A DNA stretch of 64,000 nucleotides from Gallionellaceae bacterium (lineage in GTDB: Bacteria; Pseudomonadota; Gammaproteobacteria; Burkholderiales; Thiobacillaceae), in the NCBI GenBank assembly GCA_028714875.1, contig JAQTLN010000003.1:124001-188000 (forward strand), in the 5' to 3' direction. The position numbers and the translations under genes were made by a program. Below are positions 1 through 64,000 of this stretch, piece by piece; the stretch's first letter is position 1; each line of letters opens with the position of its first letter. Below the pieces are notes generated by a model. That model was not told the DNA's origin, searched no databases, and saw nothing but the letters and a program-made list of their open reading frames with translations.

Positions 1-160
1 CCACGCGGCCACGCAGTTGCTCCAGGCTGGCCGTGCCGCCATTCAGGGTCGGCAATGTCAGTTCCGGCGCGGGTTTGCTGATAGGCAGCGGCTTGAGTTC
101 GCCCGCCGCCACCGTGCCGCTGGAGAGCGCGAAGAGCAGGGCCAGTAGCCAGCGTTTCAT
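1..160 (-). CDS. TlpA-like thiol:disulfide (redoxin) protein, N-terminal part, cut by window edge
   Basis: Only the first 53 codons are present. They give a signal peptide (MKRWLLALLFALSSGTVAAG) followed by a segment of the form PAPELTLPTLNGG..SLEQLRGR, which is the usual lead-in to the thioredoxin fold of TlpA/redoxin family proteins. The CxxC active site would lie beyond the edge and is not seen. The ATG at 160-158 overlaps the stop of the upstream gene in an ATGA, so the two are probably translationally coupled. Family assignment rests on the short N-terminal pattern only. Confidence 0.6.
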   Translation of the reverse strand, partial: MKRWLLALLFALSSGTVAAGELKPLPISKPAPELTLPTLNGGTASLEQLRGRV

Positions 161-936
161 GGTTTGTCCTTGTCTATCAGGGGTTTGAGCGCATCCAGCA
201 GGATTTCACCAAGGCGCGCGCCGGCGCGGATTTCCTGTGGGTTGATGTCGTTACGGCGATAAAAACCATCGCGTAAGCCGGGCAGCACGGTCAGCCAGAC
301 GCGGCTGCCGGCGCTTTCAAGAAAGCCTTTGAGGCGCTCGCGCCACCAGTATCCGGCGGACGACTTGGGTTGCAGGATGACCAGATCCATGTGGGTTTGC
401 CGCACGATCGGGTCGTAGTCTGGTTCTTGTCCGGGTGCCAGTTCCTGGTACAGCAGGGGCCACATCAACAAGGCGCCGGCCAGCGGGTTGGCCGCGCCGC
501 CAGCCTTGCCGGCATGCCATTCATCGGCCGCGCGCAAGGCCAGGCTGGCGACTCGGCCGCTGGCGATGAGGACGATGCGCTTGCCGGGGTTCTGGCGGTG
601 CAGGGTTTCCAGCCAGTCGCTCATGTCGCGCTCGGGTATCTGACTCCAACTGCTGGGCAGCATGGGCAGAAAGTAGGGCGCGAGAAAGTCGGTGACCCAG
701 GTTTCCACGCCCTTTGCCGCGAGGTCGGCGGCGGCTTGTTGTTCTTCCTGGCTACGCCCGCCCTGGTCGGTCAGCCAGAGCGCCAGGACATCGCCGGCGG
801 CGGGGTAACGCTGGCTGACGATGTCGGCGCCGGAAGCTAGATGCAAGGTGATCTCGGCGGGCTCGGCATGGGCGGCGAATGTGGCCAACAGGGCGATCAT
901 TGCCCCCGCGGAACGCAATAGATATGGAATTCCCAA
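157..936 (-). CDS. Secreted alpha/beta-hydrolase-like protein (DUF3530-like)
   Basis: A 259-aa protein with an N-terminal signal sequence ending near AAHA (about residue 24). The body alternates hydrophobic strands and helices. The stretch RIVLIASGRVASLAL resembles the strand-nucleophile-helix of an alpha/beta hydrolase, with SG in place of a full GxSxG. This is typical of DUF3530-type periplasmic proteins, so enzymatic activity is unproven. It lies directly downstream of a porin-like gene (4 bp gap) and overlaps the next gene by 4 bp, so it is probably part of one envelope operon. The start could be the internal Met at residue 13. Confidence 0.55.
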   Translation of the reverse strand: MGIPYLLRSAGAMIALLATFAAHAEPAEITLHLASGADIVSQRYPAAGDVLALWLTDQGGRSQEEQQAAADLAAKGVETWVTDFLAPYFLPMLPSSWSQIPERDMSDWLETLHRQNPGKRIVLIASGRVASLALRAADEWHAGKAGGAANPLAGALLMWPLLYQELAPGQEPDYDPIVRQTHMDLVILQPKSSAGYWWRERLKGFLESAGSRVWLTVLPGLRDGFYRRNDINPQEIRAGARLGEILLDALKPLIDKDKP

Positions 937-939
937 GGC

Positions 940-2133
940 TTAGAACACCCGGTCGTAACTCAGCGTCAGCAAACGGGCGTCGCCGTATTTCGGAGACCAG
1001 TTCGAGCCACTGTTGTCGTGCTGGTCGTCGATCTGGATTTTCACGGCGCTGCTGGTATCCACTTCGTAGCGCAGGGTGAAGGCCGTGGTGGCGTGGGCTT
1101 CCTGGGCGTTAGGGTCGGCGCCCAGCGCGGGTTTCGAGTAGTAGTTGGACCAGGTCAGCATGGGTTGCCATTTGCCGATGCGGCGGCCGATGGCGACGAT
1201 CTGCGCGTAGTCCCTGAAATTGGCGCCGGGGCGGTTGATGTGGATGAATTCACTCTTCAACAGCCAGTTGTCGCGGTCGATGTTGAAGGCCAGACCGTAG
1301 ATCTGCTGGCGGGCGTCATTCGTGTAGTCCGTTTCGATACCGATGCCGTAGGTGGTGCCATTCCATGAGCCGGTGACATTGCGGCTGCTCGTTTTCGACT
1401 GGATATAGACCAGACGGGTTTCCAGCCAGTCGTTGCTGAAATTGAGGTCGCCGCCGAGGATGGCGTCCCATTTCACGTCGGTGCGGTTGTTCGGCCCCCG
1501 GTAGATCTTCCAGTAGCCGCTTTCCTTGACCGTTTCGGCGCCGGCCAGCAGGTTGGCGACCAGGTGCCAGCCGTTGTCGAGGGGTTTGTTCCAGGTCAGG
1601 TTGGCGCCGTTGTAATTCACCGCCTCCCAGCCATAGAGCTGCGGCGGCAGGTGGGTCCAGGGCAGGGCGTAGCCGATGTCCTGGGCGTCGGAGTTGTAGA
1701 ACATGGGCAGGCGCTTGCGGCCGAGTTGCAGGGTGAGGGCGTCGTTGATCCGGTAATTGCCGTACAGCCATTCCAGATTGACCGCGCCGTCCTGGGCGCC
1801 GCGCGCGACGATCTGGCCGGTCAGCGAAAAGGGCGTGTCGGTGAAGATCATGGAGCCTTGCAGGCCGAGTTTGCTGTCCGGCTGCCATTGCAGGCCGCTT
1901 TTGCCGGTGTAGACGCCGGTCTGGGCATAGTCGGAAACGAAGCAGGGGCATTCCGTGTCGTTGGCGCGGCCTTTCGTGCCGGAGAGCATTTTGCCGGCGG
2001 TGAGACTGAAAAAACCGGAGCCATCGAACTCGATCGGGCTGTTGTCGTGGTTGTCGACATCCGCCTGGCAGGTACCTCCCCAACAGGTGATGAGACAGGC
2101 GAGGGCATGTCTTGCCCAGGGCTTGCTATTCAT
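940..2133 (-). CDS. Outer-membrane beta-barrel porin-like protein
   Basis: A 397-aa protein with a signal peptide ending near CQADVD. It has many short alternating amphipathic segments (for example LQLGRKRLPMF and WHLVANLLAG) and a C-terminal LSYDRVF ending in Phe, the usual BAM recognition signature of outer-membrane barrels. There are two close cysteines near residue 60 (ECPCF), unusual for a porin. A good ribosome-binding site (GGAGAAAAC) precedes the ATG. It follows a PstS-like gene, so a channel partnered with the substrate-binding-like protein is possible. Substrate is unknown. Confidence 0.7.
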   Translation of the reverse strand: MNSKPWARHALACLITCWGGTCQADVDNHDNSPIEFDGSGFFSLTAGKMLSGTKGRANDTECPCFVSDYAQTGVYTGKSGLQWQPDSKLGLQGSMIFTDTPFSLTGQIVARGAQDGAVNLEWLYGNYRINDALTLQLGRKRLPMFYNSDAQDIGYALPWTHLPPQLYGWEAVNYNGANLTWNKPLDNGWHLVANLLAGAETVKESGYWKIYRGPNNRTDVKWDAILGGDLNFSNDWLETRLVYIQSKTSSRNVTGSWNGTTYGIGIETDYTNDARQQIYGLAFNIDRDNWLLKSEFIHINRPGANFRDYAQIVAIGRRIGKWQPMLTWSNYYSKPALGADPNAQEAHATTAFTLRYEVDTSSAVKIQIDDQHDNSGSNWSPKYGDARLLTLSYDRVF

Positions 2134-2163
2134 GTTTTCTCCGTGGTTGTTATGACTGCGAAC

Positions 2164-2610
2164 TTACTTGAGCGTGCACAGTACTTTGACGCTGCCATCC
2201 AGCGAATCTTCATCGAGGTAGGCGATGACGCCGGGTTTGGCGCTGGCGTATTTCTTGATGTCACTGCTGCTGGGCACTTGTTTCGGCGGGGTGCCCTTGC
2301 CGGTGAATGACATCCTGGCCCAGTAGGCCTTGATCTGAGCGGCGCTCTTGCCGGTGATCTCGTTGTAGAAAGTTTCGCGTTCCGCGCTGGATGCGGGCAG
2401 ATCCAGGGGGATGGCGCTGGTGCCGCCGGGCAGCGTGGTGACTCGCCCCATGTAGATGTCGGCCACCTGTTCACGGCTGAGGTGGTTGATCGGGTTGTGC
2501 GTGCCTGTCACGACCACGAGGTCGCTGGCATTGGCCGGGCGGAGCAGGGCGAACGCCAGCAAAGCCAGGGCTATGGCAAGGTGCTGTTGTCGCGTGAAGG
2601 GTGCCTGCAT
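2164..2610 (-). CDS. PstS-like phosphate-binding domain protein
   Basis: A 148-aa exported protein: signal peptide to about residue 28 (PANAS), then DLVVVTGTHNPINHLSREQV..IYMGR, the start of a short PBP-like/PstS-like domain. The later block YWARMSFTGKGTPPK..PSSSDIKKYASAKPGVIAYL is common in these half-size proteins that lack ABC partners. No permease genes are adjacent. It sits between a membrane nucleotide cyclase and a porin-like gene on the same strand, suggesting a ligand-sensing or outer-membrane assembly role rather than classical phosphate import. Confidence 0.65.
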   Translation of the reverse strand: MQAPFTRQQHLAIALALLAFALLRPANASDLVVVTGTHNPINHLSREQVADIYMGRVTTLPGGTSAIPLDLPASSAERETFYNEITGKSAAQIKAYWARMSFTGKGTPPKQVPSSSDIKKYASAKPGVIAYLDEDSLDGSVKVLCTLK

Positions 2611-2655
2611 GGCTTTGTTCCGTAATGTTTTGTCTATCGAACGCCGCTGATTCTC

Positions 2656-4767
2656 TCAGATGGCGTGATGTTTCTCGTGGCGCGCGACGAAGTGGCGCGC
2701 CACCGTATCCTGGGGGAAGACGTCGAGTAGCGCGCGATACAGCGCCAGGGCCTCATCCTCTTTGCCGGCCTGCCAGGCGGCGAAGGCGGGCAGGGTGAGT
2801 TGAACCAGTTGGTGCTGCTCCGGCGTGGCGGCGATGCCGGCCGCTTCGGCCTCCGGGCCGATGGCGGCCAGCAGTTCGTAGACGATCAACTCGCCGCGCC
2901 GACCCTTGACGCTGACGTGGTCGAGCGGGCGCATCAACATGCGCTCGCCGGCTTCCCGGAACACCGAATGGCTGACGCAGATGCGCGTGCCGTAGCGTTT
3001 GTTGAGGGTTTCCAGATGCGCGGCGATGTTCACGCCGTCGCCCATCACCGTGTAGGAGAGACGTTCGGCCGAGCCGATGTTGCCGACCAGCACGGCGTCG
3101 GTATGCAGGCCGATGCGGAACGAGGTGGGCAGTTTGCCTTCCTTGATCCAGGCTTCATTGACCGCGTTCATGGCCCGCTGCGCCTTCAGCGCGGTGAGGC
3201 AGGCATGGTAGGCGTGGTCGTCATCGGCCATGGGCGCGCCCCAGAAGGCCATGACGGCGTCGCCGATGTATTTGTCCAGCGTGCCATGGTGGGCGTCGAT
3301 GACGCGGGTGACGGTGTCGAGGTGGGTGGAGACGCGGTTCATCAACTCGCGTGTCGGCGTGGTTTCCGCCAGCGCGGAGAAGCCGTCCATGTCGGTGAAC
3401 ATGATGGTGAGGTAGCGGCTCTGGCCGCCTACTTCCAGGGTTTTGCCGCTGGACAGCAGTTGTTGCACCAGGGTACGCGGCACGAAAGTGGTAAAGGCGC
3501 GGATGGTCGATTTCATCGCCTGGGTGGCGTCGACCAGTTGCCGAATCTCGCGGATGTTGGAGCGGATGGTGAGGTCGTCCTTGAGTTCCAGCGCCTTGAT
3601 TTTGGCGGTTTCCATGGTCACTGCGGCGATCGGGCGGGTCAGGTAGCGCGACAGGAAAGCCACCAGCAGCAGGCCCAGGAGCAGCAAGGCGGCGGAGAGC
3701 GCCAGCATGACGCGGTTGGTGCGTTGCAGTTCGCCGACGAAATCCTCCTGCGGGGCCAGGGTGAGGATCATCCAGTTCTTGCCCAGCGCCGGGGGAAAAG
3801 CATGGAAGGACGCCAGATAAGGCGTTCCGCTGACCGGTTCGTCGAACACCAGGCGTGTGCCTTCGCCGGCGCGGTAGCGGCGCACCGCCTCGTTGAGCGC
3901 CGGGTTGCCCAGTTCGGTGGCCGAGGACAGGCGCACATTCTTGCCATCGATGCGCAAGGCCTTGTCCATTTCCGGGTACGCCACCACGCGGTTTTTCTCA
4001 TCCAGGATCATGGTGACGCCGCGTTCGCCGATCTGATGGCTGGACAGGAACAGAGCGATGTTGTCGAGGGCGATGTCGGCGGCGATGACGCCGAAGCGCT
4101 TGCCATTCACCGTCATGGGCGCGGAAATGGAAATACCGGGGCGCCCGGAGCTGCTGAGGATGAATACGTCGGAAGTCACCAACGCTTCCTGCTTCCAGGC
4201 CGCCAGGTAGAACGGCCGTTCGCGCGGGTCGAAGCGGTTGACGCTCTCCTCGGTCTTGATCACGGTATCCAGGTCGGCCAGATATTCGTAGCGATCCACC
4301 CGCGCGTTGCCATGCTGGCTGACGTGGCGGCGCACAAAGACGGCGTCGAGAGGCGGTTGTGCGTCGTTGGGGCCGAAATGTTCGATGCCGTCGGGCAGGC
4401 GGATGAGCTGGAAATAATCGCCATTCTGCTCGAAGCCGACATACACGCTGTAAACCTGCGGGTTCAGTTCCAGGAGGCGGAAGAAATAGCGCTGGTAATC
4501 CAGCCGCCGCATCGCCTCGGGATGGCCGCTGCCCAGGGTGGCGGAAGCATCCACGGCGCGGGCGATGGGCAACAGGCCAGCGGCGACGTCGGAAAGGATG
4601 GTTTCAGTGGTGATGTCGAGCAGGTCATGCGCGGTCTTGATGGTGAGCCGTGAATTGACCCGGTAAATGCTGGTGGCGACGATCGCGACGATCAGGAACA
4701 TCAGGGTTCCGAAGGAAAACGTCACGCCTTGTCTGAGGCTTATGCCGTTGGGAAATAGCCACCGCAT
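2656..4767 (-). CDS. Membrane class III adenylate/guanylate cyclase with extracytoplasmic Cache sensor and HAMP
   Basis: A 703-aa protein if started at the ATG at 4767; the longer reading would use TTG. Order: a transmembrane segment (about 15-35), a large dCache-like periplasmic domain (to about 345), a second transmembrane segment (LALSAALLLLGLLLVAFLS), HAMP (about 375-430), then the cyclase domain. Metal-binding Asp residues are seen in IMFTDMDGFS and KYIGDAVMAFWGAP, and the Lys before YIGD suggests ATP as substrate. The normal NxxxR transition-state arginine is His (NIAAH, codon CAT), which may lower activity. It should make cAMP in response to a periplasmic ligand. It leads the group of envelope genes downstream. 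Confidence 0.85.
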   Translation of the reverse strand: MRWLFPNGISLRQGVTFSFGTLMFLIVAIVATSIYRVNSRLTIKTAHDLLDITTETILSDVAAGLLPIARAVDASATLGSGHPEAMRRLDYQRYFFRLLELNPQVYSVYVGFEQNGDYFQLIRLPDGIEHFGPNDAQPPLDAVFVRRHVSQHGNARVDRYEYLADLDTVIKTEESVNRFDPRERPFYLAAWKQEALVTSDVFILSSSGRPGISISAPMTVNGKRFGVIAADIALDNIALFLSSHQIGERGVTMILDEKNRVVAYPEMDKALRIDGKNVRLSSATELGNPALNEAVRRYRAGEGTRLVFDEPVSGTPYLASFHAFPPALGKNWMILTLAPQEDFVGELQRTNRVMLALSAALLLLGLLLVAFLSRYLTRPIAAVTMETAKIKALELKDDLTIRSNIREIRQLVDATQAMKSTIRAFTTFVPRTLVQQLLSSGKTLEVGGQSRYLTIMFTDMDGFSALAETTPTRELMNRVSTHLDTVTRVIDAHHGTLDKYIGDAVMAFWGAPMADDDHAYHACLTALKAQRAMNAVNEAWIKEGKLPTSFRIGLHTDAVLVGNIGSAERLSYTVMGDGVNIAAHLETLNKRYGTRICVSHSVFREAGERMLMRPLDHVSVKGRRGELIVYELLAAIGPEAEAAGIAATPEQHQLVQLTLPAFAAWQAGKEDEALALYRALLDVFPQDTVARHFVARHEKHHAI

Positions 4768-4985
4768 TGGATATATGACCCCGTTAGTCCTTGCTATTAC
4801 TTTCGTGTGGGCCAGGCCAAATGAGCCCGACAACGCGGCGCAGTGTACCCGATATGAATTTTCGATGCGTGGGTCGGGTTTTCTATGGCTTTGATTTTGA
4901 TGATGTTTTTGTTTCTTATAGCGTCGGCTTCCAGCCGGCTGTTTTCAAAGACGCCGGCGTTACTGTGTAGCAATCCGCCATGATT

Positions 4986-5062
4986 AGGATGTGGTGAGCG
5001 CAGCGAACCGCGCCATGCCGCGCGCGCCAGGTCGATGCGGTTCGCTGCGCTCACCACATCCT
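4986..5062. repeat. Palindromic repeat, AGGATGTGGTGAGCG family
   Basis: The left arm aggatgtggtgagcgcagcg is repeated inverted on the right, giving a stem of about 26 bp around a 25-nt loop. A second copy with the same arms is at 37808-37890. The flanks (4918-4962 and 5081-5105) carry shorter GCCGGC palindromes of the other repeat family. The gap 4768-5100 holds nothing else recognisable. It lies between convergently placed gene ends and starts on the minus strand and may act as a REP-like element. Confidence 0.8.
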
Positions 5063-5100
5063 ACGTCGCTGTGTTCAAAGACGCCGGCTGGAAGCTGGCG

Positions 5101-5994
5101 CTACACGGTCCCCCACAACCAGGCGGCGCCGCGCACACCGCCGGAGTCGCCATGAACCGGAGGCAACAGACGGGTCGACACCTGGTCCGAGAAAACATGG
5201 TGGCCCCACAGTCGCGGCACGTTTTCGTACAAGCGGCTGATGTTGGAGAGGCCGCCGCCGAGGACGATGACATCCGGGTCGAGCACGTTGATGACCTGCG
5301 CCAGGCCGCGCGCCAGGCGGTCTTCGTAGCGTTCCAGTGCCGCCTGGCAGTCGCTGTCGCCGAGGCCGGCGATTTCATCGGCGCGCAGGCGGCGCCCGCT
5401 GTGCTCGAACAGATCGCGGGCCAGCCCCGGCCCGGACAGCCAGGTTTCGATGCAGCCGTGCTTGCCGCAATAGCAGGCGGGACCCGGACGTTCGTCGTCA
5501 TTCGGCCAGGGCAGGGGGTTGTGGCCCCACTCGCCGGCGATGGCATTGGCGCCGGTCAACACCTGGCCGCGTACCACCACGCCGGCGCCGCAGCCGGTGC
5601 CGAGGATGACCCCGAACACCACCTCGGCACCCGCCGCCGCGCCGTCCACCGCTTCGGACAGCGCGAAGCAGTTGGCGTCGTTGGCCAGGCGCACCTCGCG
5701 GTGCAACAAGGCTTCCAGATCGCGGCGCAGCGGTTGCCCGATCAGGCAGGTGGAATTGGCGTTCTTGATCAGGCCGGTCACCCGCGATTCCGCGCCGGGC
5801 ATGCCGACGCCGATGCTCGCTTGTGCCCCCAACTCGGTTTCCGCGCCCGCCACCAGCGCCGCCACGCTGGCCAGCGTGGCGGAATAATCGCCCTGGGGCG
5901 TGGCGACACGGCGGCGCAGCAGTTCATGGCCGTTCCTGTCGAAGGCGGCGATTTCGATTTTCGTGCCACCGAGGTCGATGCCGATGCGTGGCAT
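5101..5994 (-). CDS. mak: Fructokinase, ROK family
   Basis: A 297-aa ROK kinase phosphorylating fructose (or a related hexose) with ATP in the cytoplasm. The N-terminal phosphate-binding loop is IGIDLGGTKIE. The sugar-binding and structural-zinc block GEWGHNPLPW...CYCGKHGCIETW is that of E. coli Mak, with three cysteines plus His for zinc, and the end DSGGVRGAAWLW also matches Mak. Overall order and length fit Mak better than NagK or glucokinase. It is separated from brnA by only 9 bp on the same strand, so some read-through from the toxin-antitoxin locus is likely. Confidence 0.88.
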   Translation of the reverse strand: MPRIGIDLGGTKIEIAAFDRNGHELLRRRVATPQGDYSATLASVAALVAGAETELGAQASIGVGMPGAESRVTGLIKNANSTCLIGQPLRRDLEALLHREVRLANDANCFALSEAVDGAAAGAEVVFGVILGTGCGAGVVVRGQVLTGANAIAGEWGHNPLPWPNDDERPGPACYCGKHGCIETWLSGPGLARDLFEHSGRRLRADEIAGLGDSDCQAALERYEDRLARGLAQVINVLDPDVIVLGGGLSNISRLYENVPRLWGHHVFSDQVSTRLLPPVHGDSGGVRGAAWLWGTV

Positions 5995-6003
5995 GGCGAG
6001 CCT

Positions 6004-6252
6004 TCAGGCGGCGTGCAGTTCTTCTCGAAGAATTCGCCGTAGCGCATCCACCGAAACCGGCGCCGACTCCGGCGCCAGGGCCGAGCGCAAGGCCTCGTTG
6101 ATCAGCGTCTGGTAACCCTTGCCTTCACCGGCGGCGCGTTCGCGAAAGCTCGCAAGAATCTCGTCATCCAGATAAATGGTGATGCGGGTCTTGCCGGTGG
6201 GTTCCACTACCGGGCCGCGTTTGGCGTTCGAGAAGTCATATTGGTCTTTCAT
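6004..6252 (-). CDS. brnA: BrnA-type antitoxin (ribbon-helix-helix)
   Basis: An 82-aa protein with the BrnA/COG3514 layout: variable N-terminus, then KTRITIYLDDEILASFRERA as the RHH DNA-binding strand and helix, then GYQTLINEALRSAL. It should bind and neutralise BrnT and repress its own promoter. The ATG lies 3 nt after the brnT stop (taaaacATG), the usual brnT-brnA order. The partner toxin carries an in-frame stop codon (see 6256-6525), so this copy may be an orphan antitoxin or may act on another BrnT. Confidence 0.85.
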   Translation of the reverse strand: MKDQYDFSNAKRGPVVEPTGKTRITIYLDDEILASFRERAAGEGKGYQTLINEALRSALAPESAPVSVDALRRILREELHAA

Positions 6253-6255
6253 GTT

Positions 6256-6525
6256 TTATCCCTCTTCATAAGCACGCCGTTCATGTGGCTCTGCGTGGCG
6301 CGCGGAGATGACGCGGATTTCGTGCTCGCCCCGCCATGCGTAAACCACAACCAGGAGTCAGCCGAATCCATCCAACCCCAAGGTTACAAAACGGTCTTCA
6401 TCGTGGTCTTTGTCTTCGCGCGTCAGGGCCAATGGGTCATAAAACACCCCTTCCACATCAACCAGATCAATGCCGTGCTTGCGGCGGTTAATCCGATTTT
6501 TGGCGAGGTCATGGGTGAAGTCCAT
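6256..6525 (-). pseudogene. brnT: brnT toxin gene interrupted by an in-frame TGA
   Basis: Reading from the ATG at 6525 gives a typical BrnT start (FTHDLAKNRINRRKHGIDL, then EGVFYDPLALT). After 55 codons the frame meets TGA at 6360-6358, then continues as LLVVVYAWRGEHEIRVISAR, the second half of BrnT, to TAA at 6258. In relatives the stop position is normally Arg (G-R-v/l-LVVVY), so a single CGA to TGA change explains it. No frameshift is needed. The second half contains conserved family residues (the RGE..R..SAR region), so the 55-aa product should be inactive unless the stop is read through. Confidence 0.85.
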
Positions 6526-6530
6526 GACTT

Positions 6531-6552
6531 ATTATACATATTCAATATGTAT
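6531..6552 (-). promoter_or_regulatory. Probable brnT promoter and BrnA operator
   Basis: A perfect 19-bp palindrome, ATACATATTCAATATGTAT, occupies 6534-6552, just upstream of brnT. On the minus strand a consensus -10 box TATAAT (6536-6531) overlaps its edge and ends only 5 nt before the brnT ATG. RHH antitoxins of this family repress through such palindromes. No ribosome-binding site precedes the ATG, so the transcript might be leaderless. Operator role is inferred. Confidence 0.55.
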
Positions 6553-6557
6553 TTAAA

Positions 6558-8375
6558 TTACTCCGCCGGCTCCGGCTTGCCGAACAGATAGCCTTGCCCG
6601 CGCCGGCAGCCGACGGCGGTGAGGAAGGCTTGCTGGTCCTGGGTTTCCACGCCCTCGGCCACCACCGAGAGTCCCAGCGCATCGGCCATGCCGATGATCG
6701 CGGTAACGATGGCGGCGTCATCGTGGTCGTGTGGGATGTCCATGACGAAGCTGCGGTCGATCTTGAGTTTCTGGATGGGCAGGCGCTTGAGTTGCGAAAG
6801 GGAGGCGTAGCCGATGCCGAAATCGTCGAGCGAGAGGCTGACGCCAAGATCATGCAATTCGTTGAGGATGTCGATGACTTCACGCTCGGCCCCCATCAGC
6901 GCGGTTTCGGTGATTTCCAGGTCCAGGTGGCTGGGCGGCAGCTGGGTCTCCAGCAGGGTTTGGCGCACGCTGTCCACCAGGGTGCGTCCATAGAACTGGC
7001 GCGCCGAGATGTTGACCGAGACGACCACATCGATGCGGCCTTCATCCAGCCAGGTCCGGGTCTGGGCACAGGCTTCACGCAGGGCGAAGGCGCCGAAGGC
7101 GTGGATCAGGCCGGTTTCTTCCGCTATCGGGATGAATACGGCGGGCGAGACATCGCCCAGTTCCGGCGAGGTCCAGCGCATCAGTGCCTCGAAGCCGGTG
7201 TGGCGGCCGGTGCCCAGGTCGACGATGGGCTGGTAGACCATGCGCAATTCGCCGCGCTCCAGAGCGTGGCGCAGACCGGCTTCCAGGGCGAGGCGGTCGC
7301 GTGCCTGCTGGTCCATTTCCGCTGAAAAGAAGCGCCAGGTGTGCTTGCCCGCCGCCTTGGCGGCATAAAGGGCGCTGTCGGCACTGCGTAGCAGCTTGTC
7401 CACGCTGTCGCCATCCTCGGGAAACAGGGCGATGCCGATGCTCGCGCCGACGCTGAGTTCGTGTCCGTCGACGGGGAAGGGTTGGTGTAGCGCCTGGATC
7501 ACATGTTCCGCAACGGCGATCGCCTGCTGCCGCTCGGCGCCGACCACCAGCAGGGTGAATTCGTCGCCGCCTAAGCGCGAGAGATCGTCGCTCTGCCGCA
7601 CCACTTGGCCGAGTTGCGCGGCCACCGCCTTGAGCAAGAGGTCGCCGACGGGATGGCCGAGGCTGTCGTTGACCACCTTGAAGTTGTCGAGATCGAAAAA
7701 CAGCAGGGCGGCACACCCGCCGCCACGCGCGGTTTGCGCCAGCACCCGCGCGGTGTGCGTCTCGAACAAGGCGCGGTTGGGCAGTCCTGTGAGCGCGTCG
7801 TAATGCGCCATGTGCACCATGTCGTCCTCGTTGCGACGCATGGCCCGGCGCAGGCGCGCCATCAGGGCTTGGGCGATGAGCAGGGCGAGCAATGCCGCGC
7901 CCAGCACCACGGCGATGAAACCCAGGATGCGGGCGCGCAGCGGTTCCAGGTCGGCGACCAGGCTGATGTCGGCGACCGCCACATCCTCCAGATCGAGTGG
8001 CCGCTGGTATTCGATGCGATCCAGCCCGAGCGGGCCGGCCCAGAATGGGGCGTCTTCGCTGGCGCCGGCCTTCTGGTAGCTGGCGAAGAGGGTGCCGTCG
8101 GGTAGCACGATGCGGGCGGAGAGGATGTCCGGGGCATGCTGAAAGGCGGCCAGGTTGTCTTGCGCGGACTGCGCATCCTTGAACACCACGGCCGCCGCGC
8201 TGTTGGCGGAAACCAGACTGGCCTGGGTCGCCAGGCGATGCTGGAAATCCTCGCGCAGGGTGGCGGTTTCGCTGGAGATCAGCAGCAGCGTGGCAATGCC
8301 CAGCGCCAGCGCGGTGGATAACCAGTTGAGACGGTCCCAGCCGCGTCCGTGGTCCACTGTCGGTTGTGGTTTCAT
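6558..8375 (-). CDS. Membrane GGDEF-EAL protein with periplasmic CHASE8-like sensor
   Basis: A 605-aa inner-membrane protein: TM1 at about 18-34, a periplasmic sensor of about 120 residues (LATQASLVSANSAAAVVF start, as in CHASE8 domains), TM2 at about 150-172, then GGDEF (RLGGDEF intact, with an RQSD inhibitory I-site before it) and EAL (FEALMRW, DDFGIGYASL, IDRSFVMDI). Both catalytic signatures are present, so it could make and degrade c-di-GMP. It is the last gene of a TonB receptor/YfiR operon: its ATG overlaps the yfiR-like stop (ATGA). YfiR-type proteins bind the periplasmic part of such cyclases and inhibit them. Confidence 0.9.
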   Translation of the reverse strand: MKPQPTVDHGRGWDRLNWLSTALALGIATLLLISSETATLREDFQHRLATQASLVSANSAAAVVFKDAQSAQDNLAAFQHAPDILSARIVLPDGTLFASYQKAGASEDAPFWAGPLGLDRIEYQRPLDLEDVAVADISLVADLEPLRARILGFIAVVLGAALLALLIAQALMARLRRAMRRNEDDMVHMAHYDALTGLPNRALFETHTARVLAQTARGGGCAALLFFDLDNFKVVNDSLGHPVGDLLLKAVAAQLGQVVRQSDDLSRLGGDEFTLLVVGAERQQAIAVAEHVIQALHQPFPVDGHELSVGASIGIALFPEDGDSVDKLLRSADSALYAAKAAGKHTWRFFSAEMDQQARDRLALEAGLRHALERGELRMVYQPIVDLGTGRHTGFEALMRWTSPELGDVSPAVFIPIAEETGLIHAFGAFALREACAQTRTWLDEGRIDVVVSVNISARQFYGRTLVDSVRQTLLETQLPPSHLDLEITETALMGAEREVIDILNELHDLGVSLSLDDFGIGYASLSQLKRLPIQKLKIDRSFVMDIPHDHDDAAIVTAIIGMADALGLSVVAEGVETQDQQAFLTAVGCRRGQGYLFGKPEPAE

Positions 8376-8887
8376 TTCACCACGCTGCGCGCGAGGCGCA
8401 GCAGTTTGGCGTCCAGCCGCAGGCCGCCACGCTGTACCGCCGGCAGGTCGATATCGAAATAGACGCGCTCACCGGCAATGCCCAGGCTGACCATGATGCC
8501 GGGAATCTGGGCGCCCCCGCCATTGCCGATGGTCAACACCGGCTGTCCGGCGAGTTGCGCGATGACGCGGCCGCGCGCGGCGTCATTCATATCACCCAGG
8601 TAGACCATCTGGCAGATGCTCAGGTCGCTGGTCGGCCGCTTGCGCCAGGCCATCAGGCTGACGCCTTTGACCGTCTTGCCGCCGAGTCGGGAAAGCGCTT
8701 CCGCCATGCTCTCGTTCTCGGTCAGCGCACACAGGTTGAAGCTCCCCTCGCGCGGGCTGCCCGGCGGCCATTCCGCGAACAGGGAGAGGTGGTAGATCAC
8801 GGCGGCCTTGACCTCGTATTCCTCCAGCGCGGCGCGGGTGGGCGGCGCCAGCGCCAGCAACAAGATGGCGAGCAGAATGCCACGCAT
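8372..8887 (-). CDS. YfiR family periplasmic protein (DUF4154)
   Basis: A 171-aa exported protein (signal peptide to about residue 19, PTRAA). It has the family pattern EYEVKAAVIYHLSLFAEWP at the start, then LCAL, and the C-terminal GxxxPGIMVSLGIAGERVYFDID..A..GGLRLDAKLLRLA. In Pseudomonas, YfiR represses the diguanylate cyclase YfiN from the periplasm. Here the partner should be the downstream CHASE8-like GGDEF-EAL protein, which overlaps by 4 bp. The gene also overlaps the upstream TonB receptor stop by 1 bp (TGATG), so all three are probably made in a fixed ratio. Confidence 0.88.
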   Translation of the reverse strand: MRGILLAILLLALAPPTRAALEEYEVKAAVIYHLSLFAEWPPGSPREGSFNLCALTENESMAEALSRLGGKTVKGVSLMAWRKRPTSDLSICQMVYLGDMNDAARGRVIAQLAGQPVLTIGNGGGAQIPGIMVSLGIAGERVYFDIDLPAVQRGGLRLDAKLLRLARSVVK

Positions 8888-10839
8888 CAGAAATGCCAGG
8901 CGAGGCGTGCTTCGATAACGCGCCCCTCTTGTGTGATCGCGGTTTGCGTATGTTCATCGCCGGCCGGGTCGCTGTAGCGGCGGTCGAACAGGTTGCGGAT
9001 GCGTAAGGAGAGTTCGCCGTGGTCGGCCAGGCGTGGCGCGATCAGGTTGAGGTGGACGACGCTGTAGCCCGCGACCTCGCCGCCGCCGCTGTCGCGACGC
9101 GGCCCGACATAATGGCATTCCAGACCGAGGTTCCAGCCGCCCAGCGGCAGATTGGCGCTGGCTTTGGCGAGCAGGTCGGGGGAGAGGCTGACGCGGTTTC
9201 CCTGGCCGTCGCGCGAGCGGAGTCGGGATACGCTGAGGCGCAGATGCTCGCCGTTTGCCCAGCGTCGTTCGGCCTGCAAGGCGATGCCGCCAGACTGGAG
9301 CGTGTCCTGGTTGGTGAACATCAACAGGCCGTCGGCAGGGTCGCTGATCTGGGTGATCAGGTCGCGGATGCGGTACTGGAACAGGGTGCCGGTCAGCAGC
9401 CAGTTGGAGGCGGTTTCGTGTTCGGCGACGAACTCCAGGGTGCGGATGCGTTCCGGCTTGAGGCCGCTCGGGTTGACTTTCTGGCTGCCGCCCGCGTCTT
9501 CATAGAACAGCTCATAGGCGTTGGCTGCCCGGTAGGCGGTGCCGGCCAGGTATTTCAGGGTAGTGCGTGGTGTGACGCGCTGAATCAGGCCCAGGCGTGG
9601 GTTGAAGGCGCCGCCGAAGCTGGAATGATGGTCGTAACGAGTGCCCAGGTTGAGCAGCCAGGTATCGTTCAGGCGCCACTCGTCCTGGAGGTAGAGGCCG
9701 GCCAGATGGCCGCTCTGGTTGGAATCCAGATAAGTGCTCGCGGTGCTTATGTTTTCACCGTGTTGGCGCCTTTCCAGATCCTGTTGCCACTCCGCGCCCC
9801 AGACCAGTTTGTGGCCGGCCAGGCGGCGATCGGTCAGGCGCGCTTGCAGGTTCAGCCAGCGCCCCACCGCGTTATCGCGTTTCAGATCGCTGCTTAGCGT
9901 GGTGCGGTCGCCCGGATAGTCGCCCCGGAATCGGTAATCGCCGTAGTCGGCGAGAAAGTCGCCGGTCATCCCCGCCGTAAGCTCGGTTTGCCAGGCCAGG
10001 CCGAGATGCCCGTGCTGGTCGCGGATACGGCTGCGCGGATCGCCGATGAGCGTGTCGTAAGGCGCGGTCGGATCAGCCTTGTCACGCCTCGCCAGCAGCG
10101 CCGAAATTTTGAGGTCGCCCAGGCCGAGTCGGGCGTAAAGGCGGGTGTTTTCCTCGCCGTCGAGCCGATTGATGTTGCCGACCACACCATCCGAGTAAGG
10201 GCTGCTACCGTCCCGGCGGCCATGGCTGAGCGAGAGCAGCCAGTCGCGATTGCCGTTGGCGTCGCTCATGCCGACGCGCGCGCGGCGCCAGCCGGCGCTG
10301 CCCAGTTCGGCACCGGCCTCGCCGCCGGGTTGCGCGGCGGCGGTACGGGTAATGACGTTGACTACGCCGAGAAAGGCGTTGTTGCCGTAGATCGAGGCGC
10401 CGGGGCCGGGCACATATTCGATGCGTTCCACCCCTTCCATATCCAGTGGGAACTCGGCACCCAGGGGACCCTGGGTATAGACGTTGTCGTTGAGGCGCAC
10501 CCCATCCAGCATGATCAGCACATGGGTGTTGTAGTCGGATGGGCGCAGCAGGCCGCGCGGCCCGAGATAGCTGTATGCGTGGTCATTTGCCACCAGGACG
10601 CCGCGCACGCCGGCAAGCGCTTCCGCCAGGCTGCGCCAGCCGTGTTCCCTGATCTCGCGCGCGGTGATAATGCTGACCGCGGAGGGCGCTTCACGCGCCT
10701 GTTGGGGGAAACGTGAAGCGGAAATGACTTCGCTGGAGAGCAAGGCTTCCAGGGGCAGGGCGGTGAGGTCGGCATGGGCGAATGTCGAAGCCAGAAACGC
10801 CACGCCAACCAGCCATAAGCAATATAACTTTAGGTGCAT
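8887..10839 (-). CDS. TonB-dependent outer-membrane receptor
   Basis: A 650-aa protein with signal peptide (ending FAHA, about residue 23), a plug domain (SVITAREI-like SIITAREIREHGW, LIMLDGVRLND, VERIEYVPGPGASIYG, FLGVVNVITR) and a 22-strand-type barrel ending in RLAWHF with terminal Phe. A clear ribosome-binding site (CAGGAGACTCT) precedes the ATG. Linkage to YfiR and a CHASE8-like c-di-GMP enzyme is a known receptor-signalling arrangement, so it may sense rather than, or as well as, import its ligand. No siderophore or B12 genes are nearby to identify the ligand. Confidence 0.92.
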   Translation of the reverse strand: MHLKLYCLWLVGVAFLASTFAHADLTALPLEALLSSEVISASRFPQQAREAPSAVSIITAREIREHGWRSLAEALAGVRGVLVANDHAYSYLGPRGLLRPSDYNTHVLIMLDGVRLNDNVYTQGPLGAEFPLDMEGVERIEYVPGPGASIYGNNAFLGVVNVITRTAAAQPGGEAGAELGSAGWRRARVGMSDANGNRDWLLSLSHGRRDGSSPYSDGVVGNINRLDGEENTRLYARLGLGDLKISALLARRDKADPTAPYDTLIGDPRSRIRDQHGHLGLAWQTELTAGMTGDFLADYGDYRFRGDYPGDRTTLSSDLKRDNAVGRWLNLQARLTDRRLAGHKLVWGAEWQQDLERRQHGENISTASTYLDSNQSGHLAGLYLQDEWRLNDTWLLNLGTRYDHHSSFGGAFNPRLGLIQRVTPRTTLKYLAGTAYRAANAYELFYEDAGGSQKVNPSGLKPERIRTLEFVAEHETASNWLLTGTLFQYRIRDLITQISDPADGLLMFTNQDTLQSGGIALQAERRWANGEHLRLSVSRLRSRDGQGNRVSLSPDLLAKASANLPLGGWNLGLECHYVGPRRDSGGGEVAGYSVVHLNLIAPRLADHGELSLRIRNLFDRRYSDPAGDEHTQTAITQEGRVIEARLAWHF

Positions 10840-10943
10840 AGAGTCTCCTGGGCGCGATTCTATCCACCTTCCGGCGCGAGGTACGCAACAGATGGGGCGC
10901 GGTGGTATCCTGCCTCGCCTTGCGTACTGACCGGCATTTCCCC

Positions 10944-11381
10944 ATGAACTTCTCTGAAAACACCCCCCGCAACGAAGTTGAGCACCTGTTGATCGAAATG
11001 AACGAGGGCCGTATCGAGGCCGAAAATTTCGCCCGCGCGTTGCTCGACCACCAGATATTCATTCCGATCCAGGATGAAAAACACCATATCGCCGGTTTCC
11101 AGCTTTCCACCAAGGCGCGGCCCATGGTGATCGAGGATGAAGAGGGCAACCGCGTGTTGATTGCGTTCTCCTCTCCCGAGCGGGCCAAGGAATTCACCAC
11201 GATGTTTCCTGACCAAGGCGTGGGTTACGGCGGCGGCCTGCTCATCGAGGCCTCCTGGATGTTGCGTCGCATGGGCGCCGACATGGGCCTCTCAATCAAT
11301 CCTGGCCAGGAATTGGGCTTCGATTTCGATGCCGATATGGTGGCCATGCTGGTCTCGCTGCTGCCCGAGGAGGCGGTGTGA
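10944..11381 (+). CDS. SseB-like protein
   Basis: A 145-aa protein starting at the ATG at 10944; an upstream in-frame start lacks conservation. It has the SseB N-terminal pattern: an N-terminal helical stretch (NEVEHLLIEMNEGRIEAENFARALL), then FIPIQ and IAFSSPERAKEF, and a C-terminal GLSINPGQELGFDFDADMV. Function is poorly known; in E. coli SseB affects serine sensitivity. It is the first gene of a two-gene unit, overlapping the next by 4 bp (GTGA). Confidence 0.75.
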   Translation: MNFSENTPRNEVEHLLIEMNEGRIEAENFARALLDHQIFIPIQDEKHHIAGFQLSTKARPMVIEDEEGNRVLIAFSSPERAKEFTTMFPDQGVGYGGGLLIEASWMLRRMGADMGLSINPGQELGFDFDADMVAMLVSLLPEEAV

Positions 11382-11950
11382 AAGACTTGCATACTTTCCC
11401 GCGCCCGGATTTCCTGCCGCCCGAACCCACCGTGGGTGAACGCTGGTCGGCCGAACACCGGCAATATGACGAAGGCGTGCGCTATGTCTACCGCTACGGC
11501 GCGCATGAACTGACGCTGTTCTGGCCCGCGCCCACGCCGGCGGAAGTCACCGGCCTGCGTGATGCCGACGTCGAAGTGGGCCTGTTCAGCCACGGCCCGG
11601 CCGCCTTCCTGCTGTACAAGGTCAAGAATGTCTGCGAGTGGTCCGATGCGTCATTCAACGCGCATCTGGTGCCGGAAAATGAGCGCGAACTGCCGAACGA
11701 GGCCCCGGGCGATCGCGCCCGCCTCAAGATCACCCTGGTGGACAGCGAAGATGGCATCGTGCGCGCACGCCGCATCCTGTCGCTGGACAAGGTGATGACC
11801 CAGGCGCTCAAGCACGCCATGCGCGAGCAGATGGCCACCCCCTTCAATCGCCTCATCTACGACGCCGCCGTGCGGGACGTGCACACGAAATACCAGGATT
11901 CCGACGCGCTGGTGGCCGTGGCCGAAGTGGTCGAGCCGGCGCTGGGATGA
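11378..11950 (+). CDS. Conserved hypothetical protein
   Basis: A 190-aa cytoplasmic-looking protein with no signal peptide or membrane segment. It starts with GTG at 11378 inside the stop of the SseB-like gene. The sequence is mixed alpha/beta (YRYGAHELTLFWPAP, GLFSHGPAAFLLYKV) and ends in a helical segment (VMTQALKHAMREQMATPF). The family is not recognised. Tight coupling with the SseB-like gene implies a shared role. A low-complexity C/G-rich repeat follows its stop. Confidence 0.65.
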   Translation: MKDLHTFPRPDFLPPEPTVGERWSAEHRQYDEGVRYVYRYGAHELTLFWPAPTPAEVTGLRDADVEVGLFSHGPAAFLLYKVKNVCEWSDASFNAHLVPENERELPNEAPGDRARLKITLVDSEDGIVRARRILSLDKVMTQALKHAMREQMATPFNRLIYDAAVRDVHTKYQDSDALVAVAEVVEPALG

Positions 11951-11962
11951 AGCAGAGTCTTT

Positions 11963-12077
11963 TCTCCCCTCCCCCCTCGGGGGAGGGGCCGGGGGAGAGG
12001 GAGCACCCCTCGATCGAGCGCCCTCGGTTGTTTCGGCGGCTTGCCCTCTCCCCGGCCTTCCCCCGAGTGGGGAGGGG
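11963..12077. repeat. Inverted CTCCCC/GGGGAG repeat
   Basis: Imperfect inverted repeat: the left part contains CTCCCCTCCCCCCTCGGGGGAGGGG and GGGGGAGAGGG, and the right part CCCTCTCCCCGGCC and CCCCGAGTGGGGAGG. The centre is GC-rich and unrelated. The right end, GGAGGGGG at 12071-12078, lies 6 nt before the ATG of the FAD oxidase and works as its ribosome-binding site. Confidence 0.7.
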
Positions 12078-12083
12078 GACACG

Positions 12084-13478
12084 ATGCTGACGCCTTCCAT
12101 CCTCGCTGAATTCCAGGCGCTTCTCGGCCAGGAGCGCGCGCGCGCCGATGCCGATACCCTGGCGCTCTACGGCAGCGACGAGACGCCCAAATTCTGCCTG
12201 CCCGAGGCGGTGCTGTTTCCCAGCAGCCATGAACAGGTGGTGGAGATCGTGCGTCTGGCCAACCGGCATCGCGTTACGTTGACCGCGCGCGGCGCCGGTT
12301 CCGGCAATGTTGGTGGCGCCATGCCGGTGCCGGGCAGCGTGGTGGTGAGCTTCGAGTGCATGAAAAGGATCATCGAGATCGACACGGCGAACCGCCTGGT
12401 AGTGGTGGAACCGGGTGTGATTACCGACGAAATCGACCGTCTCGCCCGCATGCATGGACTGATGTACGCCCCCGATCCCGGTTCCGGCGCTTATTGCCGC
12501 ATCGGCGGCAATCTGGCGATGAATGCCGCCGGCCCCAGGGCGGTGAAATACGGCGCCACCCGCGACCACGTGCTGGGTCTGACCGCCGTCACCGGCGACG
12601 GCCGCGTGATTCACACCGGCGGGCGCACCACCAAATACGCCACCGCCTACGACCTCACCCGCCTGCTGGTGGGCTCCGAAGGCACGCTGGCCTTCATCAC
12701 CCAGGCCACACTGAAACTGTTGCCGGCGCCGGAGTCGGTCGCCACCCTGCGCGTCTGCTACGCCAGCAACCAGAGTGCTTGCGAGGCGGTGAGCCGGGTG
12801 ATGAATCAGCCGACCACGCCCTGCGCGCTGGAGTTCATGGATCGCCGTTCCCTCGACGCGATCCGCGAATACGGTGATGGGGTATTTGAAGCGGCGGGCC
12901 TGCCGCCGGGTACCCAGGCCGTGCTGATGGTGGAAGCCGATGGCGACCCGGACGATGTGCCGCGCCAGATCGTCGCCCTGGAAAAAGCCTTGGCGGGAGT
13001 GGATCTCCTGGAAATTCAGAGTGGTTTCACCAAGGAAGACACGGTTCGCCTGTGGACCGCGCGCAAATCGCTGTCGCACGCGGTGAAGCGCATCGCGCCG
13101 CTGAAGATCAACGAGGATGTGGTGGTGCCGGTGGGCCGATTGTCCAACCTGGTCAATGCCATCGACGCGCTGGCCGAGTTCCACCGTTTGCCCATCGTCG
13201 CCTTCGGTCATGCCGGCAACGGCAACCTGCACGTCAACATCATGGTGGACAACGGCGACGAAGAGGAAATGCAACGCGCCCGCGCCTGCCGCGCCGCCTT
13301 GGTGCAAGCGGTGATCGGCCTCGGCGGCAGTCTTTCCGGCGAGCACGGCATCGGCAGCGAAAAGCGCCATTTCGTGCCCCTGGAAGTGGACGCCCCCACC
13401 CTGGACCTGATGCGCGGCCTGAAGCGCCTGTTCGATCCGCTGGGCTTGTTGAATCCGGGTAAGAAGTTGCCGGATTGA
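12084..13478 (+). CDS. FAD-linked oxidase, GlcD / D-lactate dehydrogenase family
   Basis: A 464-aa flavoprotein of the VAO/PCMH fold. The FAD-binding domain shows [30 protein letters not shown] (pyrophosphate loop), the block [27 protein letters not shown] cut here into parts, and [13 protein letters not shown]. The C-terminal cap includes [15 protein letters not shown] and [13 protein letters not shown], which hold metal/substrate-binding histidines of D-2-hydroxyacid dehydrogenases. It probably oxidises glycolate or D-lactate and passes electrons to quinone. No glcE or glcF is adjacent, which favours a single-subunit enzyme. Confidence 0.88.
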
Positions 13479-13486
13479 CCTTATTT

Positions 13487-13613
13487 CCGAAATCCGAAAT
13501 CCGAAATCCGAAATCCGAAATCCGAAATCCGAAATCCGAAATCCGAAATCCGAAATCCGAAATCCGAAATCCGAAATCCGAAATCCGAAATCCGAAATCC
13601 GAAATCCGAAATC
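13487..13613. repeat. 7-bp tandem repeat (CCGAAAT)n, about 18 copies
   Basis: Perfect head-to-tail copies of CCGAAAT run from 13487 to 13613 and end 2 nt before the ATG of ubiA. They fill nearly the whole gap after the FAD oxidase and leave no ordinary ribosome-binding site for ubiA. Three units (21 bp) encode the heptapeptide SEIRNPK. No stop occurs in this frame, so translation starting at TTG 13475 could run in frame into ubiA. A change of one copy would shift that frame. Confidence 0.97.
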
Positions 13614-13615
13614 CC

Positions 13616-14482
13616 ATGACCCTCACCGAACGCCTCTCTCTCTACGAAAAGCTGATGCGCCTGGACAAGCCCATCGGCATCCTGCTGCTCGCCTGGCCGA
13701 CCTTGTGGGGTTTGTGGTTGTCCGGTGCCGGCGAGCCGGACCCGCTGGTGTTCTGGATCTTCGCCCTGGGTGTGGTGTTGATGCGTTCCGCTGGTTGCGT
13801 GATCAATGACTATGCCGACCGCCATTTCGACGCGCATGTGGCGCGCACCAAAAACCGCCCCCTGGCCGCCGGCCAGGTCAGCGAGAAGGAGGCGCTGTGG
13901 CTGGCGGGCGGGCTGGCGCTGCTGGCGTTCCTGTTGCTCCTGCCGTTGCAGAACAAGTTGTTGATCGGACTCTCCTTCGCCGCGCTGTTCCTGGCCGCGA
14001 CCTATCCGTTCACCAAACGCTTTTTCGCCGTGCCGCAGGCTTACCTGGGCGTGGCCTTCGGTTTCGGCATCCCCATGGCCTATGCCGCGCAACTGGATTT
14101 CATTCCCGCCGAGGCCTGGCTGCTGATGCTGGCCAATGTGTTCTGGGCGATGGCCTACGACACCGAGTACGCGATGGTGGACCGCGAAGATGACCTGAAA
14201 ATCGGCATCAAGACGTCGGCCATCACCTTCGGCAAGCATGATGTAACGGCGGTCATGGCCTGTTACGGCCTCACCCTCCTGACCCTGGCCTGGGTCGGCT
14301 CGCGCCTGCACCTGGGCTGGCCGTTCTACCTCGGGCTGGGCGCGGCCGCCGGCGTGGCCGCTTTTCACTGGACCTTGATCCGCGAGCGCGATCCCGCGCG
14401 CTGCTTCAAGGCCTTCCTGCACAACAACTGGTTCGGCGGCGCGGTGTTCGCCGGCATCGCGGCCAGCCTGCTGCGCCTGTAA
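13616..14482 (+). CDS. ubiA: 4-hydroxybenzoate polyprenyltransferase
   Basis: A 288-aa, about eight-TM inner-membrane prenyltransferase of ubiquinone synthesis; it attaches the polyprenyl tail to 4-hydroxybenzoate. Both Asp-rich motifs that bind Mg-diphosphate are present: NDYADRHFD (near residue 65) and [13 protein letters not shown] (near residue 182). [18 protein letters not shown] is the usual N-terminus. The start is the ATG at 13616, directly after the heptamer tract. A repeat-encoded N-terminal extension is possible but not conserved. No ubiC is adjacent. Confidence 0.95.
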
Positions 14483-14496
14483 CACAAGGAATTGCA

Positions 14497-15219
14497 ATGG
14501 ATGCCGATCACGCACTGAGCGACGAAGAATTCGACGAACTCGATGCCTTCCTGATGTCGGAATCGCTCTCCGACGAGGCGATGGATCTTTCCACCCTGGA
14601 TGGCTTCTTCGCCGCCATCGCCCTCAACCCCGAATTTGTCCTGCCCAGCCAGTGGTTGCCCTGGGTGTGGGACATGGAAGAGGGCTCGGAAACCCCCACG
14701 TTCGACAACGCCGAGCAGGCCGAGCGCATCAGCGGGTTGCTGCTGCGCCACTACAACAGCGTGCAGGAGATGATCGGCGATGGCCGCTACGCGCCGCTGA
14801 TGTACGAAATGCATCAGGAAGACGGCAGCGAGTTCTTTGACGCCGAAGGCTGGAGCATGGGCTTCATGTTGGGGGTGTTCCTGTTCCAGGACATCTGGCT
14901 ACCGATCCTCGATGATCACCCGGAATGGCTGGCGCCGATGCGCTTGCTGGGCACCGCGGAAGGCTGGAAGGAACTGGAGGAGATGCACCCGGACCACGCC
15001 GACCAGCGCCCCGCGATTCGCGCCGCCTACGAGCACATTCCCGAGGCGATCGAAGCCATATTTCTGCATTTCCTGCCGCAACGCGAAGCCGCCGCGCGGG
15101 AGCGGGTAACCGCCACGCTGCGTCGCGCTGGTGGCAAGGTCGGCCGCAACGACCCCTGTCCCTGCGGCTCCGGCAAGAAATTCAAGAAATGCTGTGGCGC
15201 CGGGCCGACACTTCATTGA
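14497..15219 (+). CDS. UPF0149/YecA-like protein with C-terminal SEC-C zinc motif
   Basis: A 240-aa acidic protein. The N-terminal two thirds is a UPF0149/YgfB-like helical domain ([19 protein letters not shown], then LPWVWD). The last 20 residues are the SEC-C zinc motif [22 protein letters not shown] domains bind Zn and often mediate contact with SecB or ribosomes. It follows ubiA by 14 bp and is probably co-transcribed. Its stop is followed at once by a GTAGCGCCGGC palindrome. Confidence 0.85.
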
Positions 15220-15220
15220 G

Positions 15221-15279
15221 GTAGCGCCGGCACCCCCGCCGGCGTTTTTTCAAGACGCCGGCAAGGATGCCGGCGCTAC
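15221..15279. repeat. GTAGCGCCGGC-family palindromic repeat
   Basis: gtagcgccggcacccccgcc at the left is answered by gccggcaaggatgccggcgctac at the right, an imperfect inverted repeat of about 59 bp with nested GCCGGC hairpins. Related copies lie at 24106, 26811, 44888, 46953 and 63174, with fragments at 37926-37953, 48095-48116, 50993-51008 and 56229-56257. Confidence 0.85.
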
Positions 15280-15284
15280 AAGCC

Positions 15285-16031
15285 ATGACGCCTCCCCAAT
15301 TCGAACGTACTGAAATCCTCGTCGGTGGTGAGGGTGTGGCGCGCCTGGCGGCTTGCCATATTTTCCTCGCCGGTCTCGGCGGGGTCGGTTCCTGGTGCGC
15401 CGAGGCTTTGGCGCGGGCCGGGGTGGGGCGGTTGACCCTGGTGGATATGGATACGGTGGCCGTCTCCAACATCAACCGGCAACTGCCGGCCCTGCTCTCC
15501 ACTGTGGGGCGCGCCAAGGTGGAAGTCATGGCCGAACGCATCCGTGACATCAACCCGGATTGTCGTCTCACCGTGCTGACTGATTTCCTCACGCCCGACA
15601 ACATCCCCGGCCTGTTGCCGGACGATGCCGACTTTGTGATCGACTGCATCGACTCGCTCAACTGCAAGGTCGCGCTGATCGTGGAAGCGCATCGCCGTGG
15701 CCTGCCGGTCGCGGCCAGCATGGGGGCGGGCAACAAGCTGGATGTGACGCGGGTGAAAATCGCCGACATCAGCAAGACCGAGGTGGACAAGCTCGCGCGT
15801 CTGGTGCGCAAGCGACTGAAGCGGCAAGGAGTGGAAAAGGACGTGCTGTGCGTGTGGAGCGATGAAACCGGCCGCCCGCCTTTGCCGCCCGAAGCCGTGA
15901 GCCAGGGTCGCGCGCGCGCGGTGAACGGCACGATTTCCTACTTGCCGCCGTTGTTCGGCCTGATGCTGGCGGGCGCGGTCATTCAGCGTTTGTTGGAGCG
16001 GGAGACGGCTTCACCTGGAAACGGCAGTTGA
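15285..16031 (+). CDS. tcdA: tRNA threonylcarbamoyladenosine dehydratase (ThiF/E1-like)
   Basis: A 248-aa E1-like enzyme that cyclises t6A37 to ct6A in tRNA using ATP. It shows the Rossmann P-loop GLGGVGSWCAEALARAGVG, DMDTVAVSNINRQ (ATP-binding Arg), AKVEVMAERIRDINP and the acidic DFVIDCIDSLN loop, all in TcdA order. The start at 15285 lies 5 nt after the palindromic repeat; the repeat lies in the leader. The stop lies inside a bidirectional terminator hairpin shared with mog. Confidence 0.9.
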   Translation: MTPPQFERTEILVGGEGVARLAACHIFLAGLGGVGSWCAEALARAGVGRLTLVDMDTVAVSNINRQLPALLSTVGRAKVEVMAERIRDINPDCRLTVLTDFLTPDNIPGLLPDDADFVIDCIDSLNCKVALIVEAHRRGLPVAASMGAGNKLDVTRVKIADISKTEVDKLARLVRKRLKRQGVEKDVLCVWSDETGRPPLPPEAVSQGRARAVNGTISYLPPLFGLMLAGAVIQRLLERETASPGNGS

Positions 16032-16060
16032 ACGCGCCCGATGGCGCGTTCAACTGCCGT
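16021..16060. terminator. Bidirectional hairpin terminator between tcdA and mog
   Basis: A perfect 18-bp stem (ACGGCAGTTGAACGCGCC with its complement) and 4-nt loop. TTTCTAGCTTT follows on the plus side. The hairpin contains the stop codons of both convergent genes (tcdA at 16029-16031, mog at 16052-16050), so it is partly coding for each. Confidence 0.85.
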
Positions 16061-16601
16061 TTCTAGCTTTAATCGCTGATTTCGGCCGGAACGCCTTGAC
16101 CACGTCTTCCCGCGTTTCCAGGTAAGGCCCGCCGATCAGGTCGATGCCATAAGGCACGGCGGCGAATACGCCATCCAGGGTTTCCTTGATGGCCTTGGGT
16201 TGGCCGGGCAGGTTGAGGATCAGACACTGGCCGCGCACCACGCCGACCTGGCGCGAGAGGATGGCGGTAGGGACGTACTTCAGGCTCACCGCGCGCATCT
16301 GCTCGCCAAATCCGGGCAAGACCTTGTCGGCTACCGCCAGCGTGGCTTCCGGGGTGACATCGCGCGGCGCCGGGCCGGTGCCGCCGGTGGTGAGCACCAG
16401 GCAGCATTGCGCGGCAAGCTCGATCAGGGTGGCTTCGATGGCCGCCTGTTCGTCCGGAATCAGGCGCTCGACGAAAACGAGCGGGTTGTGCAGCGCGCCC
16501 GCCAGCCATTCCTTCAGGGCGGGCAAGCCCTTGTCTTCATAAACGCCGGAACTGGCGCGGTCGCTGATGGAAACGATGCCGATGCTGGCGGATTGGGCCA
16601 T
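16050..16601 (-). CDS. mog: Molybdopterin adenylyltransferase
   Basis: A 183-aa MogA-type protein that adenylates molybdopterin before molybdate insertion. It shows IGIVSISDRASSGVYEDKG at the N-terminus, LVLTTGGTGPAPRDVTPEA (MPT/AMP-binding loop with conserved Asp) and LILNLPGQPKAIKETL near the end. Length is normal for Mog; no MoeA fusion. It is a single gene, convergent with tcdA, with no other Moco genes in the window. Confidence 0.92.
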   Translation of the reverse strand: MAQSASIGIVSISDRASSGVYEDKGLPALKEWLAGALHNPLVFVERLIPDEQAAIEATLIELAAQCCLVLTTGGTGPAPRDVTPEATLAVADKVLPGFGEQMRAVSLKYVPTAILSRQVGVVRGQCLILNLPGQPKAIKETLDGVFAAVPYGIDLIGGPYLETREDVVKAFRPKSAIKARNGS

Positions 16602-16665
16602 GAAATATACCTGTGCGCAAAGCGGGCCGGTTATTTACCACGCCGCCACCGCGACGGCCAATAGG

Positions 16666-17211
16666 CTAGTTTTTCCGCTCGGGTGGCGCGCACTCGCGCG
16701 CCACCCTCGAGATGGCGGCCGGCGGGCCGAGTTCGGCCCAGGTTTCCGGGTAATGTCCTTGCGCGATACGCGAAGGCAGGCTCGACCAGGGGTAATCGGC
16801 CGCTCGCGCGCATAGCTCGTGCCGTACCGGATCGTAGTGAATGAAGTCCAGGTAGGCGCGCAGGTCTTCGGCCGCATATGCGCTGCGGTATTCGATGTTG
16901 TGTTCCCAGAACGGGGTGTTATTGGGCGCGTCGCGTTCCAGCAGGGGCGTCGATTTACGCCAGGCGCGCAGGTAGCAGGCACGCAGGTCGTTCATGACAG
17001 CGGAGCATTCGTATTCGCCAGGAATACTGAAAAGGAAATGGGCGTGGTCATCCAACACGACATAGCCGGCAACGGTCAGCTTGAAACGTTTCTTGGTGTC
17101 TGTGAAGCAGTCCAGGAGCAGTTGCTTCATGGGCCCTTTGGCCATGAGCGGGGCGCGACCGAAGGTGCGCAGGGTGACGAATTGAAAGGGGGAAAAACGG
17201 GAGGCGGACAC
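16666..17211 (-). CDS. REP-associated tyrosine transposase-like protein (RAYT, Y1_Tnp family)
   Basis: A 181-aa HUH-type single-strand transposase homologue, GTG start with a good ribosome-binding site (TGGAG). It shows FVTLRTFGR, the HUH site in YVVLDDHAHFLF (HAH) and the conserved end YIH/YDPVRHELCARAADYPWSS. The catalytic Tyr is expected in the helix around IEYRSAYAAEDLRAYLDFIHY. RAYTs mobilise or maintain REP palindromes, and several palindromic families occur in this window. The C-terminal coding region itself holds an 11-bp perfect hairpin (16681-16706). Confidence 0.85.
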   Translation of the reverse strand: MSASRFSPFQFVTLRTFGRAPLMAKGPMKQLLLDCFTDTKKRFKLTVAGYVVLDDHAHFLFSIPGEYECSAVMNDLRACYLRAWRKSTPLLERDAPNNTPFWEHNIEYRSAYAAEDLRAYLDFIHYDPVRHELCARAADYPWSSLPSRIAQGHYPETWAELGPPAAISRVARECAPPERKN

Positions 17212-17347
17212 GATGTGCTCCAGAGCGCACTGACGAAAGCGTGCGCGAGTGTCTGTTACCCGTTAGGCGCGGCCTATGATGCCCGTCACAGTAGATTGGA
17301 GATATAACCAATGCCTCAGCCGTGGGCGCACTTGTTTTCCAAAACGC

Positions 17348-17400
17348 AAAAAAATGCGCCCTCGCGGGCGCATCGTAGTGTCCCCGGCAAAGCCGGGGAC
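17348..17400 (-). terminator. Rho-independent terminator of the repeat cell-wall protein gene
   Basis: Reading on the minus strand, a GTCCCCGGC/GCCGGGGAC hairpin (17400-17380) is followed by a second, ATGCGCCC/GGGCGCAT (17373-17354), and then a run of T residues (17354-17348). The second hairpin with its T-run is a textbook terminator 45-70 nt after the stop at 17418. Confidence 0.9.
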
Positions 17401-17417
17401 CATGACAGACGACTTGA

Positions 17418-18854
17418 TTACTTGGCCGATACGCCGAGCGCCTTGACCGTCTCCATGTTCATATAACCATCCATCGGTAGGCCTTTGGCTTTCTGGTAGG
17501 CCGCGACCGCGCTCATGGTCTGGGCGTCCGAATTGCCGGTAATCGCGCCTTGATAGAAGCCGGCGGTTTGCAAGGCCTTCTGGATTTCCGCGATTTTTTC
17601 CGGTGTGGCGTTGACGTCACAGAGGATCTGAGTCCAGTACTCCTGGACCGGGCAGACCATGGTTTCCTGCGCGACATCGTTGTACACGGCCGGAATCACG
17701 GTGCGCACTTCACGGGCCGGAGACACCAGCTTGGTGACCTCGCGTTCCGCATATTCGGCCGGAACCGGGATGCGCTTCTCTGTAGCGGGCTGGGCGATGG
17801 TCATGATTTCACGCTCGTAGTCGACCGGAATTACCTTGGTGACGGTGGTGGCGGGCTTGACCAGTTTGGTGACCTCACGCTCGGCATATTCGGCGGGAAT
17901 TTCGACGGTGCGCGTCGTGGCCGGGGATTTCAGCACTTGCTTCTTGACCGTCGTGTATTCCGCCGGGACGTCCTCGTAGCGGACGGTCGCCGGGGACTTG
18001 ACCACTTGGCGGGTAACGTCCTCGTACACAGCCGGAACCTCGACCAGACACATCACCTGGCCGGTCTTTTCGTCGATCTTCTGCAGGTTGGTCTGCGTGC
18101 CGGGTTTCCAGGTGGTGTAGGCCTCGCGCACCAGTTTCTTCTCGGTGACGGTTTCATACACGGCGGGAACGTCGATGGCCGTCTTGGAGGCCGGCTTGGC
18201 CAAGACCTTTTCCTCCGCGTTTTCGTAGACGGCGGGCACTTCTTCCAGACGGGTGCTAGCTTCCTTGACCAACACGCGCTCCTTGACCGTCTCGTATACC
18301 GCCGGAACGACTTCCTGCACTTCCTCGCTCTGGACGTGAACCTTCACGGCCTTGTAGACCGGTGGGACGATTTCGATGCGTTCACTGGCTTCCTTGACCA
18401 GCACGCGCTCCTTGACCGTCTCATATACCGCCGGAATGGTTTCAATACGCTCGCTGGCTTCCTTCACCATCTTGCGGACAGGGTCGCTGCGGAAAGTGGC
18501 GGGCTTGGCGACCTTGGCGAAGCATTGGCCGGCCTGGGCGTTCGATGGCACGCTGTCACCTGCAATGGCGCCGGCGGGGAGCGGGCACGGATTCGGCGCG
18601 ACCACGGCTTTGGCGACGGGCTTGGGCGCGGGCTTCGGGGCGGGCTTCGGCGCCGGTTTGTCCACTTCGCACGGTGCCTCCAGTATGCCCCGGCCCGGGC
18701 AGCCGATGGTCTTGTACAGGTTGGCCCCGGTGGTAACGCCTGTGGAGCTGGCGGCGTTGGACGGGTCGTAATAGGTGCCAGCCTGAGCATTGCTGATGCC
18801 GGCTGTAGCCAGGGCGATACTCAAAGAACTCAGGACTAGTAGTGTTTTACGCAT
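17418..18854 (-). CDS. Exported repeat protein with C-terminal peptidoglycan-binding domain
   Basis: A 478-aa protein: signal peptide to about residue 25 (SNAQA), a Pro/Lys linker (KPAPKPAPKPAPKPV) around residue 70, about eleven tandem units of 20-35 residues anchored on V/I-P-A-V/E-Y (residues about 140-400), and a C-terminal PG_binding_1 domain (IAEIQKALQTAGFYQGAITG..AVAAYQKAKGLPMDG). Repeat units drift gradually: early ones contain VLVKEASERIE, later ones TKLVxPA. The layout suggests a periplasmic rod or adhesin-like spacer tied to the cell wall. The repeat family has no function known to me. It is a monocistronic gene with strong ribosome-binding site and terminator. Confidence 0.75.
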   Translation of the reverse strand: MRKTLLVLSSLSIALATAGISNAQAGTYYDPSNAASSTGVTTGANLYKTIGCPGRGILEAPCEVDKPAPKPAPKPAPKPVAKAVVAPNPCPLPAGAIAGDSVPSNAQAGQCFAKVAKPATFRSDPVRKMVKEASERIETIPAVYETVKERVLVKEASERIEIVPPVYKAVKVHVQSEEVQEVVPAVYETVKERVLVKEASTRLEEVPAVYENAEEKVLAKPASKTAIDVPAVYETVTEKKLVREAYTTWKPGTQTNLQKIDEKTGQVMCLVEVPAVYEDVTRQVVKSPATVRYEDVPAEYTTVKKQVLKSPATTRTVEIPAEYAEREVTKLVKPATTVTKVIPVDYEREIMTIAQPATEKRIPVPAEYAEREVTKLVSPAREVRTVIPAVYNDVAQETMVCPVQEYWTQILCDVNATPEKIAEIQKALQTAGFYQGAITGNSDAQTMSAVAAYQKAKGLPMDGYMNMETVKALGVSAK

Positions 18855-19131
18855 TGTCGCTCTCCTTGCAGTGAAAACTGACTTAGTGAAAAAAACTGTA
18901 AATCAATGCCGAAACCGTTTCAGGACGGGGCCGGTCATTACCAAATAAATCCCAGTGCCAGCCGAGGCTAAGAGGGATTCTTTCCGCTCTCGATGGGTGA
19001 AGGCGCGGGGCGGCCCGAGAGTATGGCCGCGTCAGGATTTTCGAAAGTTCCGCTGACCACCTTGGTCGCCTGGCCAAATGCCCGCGCCATAACCAAGCCG
19101 AGCACGCGGGGTTGCTTTTGCTGGACCCCGC
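18855..19131. other. Intergenic region without a supported gene
   Basis: 277 bp upstream of the repeat-protein gene and downstream of the Crp/Fnr gene. The first part holds the ribosome-binding site CAAGGAGAGCGACA of the repeat protein and presumably its promoter. AT-rich stretches (GTGAAAAAAACTGTAAATCAATG) near 18885-18908 are the best promoter candidates, but no clear -35/-10 pair was found. No conserved coding region or RNA was recognised. Confidence 0.5.
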
Positions 19132-19857
19132 TCATGAGGCCAGCGCCTCGCGGAACAGCGCATCGGAGTTCATCACGATCAAGGTGCCATGGTCGTGGTC
19201 GATAATTCCGGCGTCTATCCAGGCACGCATCTGTCGGTTCACGCTTTCCCGCGAGACACCGACCAGATGGCCGAGTTCTTCCTGAGACAGCTTGAGGCCG
19301 ATGACGATGCCTTTCGGAGATACCTTGCCGTATTGCTGAACCAGGTTGAGCAGAATCCGCGCCAGTCGCGCCGACAGATTGAGGAAGCTCAGATTGCCCA
19401 CCAGGGTGTTGGTGGCGCGCAACCTTTTCGACATTTCGGCGATCAGCTCCAGCATCACCGGTACGCGCTTTTCCAGAAAAGGTAGGAAAACCTGACGGCG
19501 CAGCACCAGAAAACGGCAGGGCTCCATCGTGGTGACCGTGGCGCTGCGCGATTCGCCATCGAACAGCGACATCTCGCCGAATACCTCACCCGCGCCCAGG
19601 ATGCTGAGGATCGCTTCCTTGCCCTCTTCGGACAGCAAACTTACCTTGACCCGCCCTTCCAGAACGATGTGCAGGCTGTCACCAGCCTGGCCCACCTGAA
19701 AGACGGCTTGTCTGGCCAACGCGGTTTCCTGGCGGGCAAGACCAATCAGTTCCCAGGCATCCGCATCTGACAACGAGGCGAATAGCACGCTGTTCTGGCG
19801 CAGCGCGGCCAAGTCAATCAGCTTGGCTTCGACAGGGGGGTGGAGTTCGTTTGCCAT
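19132..19857 (-). CDS. Crp/Fnr family transcriptional regulator
   Basis: A 241-aa protein starting at the ATG at 19857 (MANELHPP). The cNMP-binding barrel runs about 25-140 (VFQVGQAGDSLHIVLEGRVKVSL and GAGEVFGEMSLFDGESRSATVTT). The C-terminal winged helix has the Crp recognition-helix region LSQEELGHLVGVSRESVNRQMRAW. The GEMSLFDGESRSAT phosphate-binding loop resembles cAMP binders, and the N-terminal cysteine set of Fnr is absent. It could respond to cAMP from the cyclase at 2656-4767, which is inference. It follows the M48 protease gene by 68 bp on the same strand. Confidence 0.9.
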   Translation of the reverse strand: MANELHPPVEAKLIDLAALRQNSVLFASLSDADAWELIGLARQETALARQAVFQVGQAGDSLHIVLEGRVKVSLLSEEGKEAILSILGAGEVFGEMSLFDGESRSATVTTMEPCRFLVLRRQVFLPFLEKRVPVMLELIAEMSKRLRATNTLVGNLSFLNLSARLARILLNLVQQYGKVSPKGIVIGLKLSQEELGHLVGVSRESVNRQMRAWIDAGIIDHDHGTLIVMNSDALFREALAS

Positions 19858-19925
19858 TGTTTTTAGTAGGGGGCTGCATTGCTCTTTATTGTTGATAAAA
19901 AGGCTCGGGTATACAAGAGTGAAGT

Positions 19926-21056
19926 CTACACCGAGCAATCTGGCTGATTCTGTGCGCTATCGCACAGATCGCTTTTGATCTGTTCCCAATCGATCTGGAG
20001 AGGCGGACCAGCCTCGATTGGTTGCCTGGCGATGGCCGCGCGCAGGGCGGCGAGACGTTCGTCGCCGGCCGGGTGGCGGGAGAGAAGGTGGGTCGTGGCG
20101 TTCTCCCATTGCGTCATCTTGGCGAAGAAGGTCTCCATGCCGTTCGCCGCGATCCCCGCTCGATGCAGGGTTTCCAGGCCTTCCATATCGGCTTCGCTTT
20201 CCAGTTCGCGACTGTAGTTCAGGCTGCCCAGGTGCTCGGCCAAGTTGCCCCAGACCCCGCCGGAATAGTTGCCCAGCGCCACGCCCAGGATCGCGCGCAG
20301 GCCAAGCGCATGCACCATGTTGCGCAGGGCATGGCGCTTTTCCACATGGCTGATCTCGTGGGCCAGCACGCCGGCGGCTTCACCCGCGCTGCTCGCGGCG
20401 TTGATCAGGCCGGTGTAGACCACGATGTGGCCGCCAGGCAGGGCGTAAGCATTGATCCGCGGGTCCACCACGACGTGGAATTGATAGTGGTAGTTCGACT
20501 CGGCCGTCAGGCGTTTGCCTATGGCCCGTACCGCCGCGGGCGTCACGCCGGTTTCCAGTACCTTGAGCGAGGGGCGCATCTGGGCATAGATGAGGTCGCC
20601 CAACTTCTCTTCCTGCTCCTGATTGATGTGTGACACGGCCCACAGACTGAGTCGATCGGCATTGACCTGGAACAGACCCAGGATCAGTAGTACCAGCAGG
20701 GCGAGCACGATCAGGCCGATGATGACGCGGCGTCCGGTAAGTAACTGGCTCTTGTGGGTCTGTCGAAACTGTCGGCCGATTTCCTCGGGGGCGAGCTGGA
20801 TGAAGGCTTCCAGCGCCTCCTCGCTTTGCAGCATGGCGGAGTAGGTGCCCTCCTGCGCCGCCCAGGTAATCAGCCACTGGCGGCCATCGAAGCCCCCTGT
20901 CCGCAAGTTGATCAGATGCGGTGGCACCAGGAAGAAACCCTTGTGTGCCGTGACGGCCAGCGAGTCACCTTCAAAGCGCGCGCGAGCCCTGATTCCCGAC
21001 GGGTGGAGTGACGGGCCATAGAGCAGAACTTTGAACTCGGGTACGGGAATGCCCAT
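19926..21056 (-). CDS. M48 family membrane metallopeptidase
   Basis: A 376-aa protein: a cytoplasmic N-terminal domain (about 1-105), one TM segment (VIIGLIVLALLVLLILGLFQV, about 110-130) and an extracytoplasmic M48 domain. The zinc site is LAHEISHVEKRH (HExxH), and the third ligand lies in the later ELESEADMEGLE. NAYALPGGHIVVYTG is the typical strand before it. The role is probably envelope protein quality control, as for other Oma1/BepA-like M48 enzymes. It is divergent from the nitroreductase gene with only 60 bp between starts. Confidence 0.88.
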   Translation of the reverse strand: MGIPVPEFKVLLYGPSLHPSGIRARARFEGDSLAVTAHKGFFLVPPHLINLRTGGFDGRQWLITWAAQEGTYSAMLQSEEALEAFIQLAPEEIGRQFRQTHKSQLLTGRRVIIGLIVLALLVLLILGLFQVNADRLSLWAVSHINQEQEEKLGDLIYAQMRPSLKVLETGVTPAAVRAIGKRLTAESNYHYQFHVVVDPRINAYALPGGHIVVYTGLINAASSAGEAAGVLAHEISHVEKRHALRNMVHALGLRAILGVALGNYSGGVWGNLAEHLGSLNYSRELESEADMEGLETLHRAGIAANGMETFFAKMTQWENATTHLLSRHPAGDERLAALRAAIARQPIEAGPPLQIDWEQIKSDLCDSAQNQPDCSV

Positions 21057-21116
21057 CTGTCGTTATCAGTTATGCGCGGGCGCGTAGAATGCCCGGCTTT
21101 CTCCGAGTCTTCCAGC

Positions 21117-21725
21117 ATGAAACAGCAACTATTTGAACTTTTTAAAAAACGCTTCGCCTGCCACCTGTTCCAGGCGGATCAACCGATTGCCGACGCCGAC
21201 CTGACCTACATCCTGGAAGCGGGCCGCTTGTCGCCGTCTTCCTTCGGCCTGGAGCAATGGAGATTCGTGGTGCTGACCGCGGCGCGCCATAAGCGGGATT
21301 TGCAAGCTGCTTGTTTCAATCAGCCACAGGTGGGCACAGCCGGCGCGGTGGTCGTGATCCTGGCCAAGCTGGCCGACATGGACCCGGATTCCGACTACAT
21401 CCGTCGTCTGCTGGCGCGCGAATATCCCGGCGATCAGTTCGAAAGCGCCTTGAAAAATTATCGCGGCTTTCACGCCGCCACCGACGTCAAGGCCTGGAGT
21501 ATCACCCAATGCCACATCGCCGCCGCCAACATGATGACGGCGGCCACGGCGGCCGGGCTGGATTCCTGCGCCATCGGTGGTTTCGACTCCGCCGAGGTGC
21601 GGCGCCAGCTCGAAATCGACCCGACAGTGTATGAGCCGGCCCTGATTCTGGCCTTCGGCTACTGTGCCGGCGAGAAGGGCGAGAAGCAGCGTCTGCCGCT
21701 GGAAGAACTGGTGGAATACCGCTGA
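21117..21725 (+). CDS. Nitroreductase family NAD(P)H-dependent oxidoreductase
   Basis: A 202-aa FMN oxidoreductase if started at the ATG at 21117. It shows the family pattern: KRFACHLF start, LEAGRLSPSSFGLEQWRFVVLTA (FMN-binding loop), NMMTAATAAGLDSCAIGGFD and LAFGYCAGEKGEKQRLPLEELV at the end. It probably reduces nitro- or quinone compounds; the physiological substrate is unknown. Its stop overlaps the VanZ-like start (TGATG), giving a three-gene unit with DUF455. Confidence 0.87.
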   Translation: MKQQLFELFKKRFACHLFQADQPIADADLTYILEAGRLSPSSFGLEQWRFVVLTAARHKRDLQAACFNQPQVGTAGAVVVILAKLADMDPDSDYIRRLLAREYPGDQFESALKNYRGFHAATDVKAWSITQCHIAAANMMTAATAAGLDSCAIGGFDSAEVRRQLEIDPTVYEPALILAFGYCAGEKGEKQRLPLEELVEYR

Positions 21726-22096
21726 TGCCGGTTGCCTTGGCCTGGCGCAACATCTGGCTCGCTCTCGGCTGGAGCCTGGTGCTGACGGTCGTCTACCTGT
21801 CGCTGACGCCGAAGCCGCCTTCGATCGATGTGTCTTTCGGCGACAAGATCGGCCATTTCCTCGCTTATGCGACGCTGATGGGCTGGTGGAGCCAGCTCGA
21901 TACGCGCCATTGCCGACTTGCTCTGCTATTCGTGCTCATGGGCCTTTCCATGGAAATCGCGCAAAGCTTCACCGACTATCGCCAGGGCGATGTGTTCGAC
22001 ATGGCCGCCAATACGGTCGGTGTCGGTCTCGGCTGGTTGTCCGTCGAGCTCGCGCCGAACTGGCTGCGCATGCTCGACCGCAGGCTGGCGGCGTGA
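21725..22096 (+). CDS. VanZ-like membrane protein
   Basis: A 123-aa protein with three to four TM segments. It shows the VanZ-family hallmarks: FGDKIGHFLAYATLMGWW (conserved D, K, H) after the first TM, and MEIAQSFTDYRQGDVFDMAANTVGVGLGW (the E-x-x-Q...R..D..D..AN signature). The biochemical role of this family outside teicoplanin resistance is unknown. It is coupled on both sides by stop/start overlaps. Confidence 0.85.
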   Translation: MPVALAWRNIWLALGWSLVLTVVYLSLTPKPPSIDVSFGDKIGHFLAYATLMGWWSQLDTRHCRLALLFVLMGLSMEIAQSFTDYRQGDVFDMAANTVGVGLGWLSVELAPNWLRMLDRRLAA

Positions 22097-22875
22097 ATGT
22101 GCATGGCGCCGCCCGTGCCGTACTCGTCGAATGCGACGTGGAAGCGAAACTGGCGGGCGCCGCGCGCCTGTGGACGGAATGGCGCGTGGGTGACTTGCTC
22201 GCGGGTGACCCAGGTGTGCCGACCGACACCCCCGGCCGCCCTGCGCGGCCCGAGTTGTTGCCGCCGCAGGCCATGCCCCGGCGCCAGCTCAATGGCCGGG
22301 AAAACCACGCCGCGCTGATTCACGCGCTCGCGCACATCGAGTTCAACGCCATCAACCTGGCCCTCGACGCGGTGCAGCGCTTCCCCGACCTGCCCGCCGA
22401 GTTCTACGCCGACTGGCTCAAAGTGGCCGCCGAAGAGGCCTATCACTTCACCCTGTTGCGCGACCACCTGCGCGCGCGGGGCAAGGATTACGGCGACTTC
22501 CCAGGGCACGACGGCCTTTGGGAAATGGCGCTGAAAACCGCGCATGACCCCCTCGCGCGCATGGCCCTGGTGCCGCGTTTGCTGGAAGCGCGCGGCCTCG
22601 ATGTGACGCCGGACATCCAGCGCAAACTGAAAGGTTTCGGCGATGCGGCGGGCGCCGCCATCCTCGACATCATCCTGCGCGACGAAATCGGCCACGTCGC
22701 GGCGGGTGATCGCTGGTTCAGGCATCTCTGCGAACAACGCGGTGTGCAACCAGAAGCGACTTTTCGCGACTTGTTGGCGATGCCCGGTGTGCCGCGACCG
22801 CGTCGTCCATGCAATGAAACGGCTCGTCTGGCGGCCGGTTTCAGTGAACAGGAACTTGCGGCACTTTTCTCTTGA
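22093..22875 (+). CDS. DUF455 ferritin-like protein
   Basis: A 260-aa protein started at GTG 22093, which overlaps the VanZ-like stop (GTGA). It shows NHAALIHALAHIEFNAINLALDAV and WLKVAAEEAYHFTLLRDHL, followed later by ILRDEIGHVAAGDRWF. These are the E/H di-iron ligands of a ferritin-like four-helix bundle. DUF455 proteins are uncharacterised, possibly oxidoreductases. The earlier part, LPPQAMPRRQLNGRENHA, is typical of the family. It is the last gene of the nitroreductase-VanZ-DUF455 unit. Confidence 0.85.
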   Translation: MNVHGAARAVLVECDVEAKLAGAARLWTEWRVGDLLAGDPGVPTDTPGRPARPELLPPQAMPRRQLNGRENHAALIHALAHIEFNAINLALDAVQRFPDLPAEFYADWLKVAAEEAYHFTLLRDHLRARGKDYGDFPGHDGLWEMALKTAHDPLARMALVPRLLEARGLDVTPDIQRKLKGFGDAAGAAILDIILRDEIGHVAAGDRWFRHLCEQRGVQPEATFRDLLAMPGVPRPRRPCNETARLAAGFSEQELAALFS

Positions 22876-23002
22876 AATACAGACAAACACGTCTGTTTAT
22901 TTGTCGTTACGCGCCTTGCCCGGGGGGAGGGGGGGCGGCATAATCCCGCCCCATTTTTCCGTTTATTCACCCTGTTTTTCATCGATTTAAGGGAACCTGG
23001 CC

Positions 23003-24109
23003 ATGTCTGAAATGGCTGCTTCGCCGCTGCTCACCCGGGTCAGTCCGGCGTTGCCCGTGAACTGGTATTTCGATCTCAAGATTTACGATCTGGAGATGCA
23101 ACTCCTGTTCAAGAACGGGGCGAATTACGTCGGCCATGAACTCATGGCGCCCAATCAGGGCGACTTCCATGTGCTCGACTGGCTGCATGACGGCGGCAAG
23201 ATGCTGGTGAACAACCCCAACGGCGTGGAACTCCTGTCCAACGTCTGCCGACATCGCCAGGCACAAATGCTGAAAGGGCGCGGCAATGCCCAGAACATCG
23301 TCTGTCCGTTTCATCGCTGGACTTACGACACCCAGGGCCAGCTCCTCGGCGCGCCGCATTTCCCGGAAAACCCCTGTCTGCATCTCAACAAGAAGACGCT
23401 GGTCAACTGGAAGGGTCTGCAATTCGCCGGGCCGCGCGATATCCACACAGACCTTGCCAAGCTGGGTGTGGCGGCCGACATGGATTTCAGCGGCTTCGTC
23501 TACGACAGCACCCAGATCACCGAATACAAGTTCAACTGGAAGACCTTCATCGAGGTCTATCTGGAGGACTACCACGTCGTGCCCTATCACCCCGGCCTGG
23601 GCCAGTTCGTCAATTGCGACGAACTGAAATGGGAGTATGGCGAGATGTATTCGGTGCAGACCGTGGGTATCAACAAACACCTGGCGCAGCCCGGTAGCGC
23701 CGTCTACAACCGCTGGCACCAGCAGGTGAAGCGCTACCGCGACGGCCGCGACCCCGCGCACGGCGCCATCTGGCTCACCTATTACCCGGCGTTAATGGTC
23801 GAGTGGTACCCGCACACCCTGGTGGTGAGCAACATCATCCCCACCGGCGTCGACTCCTGCCTCAACGTCGTCGAGTTCTACTATCCGGAAGACATCGCCC
23901 TGTTCGAGCGCGAATTCGTGGAAGCCGAACAGGCCGCCTACCGGGAAACCGCCATCGAGGACGACGACATCTGCTACGGCATGCACAAGGGCCGCAAGGC
24001 GCTGTACGAGCAGGGCATCAGCCAGGAAGGCCCCTACCAGTCGCCGATGGAGGACGGCATGGTGCACTTCCACGAATGGTTGCGGCGCATGATCGAGCCG
24101 CATTTGTAG
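23003..24109 (+). CDS. Rieske-type aromatic ring-hydroxylating oxygenase, alpha subunit
   Basis: A 368-aa non-heme iron oxygenase. The Rieske cluster ligands are CRHRQAQMLKG..., then CPFHRW (C-x-H ... C-x2-H). The catalytic domain has the Fe(II) facial triad region IEVYLEDYHVVPYHPGLGQF (D-x2-H-x3-4-H) and a distal acidic residue expected near the C-terminus. A standalone alpha subunit with no beta subunit or reductase nearby suggests the choline/carnitine-monooxygenase-like or sterol group rather than a benzoate dioxygenase. Its TAG stop is part of the GTAGC that begins the next palindromic repeat. Confidence 0.88.
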   Translation: MSEMAASPLLTRVSPALPVNWYFDLKIYDLEMQLLFKNGANYVGHELMAPNQGDFHVLDWLHDGGKMLVNNPNGVELLSNVCRHRQAQMLKGRGNAQNIVCPFHRWTYDTQGQLLGAPHFPENPCLHLNKKTLVNWKGLQFAGPRDIHTDLAKLGVAADMDFSGFVYDSTQITEYKFNWKTFIEVYLEDYHVVPYHPGLGQFVNCDELKWEYGEMYSVQTVGINKHLAQPGSAVYNRWHQQVKRYRDGRDPAHGAIWLTYYPALMVEWYPHTLVVSNIIPTGVDSCLNVVEFYYPEDIALFEREFVEAEQAAYRETAIEDDDICYGMHKGRKALYEQGISQEGPYQSPMEDGMVHFHEWLRRMIEPHL

Positions 24110-24159
24110 CGCCGGCATCCTTGCCGGCGTCTCAAGGGCCGGCTGGAAGCCGGCACTAC
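24106..24159. repeat. GTAGCGCCGGC-family palindromic repeat
   Basis: gtagcgccggcatccttgcc ... ggctggaagccggcactac, an inverted repeat of 54 bp. It overlaps the last codon and stop of the Rieske oxygenase. The rest of 24160-24299 is an untranslated, more AT-rich leader of the hydrogenase operon (TTGTATATCGACC, TATGTAAATGGATATAAC). It probably contains the promoter, but no certain -35/-10 or -24/-12 pair was found. Confidence 0.85.
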
Positions 24160-24299
24160 AAAATTGCCTGTCGAGCCCTCGACAACCTGCCGAGCCGCCA
24201 ACGGTACTGATTGACCATTCAAGAATCGACCCATTTCGCCGTTAATCCAGCTACGGTGGTTGTATATCGACCGTACTATGTAAATGGATATAACCCGAG

Positions 24300-25241
24300 A
24301 TGGCAACACTTTTCTGGATTCAGACCGGAGCCTGCGGTGGCGATTCCCTCGCCATCCTGAGCGCCGAGGCGCCCAGCCTGGAAGGGCTGCTGGCGGAGCA
24401 TGGGGTGGAGCTACTCTGGCACCCCTCCCTGTCACATCAGCCCACGCGTCATTACGACCGCCTCATCGAGCGCATCCTGGTCGGCGAACAGGCGCTGGAC
24501 ATCCTGTGCGTCGAGGGCAGCATCGTTACCGCGCCGCGTGGCACCGGGCTGTATGACAGCTATCACGGCCGCGCCAAGATGGATTGGGTGCGCGACCTGG
24601 CGCAACACGCCGGCGCGGTGGTGGCGATGGGTACCTGCGCCGCGTTTGGTGGGGTCCACGCGGCGCCCCCCAATCCCAGTGACTGCATCGGCCTGCAATT
24701 CGACAAGGCCGCGCCCGGTGGGCTGTTCCCGCCGGACTGGCGTTCGCGCCGCGATCTGCCGGTGATCAACGTGGCCGGTTGCCCGGCGCATCCTCACGCC
24801 ATGACCCAGACCCTGGCCTGGCTCGCCACCGGCCTGCCGCTGCGCCTGGATGCCCTGAACCGGCCGTCGGCGCATTTCAGCACCGTGGTGCACCAGGGCT
24901 GCACGCGCAACGAGTACCACGAGTACGACGTCGAAGAGACCGAACTGGGCGGCCGCGCCTGCCTGTTCTTCAATCTGGGCTGCCAGGGCCCCATGACCCA
25001 GGCGGTATGCAACAGCGACCTGTGGAACGGCGTCAGCAGCAAGACCCGCGCCGGTGTGCCCTGCTTCGGCTGCACGTCGCCCACCTTCCCGCGCGAGGAA
25101 GACCTGTTCCGCACCGAAAAGGTCGGCGAAGTGCCTCTGCGCCTGCCCCTGGGGGTCGAGCGTCCGCGCTACATGGCTTACAAGAACCTGGCCCGCGCCG
25201 CGGCGCCACAACGCGTAAAAGATAAGAAGATGGAGTCCTGA
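24300..25241 (+). CDS. hupS: [NiFe]-hydrogenase small subunit, group 2 (cyanobacterial-type / sensory)
   Basis: A 313-aa electron-transfer subunit without Tat signal, so cytoplasmic. It closely follows cyanobacterial HupS: IQTGACGGDSLAILSAEAPS, ELLWHPSL, LDILCVEGS, GTCAAFGG, NVAGCPAHP, HQGCTRN, NLGCQGPMT, NGVSSKTRAGVPCFGC. The cysteines for medial and distal clusters are present. In the proximal-cluster motif the second Cys of CxxC is Asp15 (C12-G-G-D15); cyanobacterial HupS has Asn here. It is followed by the large subunit with a 1-bp overlap (TGATG). A group 2a uptake enzyme and a group 2c sensor are both compatible; the GGDEF-EAL partner favours 2c. Confidence 0.9.
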   Translation: MATLFWIQTGACGGDSLAILSAEAPSLEGLLAEHGVELLWHPSLSHQPTRHYDRLIERILVGEQALDILCVEGSIVTAPRGTGLYDSYHGRAKMDWVRDLAQHAGAVVAMGTCAAFGGVHAAPPNPSDCIGLQFDKAAPGGLFPPDWRSRRDLPVINVAGCPAHPHAMTQTLAWLATGLPLRLDALNRPSAHFSTVVHQGCTRNEYHEYDVEETELGGRACLFFNLGCQGPMTQAVCNSDLWNGVSSKTRAGVPCFGCTSPTFPREEDLFRTEKVGEVPLRLPLGVERPRYMAYKNLARAAAPQRVKDKKMES

Positions 25242-26758
25242 TGGCCCGCGTCGAACTCAGCATCGACCTCAACCGGGTGGAAGGCGACCTGGAAATCGGC
25301 GTCACGCTGGAAGACGGCGTGGTCGTGGATGCCCGCACCATCGGCACCCTCTATCGTGGTTTCGAGCAGATTCTGGTGGGCCGCGCGCCGCGCGATGCGA
25401 TGGTGATCACCCCGCGCGTCTGCGGCATCTGCGGCACCGCCCACCTCTACGCGGCGGTGCTGGCTCTGGAATATGCATGGAACCTGCCGGTGCCGGCCAA
25501 CGCCACGCGCATCCGCAACCTCTGCCTGATGGCCGAGGGCATCCAGAACGACCTGCGCCAGACCTTCCTGTTCTTCGCGCCGGATTTCTGCAACCCGCGT
25601 TATAGCGAACATCCCCTGTTCGCCGAGTTGATGGCCGCGTTCGAGCCGTTCAAGGGCAGCCTGCACCGCGAGACCTTGCGGGTGACGCGGCAGGTGGTGG
25701 AGATCGTCGCCCACTTCGGCGGGCAGTGGCCGCATTCCTCCTACATGCTGCCGGGTGGCGTGGTGACGCCGCCGGATGAGCGCCGGGTGCTGGCCTGTCG
25801 CGCGGTATTGGACGAGGTGCGCGCCTGGTATGAGCGCCGCATCATCGGCGCGCCGCTTGATGAATGGCTGGCGCTGGATAGCGCCGAGGCCTTGTTCACC
25901 TGGCTGGATGCGCCGGAACGCGCCGCAGCCGCGCTGGGCCTGATGACCCGTTTCGCCCGCTCGCTGGACATGCACCACCTCGGCGCCGGCACCCCGCACA
26001 TGATCAGTTTCGGCTCCTGGTGCGACCCGCAAAGTTCAGGCTCGCACCTGCTGCCGGCCGGCTTCTATGATGGCGACAGCGGGGAAGTCCAGCCGCTGGA
26101 TCAGGCCCTGGTCAACGAACATGTGCGCCATTCCTGGTTTCGCCCCTATGCCGGCGGTCGCCACCCCTGGCAGGGCGAGACTGTGCCCGACTTCCAGCCC
26201 GGCAGCGACCGTTACACCTGGGCCAAGGCGCCGCGCTATGGCGACCGGGTGGTGCAGACCGGCCCCTTGGCGGAATTGCTGATTGCTGGCGACCCGCTCA
26301 TTACCAGCCTGCACGCGGCCGAGGGCGGCAACGCCTGGCTGCGACAGTTCGCCCGCGTGCGCCGCGCCGGGGTGGAACTCGTGCGGGCACGGCAGATGCT
26401 CGACGAACTGGCCGCCAACCTCGATGCGCCGCACTACCTGGCGCCGCCACCAGGGAGCGAGCGCGACGGCCAGGGTTACGGCCTGGTCATGGCCGCGCGT
26501 GGCGCCCTTGGCCACTGGGTGAAGATCAAGGATGGCGTGGTGGAGAAATATCAAATCGTCACCCCCACCGCCTGGAACGCCTCGCCACGCGACAGTTCGG
26601 GTGAGATGGGGCATTGGGAACGCAGCCTGCTCGGCGTCAAGGTGAGTGACCCGGATGACCCGGTGGAAATCGGCCATTTGATCCGTTCCCACGACCCCTG
26701 CCTGGTCTGTACCGTGCACATGCTGGGCAGCGGCAAGAAGTTGCGCTTCGCGCCGTGA
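25241..26758 (+). CDS. hupL: [NiFe]-hydrogenase large (catalytic) subunit, group 2
   Basis: A 505-aa subunit that binds the NiFe(CN)2CO site. The N-terminal motif is TPRVCGICGTAHLYAAV and the C-terminal motif DPCLVCTVH, giving the four Cys ligands (C-x2-C at each end). After the final His there is a 12-residue tail (MLGSGKKLRFAP), which a maturation endopeptidase should remove; a protease gene lies next in the operon. Classical H2 sensors (HoxC/HupV) lack such a tail, so this protein is processed like a catalytic enzyme. It pairs with the upstream small subunit. Confidence 0.93.
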   Translation: MARVELSIDLNRVEGDLEIGVTLEDGVVVDARTIGTLYRGFEQILVGRAPRDAMVITPRVCGICGTAHLYAAVLALEYAWNLPVPANATRIRNLCLMAEGIQNDLRQTFLFFAPDFCNPRYSEHPLFAELMAAFEPFKGSLHRETLRVTRQVVEIVAHFGGQWPHSSYMLPGGVVTPPDERRVLACRAVLDEVRAWYERRIIGAPLDEWLALDSAEALFTWLDAPERAAAALGLMTRFARSLDMHHLGAGTPHMISFGSWCDPQSSGSHLLPAGFYDGDSGEVQPLDQALVNEHVRHSWFRPYAGGRHPWQGETVPDFQPGSDRYTWAKAPRYGDRVVQTGPLAELLIAGDPLITSLHAAEGGNAWLRQFARVRRAGVELVRARQMLDELAANLDAPHYLAPPPGSERDGQGYGLVMAARGALGHWVKIKDGVVEKYQIVTPTAWNASPRDSSGEMGHWERSLLGVKVSDPDDPVEIGHLIRSHDPCLVCTVHMLGSGKKLRFAP

Positions 26759-26810
26759 TCGTTCATCCATGAATGCCACGCTGATGCCCCCCGATCCGGT
26801 AGCGGTTTAT

Positions 26811-26877
26811 GTAGCGCCGGCATTCCTGCCGGCTCTTCCGGGCAAGCCAAGGACGCCGGCAGGGATGCCGGCGCTAC
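26811..26877. repeat. GTAGCGCCGGC-family palindrome inside the hydrogenase operon
   Basis: gtagcgccggcattcctgcc ... gccggcagggatgccggcgctac forms a 67-bp inverted repeat in the 153-bp gap between the large-subunit gene and the protease gene. It would fold into a strong hairpin in the mRNA, stabilising the hupSL part or reducing read-through into the downstream genes. Confidence 0.88.
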
Positions 26878-26911
26878 ATCCCCCGCACGCTCAGGCAAGG
26901 ACACCAGATTC

Positions 26912-27361
26912 ATGCGTCATGTGATCGGCTTCGGCAATGACCTGCACGGCGATGACGGCTTCGGTGTCGCCGTCTGCCGGCGCCTCGCCGAACTGCCATT
27001 GCCGGAGGATGTGCGGGTGTTCGCGGCGGGCACGCGCGGACTCGACGCACTGGCTCTGTTCGAGGACTGCGGTGAGGCCATCGTGGTCGACGCCGGTGAA
27101 CCAGCGGGGCAGCCTGGCCGCCTCAGCTTTCCCGCGCCGGAAACGCTCACCGAGGACTCCAGCCTGCCCGGTCACGGCGCCGGTGTCGGCTACCTGCTGC
27201 GCGCCCTGGCGGCGTTGGGACAGACCCCTCGCCTGCGCATCGTTACGGCCGAGGCGGCCGCGTTGACGCCATTCCACACGGAACTTTCACCGGAAATGCG
27301 GCGGGCGGTGGAGGAAACCGTGCTGTTGCTGCGCGACTGGCTGGGAGTGCATGGTGTCTGA
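26912..27361 (+). CDS. Hydrogenase maturation endopeptidase (HybD/HupD family)
   Basis: A 149-aa M52 protease that trims the C-terminal tail of the NiFe large subunit after nickel insertion. The nickel-sensing residues of HybD can be matched: the acidic residue in GFGNDLHGDDGFGVAV, the Asp in AIVVDAGE and the His in SLPGHGAGVGYLL. It is encoded directly after hupL, beyond a repeat, and its last 11 nt overlap the start of the PAS-GGDEF-EAL gene. The overlap ties the signalling gene to hydrogenase maturation. Confidence 0.9.
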   Translation: MRHVIGFGNDLHGDDGFGVAVCRRLAELPLPEDVRVFAAGTRGLDALALFEDCGEAIVVDAGEPAGQPGRLSFPAPETLTEDSSLPGHGAGVGYLLRALAALGQTPRLRIVTAEAAALTPFHTELSPEMRRAVEETVLLLRDWLGVHGV

Positions 27362-29996
27362 CGAACTGCAACGCCTGCGCACCGAGGTCGAGGCCCTGCG
27401 CCTGGCCAATACCGCGCTGGAAACGCAGATGCTGGCCGGCGCCGAGCAGAGCGATGCCATGCTGCGCGAAGTGGAGGTTCAACGTAACGCACTGCGGAGC
27501 GCGCACCAAGTGCAACGTACCCTGAGCGGCTTCGTGCAACGGGTCATGGACACCGCCGGCAGCCTGGTCATCGTGCTCGGGCCGGATGGCCGGGTGCGAC
27601 TGGCCAATCGCCGCTGTGAGGAAGCACTGGGCGAAGCGGCGCGTGATCTGGAAGGCCGGGTGCTGGACGAGTTGTTGCCGGTCGATGAACGGATGGTCTT
27701 GGCGAGCAGTCTGCCGCCTTTGCCCTGGGAAGTAGTCTCGCCGCTGTTCGAGACGGTGCGGCGTCAGGGCAATTATTCCGCCGAACACCGCATGGCCGGC
27801 TGCAACGGCCACTACCGGCATTACCTGTTCGACGCCGCCATGTTGCACGACCCCCAGGGCAAGGAAGAGGGCGCGGTGGTCAACGCCACCGACATCACCC
27901 TGCTGAAACGACAGGAATCCCGTCTGCGCCGCAGCGAATCCCTGCTCAAGGAGGCGCAGCGGCTTGCCCTCATGGGCAGTTGGGAACTCGACCTCGTCGG
28001 CAACAAATTGTCCTGGTCCGATGAAGTGTTTCGCATCTTCGAGATCGACCCGAAACGCTTCGGCGCCTCTTATGATGCCTTCCTGGCGGCCATCCACCCG
28101 GAGGATCGGGCGCGGGTGAACCAGGCCTATACGGAATCCCTGCGCACGCGCCAGGAATACGACCTCGTCCACCGCCTGCTGTTCGCCGAGGGCCGCGTGA
28201 AATGGGTGCACGAACGTTGCGCCACGCACTACGCCGACGACGGCAGTCCCCTGCGTTCCGTCGGCACGGTGCAGGATGTCACCGCGCAGCGCGAGGCTGA
28301 CGAAAGTCTGCGCCTGGCCGCCACCGTGTTCGACAGCAGCCTCAACGGCATTCTCATCACGTCGCCGAAGGGCAACATCCTTCGCGTCAACCAGGCTTTC
28401 AGCGAGATCACCGGCTATAGCGCCGCGGAAGCGGTGGGGCAGACCCCGCGCTTGCTCAAATCGGAACAGCATGACACGGCGTTCTACCAGGCAATGTGGG
28501 CGTCGCTTGAGCAAACGGGAAGTTGGCAAGGCGAAATCTGGGACCGTCACCGTGACGGCCATGTGATTCCGATGTGGCAAAGCATCACAGCGGTGCGCGA
28601 CGCGCAGGGCGAGGTCAGCCACTACATCGGCATCTTTTTCGACATCACCGAGCAGAAACGGGCCGCCGCGCACATCGACCGACTCGCGCATTACGACGCC
28701 CTCACCGATTTGCCCAACCGCCTGTTGTTCACTGAGCGCTGCACCCATGCCCTGGAGCACGCGCGCCGCAAGAGCAGCCAGGTGGCCCTGATGTTCCTCG
28801 ACCTGGATCATTTCAAACACGTCAACGACAGCCTCGGCCATCCGGTGGGTGACGCCCTGTTGCAGGCCGTGGCACAGCGCCTGAAACAGCAGTTGCGCGA
28901 GGAAGACACCGTGGCGCGCCTGGGGGGGGACGAATTCGTCGTCATCCTGGAACAAGTGGCCTCATCGGCCGATGCCGAATGGGTGGCGCGCAAACTGCTG
29001 GAGTCGTTCGCCGAGCCCTTCCCGGTGCGCGGCCACGACCTCTCGCTGGGGCTTTCCATCGGCATCAGCATCTACCCGGAGGACGGCGAGGACGTCACCA
29101 ACCTGGTCAAGAACGCGGACATTGCCCTGTATCGGGCCAAGGAACATGGGCGCGGCAATTTCCAGTTCTTCGAGGCCCACCTCACCCAGGTCGCCGCCGA
29201 ACGCCTGTATATCGAAGGCGAGTTGCGCCAGGCCATCCGGCGCGAGGAATTGACCGCTTTCTATCAACCGCAGCACACCCTGTCCGATGGTCGCCTGGTC
29301 GGCGCGGAAGCCCTGTTGCGCTGGAACCACCCCGAACTTGGCCAGGTGCCGCCGGATCGCTTCATTCCCATCGCCGAGGATTCCGGCCTCATCGTCTCCA
29401 TCGGCGAATGGATACTCGCCACCGCCTGCCGCCAGGCCAAGGCCTGGATAGACAGCGGGCACCCGCTGGAACGCATGGCGGTCAACCTCTCAGGGGTACA
29501 GATCCAGCGCGGCGACATCGTCGCCACCGTCAGCCGCGTGCTCACCGAAACCGGCCTGCCGCCCGAAACGCTGGAACTGGAAATCACCGAGACCTACATC
29601 ATGCGTCAGGCGGAACGCGACACCCGCGTCCTGGAAGACCTACGCGACCTCGGCGTGAAACTCGCCATCGATGACTTCGGCACCGGCCAGTCCTCGCTCG
29701 GCTACCTCAAGCGCCTGCCGGTGGACAAACTCAAGATCGACCGCTCCTTCGTCATGGACATCCCCCAGGACGCCGACGACGCCGCCATCACCCGCGCCAT
29801 CGTCGCCCTCGGCCACAGCCTGCGCCTCAAGGTGCTGGCGGAAGGCGTGGAAACCCCGGAACAGGAAGCCTTCCTCAAGGAGCTCGGCTGCGACGGCGTG
29901 CAGGGGTTCTACTACAGCAAACCAGTGGATGCCGCGGCATTCGAGGCGTATCGGGACAGCGCACTATCACACCCTGACGGCCAGGCCAGGCAATGA
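27351..29996 (+). CDS. PAS-PAS-PAS-GGDEF-EAL protein linked to the hydrogenase
   Basis: An 881-aa soluble protein: N-terminal coiled coil (about 1-50, LQRLRTEVEALRLANTALE), three PAS domains (about 55-175, 195-315, 320-435; the third has ILRVNQAFSEITGYSAAEAVG), GGDEF (about 445-610, RLGGDEFVV, I-site REED) and EAL (about 620-875, AEALLRW, LEITETYIM, DDFGTGQSSL, EGVETPEQEAFL). Both active sites look intact. With no TM segment it can meet the cytoplasmic hydrogenase directly. The ATG at 27351 has a GGGAG ribosome-binding site within the protease gene. It should convert an H2/redox signal into c-di-GMP change; that link is inferred from the operon. Confidence 0.92.
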   Translation: MVSDELQRLRTEVEALRLANTALETQMLAGAEQSDAMLREVEVQRNALRSAHQVQRTLSGFVQRVMDTAGSLVIVLGPDGRVRLANRRCEEALGEAARDLEGRVLDELLPVDERMVLASSLPPLPWEVVSPLFETVRRQGNYSAEHRMAGCNGHYRHYLFDAAMLHDPQGKEEGAVVNATDITLLKRQESRLRRSESLLKEAQRLALMGSWELDLVGNKLSWSDEVFRIFEIDPKRFGASYDAFLAAIHPEDRARVNQAYTESLRTRQEYDLVHRLLFAEGRVKWVHERCATHYADDGSPLRSVGTVQDVTAQREADESLRLAATVFDSSLNGILITSPKGNILRVNQAFSEITGYSAAEAVGQTPRLLKSEQHDTAFYQAMWASLEQTGSWQGEIWDRHRDGHVIPMWQSITAVRDAQGEVSHYIGIFFDITEQKRAAAHIDRLAHYDALTDLPNRLLFTERCTHALEHARRKSSQVALMFLDLDHFKHVNDSLGHPVGDALLQAVAQRLKQQLREEDTVARLGGDEFVVILEQVASSADAEWVARKLLESFAEPFPVRGHDLSLGLSIGISIYPEDGEDVTNLVKNADIALYRAKEHGRGNFQFFEAHLTQVAAERLYIEGELRQAIRREELTAFYQPQHTLSDGRLVGAEALLRWNHPELGQVPPDRFIPIAEDSGLIVSIGEWILATACRQAKAWIDSGHPLERMAVNLSGVQIQRGDIVATVSRVLTETGLPPETLELEITETYIMRQAERDTRVLEDLRDLGVKLAIDDFGTGQSSLGYLKRLPVDKLKIDRSFVMDIPQDADDAAITRAIVALGHSLRLKVLAEGVETPEQEAFLKELGCDGVQGFYYSKPVDAAAFEAYRDSALSHPDGQARQ

Positions 29997-30050
29997 AAGG
30001 GCTCATTTCGCGTTAGCTGGGGATACGCGCGAAAGCCGGTGGCTAGGTGA

Positions 30051-30096
30051 CCTCCCCCTTTTTTAAAGGGGGAATGAGGGGGATTTAGCGACGTTT
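30051..30096. repeat. Half copy of the CCCCCTTT/AAAGGGGG dispersed repeat
   Basis: cctccccctttt/aaagggggaatg followed by GGGGGATTTAGCGACGTT. The same arm and GATTTAG.GACGTT tail appear in the copies at 34539-34640 and 36072-36172. The rest of 29997-30225 holds no gene, apart from the terminator at 30161-30187. Confidence 0.8.
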
Positions 30097-30160
30097 GCTT
30101 GAGCAGCCACCTCAGTAATCCTCCCTGCCCCAACCGCATCCCCGGCCAACGCGAAAAAAC

Positions 30161-30187
30161 CAATGAAAACGGGCCCGTTTCGGGCCC
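30161..30187 (-). terminator. Hairpin terminator of the 75-aa protein gene
   Basis: On the minus strand GGGCCCG-AAA-CGGGCCC is followed by GTTTTCATTGGTTTTTTC. The hairpin lies about 40 nt after the stop at 30226. Confidence 0.75.
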
Positions 30188-30225
30188 ATTGGCGATCTGG
30201 CGGAGAGTTCGCGAACCTGTTGCCG

Positions 30226-30453
30226 CTACACCAATTGCGCGTGCATGCCACGATCCTGGAACTGGTGCATGAAGGTCGATGACCGGGCGACGGCCGAGTC
30301 ATAGGCCACCAGCAACAGGTGCGGGTGGCGGGGGTTGTGCCCCACCGATATGACACCCCGGTCTCCGCGCATCGCATCTTCCAGCGTGTGCAATGCTTGT
30401 TCATTCAGGGTTTCGTTCACATGGACCATGACATCGGTGATTTCAGCGTTCAT
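30226..30453 (-). CDS. Small conserved protein, ferredoxin-like (HMA-like) fold
   Basis: A 75-aa protein from the ATG at 30453, with a strong AAGGAGACTGTC ribosome-binding site. The pattern is beta-alpha-beta-beta-alpha-beta, as in heavy-metal-associated domains: VMVHVNETLNEQALHTLEDAM, GVISVG, HLLLVAYDS, STFMHQFQDRG. The CxxC metal motif is absent, so metal binding is unlikely. It is monocistronic, with its own terminator. Function unknown. Confidence 0.7.
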   Translation of the reverse strand: MNAEITDVMVHVNETLNEQALHTLEDAMRGDRGVISVGHNPRHPHLLLVAYDSAVARSSTFMHQFQDRGMHAQLV

Positions 30454-30604
30454 GACAGTCTCCTTGTTTTCTGAATGGTCACCGGGGGTTAGCCGGGCCT
30501 GGAGGTCCAACTATAGAGGCCCAAGATCATTTGTCGACTAATCCACTCGGGTAAATGAGATAGGCTGTTTGCCTGCTGGGTAGTGGCCCGCCACAATCAC
30601 ACAC

Positions 30605-31081
30605 ATGTCTTCCACGCCCCCCTTCGCCGCCATCCTGCACGCGCCTTTCGGCGCGCTCGGCGTGCGGGTATCAGCCGATCATCTTGTCGACCTGACGTTT
30701 CTGGCGCCTGGAACGGCACTGTTGGCGCCGACCTCCCCCTTGCTCGAACGCGTGGCGGAACAACTCGCCGCCTACTACGCCGATGCCCGCCATCGCTTCG
30801 ATCTCCCCCTCGAAGCGCGCGGCAGCGACTTCCGCCGCCGCGTCTGGCAAGCCCTGCTAGACATCCCCGTCGGCCACACCAGCACCTACGGTGAACTTGC
30901 CCGCCGCCTCGGCTCCAGCGCCCGCGCCGTCGGCCAGGCGCTGGGCGACAACCCGTTGCCCATCGTCATCCCCTGCCACCGCGTATTGGCGGCACACGGC
31001 CTGGGCGGCTTCAATCATGCCGGCGATGGTTATTCGCTCGACGTGAAACGCTGGTTGCTCAGGCACGAAGGCGTTTTGTGA
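30605..31081 (+). CDS. ogt: Methylated-DNA--protein-cysteine methyltransferase
   Basis: A 158-aa suicide repair protein for O6-methylguanine. The active-site motif is IVIPCHRVLA with the acceptor Cys. The recognition helix region FRRRVWQALLDIPVGHTSTYGELARRLG and the Asn hinge (GDNPLPIVIPCH) are complete. There is no Ada-type regulatory domain. It overlaps xerD by 4 bp (GTGA), so the two are co-translated. Confidence 0.95.
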   Translation: MSSTPPFAAILHAPFGALGVRVSADHLVDLTFLAPGTALLAPTSPLLERVAEQLAAYYADARHRFDLPLEARGSDFRRRVWQALLDIPVGHTSTYGELARRLGSSARAVGQALGDNPLPIVIPCHRVLAAHGLGGFNHAGDGYSLDVKRWLLRHEGVL

Positions 31082-31992
31082 AGCGTGTGGTGAAGCCGTC
31101 GCCCTTCGACGCCGAACTCGACCGTTTCTGCGACGCTCTCTGGCTGGAAGACGGCCTCGCCCCCCTCTCGCTGGAAAGCTACCGGCGCGACCTCACGCAG
31201 TTGTTCACCTGGCTGGCGGCACAAGGTATCGCCCCGGAGCAGGCCGGCGCCCAGCATATTCAGGCCTTCCTCGCCCACCGCAGCCTCGACCAGAAAGTCG
31301 TCGCCCGCAGCCTCGCCCGCCAACTCACCACCATCAAGCGCTACCACCGCTGGCTGCTGCGTGAAGGGCGTCGCGGCGACGACCCCACCCTCACCGTCGA
31401 CCCGCCGCGCCTGCCCAAGCCCCTGCCGAAAAGCCTCAGCGAGTCCGACGTCGAAGCGCTGCTCACCGCCCCCGACGTGGACACCCCGCTCGGCCTGCGC
31501 GACCGCGCCATGCTGGAAACCCTCTACGCCGCCGGCCTGCGCGTCTCCGAACTGGTCAACCTGCCCAGCGCCGCCGTCAGCCTCAGCGACGGCGTCGCCC
31601 GCATCTTCGGCAAGGGCGGCAAGGAACGCTTGGTCCCGCTCGGGGAAGAAGCGCAGGACTGGATCAAACGCTACGCACTCGACGCACGCCCCCTCATTCT
31701 CAAAGGCCAGCGCAGCGAAGCCCTGTTCGTCACCGAACGCGGCGGCGCCATGACCCGGCAGATGTTCTGGTACCTCATCAAACGCCACGCCAGCCACGCC
31801 GGCATCACGAAAGCCCTCTCGCCCCACACGCTGCGCCACGCCTTCGCCACCCACCTTCTCAACCACGGCGCCGACTTGCGCACCGTGCAGGAACTCCTCG
31901 GCCACGCTGACATCAGCACCACCCAGATCTACACCTACGTCGCCCGCGAACGCCTGAAAACCCTGCACGCGAAACACCACCCGAGAGGGTAG
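31078..31992 (+). CDS. xerD: Tyrosine recombinase XerD
   Basis: A 304-aa site-specific recombinase resolving chromosome dimers at dif. The N-terminal SAM-like domain spans about 15-105 (LEDGLAPLSLESYRRDLTQLF). The catalytic residues are seen in order: Arg in AAGLRVSELVN, Lys in GKGGKERLVPL, HxxR in LSPHTLRHAFATHLLNHGADL, His in LLGHADISTTQIY and Tyr in YTYV. The GTG start lies inside the ogt stop. Length and the KSLSESDVEALL linker fit XerD rather than XerC or an integron integrase. Confidence 0.93.
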   Translation: MKRVVKPSPFDAELDRFCDALWLEDGLAPLSLESYRRDLTQLFTWLAAQGIAPEQAGAQHIQAFLAHRSLDQKVVARSLARQLTTIKRYHRWLLREGRRGDDPTLTVDPPRLPKPLPKSLSESDVEALLTAPDVDTPLGLRDRAMLETLYAAGLRVSELVNLPSAAVSLSDGVARIFGKGGKERLVPLGEEAQDWIKRYALDARPLILKGQRSEALFVTERGGAMTRQMFWYLIKRHASHAGITKALSPHTLRHAFATHLLNHGADLRTVQELLGHADISTTQIYTYVARERLKTLHAKHHPRG

Positions 31993-32083
31993 GGCAGCCA
32001 CTCGATCGTGCCGCGATTATTACCCTTGTGCGGGCCGGGACGTCCGCGCTCCGCGCAAGGCTTAGGCCCGCTAGCGATACGCC

Positions 32084-32353
32084 CTAAACGCCGTAGCTGA
32101 TTTCTTCCGCCAGGCAGCCGATGGGTTCGGCCAGGGTGCCGTCGGGGCCGGTTTCAAAGCGGACCAGGTAGATGTCCTGTTTCGGATCGGCTTCGGCGTG
32201 GCCGACATTGACGACTACACCGCGGGTGCCGGCGCTGGCGAGCAGTTCGTTCGCGGCGACTCCGGGAATGCCGCTTTCGCCGGTTTCCTCCAGCGGGTCG
32301 TTGTGAATGTCGATGCTGGCGATGACCATATCGCCCAGGTTGAATTGCTCCAT
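32084..32353 (-). CDS. NifZ-like protein
   Basis: An 89-aa protein resembling the NifZ domain: LGDMVIASIDIHNDPLEETG, LLASAGTRGVVVNVGHAE and the strand DIYLVRFETG. NifZ proteins help P-cluster maturation of the MoFe protein. It is the last gene of the nif accessory operon, 1 nt after the GNAT gene. The match is by pattern only, so a different NifZ/HesB-neighbour family is possible. Confidence 0.65.
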   Translation of the reverse strand: MEQFNLGDMVIASIDIHNDPLEETGESGIPGVAANELLASAGTRGVVVNVGHAEADPKQDIYLVRFETGPDGTLAEPIGCLAEEISYGV

Positions 32354-32354
32354 T

Positions 32355-32816
32355 TCATTCTCCAGGTTGCAGGCGTAAACAAATCATCCGGGTGGTTTGC
32401 CAGCCCAGGTGTTGATAAAAATCCAGGGCGGCTTCGTTCTCGCGATCCGCGAGTAATTGCAGGCGACTGAGGCCGCGCCGCGTTGCCCAGGCAACCACGG
32501 CATCGAGCAGCAGGCGGCCGATGCCGCGGCCGCGCAGGTCGGAACTGACCACCATGTCTTCGACCCAGGCTACCGGGCCGCCTTCGGCGGTGGAAATCAC
32601 GACCTGCGCGGTGCACATGCCGATCACGCGCCCGCTCTGTTCCGCTACCCATAGCGCCGCCGAGGCATCGCGCGCCAGCAGCAGGCTGAGGCCGCGTCGG
32701 ACTTTGGCGGGGACGAAGGGGAAGTCCGGTTCGACGGCGAACAGCCGGCCGATGAGTTGGGTCATGGCATCGAGATCGGCCTCGGTCGCGGCGCGGATGC
32801 GCGGCTTGCCAGACAT
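32355..32816 (-). CDS. GNAT family N-acetyltransferase
   Basis: A 153-aa GNAT started at the ATG at 32816, preceded by GGAGGCGGCG. It shows RIRAATEADLDAMTQLI (N-terminal strand), VAWVEDMVVSSDLRGRGIGRLLLDAVVAWA (acetyl-CoA pyrophosphate loop R-G-x-G-I-G) and ALDFYQHLGWQ. Its location inside the nif accessory operon, between unknown nif-linked genes and a NifZ-like gene, is notable. The substrate is unknown. Confidence 0.88.
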   Translation of the reverse strand: MSGKPRIRAATEADLDAMTQLIGRLFAVEPDFPFVPAKVRRGLSLLLARDASAALWVAEQSGRVIGMCTAQVVISTAEGGPVAWVEDMVVSSDLRGRGIGRLLLDAVVAWATRRGLSRLQLLADRENEAALDFYQHLGWQTTRMICLRLQPGE

Positions 32817-32835
32817 CGCCGCCTCCGCCATGGAC

Positions 32836-33264
32836 TTATCCCATCAGTACGGTGTAGGCCAGGCGCAGCAAGTCCAGTTCGGCCGGCGCGCAGCCACGCG
32901 CTTCGGTGATGGCGATGAACTTGCCGCCCAGGCTCGCGGCGGCCTCGAAGGGCGGGTCGATGCTGGTGAAGGTGGCCAGGCGTACCTGGATCGGGCCTTC
33001 CGGTGTATCGACGCTGGCGCTGAATTCCGCTTCCAGCGCGAGGCCGCCGGCATCCAGGCCGAGTTGCGACTCGGCGGCGCGTAGATAGAGGGCGGGATGT
33101 GCCTCGACCCGGCTGGAAGAAACCTTTTCCAGGACCGATGCCAGGGCCGGCAGTGCCTGGAACGCGGTGAGGCCATGCGGAAAGCGCAGGAATCGCACGC
33201 GCGCGCTGGTCTTCTGTTTGTGCGCCAGTATCAAGCGCATGTTGGCGGGGAAGGGGGTGTTCAT
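32836..33264 (-). CDS. Hypothetical protein of the nif accessory operon
   Basis: A 142-aa protein from the ATG at 33264, which overlaps the upstream stop (ATGA). It has no membrane segment and no cysteine motif; strands such as RLILAHKQKTSARVRFLRF and IQVRLATFTSIDPPFEAAA dominate. It ends GCAPAELDLLRLAYTVLMG. The family is not recognised with certainty. Strict coupling to nif genes suggests a role in nitrogenase assembly or protection. Confidence 0.65.
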   Translation of the reverse strand: MNTPFPANMRLILAHKQKTSARVRFLRFPHGLTAFQALPALASVLEKVSSSRVEAHPALYLRAAESQLGLDAGGLALEAEFSASVDTPEGPIQVRLATFTSIDPPFEAAASLGGKFIAITEARGCAPAELDLLRLAYTVLMG

Positions 33265-33620
33265 ACCGCCGCCAGCAATCTCGGTTCCGCCTTCACCACG
33301 CCGTCGCGGCCCCATACCGTGATGGCTTCGATGAACCAGCGCGGTTTGCGCGGGTGCAAGACCAGGAGGTCGAACTCGGCGTAGTAGCTGCCGTCGCTGT
33401 TGATGATCAGGCTGCCACGCTTCTGCGCGCGCGCGTCGCGCCAGACACCTTCATAGCCGGGCAGGCCGTTGGATGGGTCGGTCACGCGGGTGAATACGGC
33501 TTCTGCGAGATGGATCGCCGGCGCCTCATTTGGGGCATAGCGCCGGGCTTCCTCGCCGAGTACCTGACACAGCTTGACACCGAGTTCGACCAGTTCGTCC
33601 GGCAGGGCGGTATTGGCCAT
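33261..33620 (-). CDS. Hypothetical protein of the nif accessory operon
   Basis: A 119-aa protein. The N-terminus is helical (PDELVELGVKLCQVLGEEARRY), followed by a beta-rich part (KRGSLIINSDGSYYAEFDLLVLHP) and an end with WFIEAITVWGRDGVVKAEPRL. It starts within the stop of the 2Fe-2S ferredoxin gene (TAATG) and overlaps the next gene by 4 bp. I do not recognise the family. Its context is purely nif accessory. Confidence 0.65.
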   Translation of the reverse strand: MANTALPDELVELGVKLCQVLGEEARRYAPNEAPAIHLAEAVFTRVTDPSNGLPGYEGVWRDARAQKRGSLIINSDGSYYAEFDLLVLHPRKPRWFIEAITVWGRDGVVKAEPRLLAAV

Positions 33621-33943
33621 TACCAGAGGTCTGCCGGAACCTTCAGGCGTTCGATCGGCGTGCCGCCCAGCAGGTGCTGGTCGAAGATGGCGCTGACGTC
33701 GTCTTTGGTGACGGAGCCGTACATGATGCCTTCCGGATAGACCAGCACGTTGGTGCCGGTGCCGCACGGGCCGAGGCAGCCGGTGGCGGTGATGGCCACC
33801 TTGTCGAAGCACTGGCGCTGCTGGAACTGGAACAGGAATTCGTCCATGACTTCACGGCAGCCTTTTTCCGCGCAGGAACCGCGCGGATGGCCGGGAGGAC
33901 GGGCTTGGGAGCAGATGAAGACGTGTTTGGGTGGACGTGGCAT
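33620..33943 (-). CDS. Thioredoxin-like [2Fe-2S] ferredoxin
   Basis: A 107-aa protein of the 2FeCpFd/Shethna type: HVFICSQARPPGHPRGSC, then further on ATGCLGPCGTGTNVLVYPEG, giving the C...C...CxxxC ligand set of the thioredoxin-like ferredoxins. It ends QHLLGGTPIERLKVP, typical of the family. It probably carries electrons for, or protects, nitrogenase. It follows fdxB by 37 nt. Confidence 0.85.
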   Translation of the reverse strand: MPRPPKHVFICSQARPPGHPRGSCAEKGCREVMDEFLFQFQQRQCFDKVAITATGCLGPCGTGTNVLVYPEGIMYGSVTKDDVSAIFDQHLLGGTPIERLKVPADLW

Positions 33944-33980
33944 GGTGGTTATGTCGAAGGTTGTGTGTGGGATCGAGGCT

Positions 33981-34271
33981 TTATGCGGCAACGGGCAGGG
34001 CTTCGTGGGTGTGGCAGCCTTTCGGGCAGACGCGGGCGCAGGAGCCACAGCCGATGCAGTCGAGCATGTTCTTCAGTGACATCACGCTCATCTGGTCGTC
34101 GTCGAGGTCTTCGTCCAGTTCGTCTTCGTCGCGTTCCACCAGCTCGAACACGTCGCGCGGACAGACTTTGTAGCAGCGGCCGCAGCCGATGCAGGTCTTC
34201 TGGTCGAGGGCGGTGACGAAGGTGGGGTGGTAGGGCGTGCCGCCCCGGGTGAGTGCGCTATAGGCGTCCAT
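33981..34271 (-). CDS. fdxB: nif-specific ferredoxin III (2x[4Fe-4S])
   Basis: A 96-aa ferredoxin. Two CxxCxxCxxxCP-type motifs are present: CIGCGRCYKVCPRDVFEL and CIGCGSCARVCPKGC, separated by an acidic insert (DEDELDEDLDDDQ). N-terminus MDAYSALTRGGTPYHPTFV fits FdxB of diazotrophs. It donates electrons in nitrogen fixation or FeMo-co assembly. The start lies 2 nt after the stop of the DUF683-like gene. Confidence 0.9.
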   Translation of the reverse strand: MDAYSALTRGGTPYHPTFVTALDQKTCIGCGRCYKVCPRDVFELVERDEDELDEDLDDDQMSVMSLKNMLDCIGCGSCARVCPKGCHTHEALPVAA

Positions 34272-34273
34272 GA

Positions 34274-34483
34274 TCAGCCTTTCTGGGCGGCCGCCAGACG
34301 GGCATTGGCATCGGCCCAGGCCTGGCAGGCATCGTAGGTGGATTGGGCGATACCTGGAATTTCCAGGTAGCCGGCGGGGAGTTTGTCTTCCACCAGGTCG
34401 TGCAACTGGGAGGCCCACTCGCTGGCCTGGCGTTTGAGTTTTTTGACCTCGCGGTCGAGTGTTTTCAGTTCGTCGTCAGTCAT
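34274..34483 (-). CDS. CCE_0567-type (DUF683) nif accessory protein
   Basis: A 69-aa all-helical protein from the ATG at 34483: DELKTLDREVKKLKRQASEWASQLHDLVEDKLPAGY, then ACQAWADANARLAA. The pattern and the position next to DUF269 and fdxB match the small CCE_0567 family of nif clusters, whose cyanobacterial member forms a helical bundle with metal. A GGGGGG-type repeat lies upstream, between it and the DUF269 gene. Confidence 0.82.
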   Translation of the reverse strand: MTDDELKTLDREVKKLKRQASEWASQLHDLVEDKLPAGYLEIPGIAQSTYDACQAWADANARLAAAQKG

Positions 34484-34538
34484 TTGCTTGCTCCGCAAGG
34501 GATATGGAGTGAGTTGAAACGGCTGCGTGCCTGGTGGA

Positions 34539-34640
34539 CCCCCCCTTTGCAAAAGGGGGGCAGGGGGATTTAGTGACGTTCGTAATCGTGCAACCGTTGG
34601 AGAAATCCCCCCCGCACCCCCCTTTTGCAAAGGGGGGCGC
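34539..34640. repeat. Complete CCCCCCTTT/AAAGGGGGG dispersed element inside the nif operon
   Basis: ccccccctttgcaaaagggggg is followed by GGGGGATTTAGTGACGTT, a centre of about 20 nt, then AAATCCCCCCCGC and ccccccttttgcaaaggggg. It is an inverted pair of hairpins. The centre motif CAACCGTTGGAGAAATCCC recurs inverted in the copy at 46147-46249. Confidence 0.85.
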
Positions 34641-34677
34641 GGGGATGCGTGTCAGGGTGTCTCACACCGTTGCCCGT

Positions 34678-35133
34678 TTACAGACCCGCTACTTCCGGGT
34701 ACTTGCCGATGATTTCCAGCGCCACCGAGAGGTATTTGTCGGCTTCATCCTTCATCTTCGAGAAGGTGTCGTAGCCGTAGCGGTGGATGTCGCGCACGGT
34801 GCGGTCCATCACCACCAGCTTGCCGACGGTGATCAGGGCGCGGCCGAAGCCTTCGTGGGTGATGTTGACCATGGGCACGGCCATCAGCCCGCATTCCTTC
34901 TCGATCAAGACCGAGATGCCGTTGTAGAAGGCTTTCACGCGCGACAGGGTTTGTTCGTCCGGGTCGCCGATCACCGGGATCTGGCGGCGCATTTCCTTGG
35001 TGACGATGTAGGGTTCGAGGATGCGTTCCACAGTCCAGCCGTCGTAGGTGCCGTAGCTGTCGATGGCGCGCATCTGCTTGACCATTTCCTTGATGAACTC
35101 GGTCTCCATGATGGGGTCGTGTGTTTCGCTCAT
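34678..35133 (-). CDS. NifX-associated protein (DUF269)
   Basis: A 151-aa DUF269 protein: FIKEMVKQMRAIDSYGTYDGW, LEPYIVTKEMRRQIPVIGDPD, HEGFGRALITVGKLVVMDRTVRDIHRYGY cut into parts, ending LEIIGKYPEVAGL. The family is found almost only beside nifX and probably helps cofactor trafficking. Its ATG overlaps the stop of the rseC-like gene (ATGA). Confidence 0.92.
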   Translation of the reverse strand: MSETHDPIMETEFIKEMVKQMRAIDSYGTYDGWTVERILEPYIVTKEMRRQIPVIGDPDEQTLSRVKAFYNGISVLIEKECGLMAVPMVNITHEGFGRALITVGKLVVMDRTVRDIHRYGYDTFSKMKDEADKYLSVALEIIGKYPEVAGL

Positions 35134-35585
35134 GTGGTTCTCCTGATATCGATTGGTGAATGGGGTGCGGAAAGCGGGTGTGCGTGTATGTGCGGCGTGG
35201 GCGCGAGAAAGCGGGCGGCAACCAGGCCGGCGATGAACCCGGCTATGGCGCCGAGCGCGGCGGCGATGTCGGCATAAGCACCACCCGCGCCGCTCACGTC
35301 GGCCAGGACCGCGCCGACCACGGCGAGCAAGGCGGGCAGAAGGTAGGCAAACAGGCCGGCGCGCAGGAGTTCGCTTTCATCCACGCAGACCAGCAGCTCA
35401 TCGCCCATCCGAGCACCCGCTTGCTGGAGCGGCATGGCGGCGCGGTGGCGCGAAAGGTATTTGCCCAGGCCGGAAATGCCGCAACTGGATTGCGACTGGC
35501 AGGCGTTACATCCGGATTGTTCACTGGAGGAAACCCAGGCCATGCCGGCGGCGGTGGAAACCACACGAACGCGCGCTTCGATCAT
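35130..35585 (-). CDS. rseC: RseC/SoxR-reducing-system-like membrane protein
   Basis: A 151-aa protein: an N-terminal cytoplasmic part with a cysteine cluster (GCNACQSQSSCG), then two TM segments (LLRAGLFAYLLPALLAVVGAVLAD and IAAALGAIAGFIAGLVAARFL). This is the RseC layout. RseC is known with Rnf complexes, which feed electrons to nitrogenase in many diazotrophs; no rnf genes are in view. It is inserted between nifX and DUF269 with 4-bp overlaps at both ends. Confidence 0.85.
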   Translation of the reverse strand: MIEARVRVVSTAAGMAWVSSSEQSGCNACQSQSSCGISGLGKYLSRHRAAMPLQQAGARMGDELLVCVDESELLRAGLFAYLLPALLAVVGAVLADVSGAGGAYADIAAALGAIAGFIAGLVAARFLAPTPHIHAHPLSAPHSPIDIRRTT

Positions 35586-36049
35586 TCCGACCACCCCTCT
35601 GCTTCCATCGTCGCGAAACGGTCGTCGTCCTTGGGCTTGACGTGCTTGACCAGCCAGGCCGGCGGTGAATTCTTCAGGCTCTGATTGAGCCCGCACAGCA
35701 GTTCGTCGACCGGCGTGCCTTCCTCGACTTTCATGGGTTGGATGCCGGAGGCCAGCAACTGCTTGATCGCCGAGGCGCCGACCGCGTTGCAGTACACCGC
35801 GACACAGCCTTCCAGCAGGGCGATCTTGCCGGCCAGCTTGCCTTCGTGGCCGTCCATCACGATGTCGCTGTCGTGGAATTCGGCCACTTCGATCAGACGG
35901 GCGTCATCTTCAGCCAACTGGTAGATGCAGAAGGCCTCGGCGGCGCCGAAGTGCTGGTCCACCACGCGGCGATCCGTGCTGGCAAAGGCGATTTTCACGC
36001 TCATGGCGGCAACCTCTTCAGTGGAGTGGACGAGTTTCAGATGGCGCAT
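35582..36049 (-). CDS. nifX: FeMo-cofactor carrier NifX
   Basis: A 155-aa protein; NifX binds NifB-co and VK-cluster during FeMo-co synthesis. The core is [22 protein letters not shown] and [14 protein letters not shown], with the C-terminal helix [22 protein letters not shown]. The N-terminal [12 protein letters not shown] aligns with the corresponding leader of A. vinelandii NifX, supporting the start at 36049. An internal ATG at 36004 with AGAGG is the alternative. The first 32 nt overlap the extended end of nifN. Confidence 0.92.
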
Positions 36050-37586
36050 CGTGGATTCCCATGGCTGAGGCGCCCCCCTTTTCCATAGGGGGGCTGGGGG
36101 GGATTCCCGAGGCCGTCGCCCAGGAAAACGTCGCTAAATCCCCCTTTCCCCTTTGGGAAAGGGGGAGGTCACCCCCTCTGGCACTTTCTGTCGCATCTCC
36201 AGTTAACGGGAAAATAACCTTTGCCAAAGGGGGGGTGACACCGCTGCCGGCATAGATGGAACGGTAGGCGGCGACGTCATGATGGCCGTGCTCGACGATC
36301 AGGTTGGCGAGGTCGAACAGGGTCTGCCGGGTACCGCGATAGCCCACCCACAGCTTCTGATAGCCGCCGATCAGGTCGTATTGCGGGAACCCGGCGCGCA
36401 GCAGTGGCACCCCGAGACGGCGCGCCGAATCGACCGCGTGCGAATTGCAGATCAGCAGATCGACTCCGTGTTCCAGCGCGCTGGTTTCCAGGTCTTCCAG
36501 ATCGCCCAGCTTGACCTGGGCGGTGGGCACGCTTTCCAGAATGTGCGCCTTGGCGGGCGCCACGGCGGCGGTGACCGCGCAACCCATGCTGGTCACCAGT
36601 TGCGCCATCGCGTAGAGCAGGTCCGGGTCGGCGGCGATGGCGACGCGCGCGAATCCGAGCATGAAATGGGTATCCACCATCGCGTCCTGTAATTGCGCGC
36701 GCTGGCGTTCAATCTTTTCCGGCACCGGCTGGCCGCTGATCTGTGCCAGCGCGACGATGAAGGCATCCACCGCTTCCAATCCCATCAGAGTGTCGAAGCG
36801 GGTGTCGGGCACGCCGGTGCGTTTATTCAGCAGGTCGGCGGCGGGGTTGAGCGAGGCGCCGATCACCAGGGTGGCCGCCGCTTCGCCCAGGGTCGCGATT
36901 TCCGCGACCGGCGTGCCGCCCACCGTCACCGGGCTGGATTCCTGCTCGGTCAAATGGCCGTCGAGCGAGTCCGACAGGTCCGGCAGAACCACCGGACGCA
37001 AGCCGAACATTTCGATCAATTCCTTGATGTGTTCCAGGTCGCCCGGCGTCAGCATCGAGCCGGCGAGCACATTCACCTGCTTCTTGCGGCGGCCGACACA
37101 GGTGCTTTCCGGCACCAGCACGTCGATCATCGCCTTCACCGCCAGCGCATAGCCCGATTCCAGGCAGCCGGCGAAATCCGGCGTATTCACCGCCACCACA
37201 GGAATGCCGTCGAACTCGGGATGTTCAATGCGGAATTTGCGCACCAGGCCGTGAATGTCCGTGCCCTGAGTTTCCGACAGCCCCGTGGTCGGCAGACCGA
37301 TCAAGGCCGGCTTGCTTTTCTCGGCGACGGCCAGCAAGCCCTGGATCACGTTGTCGTCGGCGTTCATCACGGTGGAAACCTGATCCATCGCCGTCGTCTG
37401 CAAGGGAATCGGCTCGCGGAAATGGCGCACGAAAAACACTTTTCCGAACGCCGTGCAGCCTTGCGAGCCATGCAACATCGGCACCGCCCGGTTGATCCCC
37501 AGGAAGGCCAGCGACGCGCCCACCGGCTGACTGACTTTCAGCGGCCTGACGGCAAGCGCCTTGTTGCGTTTGATGATCTCGGTCAT
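36018..37586 (-). CDS. nifN: Nitrogenase cofactor scaffold NifN, with repeat-derived C-terminal tail
   Basis: A 522-aa NifN from the ATG at 37586: [19 protein letters not shown] aligns with the A. vinelandii NifN start. Cofactor scaffold features follow: [70 protein letters not shown]. The usual end ([17 protein letters not shown]) is at about residue 455. After it come about 65 residues encoded by a dispersed repeat ([27 protein letters not shown]), and the frame then ends inside nifX. nifE, normally just upstream, is absent. Confidence 0.93.
36072..36172. repeat. CCCCCCTTT/AAAGGGGGG dispersed element within the 3' end of nifN
   Basis: ccccccttttccatagggggg, GGGGGGATTCCC, centre with AACGTCGCTAAATCCCCC, then tttcccctttgggaaagggg. 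Same family as 34539-34640 and 46147-46249. A further CCAAAGGGGGG fragment follows at 36222-36235. The element has no stop in the nifN frame. Confidence 0.88.
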
Positions 37587-37626
37587 GGGCGGGGAGACAA
37601 CGACGGTGATGGACGCTTTCTCCATC

Positions 37627-37640
37627 GCAAGCCCCATGCC
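37627..37640 (-). promoter_or_regulatory. Sigma54 (-24/-12) promoter of the nif accessory operon
   Basis: On the minus strand TTGGCATGGGGCTTGCG matches the -24/-12 consensus (TGGCAy-N5-TTGCw) with the GG (37640-37639) and GC (37628-37627) at exact spacing. Transcription should start near 37615. The more upstream ATGs at 37637 and 37625 would then be upstream of the start site, supporting the nifN start at 37586. Confidence 0.75.
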
Positions 37641-37685
37641 AAAGGGGAAGACTAGTTAATTCATGGAGTTGGCGGGGTTTGTCGT

Positions 37686-37701
37686 TGTCGCAAAGCCGAC
37701 A
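37686..37701 (-). promoter_or_regulatory. NifA upstream activator sequence
   Basis: TGTCGGCTTTGCGACA on the minus strand is TGT-N10-ACA with a symmetrical TGTCG/CGACA core, the NifA binding pattern. Its centre lies about 79 bp before the predicted transcription start of the sigma54 promoter at 37627-37640, at the near end of the usual range. Confidence 0.7.
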
Positions 37702-37807
37702 AGCGGGGGTGAGGGTGGCGATGCCCGACAAACCGGCGGCACCATAAACCTGGTAGGAACGTGACTTCCCCCTTTTCCAAAGGGGGGAACCCGTGCCCCA
37801 GCCGGAC

Positions 37808-37890
37808 GTAGGGTGTGGTGAGCGTAGCGAACCGCACCATGCAGCGCGACGGTATTTGTTGATGCGGTTCGCCGCGCTCACCACATCTAC
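37808..37890. repeat. Palindromic repeat, AGGATGTGGTGAGCG family (second copy)
   Basis: gtagggtgtggtgagcgtag and its inverted match gccgcgctcaccacatctac flank a 28-nt loop; same arms as 4986-5062. The 320-bp gap 37638-37957 also holds the nifN promoter elements, a CCCCCTTTTCCAAAGGGGGG fragment (37768-37788) and a GCCGGCG palindrome (37926-37953), but no gene. Confidence 0.85.
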
Positions 37891-37957
37891 AAACTATCAG
37901 CCGGCATCGTCATTCTGATCAGGCCCACGATGCCGGCGAGACGCCGGCGCTACAGGT

Positions 37958-38806
37958 TTATTCCGCGTCCTGCATGCGCAGGCGCCGCTCGCGTTCTTCG
38001 ATGAGGGCGTCGTCGATTTCCCGCATCACACCATGCAGATCCACCGGTTTCGTGCTTTCGGTGAAATGGCCGGTGAGTGGGGAGTCCGGTAGCAGGTCGC
38101 CGTGTTCGTAGAGCGCCCAGATTTCCTTGCCGTAGCGTGTCGTCAGCAGTTCCGGCGCGAAACGGCCGAAATAACCGGCCAGGTTGGCGACATCGCGTTC
38201 CAGCATGGCGCGGGCGTGGTTGTTGCCGGCGGCATCCACGGCCTGCGGCAGGTCGATGATGACCGGGCCATCGTCGCCGACCAGGATGTTGTACTCCGAC
38301 AGGTCGCCGTGGATGATCCCGGCGCACAACATCAGCACGACTTGCCTGAGCAGCGTCTGGAAATGCGCGCGCGCCTCTTCGGGTGTGAAGGTCAGGTCAT
38401 TCAGTCGCGGCGCCGCGTTGCCGTCCGCGTCGGCGACCAATTCCATCAGCAACACGCCGGCATGGAAGTTGTAAGGCTTGGGCACGCGCACGCCGGCTCG
38501 GGCCAGGCGATACAAGGCGTCGACTTCGGCGCTTTGCCAGGCTTCCTCCTGGGCTTCCCGGCCAAAGCGCGTGCCTTTCGCCATGGCGCGCGCCTGGCGG
38601 CTGTTCTTCACCTTGCGGTTTTCCGTGTAATCGACGCTCTGGCGAAAGGCGCGCTTGTTCGCCTCCTTGTAGACCTTGGCGCAGCGCACTTCCTCGCCGC
38701 AACGGACGACGAACACCATCGCCTCCTTGCCGCTCATGAGCTGGCGGATCACGTCGTCGATCAGTCCGTCTTCGAGTAACGGTTGCAGTCTTTTCGGGAT
38801 TTTCAT
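37958..38806 (-). CDS. RIO1-type serine protein kinase
   Basis: A 282-aa RIO-family kinase of the bacterial PA4780-like group: GKEAMVFVVRCGEEVRCAKVYKEAN (ATP-binding Lys), then FRQSVDYTENRKVKNSRQARAMAKG, the catalytic loop GIIHGDLSEYNILV and the metal loop VIIDLPQAV (IDLPQ in place of DFG). Function in bacteria is poorly known. It is followed on the same strand by nothing coupled and preceded by a P-loop ATPase 26 bp upstream, so these two may form a unit. Confidence 0.9.
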   Translation of the reverse strand: MKIPKRLQPLLEDGLIDDVIRQLMSGKEAMVFVVRCGEEVRCAKVYKEANKRAFRQSVDYTENRKVKNSRQARAMAKGTRFGREAQEEAWQSAEVDALYRLARAGVRVPKPYNFHAGVLLMELVADADGNAAPRLNDLTFTPEEARAHFQTLLRQVVLMLCAGIIHGDLSEYNILVGDDGPVIIDLPQAVDAAGNNHARAMLERDVANLAGYFGRFAPELLTTRYGKEIWALYEHGDLLPDSPLTGHFTESTKPVDLHGVMREIDDALIEERERRLRMQDAE

Positions 38807-38832
38807 GGGCGCCTTTGGGTTCGCTCGCGACC

Positions 38833-39528
38833 CTATATACCCAACCGGCTGATCCCGTCGTAGGCCTTTCTCAGCCAGACCTTGACGCGCTGGCGTTCGA
38901 GCAGACCGAGGCCGCCGTTGGCCTTGTCGGTTTTGTTCATGGCGGCCCAGAAGCTCAGGCTGTGGCCATCGATCTTCTGCATCGTCGAATCCTGCATGTG
39001 AGGAAGGGAGACCACCTTGGCGCCGAGGCCTTCCGCGCGCGCGCGCTCCCCCGAGGCATTGAGGATGTCGAAGCGGTCGCCGCGCACTTCGTTGAGCACA
39101 ATGATGATGTTGAGGCGGGAGCCGAACTGGTCGAGGAGTTGGCGCAGCAAGTCGACGGAATCCTGGCCGGAGTCCATTACATGCCAGTAGTTCAGGGTCA
39201 GCCCCAGGTCACCGCTCAAATCCAGCAAGCCCGAGTCTTCGATCCAGCGCGCCAGAAACTGGTGGGTCTGCGCCGCCAGATCAACCAGCACACGGCGCTC
39301 CGGCGCGTCGGCCGCGCTCTCGATGATGCGGTCCAGACTTTCGTATTGGTCGATGACGGTGGGTGAAGTGAAGTCGGAATAGAAACGCAGCAAGGAGCCA
39401 TGTGACTTGTCGGTATCAAAACCGAGAAAGGGCTGCTCGTGATCGATCATGTACTGAGCCAGTACGCGCGACACCAGGGATTTGCCGACACCGCCCTTTT
39501 CGCCACCGATGAAATGCAGATTACTCAT
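38833..39528 (-). CDS. ParA/MinD-like P-loop ATPase
   Basis: A 231-aa protein from the ATG at 39528. The deviant Walker A is IGGEKGGVGKSLVSRVLAQYM, followed by GFDTDKSHGSLLRFY (A') and RRVLVDLAAQTHQFL (Walker B). Unlike chromosomal ParA it lacks ParB and parS sites nearby. The signature resembles plasmid mobilisation and cellulose/secretion-associated ATPases. It ends 26 bp before the RIO kinase start, suggesting co-expression. Confidence 0.8.
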   Translation of the reverse strand: MSNLHFIGGEKGGVGKSLVSRVLAQYMIDHEQPFLGFDTDKSHGSLLRFYSDFTSPTVIDQYESLDRIIESAADAPERRVLVDLAAQTHQFLARWIEDSGLLDLSGDLGLTLNYWHVMDSGQDSVDLLRQLLDQFGSRLNIIIVLNEVRGDRFDILNASGERARAEGLGAKVVSLPHMQDSTMQKIDGHSLSFWAAMNKTDKANGGLGLLERQRVKVWLRKAYDGISRLGI

Positions 39529-39676
39529 CTTCAATACCTTTCGTTATTCGTTGAATCTAGCCAGGATGCCTGGAACAGGCCTCGGCCGGTCGCTCGCGGA
39601 GTATACGCAAAGCCGCCGCCTGGCTTGGCCACGCGGTGCTTGCCGCGTCATTTCTGCGCTGCGCGCCGGAACCCGA

Positions 39677-40693
39677 TCAAACCCGCAACAGCAGCATCTT
39701 CAGCGGCGGCTTGCCGTCCGGGCTGGGGAAATCCGCCTCCGGCGCGATCCACTCCGCCTCATGAATCTGGCGACCGGCTTTGATGGCGCTGCGGCGCAAC
39801 TGGTCGAGCCAGGCATCTGGCTCCACTTCCGCCACATTGTTGGTGCAGATCAGCGTACCGCCTTCCGCTGTGGCCAGCAGCGCCGGCTTGAACAGGGCGG
39901 GATAGTCGTTGACCAGGTCCACCACGCCGAACGGGCTCTTGGCGTAGCGGGGAGGGTCGAGGAACACCAGGTCGAACTGCTGCGCTTCCAGTTTCGGAAA
40001 CGGCGGCAAACGCTTGCCGCGCACCATCTGTGCCTGGCCCAGGCCGGCGTATTGGCGCAGGGCGGGAAAGACATCACTGTTCACCCTGCGCGGCCGGGTC
40101 GACAGTTCGTTCAGGTGGGTACTTTCCTTGCCCACCCGCAGGCTCGATTCAGCGAAATCCACGTTCACCACGAGGCGTGCCCCGGCCTTGGCGGCGGCGA
40201 TGCCGACCCCGCAGGTATAAGCGAACAGATTGAGCAGCGACTTGCCCGCCGCCTCCGCCATCACCCGCCGCCGCCCGGCGCGCAGGTCGAGGAACAGCCA
40301 CGGGTCCTGGCCTTCGTGACGCGCCTGGATGCGGTAATTCACGCCCATCTCACTACACTGGCGCGGCAGGTGCGCCGCGACTTTCTGCTCGGGCGTCAGG
40401 GGGTTGCGGATGCGCGAATTGGGTTGACTACGGTCGTTGTAGATCGGAATCAGGCCCGGCAGAGCGGCGCCATAAAAAGCTTCCAGCGCGGCCAGATCAT
40501 CCGGGGGCAGGCTGTGATGAAAACTTTGCACCAGCAGCAGATCGCCATAACGATCCACCGTCAGGCCCGGTACACCCTCCACGCTGCCGTGGAACAGGCG
40601 ATAGGCATCGGTTTGCTCGCTGTGCAAGCGAGTAAGCAGGTCGGCCCGCGCATCAAGGGCGGCGGCCAACAGGTCGGGAAGAGAATCGGACAT
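39677..40693 (-). CDS. Class I SAM-dependent methyltransferase (RlmI/RlmK-like)
   Basis: A 338-aa protein: an N-terminal PUA/RRM-like part (AYRLFHGSVEGVPGLTVDRYGDLLLVQ), then a Rossmann methyltransferase: LLNLFAYTCGVGIAAAKAGA (motif I), VNVDFAESSL (motif II) and FDLVFLDPPRYAKS (catalytic DPP, motif IV). This is the RlmI/RlmK 23S rRNA m5C/m7G family; the exact base is not set by the sequence. The start is the ATG at 40693. The gap 39529-39676 has no gene. Confidence 0.85.
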   Translation of the reverse strand: MSDSLPDLLAAALDARADLLTRLHSEQTDAYRLFHGSVEGVPGLTVDRYGDLLLVQSFHHSLPPDDLAALEAFYGAALPGLIPIYNDRSQPNSRIRNPLTPEQKVAAHLPRQCSEMGVNYRIQARHEGQDPWLFLDLRAGRRRVMAEAAGKSLLNLFAYTCGVGIAAAKAGARLVVNVDFAESSLRVGKESTHLNELSTRPRRVNSDVFPALRQYAGLGQAQMVRGKRLPPFPKLEAQQFDLVFLDPPRYAKSPFGVVDLVNDYPALFKPALLATAEGGTLICTNNVAEVEPDAWLDQLRRSAIKAGRQIHEAEWIAPEADFPSPDGKPPLKMLLLRV

Positions 40694-40917
40694 AGGGGTT
40701 AGCGGCAATCAAGAAAGAGGGCGATTCTACAGGCGCGGTCAAGCCCCCCTCTTCCGGGCGGATGATCAATTCCAGGCGGCGCCATCCCGTACCTCAGCTT
40801 GGCGCATATCCGATGAAAACCGCGCCCACGGCGATCGGCTGATGAAGGCCGGCAACGGTGTCTGGCTGAAGGATTTCGTCGTATGCTCGCGGCCACAACC
40901 CAGGCAGTGAGGCTCCC

Positions 40918-41283
40918 ATGTCACAAACCAACAAGCGGCTGGACCAGGTGGTTCTTGAAGCCCGACGCAACGCCGAGAAACGGGAGGAGAGCTATCGGGC
41001 ACAGGCGCTGAAACTCTTCCCATGGGTGTGCGGACGCTGTGCCCGCGCATTTACGCACAGCAATCTTCAACTGCTGGAAGTCCACCACAAGAACAACAAC
41101 CACAACGACAACCCCCCGGACGGCGGCAACTGGGAACTCCTCTGCACCTATTGCCATGAGAACGAGCATTCCAAACTGAAAGACATGGCGGGCCGCGCGG
41201 ACTCGGGAACCACGGCGGCGACTTCCACATTCAATCCCTTCGCGGATCTGAAGGCGATGTTGGAGTCCAAGAAGGGGGGCTGA
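40918..41283 (+). CDS. yajD: HNH nuclease YajD
   Basis: A 121-aa HNH endonuclease-fold protein. The zinc knuckle CGRCARAF and CTYC bracket the ββα-metal core LLEVHHKNNNHNDNPPDGGNWELLC with the catalytic His and Asn. The N-terminus RLDQVVLEARRNAEKREESYRAQALKLFP is the YajD leader. Function in DNA repair or phage defence is unproven. It lies alone between two minus-strand genes. Confidence 0.92.
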   Translation: MSQTNKRLDQVVLEARRNAEKREESYRAQALKLFPWVCGRCARAFTHSNLQLLEVHHKNNNHNDNPPDGGNWELLCTYCHENEHSKLKDMAGRADSGTTAATSTFNPFADLKAMLESKKGG

Positions 41284-41298
41284 GCGGCATAAGCTTCC

Positions 41299-42621
41299 CT
41301 ACTTCTTCGCCTTTCGATCCAGTTCGCGCAGGTGCGCCAGGCGTTCGCCGATCTTGCCTTCCAGGCCGCGCGGGGTGGGGGTGTAGAAGCGCGGCGGCGA
41401 ACTGAGTTCATCCGGAAAGTAGTGTTCGCCGGCGGCATAGGCTTCCGGTTCGTCGTGGGCGTAGCGGTAGGCGTGGCCGTAGCCGAGTTCCTTCATCAGC
41501 TTGGTGGGGGCGTTGCGCAGATGGATCGGCACGGCGCGCGAGCCGTCTTCCTTCACATAAGCGCGCACCGCGCCCCAGGCCAGGTAGCCGGCGTTGGATT
41601 TGGCGGCGCAGGCCAGATAGATCAGCGCTTGCGCCAGGGCCAGTTCGCCTTCCGGGCTGCCCAGGCGTTCGTAGGTTTCGGCGGCGTCGAGCGCCAGGCG
41701 GGCGGCGCGCGGGTCGGCCAGGCCGATGTCTTCCCAGGCCATGCGCACGATGCGGCGCGCCAGATAACGCGGGTCGGCGCCGCCGTCGAGCATGCGCGCG
41801 AACCAGTACAGCGAGGCGTCGGGGTCGGAGCCGCGCACGCTTTTGTGCAAAGCGGAAATCTGGTCGTAGAAGGCTTCGCCGCCCTTGTCGAAGCGGCGCA
41901 AGGAAGGCGACAGAGCCTTTGCGGCGAAACCCGCGTCCACCTGCTCGACCCCGGCGATGTGCGCCGCCACCGCCAATTGTTCGACCAGATTGATGAGGCG
42001 GCGGCCGTCGCCATCGGCATAGGCCACCAGCAGTTTTTCCGCGTCGCCGTTCAGGTTCAGGCCGAGCCCCTGCTCCAGGGCGCGTTCGAGCAGGGCGGCA
42101 AGTTCGCCCTCGCTCAGGGCGGACAGCACATAAACCTGGGCGCGTGAGAGGAGGGCGCCGACGACCTCGAACGAGGGGTTTTCGGTGGTGGCGCCGATAA
42201 AGGTGACCAGGCCGGATTCGACATGCGGCAGAAAGGCGTCCTGCTGCGCCTTGTTGAAGCGGTGCACCTCGTCCACGAACAGGATGGTCTGGCGACCCAG
42301 ACGCTGATTCATGCGCGCCCGTTCCACCGACTCGCGGATTTCCTTCACCCCGGCCAGGACGGCGGAAATCTGGATGAAATCGGCGCCGAAATGGCGCGCG
42401 GTCAGGCGTGCCAGGGTGGTTTTGCCCACCCCCGGCGGCCCCCAGAGGATCATCGAATGCAGGCGCCGCGCGTCGAACGCCAGTTTGAGCGGCATGCCCG
42501 GCCCAAGCAGATGCGCCTGGCCGATCATCTCGTCCAGGCTTTGCGGGCGCATCGTCTCCGCCAGCGGGGCGTCGCCGGGGCCGGCCGGGGAGGGAAGAGT
42601 GGCGAAAAGATCGTCGCTCAC
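41299..42621 (-). CDS. rarA: Replication-associated recombination protein A (RarA/MgsA)
   Basis: A 440-aa AAA+ ATPase from GTG 42621 ([12 protein letters not shown]). Walker A is [15 protein letters not shown], Walker [20 protein letters not shown], sensor 1 [13 protein letters not shown], and the C-terminal RarA tetramerisation domain shows [27 protein letters not shown]. It acts at stalled replication forks. The open reading frame extends far upstream but only as an out-of-frame shadow of the SulP gene. Confidence 0.93.
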
Positions 42622-42637
42622 GGAACGGAAAACCCGG

Positions 42638-44461
42638 CTAGTCCTGGCGCGCTTCCCCGTTCGGCAGCTTGTCCTGGCATTCGCGGAAGATGCGCGATTT
42701 ACAGGTGCGGCAGATGTCGGGGTTGAGTTTGGGGTAGATGCCGGCGATGGCCTCGGGTCTGTTGCTGTAGATGTTGTCGCGCCCCAAATCGTTTTCATAG
42801 CCGCCCTGGCGCAGCATTTTGCAGAAGCCTTCGCGCACCCCGCATAGATAGAGCGCGCCACCCAGGCGGCGGCGGCGCTGCGCCTCGCGGCTGAGCATTT
42901 CCGCGCCGGCCAGGTCGATGGCGTTGATGCCTTTCGAGAACAGCAGGATGTGTTTGCGCGTGGGCGTGTTCTCGCCCACCGCGACCAGCGCGTGCTGGAT
43001 GTGCTCGACCGCGCCGAAGTAGATGCCGCCTTCGATGCGCAGCAACTTGAGTTGCGGGCAATCCGGTTCCGCGCCGGTCTCGACGATGAACTTGCGCTTC
43101 GGATCATGCATGTTGGCCGGGTCCGGCACGATGGAGCGGATGGCCGGGCGCGAGGTGCGCGAGAGATAGAAGATCAGGGAGGCGGTGATGCCGAAGAAGA
43201 TGCCTTTTTCCAGATCGATCACCGTGCCGATGAAGGTGATGGCGAGCACCACGGCTTCCTCGCGATGCACCTTGAGAATGGCGGTAATGTGGTGGAAGTC
43301 GACCAGGTTCCAGGCCACCAGGAACAGCACGGCGGCCATCGCGGGGATCGGCAGATAGGCCGCCAGCGGTGCGACCAGCAGCAACACCAGGAACAGGAAC
43401 ACGGCCGAGAACACGGCCGCCAGCGGTGTGCGGGCGCCCGCCTCGTAGTTGACACCGCTGCGGTTGAAGGAACCGGATGAGGCGTAGGCGGAGAAGAAGC
43501 TGCCGAGGATGTTGGAGAGGCCCTGGCCGATGAACTCCTGGTTGCCGTTGATGTGCTGCTCCGATTTCGACGCGATGGCGCGCGAGATGGAAACCGCTTC
43601 GGTGAGCGCCAGCACGGTGACGGCGAGCGCCGAGAAGAAGGTGTTCTGGAGCGTGCGCAAGGAGAAATCCGGCAGCGTGAATGCGGGCAGACTGGCCACC
43701 AGGGCGCCGACCGTGCGGATCTTCGTGGTCTCCACCCCGAATTCGGCGTTCAGCGCGGCGGCCGCGAAGCCGCCCAGCACCATTGCCACGATCATGTACG
43801 GCACTTTGGGAATGAAACGGCGCGCCAGCAGGCCGGCGATCAGCGAGACCACCGCCACCGCCAGGATGTAGGGATTGATCTGGTTGATTTGCAGGAACAG
43901 TTCTTCCACTACCTTGTAAGCCGGTGAGCCGCGCGGAATGTCGATGCCGAAGAAGTTCTTTACCTGGCTGGCGGCGATCAGCAGCGCCGCGCCGGCGGTG
44001 AAGCCGATCACCACGGTATGCGAGATGAAGTTGATCAGGGTGCCCATCTTGGCCAGGCCCATCAACAACTGGAACACGCCGGTGAGGAAGGTCAGGGTCA
44101 GCACCATGCCGATGAACGCGGGCGACCCCGGTTCGGCGTAGGGTGAAACCGAGGCGAACACGACGATGGAAATCGCCGTGGTGGGGCCGGAGACCAGATG
44201 CCAGGAGGAGCCGAACAGGGCGGCGATGATGGCCGGCACCATCGCCGCGTAAAGGCCATACTCTGGCGGCAGGCCGGCGATGGTGGCGAAGGCCACGGCC
44301 TGCGGCAGCACGATCAGGGCGCCGGTGAAGCCGGCCAGCGCGTCATCCTTGAGGTTGCCGGGGGTGACCCGGTCCTGCCATTTCAGGAAGGGGAAGAACT
44401 TGTACAACCACAGGTTGCAGGCAAGGAACTCACCGAAGCGGTCACGTTTCAGGTAGGACAT
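42638..44461 (-). CDS. SulP family anion transporter with STAS domain
   Basis: A 607-aa protein from the ATG at 44461, GGAG ribosome-binding site. About 12 TM segments (SLC26/SulP fold; ALIVLPQAVAFATIAGLPPEYGLYAAMVPAI and ALFGSSWHLVSGPTTAISIV) precede a STAS domain (about 475-570: IYFGAVEHIQHAL, FSKGINAIDLAGAEML). It carries sulfate, bicarbonate or another anion; specificity is not readable. The C-terminus adds an extra Cys-rich tail (ICRTCKSRIFRECQ). Confidence 0.92.
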   Translation of the reverse strand: MSYLKRDRFGEFLACNLWLYKFFPFLKWQDRVTPGNLKDDALAGFTGALIVLPQAVAFATIAGLPPEYGLYAAMVPAIIAALFGSSWHLVSGPTTAISIVVFASVSPYAEPGSPAFIGMVLTLTFLTGVFQLLMGLAKMGTLINFISHTVVIGFTAGAALLIAASQVKNFFGIDIPRGSPAYKVVEELFLQINQINPYILAVAVVSLIAGLLARRFIPKVPYMIVAMVLGGFAAAALNAEFGVETTKIRTVGALVASLPAFTLPDFSLRTLQNTFFSALAVTVLALTEAVSISRAIASKSEQHINGNQEFIGQGLSNILGSFFSAYASSGSFNRSGVNYEAGARTPLAAVFSAVFLFLVLLLVAPLAAYLPIPAMAAVLFLVAWNLVDFHHITAILKVHREEAVVLAITFIGTVIDLEKGIFFGITASLIFYLSRTSRPAIRSIVPDPANMHDPKRKFIVETGAEPDCPQLKLLRIEGGIYFGAVEHIQHALVAVGENTPTRKHILLFSKGINAIDLAGAEMLSREAQRRRRLGGALYLCGVREGFCKMLRQGGYENDLGRDNIYSNRPEAIAGIYPKLNPDICRTCKSRIFRECQDKLPNGEARQD

Positions 44462-44880
44462 TTTTTCTCCAGGCAAGAGAGATAAGCGGCGCCATCGGGT
44501 GGCTGGTTGTAACGCTGCGCGGTCCAGATCATTTCGGCAAGGCAATCCATGACCTGATGCTGGGCGTCATGCTCATCGCCCAGCGCGGCGCGCAGCTTCT
44601 CATAACCCGACTTGATGCCCGAGGGCTGGTCGATGGAAAGCAGCTCGCTGATCGCCAGGTGCATGGACAGATGCAGAAAGGGATTGGTCTCGCCCAGTTC
44701 CGGCCGCCATTCGCGTTCCTGGTAACGCTCCGGCGCATCCAGGATGGCGTGGTATTCCGGATGCCGGCCGATGTGTTCCACCGCGATGGTTTCCAGGTCG
44801 GTCAGGATTAATTGCTCTCGGAATTTTTTCCAGGCATCGAAGAAGAACAGGCGGGCCTGGTCACGGGTGGGATTGAACAT
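44449..44880 (-). CDS. DUF1841 family protein
   Basis: A 143-aa helical protein: FNPTRDQARLFFFDAWKKFREQ, then HIGRHPEYHAILDAPERYQEREW and NPFLHLSMHLAISELLSIDQP, all family features. No function is known. The last 13 bp overlap the SulP start. It follows a GTAGCGCCGGC repeat. Confidence 0.9.
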   Translation of the reverse strand: MFNPTRDQARLFFFDAWKKFREQLILTDLETIAVEHIGRHPEYHAILDAPERYQEREWRPELGETNPFLHLSMHLAISELLSIDQPSGIKSGYEKLRAALGDEHDAQHQVMDCLAEMIWTAQRYNQPPDGAAYLSCLEKKCPT

Positions 44881-44887
44881 GGCTTAT

Positions 44888-44954
44888 GTAGCGCCGGCAT
44901 CTTGCCGGCGTCTCTTGGTTTGACGGGATGAGCCGGCAAGGATGCCGGCGCTAC
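44888..44954. repeat. GTAGCGCCGGC-family palindromic repeat
   Basis: gtagcgccggcatcttgcc ... gccggcaaggatgccggcgctac, an inverted repeat of 67 bp filling the 76-bp gap between the FIST gene end and the DUF1841 start. Confidence 0.88.
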
Positions 44955-44956
44955 AG

Positions 44957-46042
44957 TTATGCCGGGTCATACCCCAGCCCCAGCACCACGCTGTATTGCA
45001 GCAGCCGATTGGCGCCGTCCAGATGGGCGATCTCACCGTTGCCGTAGAAACCCGCGAAAGGCATGCCGGGGAAGCGCTCTTCCACGATTTGGAGGTCGCG
45101 ATCGATGCCGCCGTAAAAGTAGGGGCCGCGCCCCATGCAGGGAAACATCAGGGCGAAACGGGGTTTACCGTTAGCGCCCTCGCTCAAGCGATCAAGCATG
45201 GCGCGCATGTCGTGTTCCGCCGCCTTCGGCTGGCGCATCGCCCAGAACAGGTCGAGTCCGGGTGTGAGCTGGCCGGCCACCGTCACGGAACGGTCGCCGG
45301 CATTGGCGGAAATCACCGGCAACAGATGAAAGCGGCCTTCCTCCAGGGCGCGTTCCGGTTCGCCATAAGTCACCCCGGCCATTAGTAGATGCGTGGGAAT
45401 GCGCTCCGGCGCGCGCTCGCTCAAGGGCAGTTCGCGCGCCAGACTGGCAAGCGCGGATTGGCCTCCCACCACGCGTACATCGTGTCCCTCCACCTGGCCG
45501 ATGCCGGCGGGTTGCGACAACGGCCGGATGCCTTGCGAGACGCCCACGCGCAAGTCCGCGCCGGCCAGCGCCAGTTCACAGCGGCCGCCGTTTTTCGCGC
45601 GTCCACCGGACCAGACCGTGTAGGGCCCCTGGCCGGAGGCATCACCGGAAACGCCGCCATAACGCGCGCCCCCACCCATCAGCCAGTGCATGTCCAGGGC
45701 GTTGGGCGCGGCGAAGGTGAGCACCGGGTCGCTGTCCGCCACGGCGGTTCGCAAGGAGAGGCCATCGCCCAATACCAGGGCGACGGCGGCGGGCGCGTCC
45801 AGCACCCAGTCTTCGTCGCTGAACACCCCGGCCGCCGTGCAGCCCGCCACTTGCAGGCAGTTGCCCGCACGCGCGGCGGCGCTGATGGCCGGCTGCGGGT
45901 CATGGGCGAAATCGGCGCTGAGATAGAGCAACACCGCCTCGGCATGAGTGAGGCCGGCGCGCGCCATCGCCGCCTCTACCGCCCGCGCCGCCAGAGCCGG
46001 TTCCGCGCGGCGCCCCTGCGCCAGTCCGCTGGCGACTTTCAT
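44957..46042 (-). CDS. FIST-domain signal protein
   Basis: A 361-aa protein from the ATG at 46042 (MKVASGLAQG). The FIST_N domain has LLYLSADFAHDPQPAISAAA, LQVAGCTAAGVFSDEDWVLD and the beta-rich GDGLSLRTAV. The FIST_C domain has LMFPCMGRGPYFYGG and PGMPFAGFYGNGEIAHLDG. FIST domains bind small molecules, often amino acids, in signalling. It ends 3 nt before a repeat and stands alone. Confidence 0.9.
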   Translation of the reverse strand: MKVASGLAQGRRAEPALAARAVEAAMARAGLTHAEAVLLYLSADFAHDPQPAISAAARAGNCLQVAGCTAAGVFSDEDWVLDAPAAVALVLGDGLSLRTAVADSDPVLTFAAPNALDMHWLMGGGARYGGVSGDASGQGPYTVWSGGRAKNGGRCELALAGADLRVGVSQGIRPLSQPAGIGQVEGHDVRVVGGQSALASLARELPLSERAPERIPTHLLMAGVTYGEPERALEEGRFHLLPVISANAGDRSVTVAGQLTPGLDLFWAMRQPKAAEHDMRAMLDRLSEGANGKPRFALMFPCMGRGPYFYGGIDRDLQIVEERFPGMPFAGFYGNGEIAHLDGANRLLQYSVVLGLGYDPA

Positions 46043-46146
46043 GGTCGGCCCACCTTCAAAGATGCGCTGAGCCGCCTGTCTCCCCCCTTTTTCAAAGGCT
46101 CGGTATGCGGCAATGGTTGAAACGCTTGCGGCTGAGGAGAACCGAG

Positions 46147-46249
46147 TCCCCCCCTTTTCCAAAGGGGGGCTAGGAGGGATTTCTCCAACGGTTGTGCGTG
46201 CGCGGGCGTCCGAAAATCCCCCCCGGCCCCCCTTTGAGAAAGGGGGGAG
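46147..46249. repeat. Complete CCCCCCTTT/AAAGGGGGG dispersed element
   Basis: ccccccttttccaaagggggg, GGAGGGATTTCTCCAACGGTTG, a GC-rich centre, then AAAATCCCCCCC and cccccctttgagaaagggggg. A partial copy (CCCCCCTTTTTCAAAGG) lies at 46082-46099. It fills most of the 232-bp gap 46043-46274. Confidence 0.88.
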
Positions 46250-46274
46250 AAAGGCGTGTGGCGCCGGCAAGGGT

Positions 46275-46907
46275 TCACGCCGTCTTCTCCTTGAAATCGC
46301 AGAGATCGCGGATCAGGCAATCACCGCACGCCGGTTTACGCGCCTTGCACACGTAACGGCCGTGCAGGATCAGCCAGTGGTGGGCGTCATGGCGGAATTC
46401 GGCGGGGATATGGCGCAGCAGCTTCTGTTCCACTTCCAGCACGGTCTTGCCCGGCGCCAGGCCGATGCGGTTGGCCACCCGGAAGATGTGGGTATCCACC
46501 GCGATGGTCGGCTCGCCGAAGGCCGTGTTGAGCACCACGTTCGCGGTCTTGCGGCCCACGCCCGGCAGGGCTTCGAGAGATTCCCGGTCTTTCGGCACCT
46601 CGCCGCCGTGCTTGTCGAGCAGGATCTGGCAGGTGGCGATCACGTTCTTCGCCTTGGTCTTGAACAGGCCGATGCGGCGGATATGCGAGATCACGCCGTC
46701 CTCGCCCAGGGAGAGCATTTTTTCGGGGGTGTTCGCGACCGCAAACAAGGTCGCGGTCGCCAGATTCACGCTGACATCGGTCGCCTGCGCCGACAGCATC
46801 ACCGCCACCAGCAGCTCGAATGGCGTGCGGTAATGCAGTTCGGTGGTGGGGTGGGGATTGGCCGCGCGCAGACGTTCGAAGATGGCGCGGCGTTGGGTGG
46901 CGTTCAT
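46275..46907 (-). CDS. nth: Endonuclease III
   Basis: A 210-aa DNA glycosylase/AP lyase for oxidised pyrimidines. It shows ELLVAVMLSAQATDVSVN, the HhH motif LPGVGRKTANVVLN with catalytic Lys, the catalytic Asp in VDTHIFRVANR and the [4Fe-4S] ligands CKARKPACGDCLIRDLC (C-x6-C-x2-C-x5-C). Start at 46907. Confidence 0.96.
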   Translation of the reverse strand: MNATQRRAIFERLRAANPHPTTELHYRTPFELLVAVMLSAQATDVSVNLATATLFAVANTPEKMLSLGEDGVISHIRRIGLFKTKAKNVIATCQILLDKHGGEVPKDRESLEALPGVGRKTANVVLNTAFGEPTIAVDTHIFRVANRIGLAPGKTVLEVEQKLLRHIPAEFRHDAHHWLILHGRYVCKARKPACGDCLIRDLCDFKEKTA

Positions 46908-46952
46908 GGGGCGCGATGATAAGAGAAACCCGGCCCAAGCGCTCCACCGGCT

Positions 46953-47009
46953 CGCAGGCGAGACGCCTGCGCTACAGCGCGGCCTTGTAGCGCAGGCGTC
47001 TCGCCTGCG
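46953..47009. repeat. Palindromic repeat, GCAGGCGAGACGCCTGCGC variant
   Basis: gcaggcgagacgcctgcgctaca and, after a short centre, tgtagcgcaggcgtctcgcc. The same GTAGCGCAGGCG variant is at 63174-63243. It lies between divergent nth and the RlmN-like gene and may overlap their promoters. Confidence 0.85.
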
Positions 47010-47044
47010 TCTTTTAACCCAGCCGGCTGCTAGCATTCGCCACC

Positions 47045-48070
47045 ATGCGAATCGAATCCCTGCGCCGGCGTCTGCGCGACCTCGGCGCCAAACCCCTCCA
47101 CGAGCAGCGTGTGCTCCAGGCCTGGACGCGGCTGCGTTCCGTGGATACCCGCCACCGCCGCGCCGAGGATTTCCTGCCGTTGCGCCTGCGCGAGGCGCTC
47201 CCGGCGCTGACCGAGGAACTCGCCGGGCTCGCCCGCCTGCGTTCGGAACATCCCGGTGAGGATGGTTCGGCGCGCTTGCTGGTTGAGCTGGGTGACGGCC
47301 AAACGGTGGAAAGCGTGTTGTTGCCGCGTGATGGTCTGTGCGTTTCCACCCAGGTCGGCTGCGCCGTGGGCTGCCTGTTCTGCATGACCGGGCGCGACGG
47401 CCTGCTGCGCCAGTTGAGCGGCGGCGAGATCGTCGCCCAGGTGGTGCTGGCACGCGCGCGGCGGACGGTGAGCCGGGTGGTGTTCATGGGCATGGGCGAG
47501 CCGGCGCACAACCTGGACAACGTGCTCGAAGCCATCGACCTGCTCGGTACCGTCGGCGCGATCGGCCACAAGAACCTGGTGTTCTCGACCGTCGGCGACC
47601 CGCGCGTGTTCGAGCGCCTGCCGCGGGGCGTGGTGAAACCGGCGCTGGCGCTGTCCCTGCACACCACGCGCGCCGATCTGCGCGCCTGGCTGCTGCCCAA
47701 GGCGCCGCGCATCACTCCCGCCGAACTGGTGGAACTCGGCGAGGGCTATGCCCGCGCCACCGGCTATCCGATCCAGTATCAGTGGACCCTGCTCGAAGGC
47801 ATCAACGACAGCGACGAGGAACTGGAGGGCATCGTCCAGCTCCTCGCCGGCAAATACGCGATGATGAATTTCATCCCCTACAACGCCAACGAAGGCCTCG
47901 GCTTCAGCCGCCCCTCCCGCGAGCGCGCCGCGGAAATGGCCGGCCGACTGCATCAACGCGGCATCCTCACCCGCTTGCGCGACTCCGCCGGCCAGGACAT
48001 CGACGGCGGCTGTGGCCAGTTGCGCGCGCGCGCGCTTGCGGACGAACCGCGCGGCACGGAGAGGCCATGA
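47045..48070 (+). CDS. RlmN/Cfr-like radical SAM RNA methyltransferase
   Basis: A 341-aa protein. The radical SAM motif is CAVGCLFCMTG (C-x3-C-x2-C), with RVVFMGMGEPAHNLDN, and the methyl-carrying Cys is in the C-terminal GGCGQLR. The N-terminal domain shows the RlmN-type helical start. Several motifs differ from housekeeping RlmN (AIGHKNLVFSTVGDP instead of KRVTVSTSG). It is therefore probably a paralog, with the main rlmN elsewhere. Target unknown. Confidence 0.85.
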   Translation: MRIESLRRRLRDLGAKPLHEQRVLQAWTRLRSVDTRHRRAEDFLPLRLREALPALTEELAGLARLRSEHPGEDGSARLLVELGDGQTVESVLLPRDGLCVSTQVGCAVGCLFCMTGRDGLLRQLSGGEIVAQVVLARARRTVSRVVFMGMGEPAHNLDNVLEAIDLLGTVGAIGHKNLVFSTVGDPRVFERLPRGVVKPALALSLHTTRADLRAWLLPKAPRITPAELVELGEGYARATGYPIQYQWTLLEGINDSDEELEGIVQLLAGKYAMMNFIPYNANEGLGFSRPSRERAAEMAGRLHQRGILTRLRDSAGQDIDGGCGQLRARALADEPRGTERP

Positions 48071-48143
48071 AACGGCCTCGCCCATTGGCCGAGGCTGCGG
48101 GGGCGCCGGCGCTACAAATGCCTCGGTTAATGGACGATCCAGC

Positions 48144-49604
48144 ATGAAGAGAATGGGTCTGAACAGTCTGGTCTACGCCGTGCGCTGGCCGGTGCTGGGG
48201 CGCAACCTGGGGCAGTTGTCGCTGGTCATGGCGCTGCTGGTGCTGCCGCCCCTGGCGGTGGCCGCCGCCAATGGCGAATACGCCACCGGCCTGCGCTACC
48301 TCGCTGTCATGGCCTTGCTGGCGGCGCTGGGTTGGCCGCTGGCCCGGTTGCCGGCGCCCGACCGCATCCAGAGCAACGAGGCCATGGTCATCGTCACCCT
48401 GGCCTTCCTGATGATTTCTCTGCTCATGAGCTGGCCCCTGGCGGCGGCCGGCCTGTCACCGCTGGACTCGCTGTTCGAGGCCATCTCCGGCACCACCACC
48501 ACCGGCTTGACCACCCTGGCCGGCGTGGCGGACAAGCCGCGCAGTTTCCTCTTCGCCCGCGCCTGGTTGCAGTGGTGCGGCGGCCTCGGCATCGCCGTAT
48601 TGGCGGTGGCGTTAATGGCCCATCATGGGTTGGCCGCGCGCAAATTGGTGGAGAGCGCTGGGGCCGAAGTGCTGGTGTCCGCCACCCGCACGCATGCCCG
48701 GCGGGTGACGGCGGTGTACCTCCTGCTCACCCTGGCCGGGGGGCTGCTCATCTGGGCGGCGGGCCTGGCGCCATTCGATGCCGTCGTCCATACCCTGGCC
48801 GCAATCTCCACCGGTGGTTTTTCCACCTTCGACCGCAGCCTGGGCGGCGCGCTGCCCGCCGCCGCGCCCTATGCCGTGATGGCGGTATGCCTGCTGGGCG
48901 CCGTCTCGCTGCCCCTGTATTACTTCGCCTTCCGGCGCGGGTTGGGCGCGTTCGGCGCCGATCTGGAACTGCGTGCCCTGGTCGCGGCCTGCCTGGCCGG
49001 CACCCTGCTGCTTGCGCTGTGGTTCTTGCATAACGGCTGGAGCCTGTCCGTGGCCATGAATCAGGCTGCGCTGCTGGCCGTCTCGGCCCAGACCACGGCG
49101 GGCTTCAGCGGCGTGCCCATCACCGCGCTGGACGATTTTTCCAAGGGCCTGCTGATTCTCTCCATGGCCGTCGGCGGCAGCGTGGGGTCCACCGCCGGCG
49201 GGGTGAAGCTGCTGCGGGTGCTGGTCCTGCTGCGCCTGATTCAGACCCTGCTGCGCCGCGCCGCCGCCCCGGAACATGCCGTGGTGGAGGCGCGTCTGGG
49301 TGGCCGCCGGCTGGAAGACGAAGACATCACCCGGGCGCTGCTGGTCATCGCCCTGTTCGCCGGGGTGGTCATGTTCTCCTGGCTGGCCTTCCTGGCCTAT
49401 GGCTACCCGGCGCTGGACGCGCTGTTCGAGGTGGTCTCCGCCACCGGCACGGTGGGCCTGTCGGCGGGCATCAGCGGCCCCGACCTGCCCGCCGCCCTCA
49501 AGCTGGTGCTGTGCCTGGACATGTTGGCCGGGCGTCTGGAGATCGTGGCCTTGCTGGTGACGTTGTATCCTGCGAGCTGGATCGGCAACCGGCGGGAGAT
49601 GTGA
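48144..49604 (+). CDS. TrkH-type potassium transporter membrane subunit
   Basis: A 486-aa multi-pass K+ channel-like protein from the ATG at 48144. The four pore loops of the Trk/Ktr family are visible: ISGTTTTGLTTL, AAISTGGFSTF, VSAQTTAGFSG and VSATGTVGLSAG. Its stop overlaps the next gene (TGATG), giving a TrkH-TrkA pair. An earlier start would read through a GCGCCGGCGC repeat fragment and is unlikely. Confidence 0.92.
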   Translation: MKRMGLNSLVYAVRWPVLGRNLGQLSLVMALLVLPPLAVAAANGEYATGLRYLAVMALLAALGWPLARLPAPDRIQSNEAMVIVTLAFLMISLLMSWPLAAAGLSPLDSLFEAISGTTTTGLTTLAGVADKPRSFLFARAWLQWCGGLGIAVLAVALMAHHGLAARKLVESAGAEVLVSATRTHARRVTAVYLLLTLAGGLLIWAAGLAPFDAVVHTLAAISTGGFSTFDRSLGGALPAAAPYAVMAVCLLGAVSLPLYYFAFRRGLGAFGADLELRALVAACLAGTLLLALWFLHNGWSLSVAMNQAALLAVSAQTTAGFSGVPITALDDFSKGLLILSMAVGGSVGSTAGGVKLLRVLVLLRLIQTLLRRAAAPEHAVVEARLGGRRLEDEDITRALLVIALFAGVVMFSWLAFLAYGYPALDALFEVVSATGTVGLSAGISGPDLPAALKLVLCLDMLAGRLEIVALLVTLYPASWIGNRREM

Positions 49605-50272
49605 TGCGAGCAGTCTTCATCGGAGCGGCGGCGGTGGCGTTGATGACCGCGCGCACGCTGCTCAAAAGGGGCCACGACGTGGTGATCATCGAGCGGGATA
49701 AGGAACGCATCGACGCGCTCGGCGAGGAGCTGGACTGCGGCTTCATCCACGGCGACGGCGGCAAGCCGGCCATCCTTCGCGAGGCCGATCCGGAAAACAC
49801 CGATTTTCTGTTCTGCCTGACCGACAACGACCAGAGCAACATCATCGCCAGCCTGGTGGGGCGCTCCCTGGGCTACAAGCGAGTGGTGACCCGCATCGAG
49901 GACCCGGAGTTCGAGCACATCTGCATTGAACTCGGCCTGGAAGACACCATCGTGCCGGCCCGCACCATAGGCCGCTATCTGGCGGACATGTTTGCCGGCC
50001 ATGACCTGCTCGAACTGTCCGCCATGCTCAAGGACGAGGCGCGGGTGTTCACCTTCGTGGTCAAGCAGGAAGAAGCGGGGGCGACCCAGGCCCTGGATCT
50101 GCCCAAGGATAGCCGGGTGGTGTGCTGTTACCGGGGCGGCAAGTTCATGCTGCCGAAAGCGGAGGATGCGCTGCATGCGGATGACGAAGTAGTGGTCATC
50201 ACCCACAGCCGCAACCTGCCCGCCCTGGAGGAACGCTGGGGGCCGCGCAAGCAGCGTCGGCGCGGCCATTGA
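49604..50272 (+). CDS. TrkA-type K+ uptake regulatory subunit (RCK domains)
   Basis: A 222-aa cytoplasmic subunit with one RCK_N and one RCK_C domain: DVVIIERDKERIDALGEELDCGFIHGDGG, FLFCLTDNDQSNIIASLVGRSLGYKRVVTRIEDPEFEHI and C-terminal MLPKAEDALHADDEVVVIT. The dinucleotide-binding glycine loop is degenerate (FIGAAAVALM instead of GxGxxG), although the acidic residue at the end of strand 2 (ERD) remains. Nucleotide binding may be weakened. It is coupled to the upstream TrkH. Confidence 0.88.
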   Translation: MRAVFIGAAAVALMTARTLLKRGHDVVIIERDKERIDALGEELDCGFIHGDGGKPAILREADPENTDFLFCLTDNDQSNIIASLVGRSLGYKRVVTRIEDPEFEHICIELGLEDTIVPARTIGRYLADMFAGHDLLELSAMLKDEARVFTFVVKQEEAGATQALDLPKDSRVVCCYRGGKFMLPKAEDALHADDEVVVITHSRNLPALEERWGPRKQRRRGH

Positions 50273-50312
50273 TTGAGCGCCACAGGTACGGCCTGAACAG
50301 TCTGGAGGCGCC

Positions 50313-50954
50313 ATGAAAGACCCCATCCTTTGGTACTTCGCCGACCCCATGTGTTCCTGGTGCTGGGGTTTCTCGCCGGTCATCGAGATGCTCCGGGAAG
50401 GTTACCGGGGCCGCCTGAAAGTGGCCTTGATCCTGGGCGGCCTGCGCGTCGGCACCAGCGAAGCCATGAGCGCCAAGCAACGGGAGGACATCCTGCAACA
50501 CTGGCGCGAGGTTCAGGCCATGACCGAGCAGCCCTTCCGCTTCGACGCTGTTCTGGGCGAGGGCTTCATCTACGACACCGAGCCCGCCTGCCGCGCCGTG
50601 GTGGCCATGGCGGAATTGGCGCCGGAGGCCGTCTTCCCCCTGTTCAAGGCCATCCAGGCGGCGTTCTATGGCGAGGGTCTGGATGTGACTCAGCCGGAAC
50701 AGCTGGCGCGGTTGGCGGAGGGGCAGGGGGTGGCGGCGCCGGATTTTCTCGCCGCCTTTGCGTCCGACGCGGTCCGAGGCAAAACCCTGGCCCACTTCCA
50801 GATGGCCCGCAAGCTGGACGTGCGCGGCTTTCCCACCGTGGTCGCGCAGCGGGGCGAGCTCTACCAGATCATCACCACCGGCTATCGCCCGCTGGACGAG
50901 ATGCAACGCGCTATCGACGAGTGGCTGGCGAGGGCCGGCGGCGCCTCGGCCTGA
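50313..50954 (+). CDS. DsbA/FrnE-like thioredoxin-fold protein
   Basis: A 213-aa cytoplasmic protein. The active site is ADPMCSWCWGFSPVI (CSWC). The conserved cis-Pro is in VRGFPTVV, with GLRVGTSEAMSAKQREDILQHW between. FrnE-type proteins act in redox stress or as isomerases. No signal peptide. It is preceded by the Trk genes with 40 bp between. The gap 50955-51039 holds a short GTAGCGCCGGCGCTAC palindrome. Confidence 0.85.
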   Translation: MKDPILWYFADPMCSWCWGFSPVIEMLREGYRGRLKVALILGGLRVGTSEAMSAKQREDILQHWREVQAMTEQPFRFDAVLGEGFIYDTEPACRAVVAMAELAPEAVFPLFKAIQAAFYGEGLDVTQPEQLARLAEGQGVAAPDFLAAFASDAVRGKTLAHFQMARKLDVRGFPTVVAQRGELYQIITTGYRPLDEMQRAIDEWLARAGGASA

Positions 50955-51039
50955 TTTGTCCCTGTTTGGCTATTAGGGAGGTGGTGCCACATGTAGCGCC
51001 GGCGCTACAGATCTACCTCGGGAAACGGACGACCTGGAT

Positions 51040-53478
51040 TCAACCCTGGTCGTCGCGCAACTCTCGCTCGAACTCCTCGATCGGCATGGGCGCGCCGAAC
51101 AGGTAGCCCTGGAAGGAGGAACAACCGCTGCGTTTGAGGAAATCCAACTGGGCCTCCGTCTCCACCCCTTCGGCGATGACATTGAGGCCCAGATTGTTGG
51201 CCATGCCGATGATGGTCTGCACGATGACCTGGTCGGTGGATTTGACGCCGATGCTGGCGATGAAAGAGCGGTCGATCTTGACCTGATCGAGAGGGAGTTG
51301 CGACAGGTAGGCCAGGGAGGAGTAGCCGGTGCCGAAATCGTCCATGGAGAAGCTCACGCCAACCTCCTTGAGCGCCAGCATCTTGCGGATGGTGTCGGCG
51401 ACGTTGTCGAGTACCAGACTTTCCGTGAGTTCGATCTTGAGGTGGCTGGGATCGATCGCCGTCGACTCCAGCACCGCGAGCACCTGCTCGACGAAATCGG
51501 GCTGGCGAAACTGGCGCGCGCTGACATTGACCGACAGCGAAAGATGCCGCGCCAGCGGGTTGGCATCCCACGCCTTGATCTGTTGGCAGGCGACTTTCAG
51601 TACCCAGCGACCGATCGGCACAATCAGGCCGGTCTCCTCCGCCAGGGGGATGAACTGCATCGGGGAGAGGAGTCCCTGTTGGGGATGCCGCCAGCGCAGA
51701 AGTACCTCCGCGCTCATGGCGCGACCCGCGTTATCCACCTGCTTCTGGTAGTGGAGACTGAGCTGTGCTTCCGGCAGCGCCAGGCGTAGATCGCTGTCGA
51801 GGGCGATGCGTGCCTCCATAACGGCATGGGTGTCCGGGTCGAAAAAGCGGATGGCATTACGGCCGGAGCGCTTGGCCTGATACATGGCGACGTCGGCGCG
51901 TTTGAACAGCTCGTCCACCGAGATTTCGTGGCCGCGGAAGAGATTGATGCCGATGCTCGGCGAAGTGCGGTGCTCATGGCACTGCAACTGGAAGGGCTGG
52001 GTGAGGGCGCTTCGAATTTTTTCGGCAACGGCCTCGGCCTGGGTCGCGACCTGGTCGGTTTCCAGGCCGATATCGGCGAGGACGACGACGAATTCGTCGC
52101 CGCCCAGACGGGCCACAGTGTCTTCTTCCCGCACGCTGGCGCGCAGGCAATTGGCGACTTCGATCAGCAGCAGATCGCCGATGGCGTGCCCCTTGGTGTC
52201 GTTCAGCTCCTTGAAGTGGTCGAGATCGATGAGCAGGAGGGCGCCGAAGCGCTGGCTACGCGCGCTGGCGGCCAGGGCATGGTCGAGCCGATCTTGCAGG
52301 AGGCGCCGGTTGGGGAGTTCGGTGAGTGGGTCATAGAAAGCCAGATTGTGGATTTCCGCCTCGGCCTTCTTGTTGCGGGAGGTGTCGGAAAAGGCGGCGA
52401 CATAGTGGGTGATCTGCCCGGATTCGCCCGTTACGGCAGTGATCGTGAGCCACTCCGGGAACACCGCGCCATTCTTGTGCCGGTTCCAGATTTCGCCCTG
52501 CCAGTGCCGCTCGCGTTCGAGACAATCCCACATCTCCCGGTAAAAGGCGGCGTCGTGGCGACCGGACTTGAGCAGTTGCCCGGGATTGTTGCCGACCGCC
52601 TCCTCAACGCTGTACCCAGTGATCCGGGTGAATGCCTGGTTGACCTTGAGGATGACCTGATTGGCGTCGGTGATGGCGATGGCCTCCTGTGACTCGAAAG
52701 CAATGGCGGCGACGCGGCGGTCCGTTTCTTCCTGGCGACGGTGGGTGATGTCGGCGTAGGTGTAGACACGGCCGATGATCCGCTCTTCCAGATAGTGGGG
52801 CTGGGTCTTCTGTTCCAGCACCTGGCCGTTCGTCAGTTCGAGGATGTCCAGGGTCTCCTCGTCGAGCAGTTCGGCGATCGCCGTGAGACGCCTCTCGAAC
52901 GCCGAAGGATCAGCGCAGCGGCTGGCCATGTAGGCCAGGACATCCGCGTCTTCCGCGCGCATGAGCAGATCGTCGGGCAGGCCCCAGAGCATGGCGAAGT
53001 GATGATTCATGTTGATGATGCGGCCATCCTGATCGCGCACCAGAATGCCGTCCGCCGTGGCCTCCAGGGTGGCGCGCAACTGTGAGGTGGTTTGCGCCAG
53101 AAGATTTCTTTCCTCGGTCTCCTGGGTGTTATCGCGGGCCCGGATCAGGATCCAGGCGTGCTCGCCATCGCGCACCAGGTGGACGGTTTCCTCGACTGGA
53201 ATCAGGCGGCCATCGGCGCACTGGAACAACCCTTCGGCACGCTCGATCTCCTGAATATTGCCGGCCAGCACTTCTTCCCAATAGAACACGTCGGATAACG
53301 CGCAGACGAGGTCGGTGATGCGCATGCCCACCAGTTGCTCGGCGCCGTAGCCCAGGCGCTCCTGGGCCTGGCGGTTGGCGGTGTGGATGCAAAGGGTCTC
53401 CGGGTCGAGCAACAGCAGCATTTCGCTCGCATGGTCGAGGAGGAGGGAATCGAGGTTTGAATGGTCGCCACGATTCAT
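51040..53478 (-). CDS. PAS-PAS-PAS-GGDEF-EAL protein
   Basis: An 812-aa soluble protein: three PAS domains in the first 395 residues (for example LLLLDPETLCIHTANRQAQERLGYGAEQLVG and ILKVNQAFTRITGYSVEEAVG), GGDEF (about 405-565, RLGGDEFVVVLAD, I-site REED), EAL (about 575-810; the motif is AEVLLRW, with E, L, R kept). DDFGTGYSSL and EGVETEAQLDFL are complete. Its ATG lies in the stop of the upstream HD-GYP gene (ATGA), so a cyclase/phosphodiesterase and a second phosphodiesterase are co-expressed. Confidence 0.92.
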   Translation of the reverse strand: MNRGDHSNLDSLLLDHASEMLLLLDPETLCIHTANRQAQERLGYGAEQLVGMRITDLVCALSDVFYWEEVLAGNIQEIERAEGLFQCADGRLIPVEETVHLVRDGEHAWILIRARDNTQETEERNLLAQTTSQLRATLEATADGILVRDQDGRIINMNHHFAMLWGLPDDLLMRAEDADVLAYMASRCADPSAFERRLTAIAELLDEETLDILELTNGQVLEQKTQPHYLEERIIGRVYTYADITHRRQEETDRRVAAIAFESQEAIAITDANQVILKVNQAFTRITGYSVEEAVGNNPGQLLKSGRHDAAFYREMWDCLERERHWQGEIWNRHKNGAVFPEWLTITAVTGESGQITHYVAAFSDTSRNKKAEAEIHNLAFYDPLTELPNRRLLQDRLDHALAASARSQRFGALLLIDLDHFKELNDTKGHAIGDLLLIEVANCLRASVREEDTVARLGGDEFVVVLADIGLETDQVATQAEAVAEKIRSALTQPFQLQCHEHRTSPSIGINLFRGHEISVDELFKRADVAMYQAKRSGRNAIRFFDPDTHAVMEARIALDSDLRLALPEAQLSLHYQKQVDNAGRAMSAEVLLRWRHPQQGLLSPMQFIPLAEETGLIVPIGRWVLKVACQQIKAWDANPLARHLSLSVNVSARQFRQPDFVEQVLAVLESTAIDPSHLKIELTESLVLDNVADTIRKMLALKEVGVSFSMDDFGTGYSSLAYLSQLPLDQVKIDRSFIASIGVKSTDQVIVQTIIGMANNLGLNVIAEGVETEAQLDFLKRSGCSSFQGYLFGAPMPIEEFERELRDDQG

Positions 53479-54737
53479 GATTTGCGCCCCTTGCCGTCGT
53501 CGAAGTAATAGGACACGTGCTTGCGCATGCAGAGATAGTCACGTGTGGCGCGTGGCAGTTGGTTGGGGCGGATCGCATGGCTGATATTGGTGTCCGGCTC
53601 CAGTTCCAGGTCGAGGGTGATCGCTTCCTCCTTGGGTACCTCCGGATCGTGCACCACCAGGATGGGCTTGAGTGGCCGCTCCGGATTGACCGAGGTGACC
53701 AGCGCGGTGGCGCCGTTCGAGAGGTGGACCACCGTGCCCGGTGGATAGACCCCCAGGCTGCGGATCAGCATCCGCAGGTGCTGTGGATCGTGTTTTGCCC
53801 GCTGCTGCGCAAACAGGTAGGAAAGGGCGTCGTGCGGCGACATGGCTGTGCTCGAATCGAGCGGGTTGCACAACTTGTCGTAGCGATTGGCCACCTCGAC
53901 GATGCGCGCCAGGGGGGCGATCTCATCTCCTTTCAAGCCTCTCGGGTAGCCGGAGCCGTCCATGGCCTCGTGGTGCTGATGGATGATTTCCAATACCGCC
54001 TTGGGTAGCCCCAGTCGCCGCCCCAAATCGACACCGTATTCGCAATGCATCTGGCGCAGCCGATATTCCGCATCGGTCAGCGGCTCGGCCTTGCGCACCA
54101 CCCGACTGGGAATATCCCTGAGGCCGATGTCATGGAGCAGCGCCCCCATTCCGAGCGTTTTGCCCCGTTCGGTGGATAAACCCAAGCCTTTGGCCATGAC
54201 CAGAGAGATGAGGGTCACGTTCAGACCATGGTGAAACAGATCCTCGGTATCGGTCCTGCCGCCCATGGCGTGGATCATCACGTCCGGCGCGGTCAGGAAA
54301 GTTTCCGCCAGTTGGTCGATGAAGGCATCGGCCTCGGCCCGAACTTCTCCGGGATGGGTCAGCAGATTGGCATTGATATGGCGCACCGTCTGGGCGGCGT
54401 TGATGAGGGCCTTCTCCGCTTTGGCTACCGCCTCCCGGTACTGGCGCAGATGTTCGATGCGCGCCTTCTTTGCCAAAACCAGGGGGTCGTCCTGGCCCAG
54501 GGTCGCGGCCGGCTTTGCCGCCATTGTCGGTGTCGGCGTCGCGGGAACCGGCCGGGGCTTGGCCGCGCTGCGGCTCGGGTCGTAGCGGACCTGCTCCAAC
54601 CCCAACTGCCGCATGACCTGGATCTGCTCTTCCGATTTAATCTTGAAGCTGTTGAAGGTAAAGGGGTGGCTCACCCAGGGCAGGTCGATCTGCACGTAAA
54701 TGCCTATCTGTAATTGATCAATGGTCAGGTAAGGCAT
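53475..54737 (-). CDS. HD-GYP c-di-GMP phosphodiesterase with N-terminal DUF3391
   Basis: A 420-aa protein. Residues 1-120 are a DUF3391-like domain (LTIDQLQIGIYVQIDLPWVSHPFTF). The HD-GYP domain (about 155-330) carries LLHDIGLRDIPSR (HD), the later HHEAMDGSGYPRGLKGDEI (HHExxDGxGYP) and ARIVEVANRYDKL. All catalytic residues are present. It is coupled to the PAS-GGDEF-EAL gene by a 4-bp overlap. Confidence 0.93.
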   Translation of the reverse strand: MPYLTIDQLQIGIYVQIDLPWVSHPFTFNSFKIKSEEQIQVMRQLGLEQVRYDPSRSAAKPRPVPATPTPTMAAKPAATLGQDDPLVLAKKARIEHLRQYREAVAKAEKALINAAQTVRHINANLLTHPGEVRAEADAFIDQLAETFLTAPDVMIHAMGGRTDTEDLFHHGLNVTLISLVMAKGLGLSTERGKTLGMGALLHDIGLRDIPSRVVRKAEPLTDAEYRLRQMHCEYGVDLGRRLGLPKAVLEIIHQHHEAMDGSGYPRGLKGDEIAPLARIVEVANRYDKLCNPLDSSTAMSPHDALSYLFAQQRAKHDPQHLRMLIRSLGVYPPGTVVHLSNGATALVTSVNPERPLKPILVVHDPEVPKEEAITLDLELEPDTNISHAIRPNQLPRATRDYLCMRKHVSYYFDDGKGRKS

Positions 54738-54970
54738 GCCGTTGTGTCGGGGTGGTTTGTGCCAGATTCAGCGATACTACCTAAGGATTTATGGTCATGA
54801 TCTTGGTCAATGGAGATATGTACCCCCCTCGGGTGTACCAGTACCATCGCGGCGATTCCGCCGTCGGGGCCGGCACCCGCACGGCCTGAGCCAGTGGGCC
54901 TGAGTGGATATTCCGATTCGGGTGGAAGCAGGATAATGCACGGCTTACCGTCCACTTTTCCGCCAGCCCC
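54738..54970. other. Intergenic region, divergent promoters
   Basis: 233 bp between the minus-strand HD-GYP gene and the plus-strand hypothetical gene at 54971. It is less GC-rich around 54770-54830 (CTACCTAAGGATTTATGGTCATGATCTTGG), so promoters of both genes are expected there. No conserved repeat or RNA was recognised. Short reading frames in it lack coding character. Confidence 0.5.
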
Positions 54971-55390
54971 ATGCAAGCCTCATACATGCTCGCCGCGCCC
55001 GAGCCCATGCCGTCGGGCCTCGACCCCTACCAGGAAATGATCTGGCAACTGAACCGATTGCCGGGTGGCGCGGCGGCGGCGATACCGGATTTCTTCGGTA
55101 ATTTGCTGGCGGAAACGCCGGCCGGCGGCTGCTGGCGCTTCAAGGAAGGCGGCCATATCGATCTGCATGGCGACGGCGCCCTCTGGCATGGCGATACCCT
55201 CATCACCCATTTGCCGCCGAGCCTCCTCGCGGCCGCCGAAGCGGCCGCGCTCCCCGCCATCGTTCTCGGCCTGCTGGCCCTCGCCACCGGCGAAGTCGAT
55301 GGCGACCGCCGCCTCAAAGCCGTGCTTCCGAAGGTGGACAGCGCCGCCAAAGACCTCATGCTGATGACCGTCTGCCGCCTGTGCGGCTGA
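54971..55390 (+). CDS. Hypothetical protein
   Basis: A 139-aa protein of no recognised family: hydrophobic and Ala-rich C-terminal half (SLLAAAEAAALPAIVLGLLALATGEVDG), with FGNLLAETPAGGCWRFKEGGHIDLHGDGALWHGD in the middle (a beta-hairpin look, cut here for length into pieces of conserved Gly/His). It ends KDLMLMTVCRLCG with CxxC. The start is uncertain among several Met codons. It sits 39 bp before the pseudouridine synthase gene. Confidence 0.55.
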   Translation: MQASYMLAAPEPMPSGLDPYQEMIWQLNRLPGGAAAAIPDFFGNLLAETPAGGCWRFKEGGHIDLHGDGALWHGDTLITHLPPSLLAAAEAAALPAIVLGLLALATGEVDGDRRLKAVLPKVDSAAKDLMLMTVCRLCG

Positions 55391-55429
55391 ACGGTAGACT
55401 CGCCGCTCATCACTTAACCCCAGGCCACC

Positions 55430-56158
55430 ATGACCGATCCCATCCGCCTTGCCAAACGTGTCGCCGAACTGCGCGCCTGCTCACGCCGCGAAGCCGAGCA
55501 GATCATTGCCGGCGGCTGGGTGCGGGTGGACGGCGTCGTGATCGAAGAGCCGCAGTTTCGTGTCGCCGATGAGCACGTCGAAATCGACGCCCAGGCCAAC
55601 CCTGGCCAGACGGAACCCGTCACTCTGCTGCTACACAAACCGCCCGGCTATTTCACCACCCAGGACAGCAGCGGCCAGCCCGCCACGCAACTGCTGGTAC
55701 CTGACAGCCTGTGGGCGGAAGACGCCTCCGGCATCCACCCTTTGAAAATGCACTTTTCCCAACTCACCGCCTGCGTGCCGCTGGATACCAGCGGCAGCGG
55801 CCTTGTTGTCTACACCCAGGACTGGCGCATCACGCGCAAGTTGACCGAAGCCGCCGCCACCGTGGAACACGAAGTCGTCGTCGAAGTGGCGGGAGAACTG
55901 ACCGCCAACGGGCTCAAACGGCTGAATCAGGGCATCTCCTTCAACGGCCGTACCCCGCCCGCCATCAAGGTCAGTTGGCAGAACGAAACCCGTCTGCGGG
56001 TGGCGCTGAAAGGCGCCCAACCCGGCCAGATCGCGCACATGTGTGAGGCTGTCGGCCTGCAAGTGCTGTCGCTGAAACGTATCCGCGTCGGCAGCGTCCC
56101 GCTGGGGAAACTGCCGCCCGGACAGTGGCGCTATTTGCGGAGTGATGAACGGTTTTGA
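55430..56158 (+). CDS. RsuA-family rRNA pseudouridine synthase (RluF-like)
   Basis: A 242-aa enzyme. An N-terminal S4 domain (LRACSRREAEQIIAGGWVRVDG) precedes the catalytic domain, in which LLLHKPPGYFTT and CVPLDTSGSGLVVYTQDW hold the catalytic Asp. KLTEAAATVEHEVVVEV and KRIRVGSVPLGKLPPGQWR complete the family pattern. The usual RLDxxT is PLDTSG, so the residue before Leu differs, but Asp is kept. The RNA target could be 23S U2604 or 16S U516. Confidence 0.88.
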   Translation: MTDPIRLAKRVAELRACSRREAEQIIAGGWVRVDGVVIEEPQFRVADEHVEIDAQANPGQTEPVTLLLHKPPGYFTTQDSSGQPATQLLVPDSLWAEDASGIHPLKMHFSQLTACVPLDTSGSGLVVYTQDWRITRKLTEAAATVEHEVVVEVAGELTANGLKRLNQGISFNGRTPPAIKVSWQNETRLRVALKGAQPGQIAHMCEAVGLQVLSLKRIRVGSVPLGKLPPGQWRYLRSDERF

Positions 56159-56394
56159 CGGCTACGCCCCGAACGGGCTCAAGAAACACATTGCAACCAA
56201 CTGATTCGAAATAAAGTTTCCGCGCGCGTGTAGCGCCGGCCTTCCAGCCGGCGCTAGAGGTGCGCATCGGCCGTGCTTCTTCGGCTCGATTTTCGGCGGA
56301 TGGCCGATTACTTCGCTAACTGCCGCCGGCAACTTCCCCGCGTGCATCCATGCCGCGCGGGCAACAGGAGTCCTTCCATTTTTTTCGCCGATTG

Positions 56395-56450
56395 TTGACA
56401 GCCGAAAGGCGTCTGGGTATTGTGCACCGCAACATTGGTGCACTGCACAA
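56395..56450 (+). promoter_or_regulatory. Sigma70 promoter and inverted-repeat operator of the phasin gene
   Basis: TTGACA (56395-56400), a 17-bp spacer and TATTGT (56418-56423) make a near-consensus promoter. An inverted repeat TTGTGCA (56420-56426) / TGCACAA (56444-56450), with two GTGCAC boxes inside it, overlaps the -10 and start site. A repressor such as PhaR is the natural candidate; this is inference. The rest of 56159-56394 holds a GTAGCGCCGGCC palindrome (56229-56257) and no gene. Confidence 0.75.
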
Positions 56451-56492
56451 ATGGCAAATTACCCGGTTTACTTAACCTTCAGGAGAATCACC

Positions 56493-56870
56493 ATGCAAAA
56501 AGAAGTCATCGAAATCATCGAAAAGAGCAACGAAACCGTTCTGGAAGCCGTTCGCAAGATCGCTGAACTGAACATGCGCACTTTCGACAAGCTGTTCCAG
56601 CAGCAAGCCGAAATGGCCGCGTTCTACATGGACGCCAGCGCCCGCGGCATGGAACTCATGACCAAGGCCAAGGGTTACCAAGATCTGATGGCCGGCCAGA
56701 CCGCCCTCGCCCGCGAACTCGGCGAGCGCAATATGGCTGCCGTGCGCACCGGCATGACCGACGTCTATGCCACCAGCACCGAATACAGCAACCTGATCCA
56801 GGAAGGCGTCAAGCTGGCCCAGGAACAAGTGACCCAGGTTTCCGGCGTCGCCATGAAGGCCGCCGCCTAA
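56493..56870 (+). CDS. Phasin family protein
   Basis: A 125-aa amphipathic helical protein, ATG 56493 with AGGAGAATCACC. The phasin pattern is IEKSNETVLEAVRKIAELNMRTFDKLFQQQAE cut into pieces here, with Ala-rich continuing helices to the end VSGVAMKAAA. Phasins coat polyhydroxyalkanoate granules and control their number. It has its own promoter, operator and terminator, fitting a highly expressed, regulated product. The ParA gene convergent downstream may help granule segregation. Confidence 0.85.
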   Translation: MQKEVIEIIEKSNETVLEAVRKIAELNMRTFDKLFQQQAEMAAFYMDASARGMELMTKAKGYQDLMAGQTALARELGERNMAAVRTGMTDVYATSTEYSNLIQEGVKLAQEQVTQVSGVAMKAAA

Positions 56871-56897
56871 GTAATAAAAGCTCGTCCTGCTCCTCCG

Positions 56898-56935
56898 GCG
56901 CCCGTGCGGCCTTTGGCCCATCGGGCGCTTTTTTT
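56898..56935 (+). terminator. Rho-independent terminator of the phasin gene
   Basis: GCGCCCG (56898-56904) pairs with CGGGCGC (56922-56928), followed by seven T residues (56929-56935), 28 nt after the phasin stop. Confidence 0.9.
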
Positions 56936-57022
56936 GTGGCGCCGGCGCCTCGCCGGCTGCGTGGGGCTGATCAATAACAGTCGGCGGCGCGTCGGCGCGA
57001 CCGTGCCCAAAACAACCTGTGT

Positions 57023-57793
57023 TTATTCGGGCAGCCGCGCCGCCAGGCTCTCGAACAAGTCGAGATATTCGCGAGTGAGCTTGTGGCTCGGCAACAGGTG
57101 GATCAGCGGCTGGCAGGCTTCGTGTGATTCCTTCAGCTTGATCGAGGAGGATAGGTATTGCGGCAACACCGGCAAGCCCTCCGCCAGCAGTTCCGCCACG
57201 ACCCGCTGCGGTAGATTTGAACGCGCCTGGAACTGGTTCACCACGATGCCTTCCACCGATAACCCGCGATTATGGTCGGCGCGGATTTCCTCGACGTTGC
57301 GCAGCAGGCTGTAGATGGCTTTGCGCGAAAAGGTGTCGCAATCGAATGGAATCAGACAACGGTTAGCCGCGATCAGGGCCGAGCGGGTGTGGAAATTGAA
57401 GGCGGGCGGGGTGTCGATCCATATCTGATCAAAGCCCTCCAGTGCTTCCAGCGCCTCGCGCAGTTTGTAAATTTTGTAGCGCGCTTCCAGCTTGGCGCCG
57501 AGTTCTTCCAGATCGGGGTGTGATGGCATCACCCACAGATTCGCGAACGGCGTTGCCTGGGCAAATTCTTCGGGTTTGCGGGGGCGCATCGTGAAGTTGA
57601 GTATCTGGTCATAGAAGTCGGCCAGTGTGCGTTCCGGCGCGGCTTCCCCCAGCAGGTAATGCGTGCTGTTGCCCTGCGGGTCCAGATCGATAACCAGCGT
57701 GCGCAGCCCGCGCGCGGCGCCAATCGCGGCCAGATTGCAGGTGATGGTGGATTTGCCGACGCCGCCCTTCTGGTTGAACACGACCCGCTTCAT
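57023..57793 (-). CDS. ParA family ATPase
   Basis: A 256-aa protein from the ATG at 57793. Walker A is VFNQKGGVGKSTITCNLAA, A' VIDLDPQGNSTHYLL, Walker B IWIDTPPAFNFHTRSA. It lacks a DNA-binding leader, as chromosomal ParA/Soj or PHA-granule ParA-like proteins do. No parB or parS is seen. It is convergent with the phasin gene, consistent with (not proof of) a granule-positioning role. Confidence 0.9.
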   Translation of the reverse strand: MKRVVFNQKGGVGKSTITCNLAAIGAARGLRTLVIDLDPQGNSTHYLLGEAAPERTLADFYDQILNFTMRPRKPEEFAQATPFANLWVMPSHPDLEELGAKLEARYKIYKLREALEALEGFDQIWIDTPPAFNFHTRSALIAANRCLIPFDCDTFSRKAIYSLLRNVEEIRADHNRGLSVEGIVVNQFQARSNLPQRVVAELLAEGLPVLPQYLSSSIKLKESHEACQPLIHLLPSHKLTREYLDLFESLAARLPE

Positions 57794-57878
57794 GCGTGAC
57801 TCCTGGCCACAAAAATGATCGGGCATTCTCGCTTAGGCGGATGTTGCGCCGCAACAATCCCGCCGCCATACCATCCCA

Positions 57879-60800
57879 TTACAGATTCATCTGATTGAGG
57901 AATTCCAGAAGCGCGATGCCGGAGTAGCTGCCCGCGAGCGTCAGCCCCGCCTTGATCAGAGGCTGTTGGCCCAGTGGGGAGAAGGTGCCGATTTTTATCT
58001 CCTGAATATCTTTCCGCATGATTTCGATCTGTTTCACGAGTTCTCCTTTTCCTTGTGCCTGGAGTTCAAGGAGCCGAGTGTTCAGATTCTCGATGCTGTG
58101 CCGGCGCACTTTCTCCGCGCTGTAGCGCATACGCAGGGCCGCGATGACCACTAGCGTGATGGAGATTGCGTAGATCGCGATGAGAAAAGCGGGGATGCCC
58201 CAACGATCGAACAGGGAACTGCGCGACAACATGAGCAGGCTGAGCACGATAAAGGGATAAAAAATGATGCGTTGCACCGGTTCGGTGGCATGGGCGATGA
58301 ATCGCACGTCCAACCAGGGGTCGAACAGTGTGTGATCAGCGGCGACGCCTCCGGTGAAGGGCCAATGTTTCGGTTTTTCCCCCTCGGGGAAGGGCCAGAA
58401 ACGCTCGATGATTTGATCCGGCCAATGGGTGGGGCCTTGCAGCGCGCGCGCCAGCCAGACCGCGCGGAAGCCTTCATACATGGCGAGGAACAACAGGGCC
58501 AGATGCGCGAGGAGGGTAAAGATAATCACCCCATGATCGACTGAGAAAGCCAGATCGCCACGCGCCGGCACCTGAGGCTTGGGCAGGCCAAGTTCAAACA
58601 GGATGGCCGCCATCAAAACGTAGGCCAGCATGAATTGCAGCACTGAAGCCCAGAACGGCAAACGGAGCGGGCGGGGAGCGCCCGCGCACATCTTGCTTCC
58701 GTTGTAGATGCCCCAGATATCGCCGGCGTCCTGTTCCTCCGTGCTCGGAAAAGCCATGGCTTTGCCTTGGTGGCATTCCATTGCGCGCTTCCACGCCTGT
58801 TTCGCGCGCACGCGGAGCCAGAGTCCCAATCTATGAAGTCGCCTTGCCGGGGCGAGCACGAAATGTAGATGGGTACAGAGTGAGACCTCTTTTCCCGCCT
58901 TGTAGTGGTCAAGGCCAAAAAACTCGCGGTCAAGGTAGGCGCGTGCCCGGTGGACTCGCCTGACGCCCTCCCAGTACAGGGTGAGAGCCAGGGCCAGGGC
59001 GATGAGCCGTAGCACTTCGCTGGGCCAGATGCTGACGCCCTCCAGCCAGCGTAGCGGTTCGCTTCCCATGGCAAGGAAGTACAGGGCGATTGAAACGAAG
59101 CCCGTTCCCATCACAATCGCGGTCCAGGCACAGCGGTGTTGTCGGTGAGTGAAGCCGGTCGTGGTGGCGATGAACCAGATGATCAATGCCAGCGCGACTG
59201 GCAGTAATCCCACTCTCCATAGCACGGTAGGCGCGCCTGTTTCGATTTGCTGCCGGCAGTACCGCATTCCCTCGGCGCAGGGGAGGGAAACCAGTTCGCT
59301 TCGGCCTATTTCAAACAATTGGGCCTTGCTCCTGGCCTCCTGTGCGAGTGAGCCCAGGCTGTCTGGATTCAGCGCCTGGCGAGTGGCGACATAGGTCGCG
59401 GTTTGATCGTTCTCACGGAATGGCGGAATGTCTTTTTGCCCATCCGGCGCGAGGCTCAGACCATAACCAGCCGCCACTATCAGGTTGCGCGTGTGCTTGT
59501 TGTCATCACGATCCAACATGGCCGCGTCCACGTCGGTGGTGAAAAACACCGTGTCGGGGAATGCCGGGCGCAACGCTTTGAGCACCAGCAGCTTGTCGTA
59601 ATAGTCGTTGCCCAGCACGCCGATCGCGCCGATGCGCTCGACATCTTTTTCTCTCAGCTTCAGTTTCGCGGACAGGCGGCGCAGGTAGTCGATCTGTCCC
59701 TCGCCCTCGGTAGGCTCGATGACGGTTTTTTCCTTGTTCTCGGTTTTCTTGTCCGTGTCTTTCCGCTCGGGCAGTTTGCCGTCGATCCCGCGAAGATAGC
59801 TTTCTTCCAGCACCCGCATCTTTCTGCCGGGTTTTCCCGCGATCGGCTCGTTTTCTATTTTCTCCTTGAGCAACCCCCGCAGTTCGCGGGAATAAGCGGT
59901 ATCCCATTGCCCCACCAGCGCCACGGTTTCACCCGATCCAAAACGCCTCAGGCGGAGTTCTTCCACCAGGGCGCTGGCCAGTTTGTCGTCGTCGGTGGTG
60001 ACTCGGGTCAGCTTGTCCAGGAATTTTTGTTTCAGCCCGTCTTTCCCACTGGGCGGGATCTTGTCATCCGGGAGGGTGGCAAAGGGGGAGTACCAACGCG
60101 GTACATGGCTTGCCAACTGAGCCAGCGATTTTTCTATACCCGGTTCCTTCACGGCCAAGGTCAAAAAGGTGGAGGACGAGGGGCCGATCAGCAGCCAGGT
60201 CGGCTGGTTCGCCTTGTCCGTATTTCCTGGCTTGTTCTGTGCGCCCAGCTTTTCCACGATCTCCGCCAGACGGCTAAGCGGTTTTGGCGCGATGCGTTTG
60301 TTGTTCTCCAGGCAGCCAGCCTTGGCCTTGGCGCAGTTTTCAACCCAGGTTTCCCGCAACAAGGCTTCATCATCCAGCCAGATGAGAAGAAGCGGCTCCC
60401 CCTTTTGGCTAGTCAGCCATTCGAACGGCATGACCATGGGTATCTGGTCTACCTTGCCCTTGGCATAGCCGATGTGTTCCGGGTCGTCGGGCACATAGTC
60501 CTCGGCATTGAGGCCGGCGAGTACGGCATAGCGAGTGCGCCGCCGGGCTTCGTCCGCGCCTACCCAGTTACCCCCCGGCACCATCGTCAGCATGACTTTT
60601 GTAGGGGTGTTGTTTTCCCGCTGGCGCGACTGAATCAGTTCACTCAGCCATTCCAGGCTGTGGTCGCGCGCCGTGCCGCAAGCAGCGGACTTGATCGTGA
60701 CGTCCTTGCCGGACTGAGCCAGGGTAACGCACGCGGGGGAACTCGTTTTGCCGGTCCTGTCGATCGCGCCGAAAGGATCCTGCCAGAGACGGGCATCCAC

Positions 60801-60950
60801 ATCCTGTATGCCTCTGGTACTCACCCCCTGGCCGGAGGGTGCCGGCCGATCCGGTTCGATGGGGAACTGTATCCAGACAGCGCCCACAGCCAGGAGCAGA
60901 ACCACGATGACTTGTGACCACCCCGTATTGTTCTGGTCGTTATATGCCAT
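57879..60950 (-). CDS. Large multi-pass membrane protein with extracytoplasmic domain, unknown function
   Basis: A 1023-aa protein from the ATG at 60950, GAGGGAGA ribosome-binding site. TM1 (WSQVIVVLLLAVGAVWIQF) is followed by about 550 extracytoplasmic residues and then about seven TM segments (near 585-605, 615-640, 650-670, 775-795, 810-830, 915-930, 940-965) and a C-terminal coiled coil (RRHSIENLNTRLLELQ). The large domain contains IGAIGVLGNDYYDKLLVLKAL and a later FFTTDVDAAM, reminiscent of type 1 periplasmic-binding folds. Base composition looks lower in GC than its neighbours. The family is not recognised. It is downstream of the patatin gene with 126 bp between. Confidence 0.75.
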   Translation of the reverse strand: MAYNDQNNTGWSQVIVVLLLAVGAVWIQFPIEPDRPAPSGQGVSTRGIQDVDARLWQDPFGAIDRTGKTSSPACVTLAQSGKDVTIKSAACGTARDHSLEWLSELIQSRQRENNTPTKVMLTMVPGGNWVGADEARRRTRYAVLAGLNAEDYVPDDPEHIGYAKGKVDQIPMVMPFEWLTSQKGEPLLLIWLDDEALLRETWVENCAKAKAGCLENNKRIAPKPLSRLAEIVEKLGAQNKPGNTDKANQPTWLLIGPSSSTFLTLAVKEPGIEKSLAQLASHVPRWYSPFATLPDDKIPPSGKDGLKQKFLDKLTRVTTDDDKLASALVEELRLRRFGSGETVALVGQWDTAYSRELRGLLKEKIENEPIAGKPGRKMRVLEESYLRGIDGKLPERKDTDKKTENKEKTVIEPTEGEGQIDYLRRLSAKLKLREKDVERIGAIGVLGNDYYDKLLVLKALRPAFPDTVFFTTDVDAAMLDRDDNKHTRNLIVAAGYGLSLAPDGQKDIPPFRENDQTATYVATRQALNPDSLGSLAQEARSKAQLFEIGRSELVSLPCAEGMRYCRQQIETGAPTVLWRVGLLPVALALIIWFIATTTGFTHRQHRCAWTAIVMGTGFVSIALYFLAMGSEPLRWLEGVSIWPSEVLRLIALALALTLYWEGVRRVHRARAYLDREFFGLDHYKAGKEVSLCTHLHFVLAPARRLHRLGLWLRVRAKQAWKRAMECHQGKAMAFPSTEEQDAGDIWGIYNGSKMCAGAPRPLRLPFWASVLQFMLAYVLMAAILFELGLPKPQVPARGDLAFSVDHGVIIFTLLAHLALLFLAMYEGFRAVWLARALQGPTHWPDQIIERFWPFPEGEKPKHWPFTGGVAADHTLFDPWLDVRFIAHATEPVQRIIFYPFIVLSLLMLSRSSLFDRWGIPAFLIAIYAISITLVVIAALRMRYSAEKVRRHSIENLNTRLLELQAQGKGELVKQIEIMRKDIQEIKIGTFSPLGQQPLIKAGLTLAGSYSGIALLEFLNQMNL

Positions 60951-61076
60951 GGTGTATCTCCCTCGCCGCAACCGCCCCCACGCCGATATTCGAGCCAGAG
61001 GGATGTGGGCTATTTACGTTTCATATTTACCTTATAGCTCTGGAACTCCTCCGGGATAGATGGCTTCAACGAACAA

Positions 61077-62855
61077 TTAACTGAAGATGTCTTCCGGCCA
61101 CGGGCTAGGTTCGGGCTCGGTGCGCGGCGGCAGCAGCTGGTACTTCACCAGTTCCTCGCGCATGGCCTTGATGGCGGCATCAGCCAGTTTGTTGTCCACC
61201 AGGCGGATCACCAGGCCGATCAGGCCGTTCAGAAAAGGCGCGTCGCGCATGCCCTGGTCGGCCAGCCGCTCCCCCACCGCGAGGATGCGTTTGCGCAGGG
61301 GTTTCCTGATGCCGTCCAGCCGTTCGTGGCTGTAGAGGCTGTTCCAGGCCGGCAACTCGGCGTCGAGGGGAATGCTGTCCAACACGGGAATGATGGGTAG
61401 ATGGCGCGGGCCGATGCCGGCATAGGGCTTTCCATCCTCGTCGCGGCCGTACCGTTGTGCCAGCGCGTCACTCCAGCCATGGTCCCAGGCGCCGGTGGCG
61501 TCCTGGAACAGCGGGTTGTTCTCCGGCAGGGTGAAGTGCTTGTCCAGGAAACCCCGCGCGTTGCGGCGGCCGAGCTGGAAATCATGGCGGCGGAAATCTT
61601 CGCTCAAAAAGCCGCCGAAGGCGCCGACCGAGGCACTGGCAATGGGGTAGTTCACCGCGTTCCCCTGGGGGTCCGCGCGCACTGGGGCGATCAGGAAACG
61701 GCTGTAGATGTCGGCTTGTTGCGCCAGGGCGATGTCCATGGCGCGGAAGCGGCTTTGCGCTTTCCAGGCGCCGACCAGACCGATCGCGGCGCTGAATAGA
61801 TCGTCACGCGCGGCCTTGTCGTCGAGTTGATCCGGGAAGGGGTCGATCATGATGACCGCGGCCCGCGCCTTGTCGCCCTCGCGTGGGTTGAAACCGTCGG
61901 CGCCGGCGAGGATGCCGTGGGCCAGTTCCAATGGTTCGTTGTTCATGCTGCCGCCATCCACGCAGACGAAGCTGTAGGGCTGTGAATAAGGCTGCACATT
62001 GCTGTCTTTCGGCACCCACTGCGGCACAACTCGGCTGTAATTGCGCTTGAACAGGTGTTGCCCAGCGCATTCGAGGCCTTCCCAGGACTGCCATTTGCGC
62101 TGCCAGTAAATGTCACCGGCCAGAGTGCCGAAGGTGTATTCCAGCGTGCGTGGCTTGAGACCGATGGGGAAGGCGCCGGAGGCCAGGGCCGCCTGGCCGA
62201 TCAAATGCCAGCCCGCCTGGCCCGCCGGTGATTGACTGCTCCAAGGCACCGCGACCGCGCCATCGCTGTGTTCTGTGCCGCCCTCGCTCAACAGCAGGTG
62301 GACGTGGTCGCCGTGCATGCGGAAGTCGTGCCCGGCGGCATAGTTGCCGCGAAACCCCAGGTTGTAGGGGACGCCGCGAAGATTGGTCACCGTGAACATC
62401 AGGTGCAGGGGTTCCGCGAGATAGGAACGACGCCGCAAGGTGCCCTGTTTGAGCGCGGCGTCCGCGAGTTTGTCGAGAATGCTGGAGTCGAGCAGAGAAC
62501 GGGCCGGAGCGTTGGGGTCATCCAGGTCGCTTTGTTCGAGCAGATACTTGATGTCGATGCCGGTTACCCAGGTGTCGTAAAGCCGGTTGGGCTGTGCCTG
62601 GACGGGGTCATGCACGGGATGGTGCTCGTGCAGCATGGCGGCGGTCGCGACGGCGGCGGTGATGGAGCCGGCGGAGGCGCCGCTCATGACCTTGATGCTG
62701 ACTTCATGACGCGGCACGTCGCCGCCGGGTTTGCTTTTTTCGCTGTGCCAGGCGTCCAGCGCTTCGATCATGAAATCCATCACGCCCGCGCTATAGGCGC
62801 CGGCGGAAACCGCGCCGGCCAGGGTCAGGCCAATTTCAAAGGGTTGTTTGCTCAT
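61077..62855 (-). CDS. Patatin-like phospholipase
   Basis: A 592-aa protein from the ATG at 62855, with GGAGG ribosome-binding site. The N-terminal oxyanion loop is LTLAGAVSAGAYSAGVMDF, the nucleophile elbow IKVMSGASAGSITAA (GxSxG), and the catalytic Asp in VCVDGGSMNNEPLEL (DGG). No signal peptide or TM is visible, so it is cytoplasmic or peripheral. The long middle and C-terminal parts are not shared with small CBASS-type patatins. It lies 23 bp after the small winged-helix-like gene and upstream of the large membrane protein. Confidence 0.88.
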   Translation of the reverse strand: MSKQPFEIGLTLAGAVSAGAYSAGVMDFMIEALDAWHSEKSKPGGDVPRHEVSIKVMSGASAGSITAAVATAAMLHEHHPVHDPVQAQPNRLYDTWVTGIDIKYLLEQSDLDDPNAPARSLLDSSILDKLADAALKQGTLRRRSYLAEPLHLMFTVTNLRGVPYNLGFRGNYAAGHDFRMHGDHVHLLLSEGGTEHSDGAVAVPWSSQSPAGQAGWHLIGQAALASGAFPIGLKPRTLEYTFGTLAGDIYWQRKWQSWEGLECAGQHLFKRNYSRVVPQWVPKDSNVQPYSQPYSFVCVDGGSMNNEPLELAHGILAGADGFNPREGDKARAAVIMIDPFPDQLDDKAARDDLFSAAIGLVGAWKAQSRFRAMDIALAQQADIYSRFLIAPVRADPQGNAVNYPIASASVGAFGGFLSEDFRRHDFQLGRRNARGFLDKHFTLPENNPLFQDATGAWDHGWSDALAQRYGRDEDGKPYAGIGPRHLPIIPVLDSIPLDAELPAWNSLYSHERLDGIRKPLRKRILAVGERLADQGMRDAPFLNGLIGLVIRLVDNKLADAAIKAMREELVKYQLLPPRTEPEPSPWPEDIFS

Positions 62856-62878
62856 GATGTGTTTCCTCCTGGACGATC

Positions 62879-63106
62879 TCAGCGTGAGTACAAAACATGC
62901 TGGTCGGCATTGACGCGCCGCCGGACTAGGCCTTGTTGTTGCAAGCGGGTGAGGGCGGCTTGCACGGTGTGGACATCCACACACCACGCCGCCGGCAACC
63001 ACCATTTGGCGATGCCTTCCGCGCTGTCGACGGCTTCGGGGTGGGTATGCAGGTAGCGCAGGATGGCGTCGACCACGTCGGTGAGATGTTGTTGCTGGGG
63101 CTGCAT
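62879..63106 (-). CDS. Small winged-helix-like protein
   Basis: A 75-aa protein from the ATG at 63106, preceded by AGAGGAGGC, a strong ribosome-binding site. The pattern is helical: DVVDAILRYLHTHPEAVDSAEGIAKWWLP, then VDVHTVQAALTRLQQQGLVRRR and a beta-wing end HVLYSR. This resembles small helix-turn-helix proteins found beside many operons. It is probably a regulator of, or adaptor for, the patatin gene 23 bp downstream. Confidence 0.75.
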   Translation of the reverse strand: MQPQQQHLTDVVDAILRYLHTHPEAVDSAEGIAKWWLPAAWCVDVHTVQAALTRLQQQGLVRRRVNADQHVLYSR

Positions 63107-63173
63107 GAATGCCTCCTCTACAGGGCTGCCGCGGTGCCTTGATCCGAGATTGTCCATTAGCCGAAGCCGGCAT

Positions 63174-63243
63174 GTAGCGCAGGCGTCCCGCCTGCTTCGT
63201 GGGGCTGATCAGACGGACGAAGCAGGCGGGACGCCTGCGCTAC
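63174..63243. repeat. Perfect palindromic repeat, GTAGCGCAGGCG variant
   Basis: gtagcgcaggcgtcccgcct ... aggcgggacgcctgcgctac, an almost perfect inverted repeat of 70 bp with a 20-nt loop. It lies in the 351-bp gap 63107-63457, flanked by GATTGTCCATTAGCC and its inverted match GGCTAATAGACAATTT. Nothing else was recognised in the gap. Confidence 0.88.
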
Positions 63244-63457
63244 TGGTGGGCCTCCGGTGTCGTCCCGGCTAATAGACAATTTGGGTTGATGGCAGCGAAG
63301 AGGGGCAAGCGCTGTGCCAGATGCCGCGAGAAGATGATGCTTATGGATTCAACAGCTTGGCGGCCGAACCCGTTCCTCGGGTGGGTCTTGGGTGACCCAT
63401 TCGGGTGAGGTGAATCGAGCGTCCGGGTCAGTCAAGACCCAATGCCGCGAGCGGTGA

Positions 63458-64000
63458 TCAGCGGTACAGGTTGGCTTCGATCTGGTACTTCTTCAGCAGC
63501 TTGCCCAGGGCGCGGCGTTCCTTGCCGGCCATGCGGGCGGCTTGCGAGACATTGCCGGCGCATTCCCGCATCAGGCGCAACAGATGGCTGCGCTCGAATG
63601 CCTGCAACATGTTTTGTTTGGCTTCGTTGAAGTTGAGCGTGTCGGAGATGCCGTGGCGGCGATCGGGTTGGCGACGGCGCTCGTTGCTCAGCACGGGCGC
63701 GCGGATGCGCAGTAGCGGGCCATCGGCGAGCAGGAATTCGCGCTGGATGCGGTTCTGCAATTCCCGGATGTTGCCCGGCCAGGGTTGGCTGGCCAGCCAT
63801 TCCAGGGTGTCCGGATGGAGTTCCTTGCTGGGAACCTTGTAGCGGCAGGCGGCTTCGGCGATGAAATGGCGTGCCAGGAGTTCGATGTCGCCGCCGCGCG
63901 CGCGCAAGGGCGGCACTGGCAGTTCCATGACATTCAGGCGGAAAAGCAGGTCGGCGCGGAAATGGCCCTCCTCGACCTGTTGTTCGAGTTCGACATTGCT
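63458..64000 (-). CDS. Sigma54-dependent transcriptional activator, C-terminal part, cut by window edge
   Basis: 181 codons, with the N-terminus beyond the edge. The AAA+ end shows FRADLLFRLNVMELPVPPLR, then GDIELLARHFI, then WPGNIRELQNRIQREF (sensor II). The Fis-type helix-turn-helix is AFERSHLLRLMRECAGNVSQAARMAGKERRALGKLLKKY. It activates a sigma54 promoter; its input domain is not in view. Nothing in the window shows which promoter it serves. Confidence 0.93.
   Translation of the reverse strand, partial: SNVELEQQVEEGHFRADLLFRLNVMELPVPPLRARGGDIELLARHFIAEAACRYKVPSKELHPDTLEWLASQPWPGNIRELQNRIQREFLLADGPLLRIRAPVLSNERRRQPDRRHGISDTLNFNEAKQNMLQAFERSHLLRLMRECAGNVSQAARMAGKERRALGKLLKKYQIEANLYR

Follow-up and report, generated by a model that had tools for sequence, protein, structure and literature searches.

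The window, a stretch of 64,000 nucleotides from a Gallionellaceae genome (contig JAQTLN010000003.1), carries four consecutive same-strand genes for the small and large subunits of a [NiFe]-hydrogenase, a maturation protease and a PAS-GGDEF-EAL transducer (Table 1). A single base (TGATG) is common to hupS and hupL, and the protease and transducer genes overlap by 11 nt; ORF coordinates and Pfam bear out the order hupS-hupL-protease-(PAS)3-GGDEF-EAL, with its overlap, given in an initial annotation of this DNA. The gene order is general among relatives but the 11-nt overlap is not, since 4-nt overlaps or gaps are seen there instead. A site scan found no sigma-70-type consensus site upstream of hupS. 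An upstream Rieske-type gene was rejected as a member of the unit because, among the cassettes compared, it adjoins hupS only here and in L009, a close relative.

Table 1. Features of the hydrogenase-transducer locus (positions within the window).
Feature	Position	Strand	Details and basis
Probable promoter region of hupS	24200..24299	+	Block conserved in window, L009, L010 and L011 (alignment of 4 upstream regions)
hupS, small subunit	24300..25241	+	313 aa; ORF and Pfam Oxidored_q6, NiFe_hyd_SSU_C
hupL, large subunit	25241..26758	+	505 aa; Pfam NiFeSe_Hases
HupL 12-residue C-terminal tail codons, MLGSGKKLRFAP	26720..26755	+	Follows DPCLVCTVH in HupL
REPIN-like inverted repeat, 69 nt	26810..26878	.	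Folding and repeat search
Hydrogenase maturation protease (HycI/HupD superfamily)	26912..27361	+	149 aa; Pfam HycI
Helix-PAS-PAS-PAS-GGDEF-EAL transducer	27351..29996	+	881 aa; Pfam, motif check, AlphaFold model
N-terminal helix, residues 1-68, proposed HupSL docking element	27351..27554	+	AlphaFold helix 2-68; helix HMM
PAS1, residues 71-181	27561..27893	+	AlphaFold model
PAS2, residues 207-309	27969..28277	+	Pfam and AlphaFold model
PAS3, residues 326-437	28326..28661	+	Pfam
GGDEF domain, residues 446-602	28686..29156	+	Pfam; RLGGDEF and I-site RxxD present
EAL domain, residues 624-858	29220..29924	+	Pfam; checked catalytic residues present

A gap of 153 nt, absent from the initial annotation, separates hupL from the protease gene and folds strongly (dG -79.5, z -7.1). 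The repeat in the hairpin is of a dispersed family: this genome contains 61 exact 24-mer matches to it, including two in the hairpin itself, and L009 has a different repeat at the same place. The strength of the fold and the L009 repeat would both be in keeping with two transcripts, the hairpin ending or trimming the hupSL message and the protease and GGDEF-EAL genes being expressed apart. We consider this unlikely, as scans found neither a sigma-70-like nor a terminator-like site in the gap (over the whole 6.5 kb, 3 terminator-like sites came up against 4.0 expected, all outside the gap), and the cassette genes are nearly contiguous in Methylomonas, Sedimenticola and Ideonella. The lack of such a site in the gap and the dispersed nature of the repeat also led us to reject the hairpin as an intrinsic terminator. 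Co-expression of these genes, first proposed from the overlap and the same-strand order, is an inference, qualified by the strong hairpin between hupL and the protease gene, which also counts against the module proposed below. Two transcripts would be compatible with the H2-sensing module proposed below, and both can hold.

The full four-gene cassette was found in the window and at 12 further loci, and its last part at another (L025), where the contig begins inside hupL. Relatives of the cassette occur in named strains of Methylomonas, Methylocystis, Methylosinus, Ideonella and Sedimenticola. The flanks are largely unrelated, with a flanking ORF in common in 8 of 78 locus pairs; six of these pairs lie within a genus, and the other two are single matches (42% and 30%) to common families. 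One locus, L019, is exceptional in having no transducer gene after HupSL and the protease.

Group 2c of the [NiFe]-hydrogenases appears in Table 1 of HydDB as "diguanylate cyclase-linked (putative)", and H2 sensing through c-di-GMP was proposed for it there (PMC5037454). The initial annotation had pointed to this group and named a firm placement of HupL in group 2a as a result that would speak against it. No such placement was seen in our large-subunit tree, whose 67 rows (27 2c, 5 2a, 24 2b and 11 group 1) are without official HydDB labels, the 2a rows being five plasmid-borne Huc-like sequences with no cyanobacterial row among them. The 2c clade of 27 rows has support of 100/98 and the sub-clade of the window, 16 rows, 100/99; group 2a is sister to the 2c clade (97/90), and the 2b and group 1 rows stand apart. 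A linked diguanylate cyclase/phosphodiesterase gene, one criterion for 2c, is present. Lying outside 2a and 2b, the HupSL clade fits HydDB group 2c by its sequences, and therefore the basic idea has already been published: the putative link from H2 to c-di-GMP, raised again in the initial annotation, was printed as a possibility by HydDB (PMC5037454). The class described there resembles the window in pairing a cytosolic group 2 hydrogenase with a GGDEF gene and in the sensing role proposed (PMC5037454). The role of the class is left unassigned in that entry (PMC5037454); the features of the ligand, the tail and protease, the helix and the kinase partners are added here. Among the records returned by literature searches on 2c, or on H2 sensing with c-di-GMP, we recognised no 2c experiment. 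What the relatives show beyond the published idea, at the level of sequence, is a residue signature and an apparent plug-in design.

The L1 and L2 motifs of HupL read RVCGICGTAH and SHDPCLVCTVH. One L1 column holds His in 32 of 33 2c rows and Gln in all 17 2b rows. The L2 motif differs from the published 2c consensus, SFDxCLVCTVH, and the same paper takes SHDaCLVCTVH as most consistent with 2c (PMC4853749); the kinase/GGDEF branch of 2c has SFD where the window has SHD. HupL ends in DPCLVCTVH and a 12-residue tail, a feature that had been said to distinguish it from the HoxC/HupV sensors of group 2b, and the tail is indeed absent in 24 of 24 distinct 2b rows. Tail and neighboring protease occur together (24/26 vs. 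0/6). No signal peptide was seen in the HupS sequence. In its proximal-cluster motif, C12-G-G-D15, Asp replaces the usual Cys; among the alignment rows this fourth position is Asp or Glu in 33/33 2c, Asn in 5/5 2a, and Cys in 17/17 2b and 2/2 group 1.

HupL has Ile and Phe at the columns of HoxC I62 and F110, the gas-channel positions of that sensor, and both residues were confirmed in the HoxC sequence. The bulky pair, a trait of 2b sensors, is found in the window, in 13 of the 15 others of its sub-clade and in 17 of 17 2b rows. The HoxBC-HoxJ and HupUV-HupT systems of group 2b resemble the window in this pair, in being soluble H2 sensors and in having a transducer with an N-terminal helix and PAS, but they lack the tail, carry DPCMVCT(V/A)H and the L1 Gln, have four Cys in the proximal motif and are paired with a histidine kinase. 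Placement in 2b was ruled out by the tail, the L2 motif and an L1 without Gln. The genome of the window also carries a 2b regulatory hydrogenase system (L128).

The closest solved structures are those of Huc, from group 2a (E about 1e-100), which likewise lacks a fourth Cys at the proximal cluster; tail and protease are retained as in the 2a rows, and 31 of the 33 2c rows keep Tyr at the column of Huc Tyr301. HupSL might accordingly be read as a 2a-type metabolic uptake enzyme that passes electrons to quinone or another acceptor; the GGDEF-EAL protein would then be no more than co-expressed, perhaps as a way of linking biofilm to H2 use. We regard this as quite improbable. The clade is separate from 2a, the proximal Asp and distal His stand where Huc has Asn and Gln, and the column of Huc Tyr229, a residue that contributes to menaquinone binding (PMC10017518), is Phe in 30 of the 33 2c rows. 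The window is among these 30, and the three exceptions are L016 (Tyr), L144 (Glu) and L019 (a gap). Nor does any further flank gene recur in the 13 cassettes outside genus pairs, barring the two weak generic matches. The tree, Asp15 and the Phe at the Tyr229 column also ruled out placement in 2a.

In the transducer both catalytic motifs are intact, as first described, and the protein is predicted to be bifunctional. Across 14 transducers compared, the GGDEF motif is kept in all, the I-site in 13 and the EAL residues in 13; because the former is intact throughout and the latter are lost in one, we expect the output to depend essentially on cyclase activity. The domain order is that of DibA/DosP-type PAS-GGDEF-EAL proteins, and the best NCBIfam model is DibA (746.6 bits, below the cut-off of 980), but only the transducer has the hydrogenase-linked N-terminal helix.

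Other 2c partners are either GGDEF proteins or histidine kinases; this helix is nearly constant among the partners, and some of them have no PAS. Among 6117 ORFs, matches to a helix HMM below 1e-10 were 2c partners only, and the model recognised six of seven Desulfobacterota partners fetched later, none of them in the training set; the L144 partner went unrecognised. Between the two halves of 2c the helices match only weakly, with an E of 9e-4 and a probability of 23 (0.12 and 0.18 for reversed controls), and conservation of the helix does not exceed that of the remainder of the transducer. Common descent with the HupT/HoxJ helix was considered and not shown (E 0.025 vs. controls of 0.28 and 0.21); a HupT-helix HMM matches L120 at 9e-6, in a model that extends into the PAS start.

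With only the helix common to the family and PAS undetected in part of it, the input role earlier given to PAS is doubtful. PDB searches singled out no cofactor for PAS1. PAS domains often bind cofactors, and PAS structures of LOV, DosP, FixL, NifL and MmoS were among the best rows of a structure search, so the protein could sense some other cue (redox, O2, a flavin or haem ligand), the hydrogenase being a mere neighbor or target. We find this very unlikely, since the transducer gene follows HupSL and the protease in unrelated flanks, L019 excepted, and the helix is retained where PAS is not detected.

We suggest instead that the locus is probably a self-contained H2-sensing module fitting group 2c, in which HupSL signals to a GGDEF-EAL c-di-GMP output. 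The neighboring protease would remove the HupL tail and so mature HupSL, which would stay in the cytoplasm and bind H2 at a site presumably screened from O2 by the HoxC-like Ile/Phe pair. Its redox or conformational state may then reach the transducer through contact with the N-terminal helix, and the GGDEF-EAL part would change c-di-GMP in one direction or the other.

Nitrogenase, earlier named as a possible source of the H2, is unsupported as a general rule: of 31 genomes that carry this type of hydrogenase, 15 have a NifH above the cut-off, the window genome among them, and G818 has a NifH fragment below it. Among five carriers of the same genus, only the window genome has NifH above the cut-off.

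A GGDEF or HD-GYP gene lies near 8 of 15 2c (probable) histidine-kinase loci, compared with 0 of 13 2b controls and 4 of 38 loci of group 1; the other seven, including two whose contigs are shorter than 5 kb, lack a c-di-GMP gene within 8.5 kb. These seven, and the many 2c relatives with kinases in place of cyclases, count against the module. More tentatively, group 2c might as a whole be a plug-in H2 receptor, an Asp-type HupSL docking a short helix joined to GGDEF-EAL, GGDEF or a kinase, with PAS optional and a signal that often ends at c-di-GMP, even via phosphorelay. On this reading, the transducer of one relative (L121), with a Rieske [2Fe-2S] domain before its helix, would suggest that HupSL signals by electron transfer.

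H2 is both a trace fuel and a signal of syntrophy, and c-di-GMP commonly decides between settling and swimming. A direct H2-to-c-di-GMP receptor, if true, would let bacteria choose their habitat by H2. The putative listing of group 2c dates from 2016 (PMC5037454), and the dedicated protease, the short candidate docking helix and the relatives in named strains make the 2c question directly testable.

The window locus is a further case of the already known putative class 2c, which the compared passages of HydDB (PMC5037454) describe as diguanylate cyclase-linked (putative), with its role undetermined, and 2c genes are among those listed in the compared part of a 2025 Methylobacter paper. Within the parts of open-access PMC texts covered, we found no experiment on group 2c. 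What we add is a ligand signature, a link between the HupL tail and its protease, a kinase-linked branch and an N-terminal helix, none of which was met in the published passages compared.

The initial annotation had claimed an 11-nt overlap between the protease and PAS-GGDEF-EAL genes, which the ORF coordinates bear out, and intact catalytic sites, and our residue check likewise found the GGDEF motif and EAL residues present. One base is common to hupS and hupL. For the four cassette proteins, every NCBIfam equivalog model listed scored below its cut-off, and no signal peptide was seen by eye at the start of HupS. Directly upstream of hupS is a Rieske oxygenase-like ORF, present in the same place, among the cassettes compared, only in L009 (L-numbers denote loci of relatives). 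Downstream, at a distance of a few kb from the cassette, are nitrogen-fixation-like ORFs; nifH of this genome is on a different contig.

Coordinates of the cassette, its surroundings and individual features at other loci
Feature	Location	Direction	Basis
hupS	24300-25241	same as other cassette genes	Pfam/NCBIfam family assignment
hupL	25241-26758	same	Pfam/NCBIfam family assignment
Maturation protease	26912-27361	same	Pfam/NCBIfam family assignment
PAS-GGDEF-EAL gene, 881 aa	27351-29996	same	Pfam/NCBIfam family assignment
Rieske oxygenase-like ORF	23003-24109		by eye
Nitrogen-fixation-like ORFs (ferredoxin-like, NifX-like)	32000-36100	minus	by eye
REPIN-like matches	15220-15280		24-mer pattern search
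REPIN-like matches	24105-24128		24-mer pattern search
REPIN-like matches	26810-26878		24-mer pattern search
REPIN-like matches	44932-44955		24-mer pattern search
REPIN-like matches	56229-56252		24-mer pattern search
Transducer lacking EAL catalytic residues (Sedimenticola)	L012:7984-10620		residue check
Receiver protein with class III nucleotide cyclase domain	L021:11673-13664
Transducer with Rieske [2Fe-2S] domain	L121:7616-10603		PF00355, 7.7e-8
ORF like window PAS-GGDEF-EAL protein (window genome)	L129:4370-6745		44% likeness

The large-subunit tree held 67 of 160 rows (the 160 including duplicates): duplicates, L017 and L025 were omitted, group 1 was reduced to 11 chosen rows, and L134 and L139-L144, obtained later, are absent. 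The 2c clade into which the window row fell has 27 rows (100/98) and lies outside 2a and 2b, in agreement with the group 2c suggestion made earlier. Five Huc-like 2a rows were sister to this clade (97/90), and 24 2b rows and the group 1 rows stood apart from it; L026 is a long branch, and the program warned that the long branches of 2b and group 1 meet. The label 2c is our reading of tree position, linked cyclase and L2 motif. The window L2, SHDPCLVCTVH, differs by one letter from the 2c consensus SFDxCLVCTVH printed in the compared passages of PMC4853749, as does the Thiomargarita case there.

Relatives were drawn from genome contigs (best 80 of 153), plasmids (60 listed of 132 records) and sampled genomes. 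Among the sampled genomes the window hydrogenase type is rare at strict cut-offs, occurring in 3/369 of the class, 7/398 of the phylum and 8/297 of the phylum of L024 (Desulfobulbaceae), the centre genome being counted each time. Five of 61 near relatives carry it, all of one genus and including the window genome (92-100% identity); the remaining matches among the 61 have 37-41% identity and end in the 2b motif. The order hupS-hupL-protease-GGDEF-EAL was seen in the window and at L009, L010, L011, L012, L015, L016, L018, L020, L089, L119, L120 and L121. L025 shows the last part of hupL followed by protease and transducer, L013 the first three genes and the start of the fourth, and L019 hupSL and protease with no transducer seen downstream; L014 and L017 end too early to show the full cassette. 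Hosts include Methylomonas, Methylocystis, Methylosinus, Sedimenticola and one Ideonella plasmid. Only 8 of 78 pairs among the window and the 12 full-cassette loci have a flanking ORF in common; six are within-genus pairs, and the other two are single matches (42% and 30%) to common families. Because the order recurs while the flanks mostly differ, the cassette genes are unlikely to be chance neighbours.

In all 33 2c rows the fourth proximal position of HupS, usually Cys, carries an acidic residue (Asp in 30, Glu in 3), whereas it is Asn in 5/5 2a rows and Cys in 17/17 2b and 2/2 group 1 rows. In the seen part of the Huc paper (PMC10017518), [3Fe-4S] clusters are recognised partly by their fourth coordinating residues, and the RH paper, in the part compared, reports a narrow gas channel in HoxBC together with three clusters of the [4Fe-4S] type; read with these papers, the residue pattern suggests that group 2c may have a proximal cluster of its own kind. 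The L1 motif also separates 2c from 2b, with His in 32/33 2c rows and Gln at the same column in 17/17 2b rows. Two further columns, HoxC I62 and F110, we take to be gas-channel positions, having checked the residues in the HoxC sequence. Here the window and 13 of the 15 others of its sub-clade resemble 2b, with the Ile/Phe pair of 17/17 2b rows (in L121 and L019 it is Ile/Met). The pair is no mark of 2c as a whole, since in the 17 other 2c rows the residue paired with Ile is Met in 11, Leu in 2, Phe in 2, Gln in 1 and Tyr in 1; 2a rows have Ile with Leu or Ile, and group 1 Val/Leu.

A HupL tail unlike the HoxC/HupV sensors had been claimed, and this holds beyond the window: a tail is usual in 2c and absent from 24/24 distinct 2b large subunits. 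Among 33 2c rows (L014, at a contig end, unjudged), a protease gene adjoins in 24 of the 26 with tails of more than 8 residues (exceptions L123 and L141) and in none of the six with 0-8 residues (Fisher 3e-5, not a strict probability, given the kinship of the rows and a cut set after the lengths had been seen). By these gene arrangements, most 2c loci combine a tail with a protease of their own, and tail loss is accompanied by protease loss. The 153-nt gap between hupL and protease holds an inverted repeat 69 nt long (fold of the whole gap: dG -79.5, z -7.1) and, by scan, no terminator-like site. Its 24-mer pattern has 61 exact genome matches, two of them in the gap, and none in a backward control, so the repeat is a dispersed REPIN-like element; the window has 7 matches at <=3 mismatches against 0.02 expected. 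L009, a very close relative, has another repeat at this junction.

A helical stretch, roughly 50-65 residues long, forms the N-terminus of the 2c partner proteins and is our proposed docking element for HupSL. For residues 1-330 of the window transducer, AlphaFold predicted a helix at 2-68 and then two PAS folds (mean pLDDT 86.9, pTM 0.50; helix end 51-70 only 63-65). No Pfam match to PAS was found in the L021, L022, L140 and L141 partners, and in the incomplete L026 GGDEF begins soon after the helix. Among 6117 ORFs (duplicates counted), helix HMMs matched only 2c partners below 1e-10, at 15 distinct GGDEF-EAL-type and 17 distinct other-type loci; most of these trained the HMMs, the independent ones being L013 (GGDEF-EAL type) and L134, L139, L140, L141, L142 and L143 (other type). 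The L144 partner was unrecognised. Over 41 N-terminal columns the two helix types align with E 9e-4 and probability 23, against E 0.12 and 0.18 in reversed controls, which is only suggestive of kinship. Mean helix identity is 55.5%, against 63.9 and 62.8% for the catalytic domains (9 of the 12 GGDEF-EAL rows, after removal of three near-copies), so conservation alone marks no docking role.

GGDEF-EAL transducers occur at 14 distinct loci (the window, the 12 full-cassette loci and L025). The GGDEF motif is intact in all 14 and the I-site in 13 (L016 lacks the Asp). EAL residues are kept in 13, the Sedimenticola protein lacking Asn, two Glu and one Asp with its GGDEF motif intact; L122 and L125 have GGDEF without EAL, and GGDEF is also present in L026. 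This single loss, with the GGDEF-only partners, suggests that c-di-GMP synthesis would be the indispensable activity. In L121 the Rieske domain precedes the helix and PAS-GGDEF-EAL. The L129 ORF, upstream of a group 1 hydrogenase, resembles residues 244-867 of the window transducer.

Elsewhere the partner is a histidine kinase, by Pfam (L021, L022, L024, L123, L124, L127, L139, L140, L141, L142, L144) or by motif or close likeness (L126, L134, L143); L023, cut off, was entered among these as a probable kinase. At 8/15 of these loci a gene coding for GGDEF or HD-GYP lies no more than 8.5 kb away, compared with 0/13 2b and 4/38 group 1 loci (Fisher 0.0025 against 2b and 0.0019 against group 1; 0.0075 and 0.012 after collapsing close kin), the search HMMs having been partly built from proteins of these loci and so biased toward finding them. 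Pfam confirms five of the eight (L022, L024, L123, L139, L144), and L126, L127 and L141 rest on the HMMs. Receiver-GGDEF proteins are near the kinase partner at L024 and L139, and receiver-HD-GYP proteins at L022 and L144; this is proximity and no proof of a common pathway. The class III cyclase near kinase-linked L021 hints at another cyclic nucleotide output.

The window genome also encodes the sensor proteins HupUV-HupT, along with two group 1 hydrogenases. Because that sensor system and the 2c cassette are in one genome, two H2 sensors may operate there side by side. In four draft genomes (G514, 93% complete, G548, G810 and G812), the 2c gene holds the only PF00374 matches; if absence elsewhere holds in those drafts, they would be cases of a sensor that has no [NiFe] hydrogenase to control.
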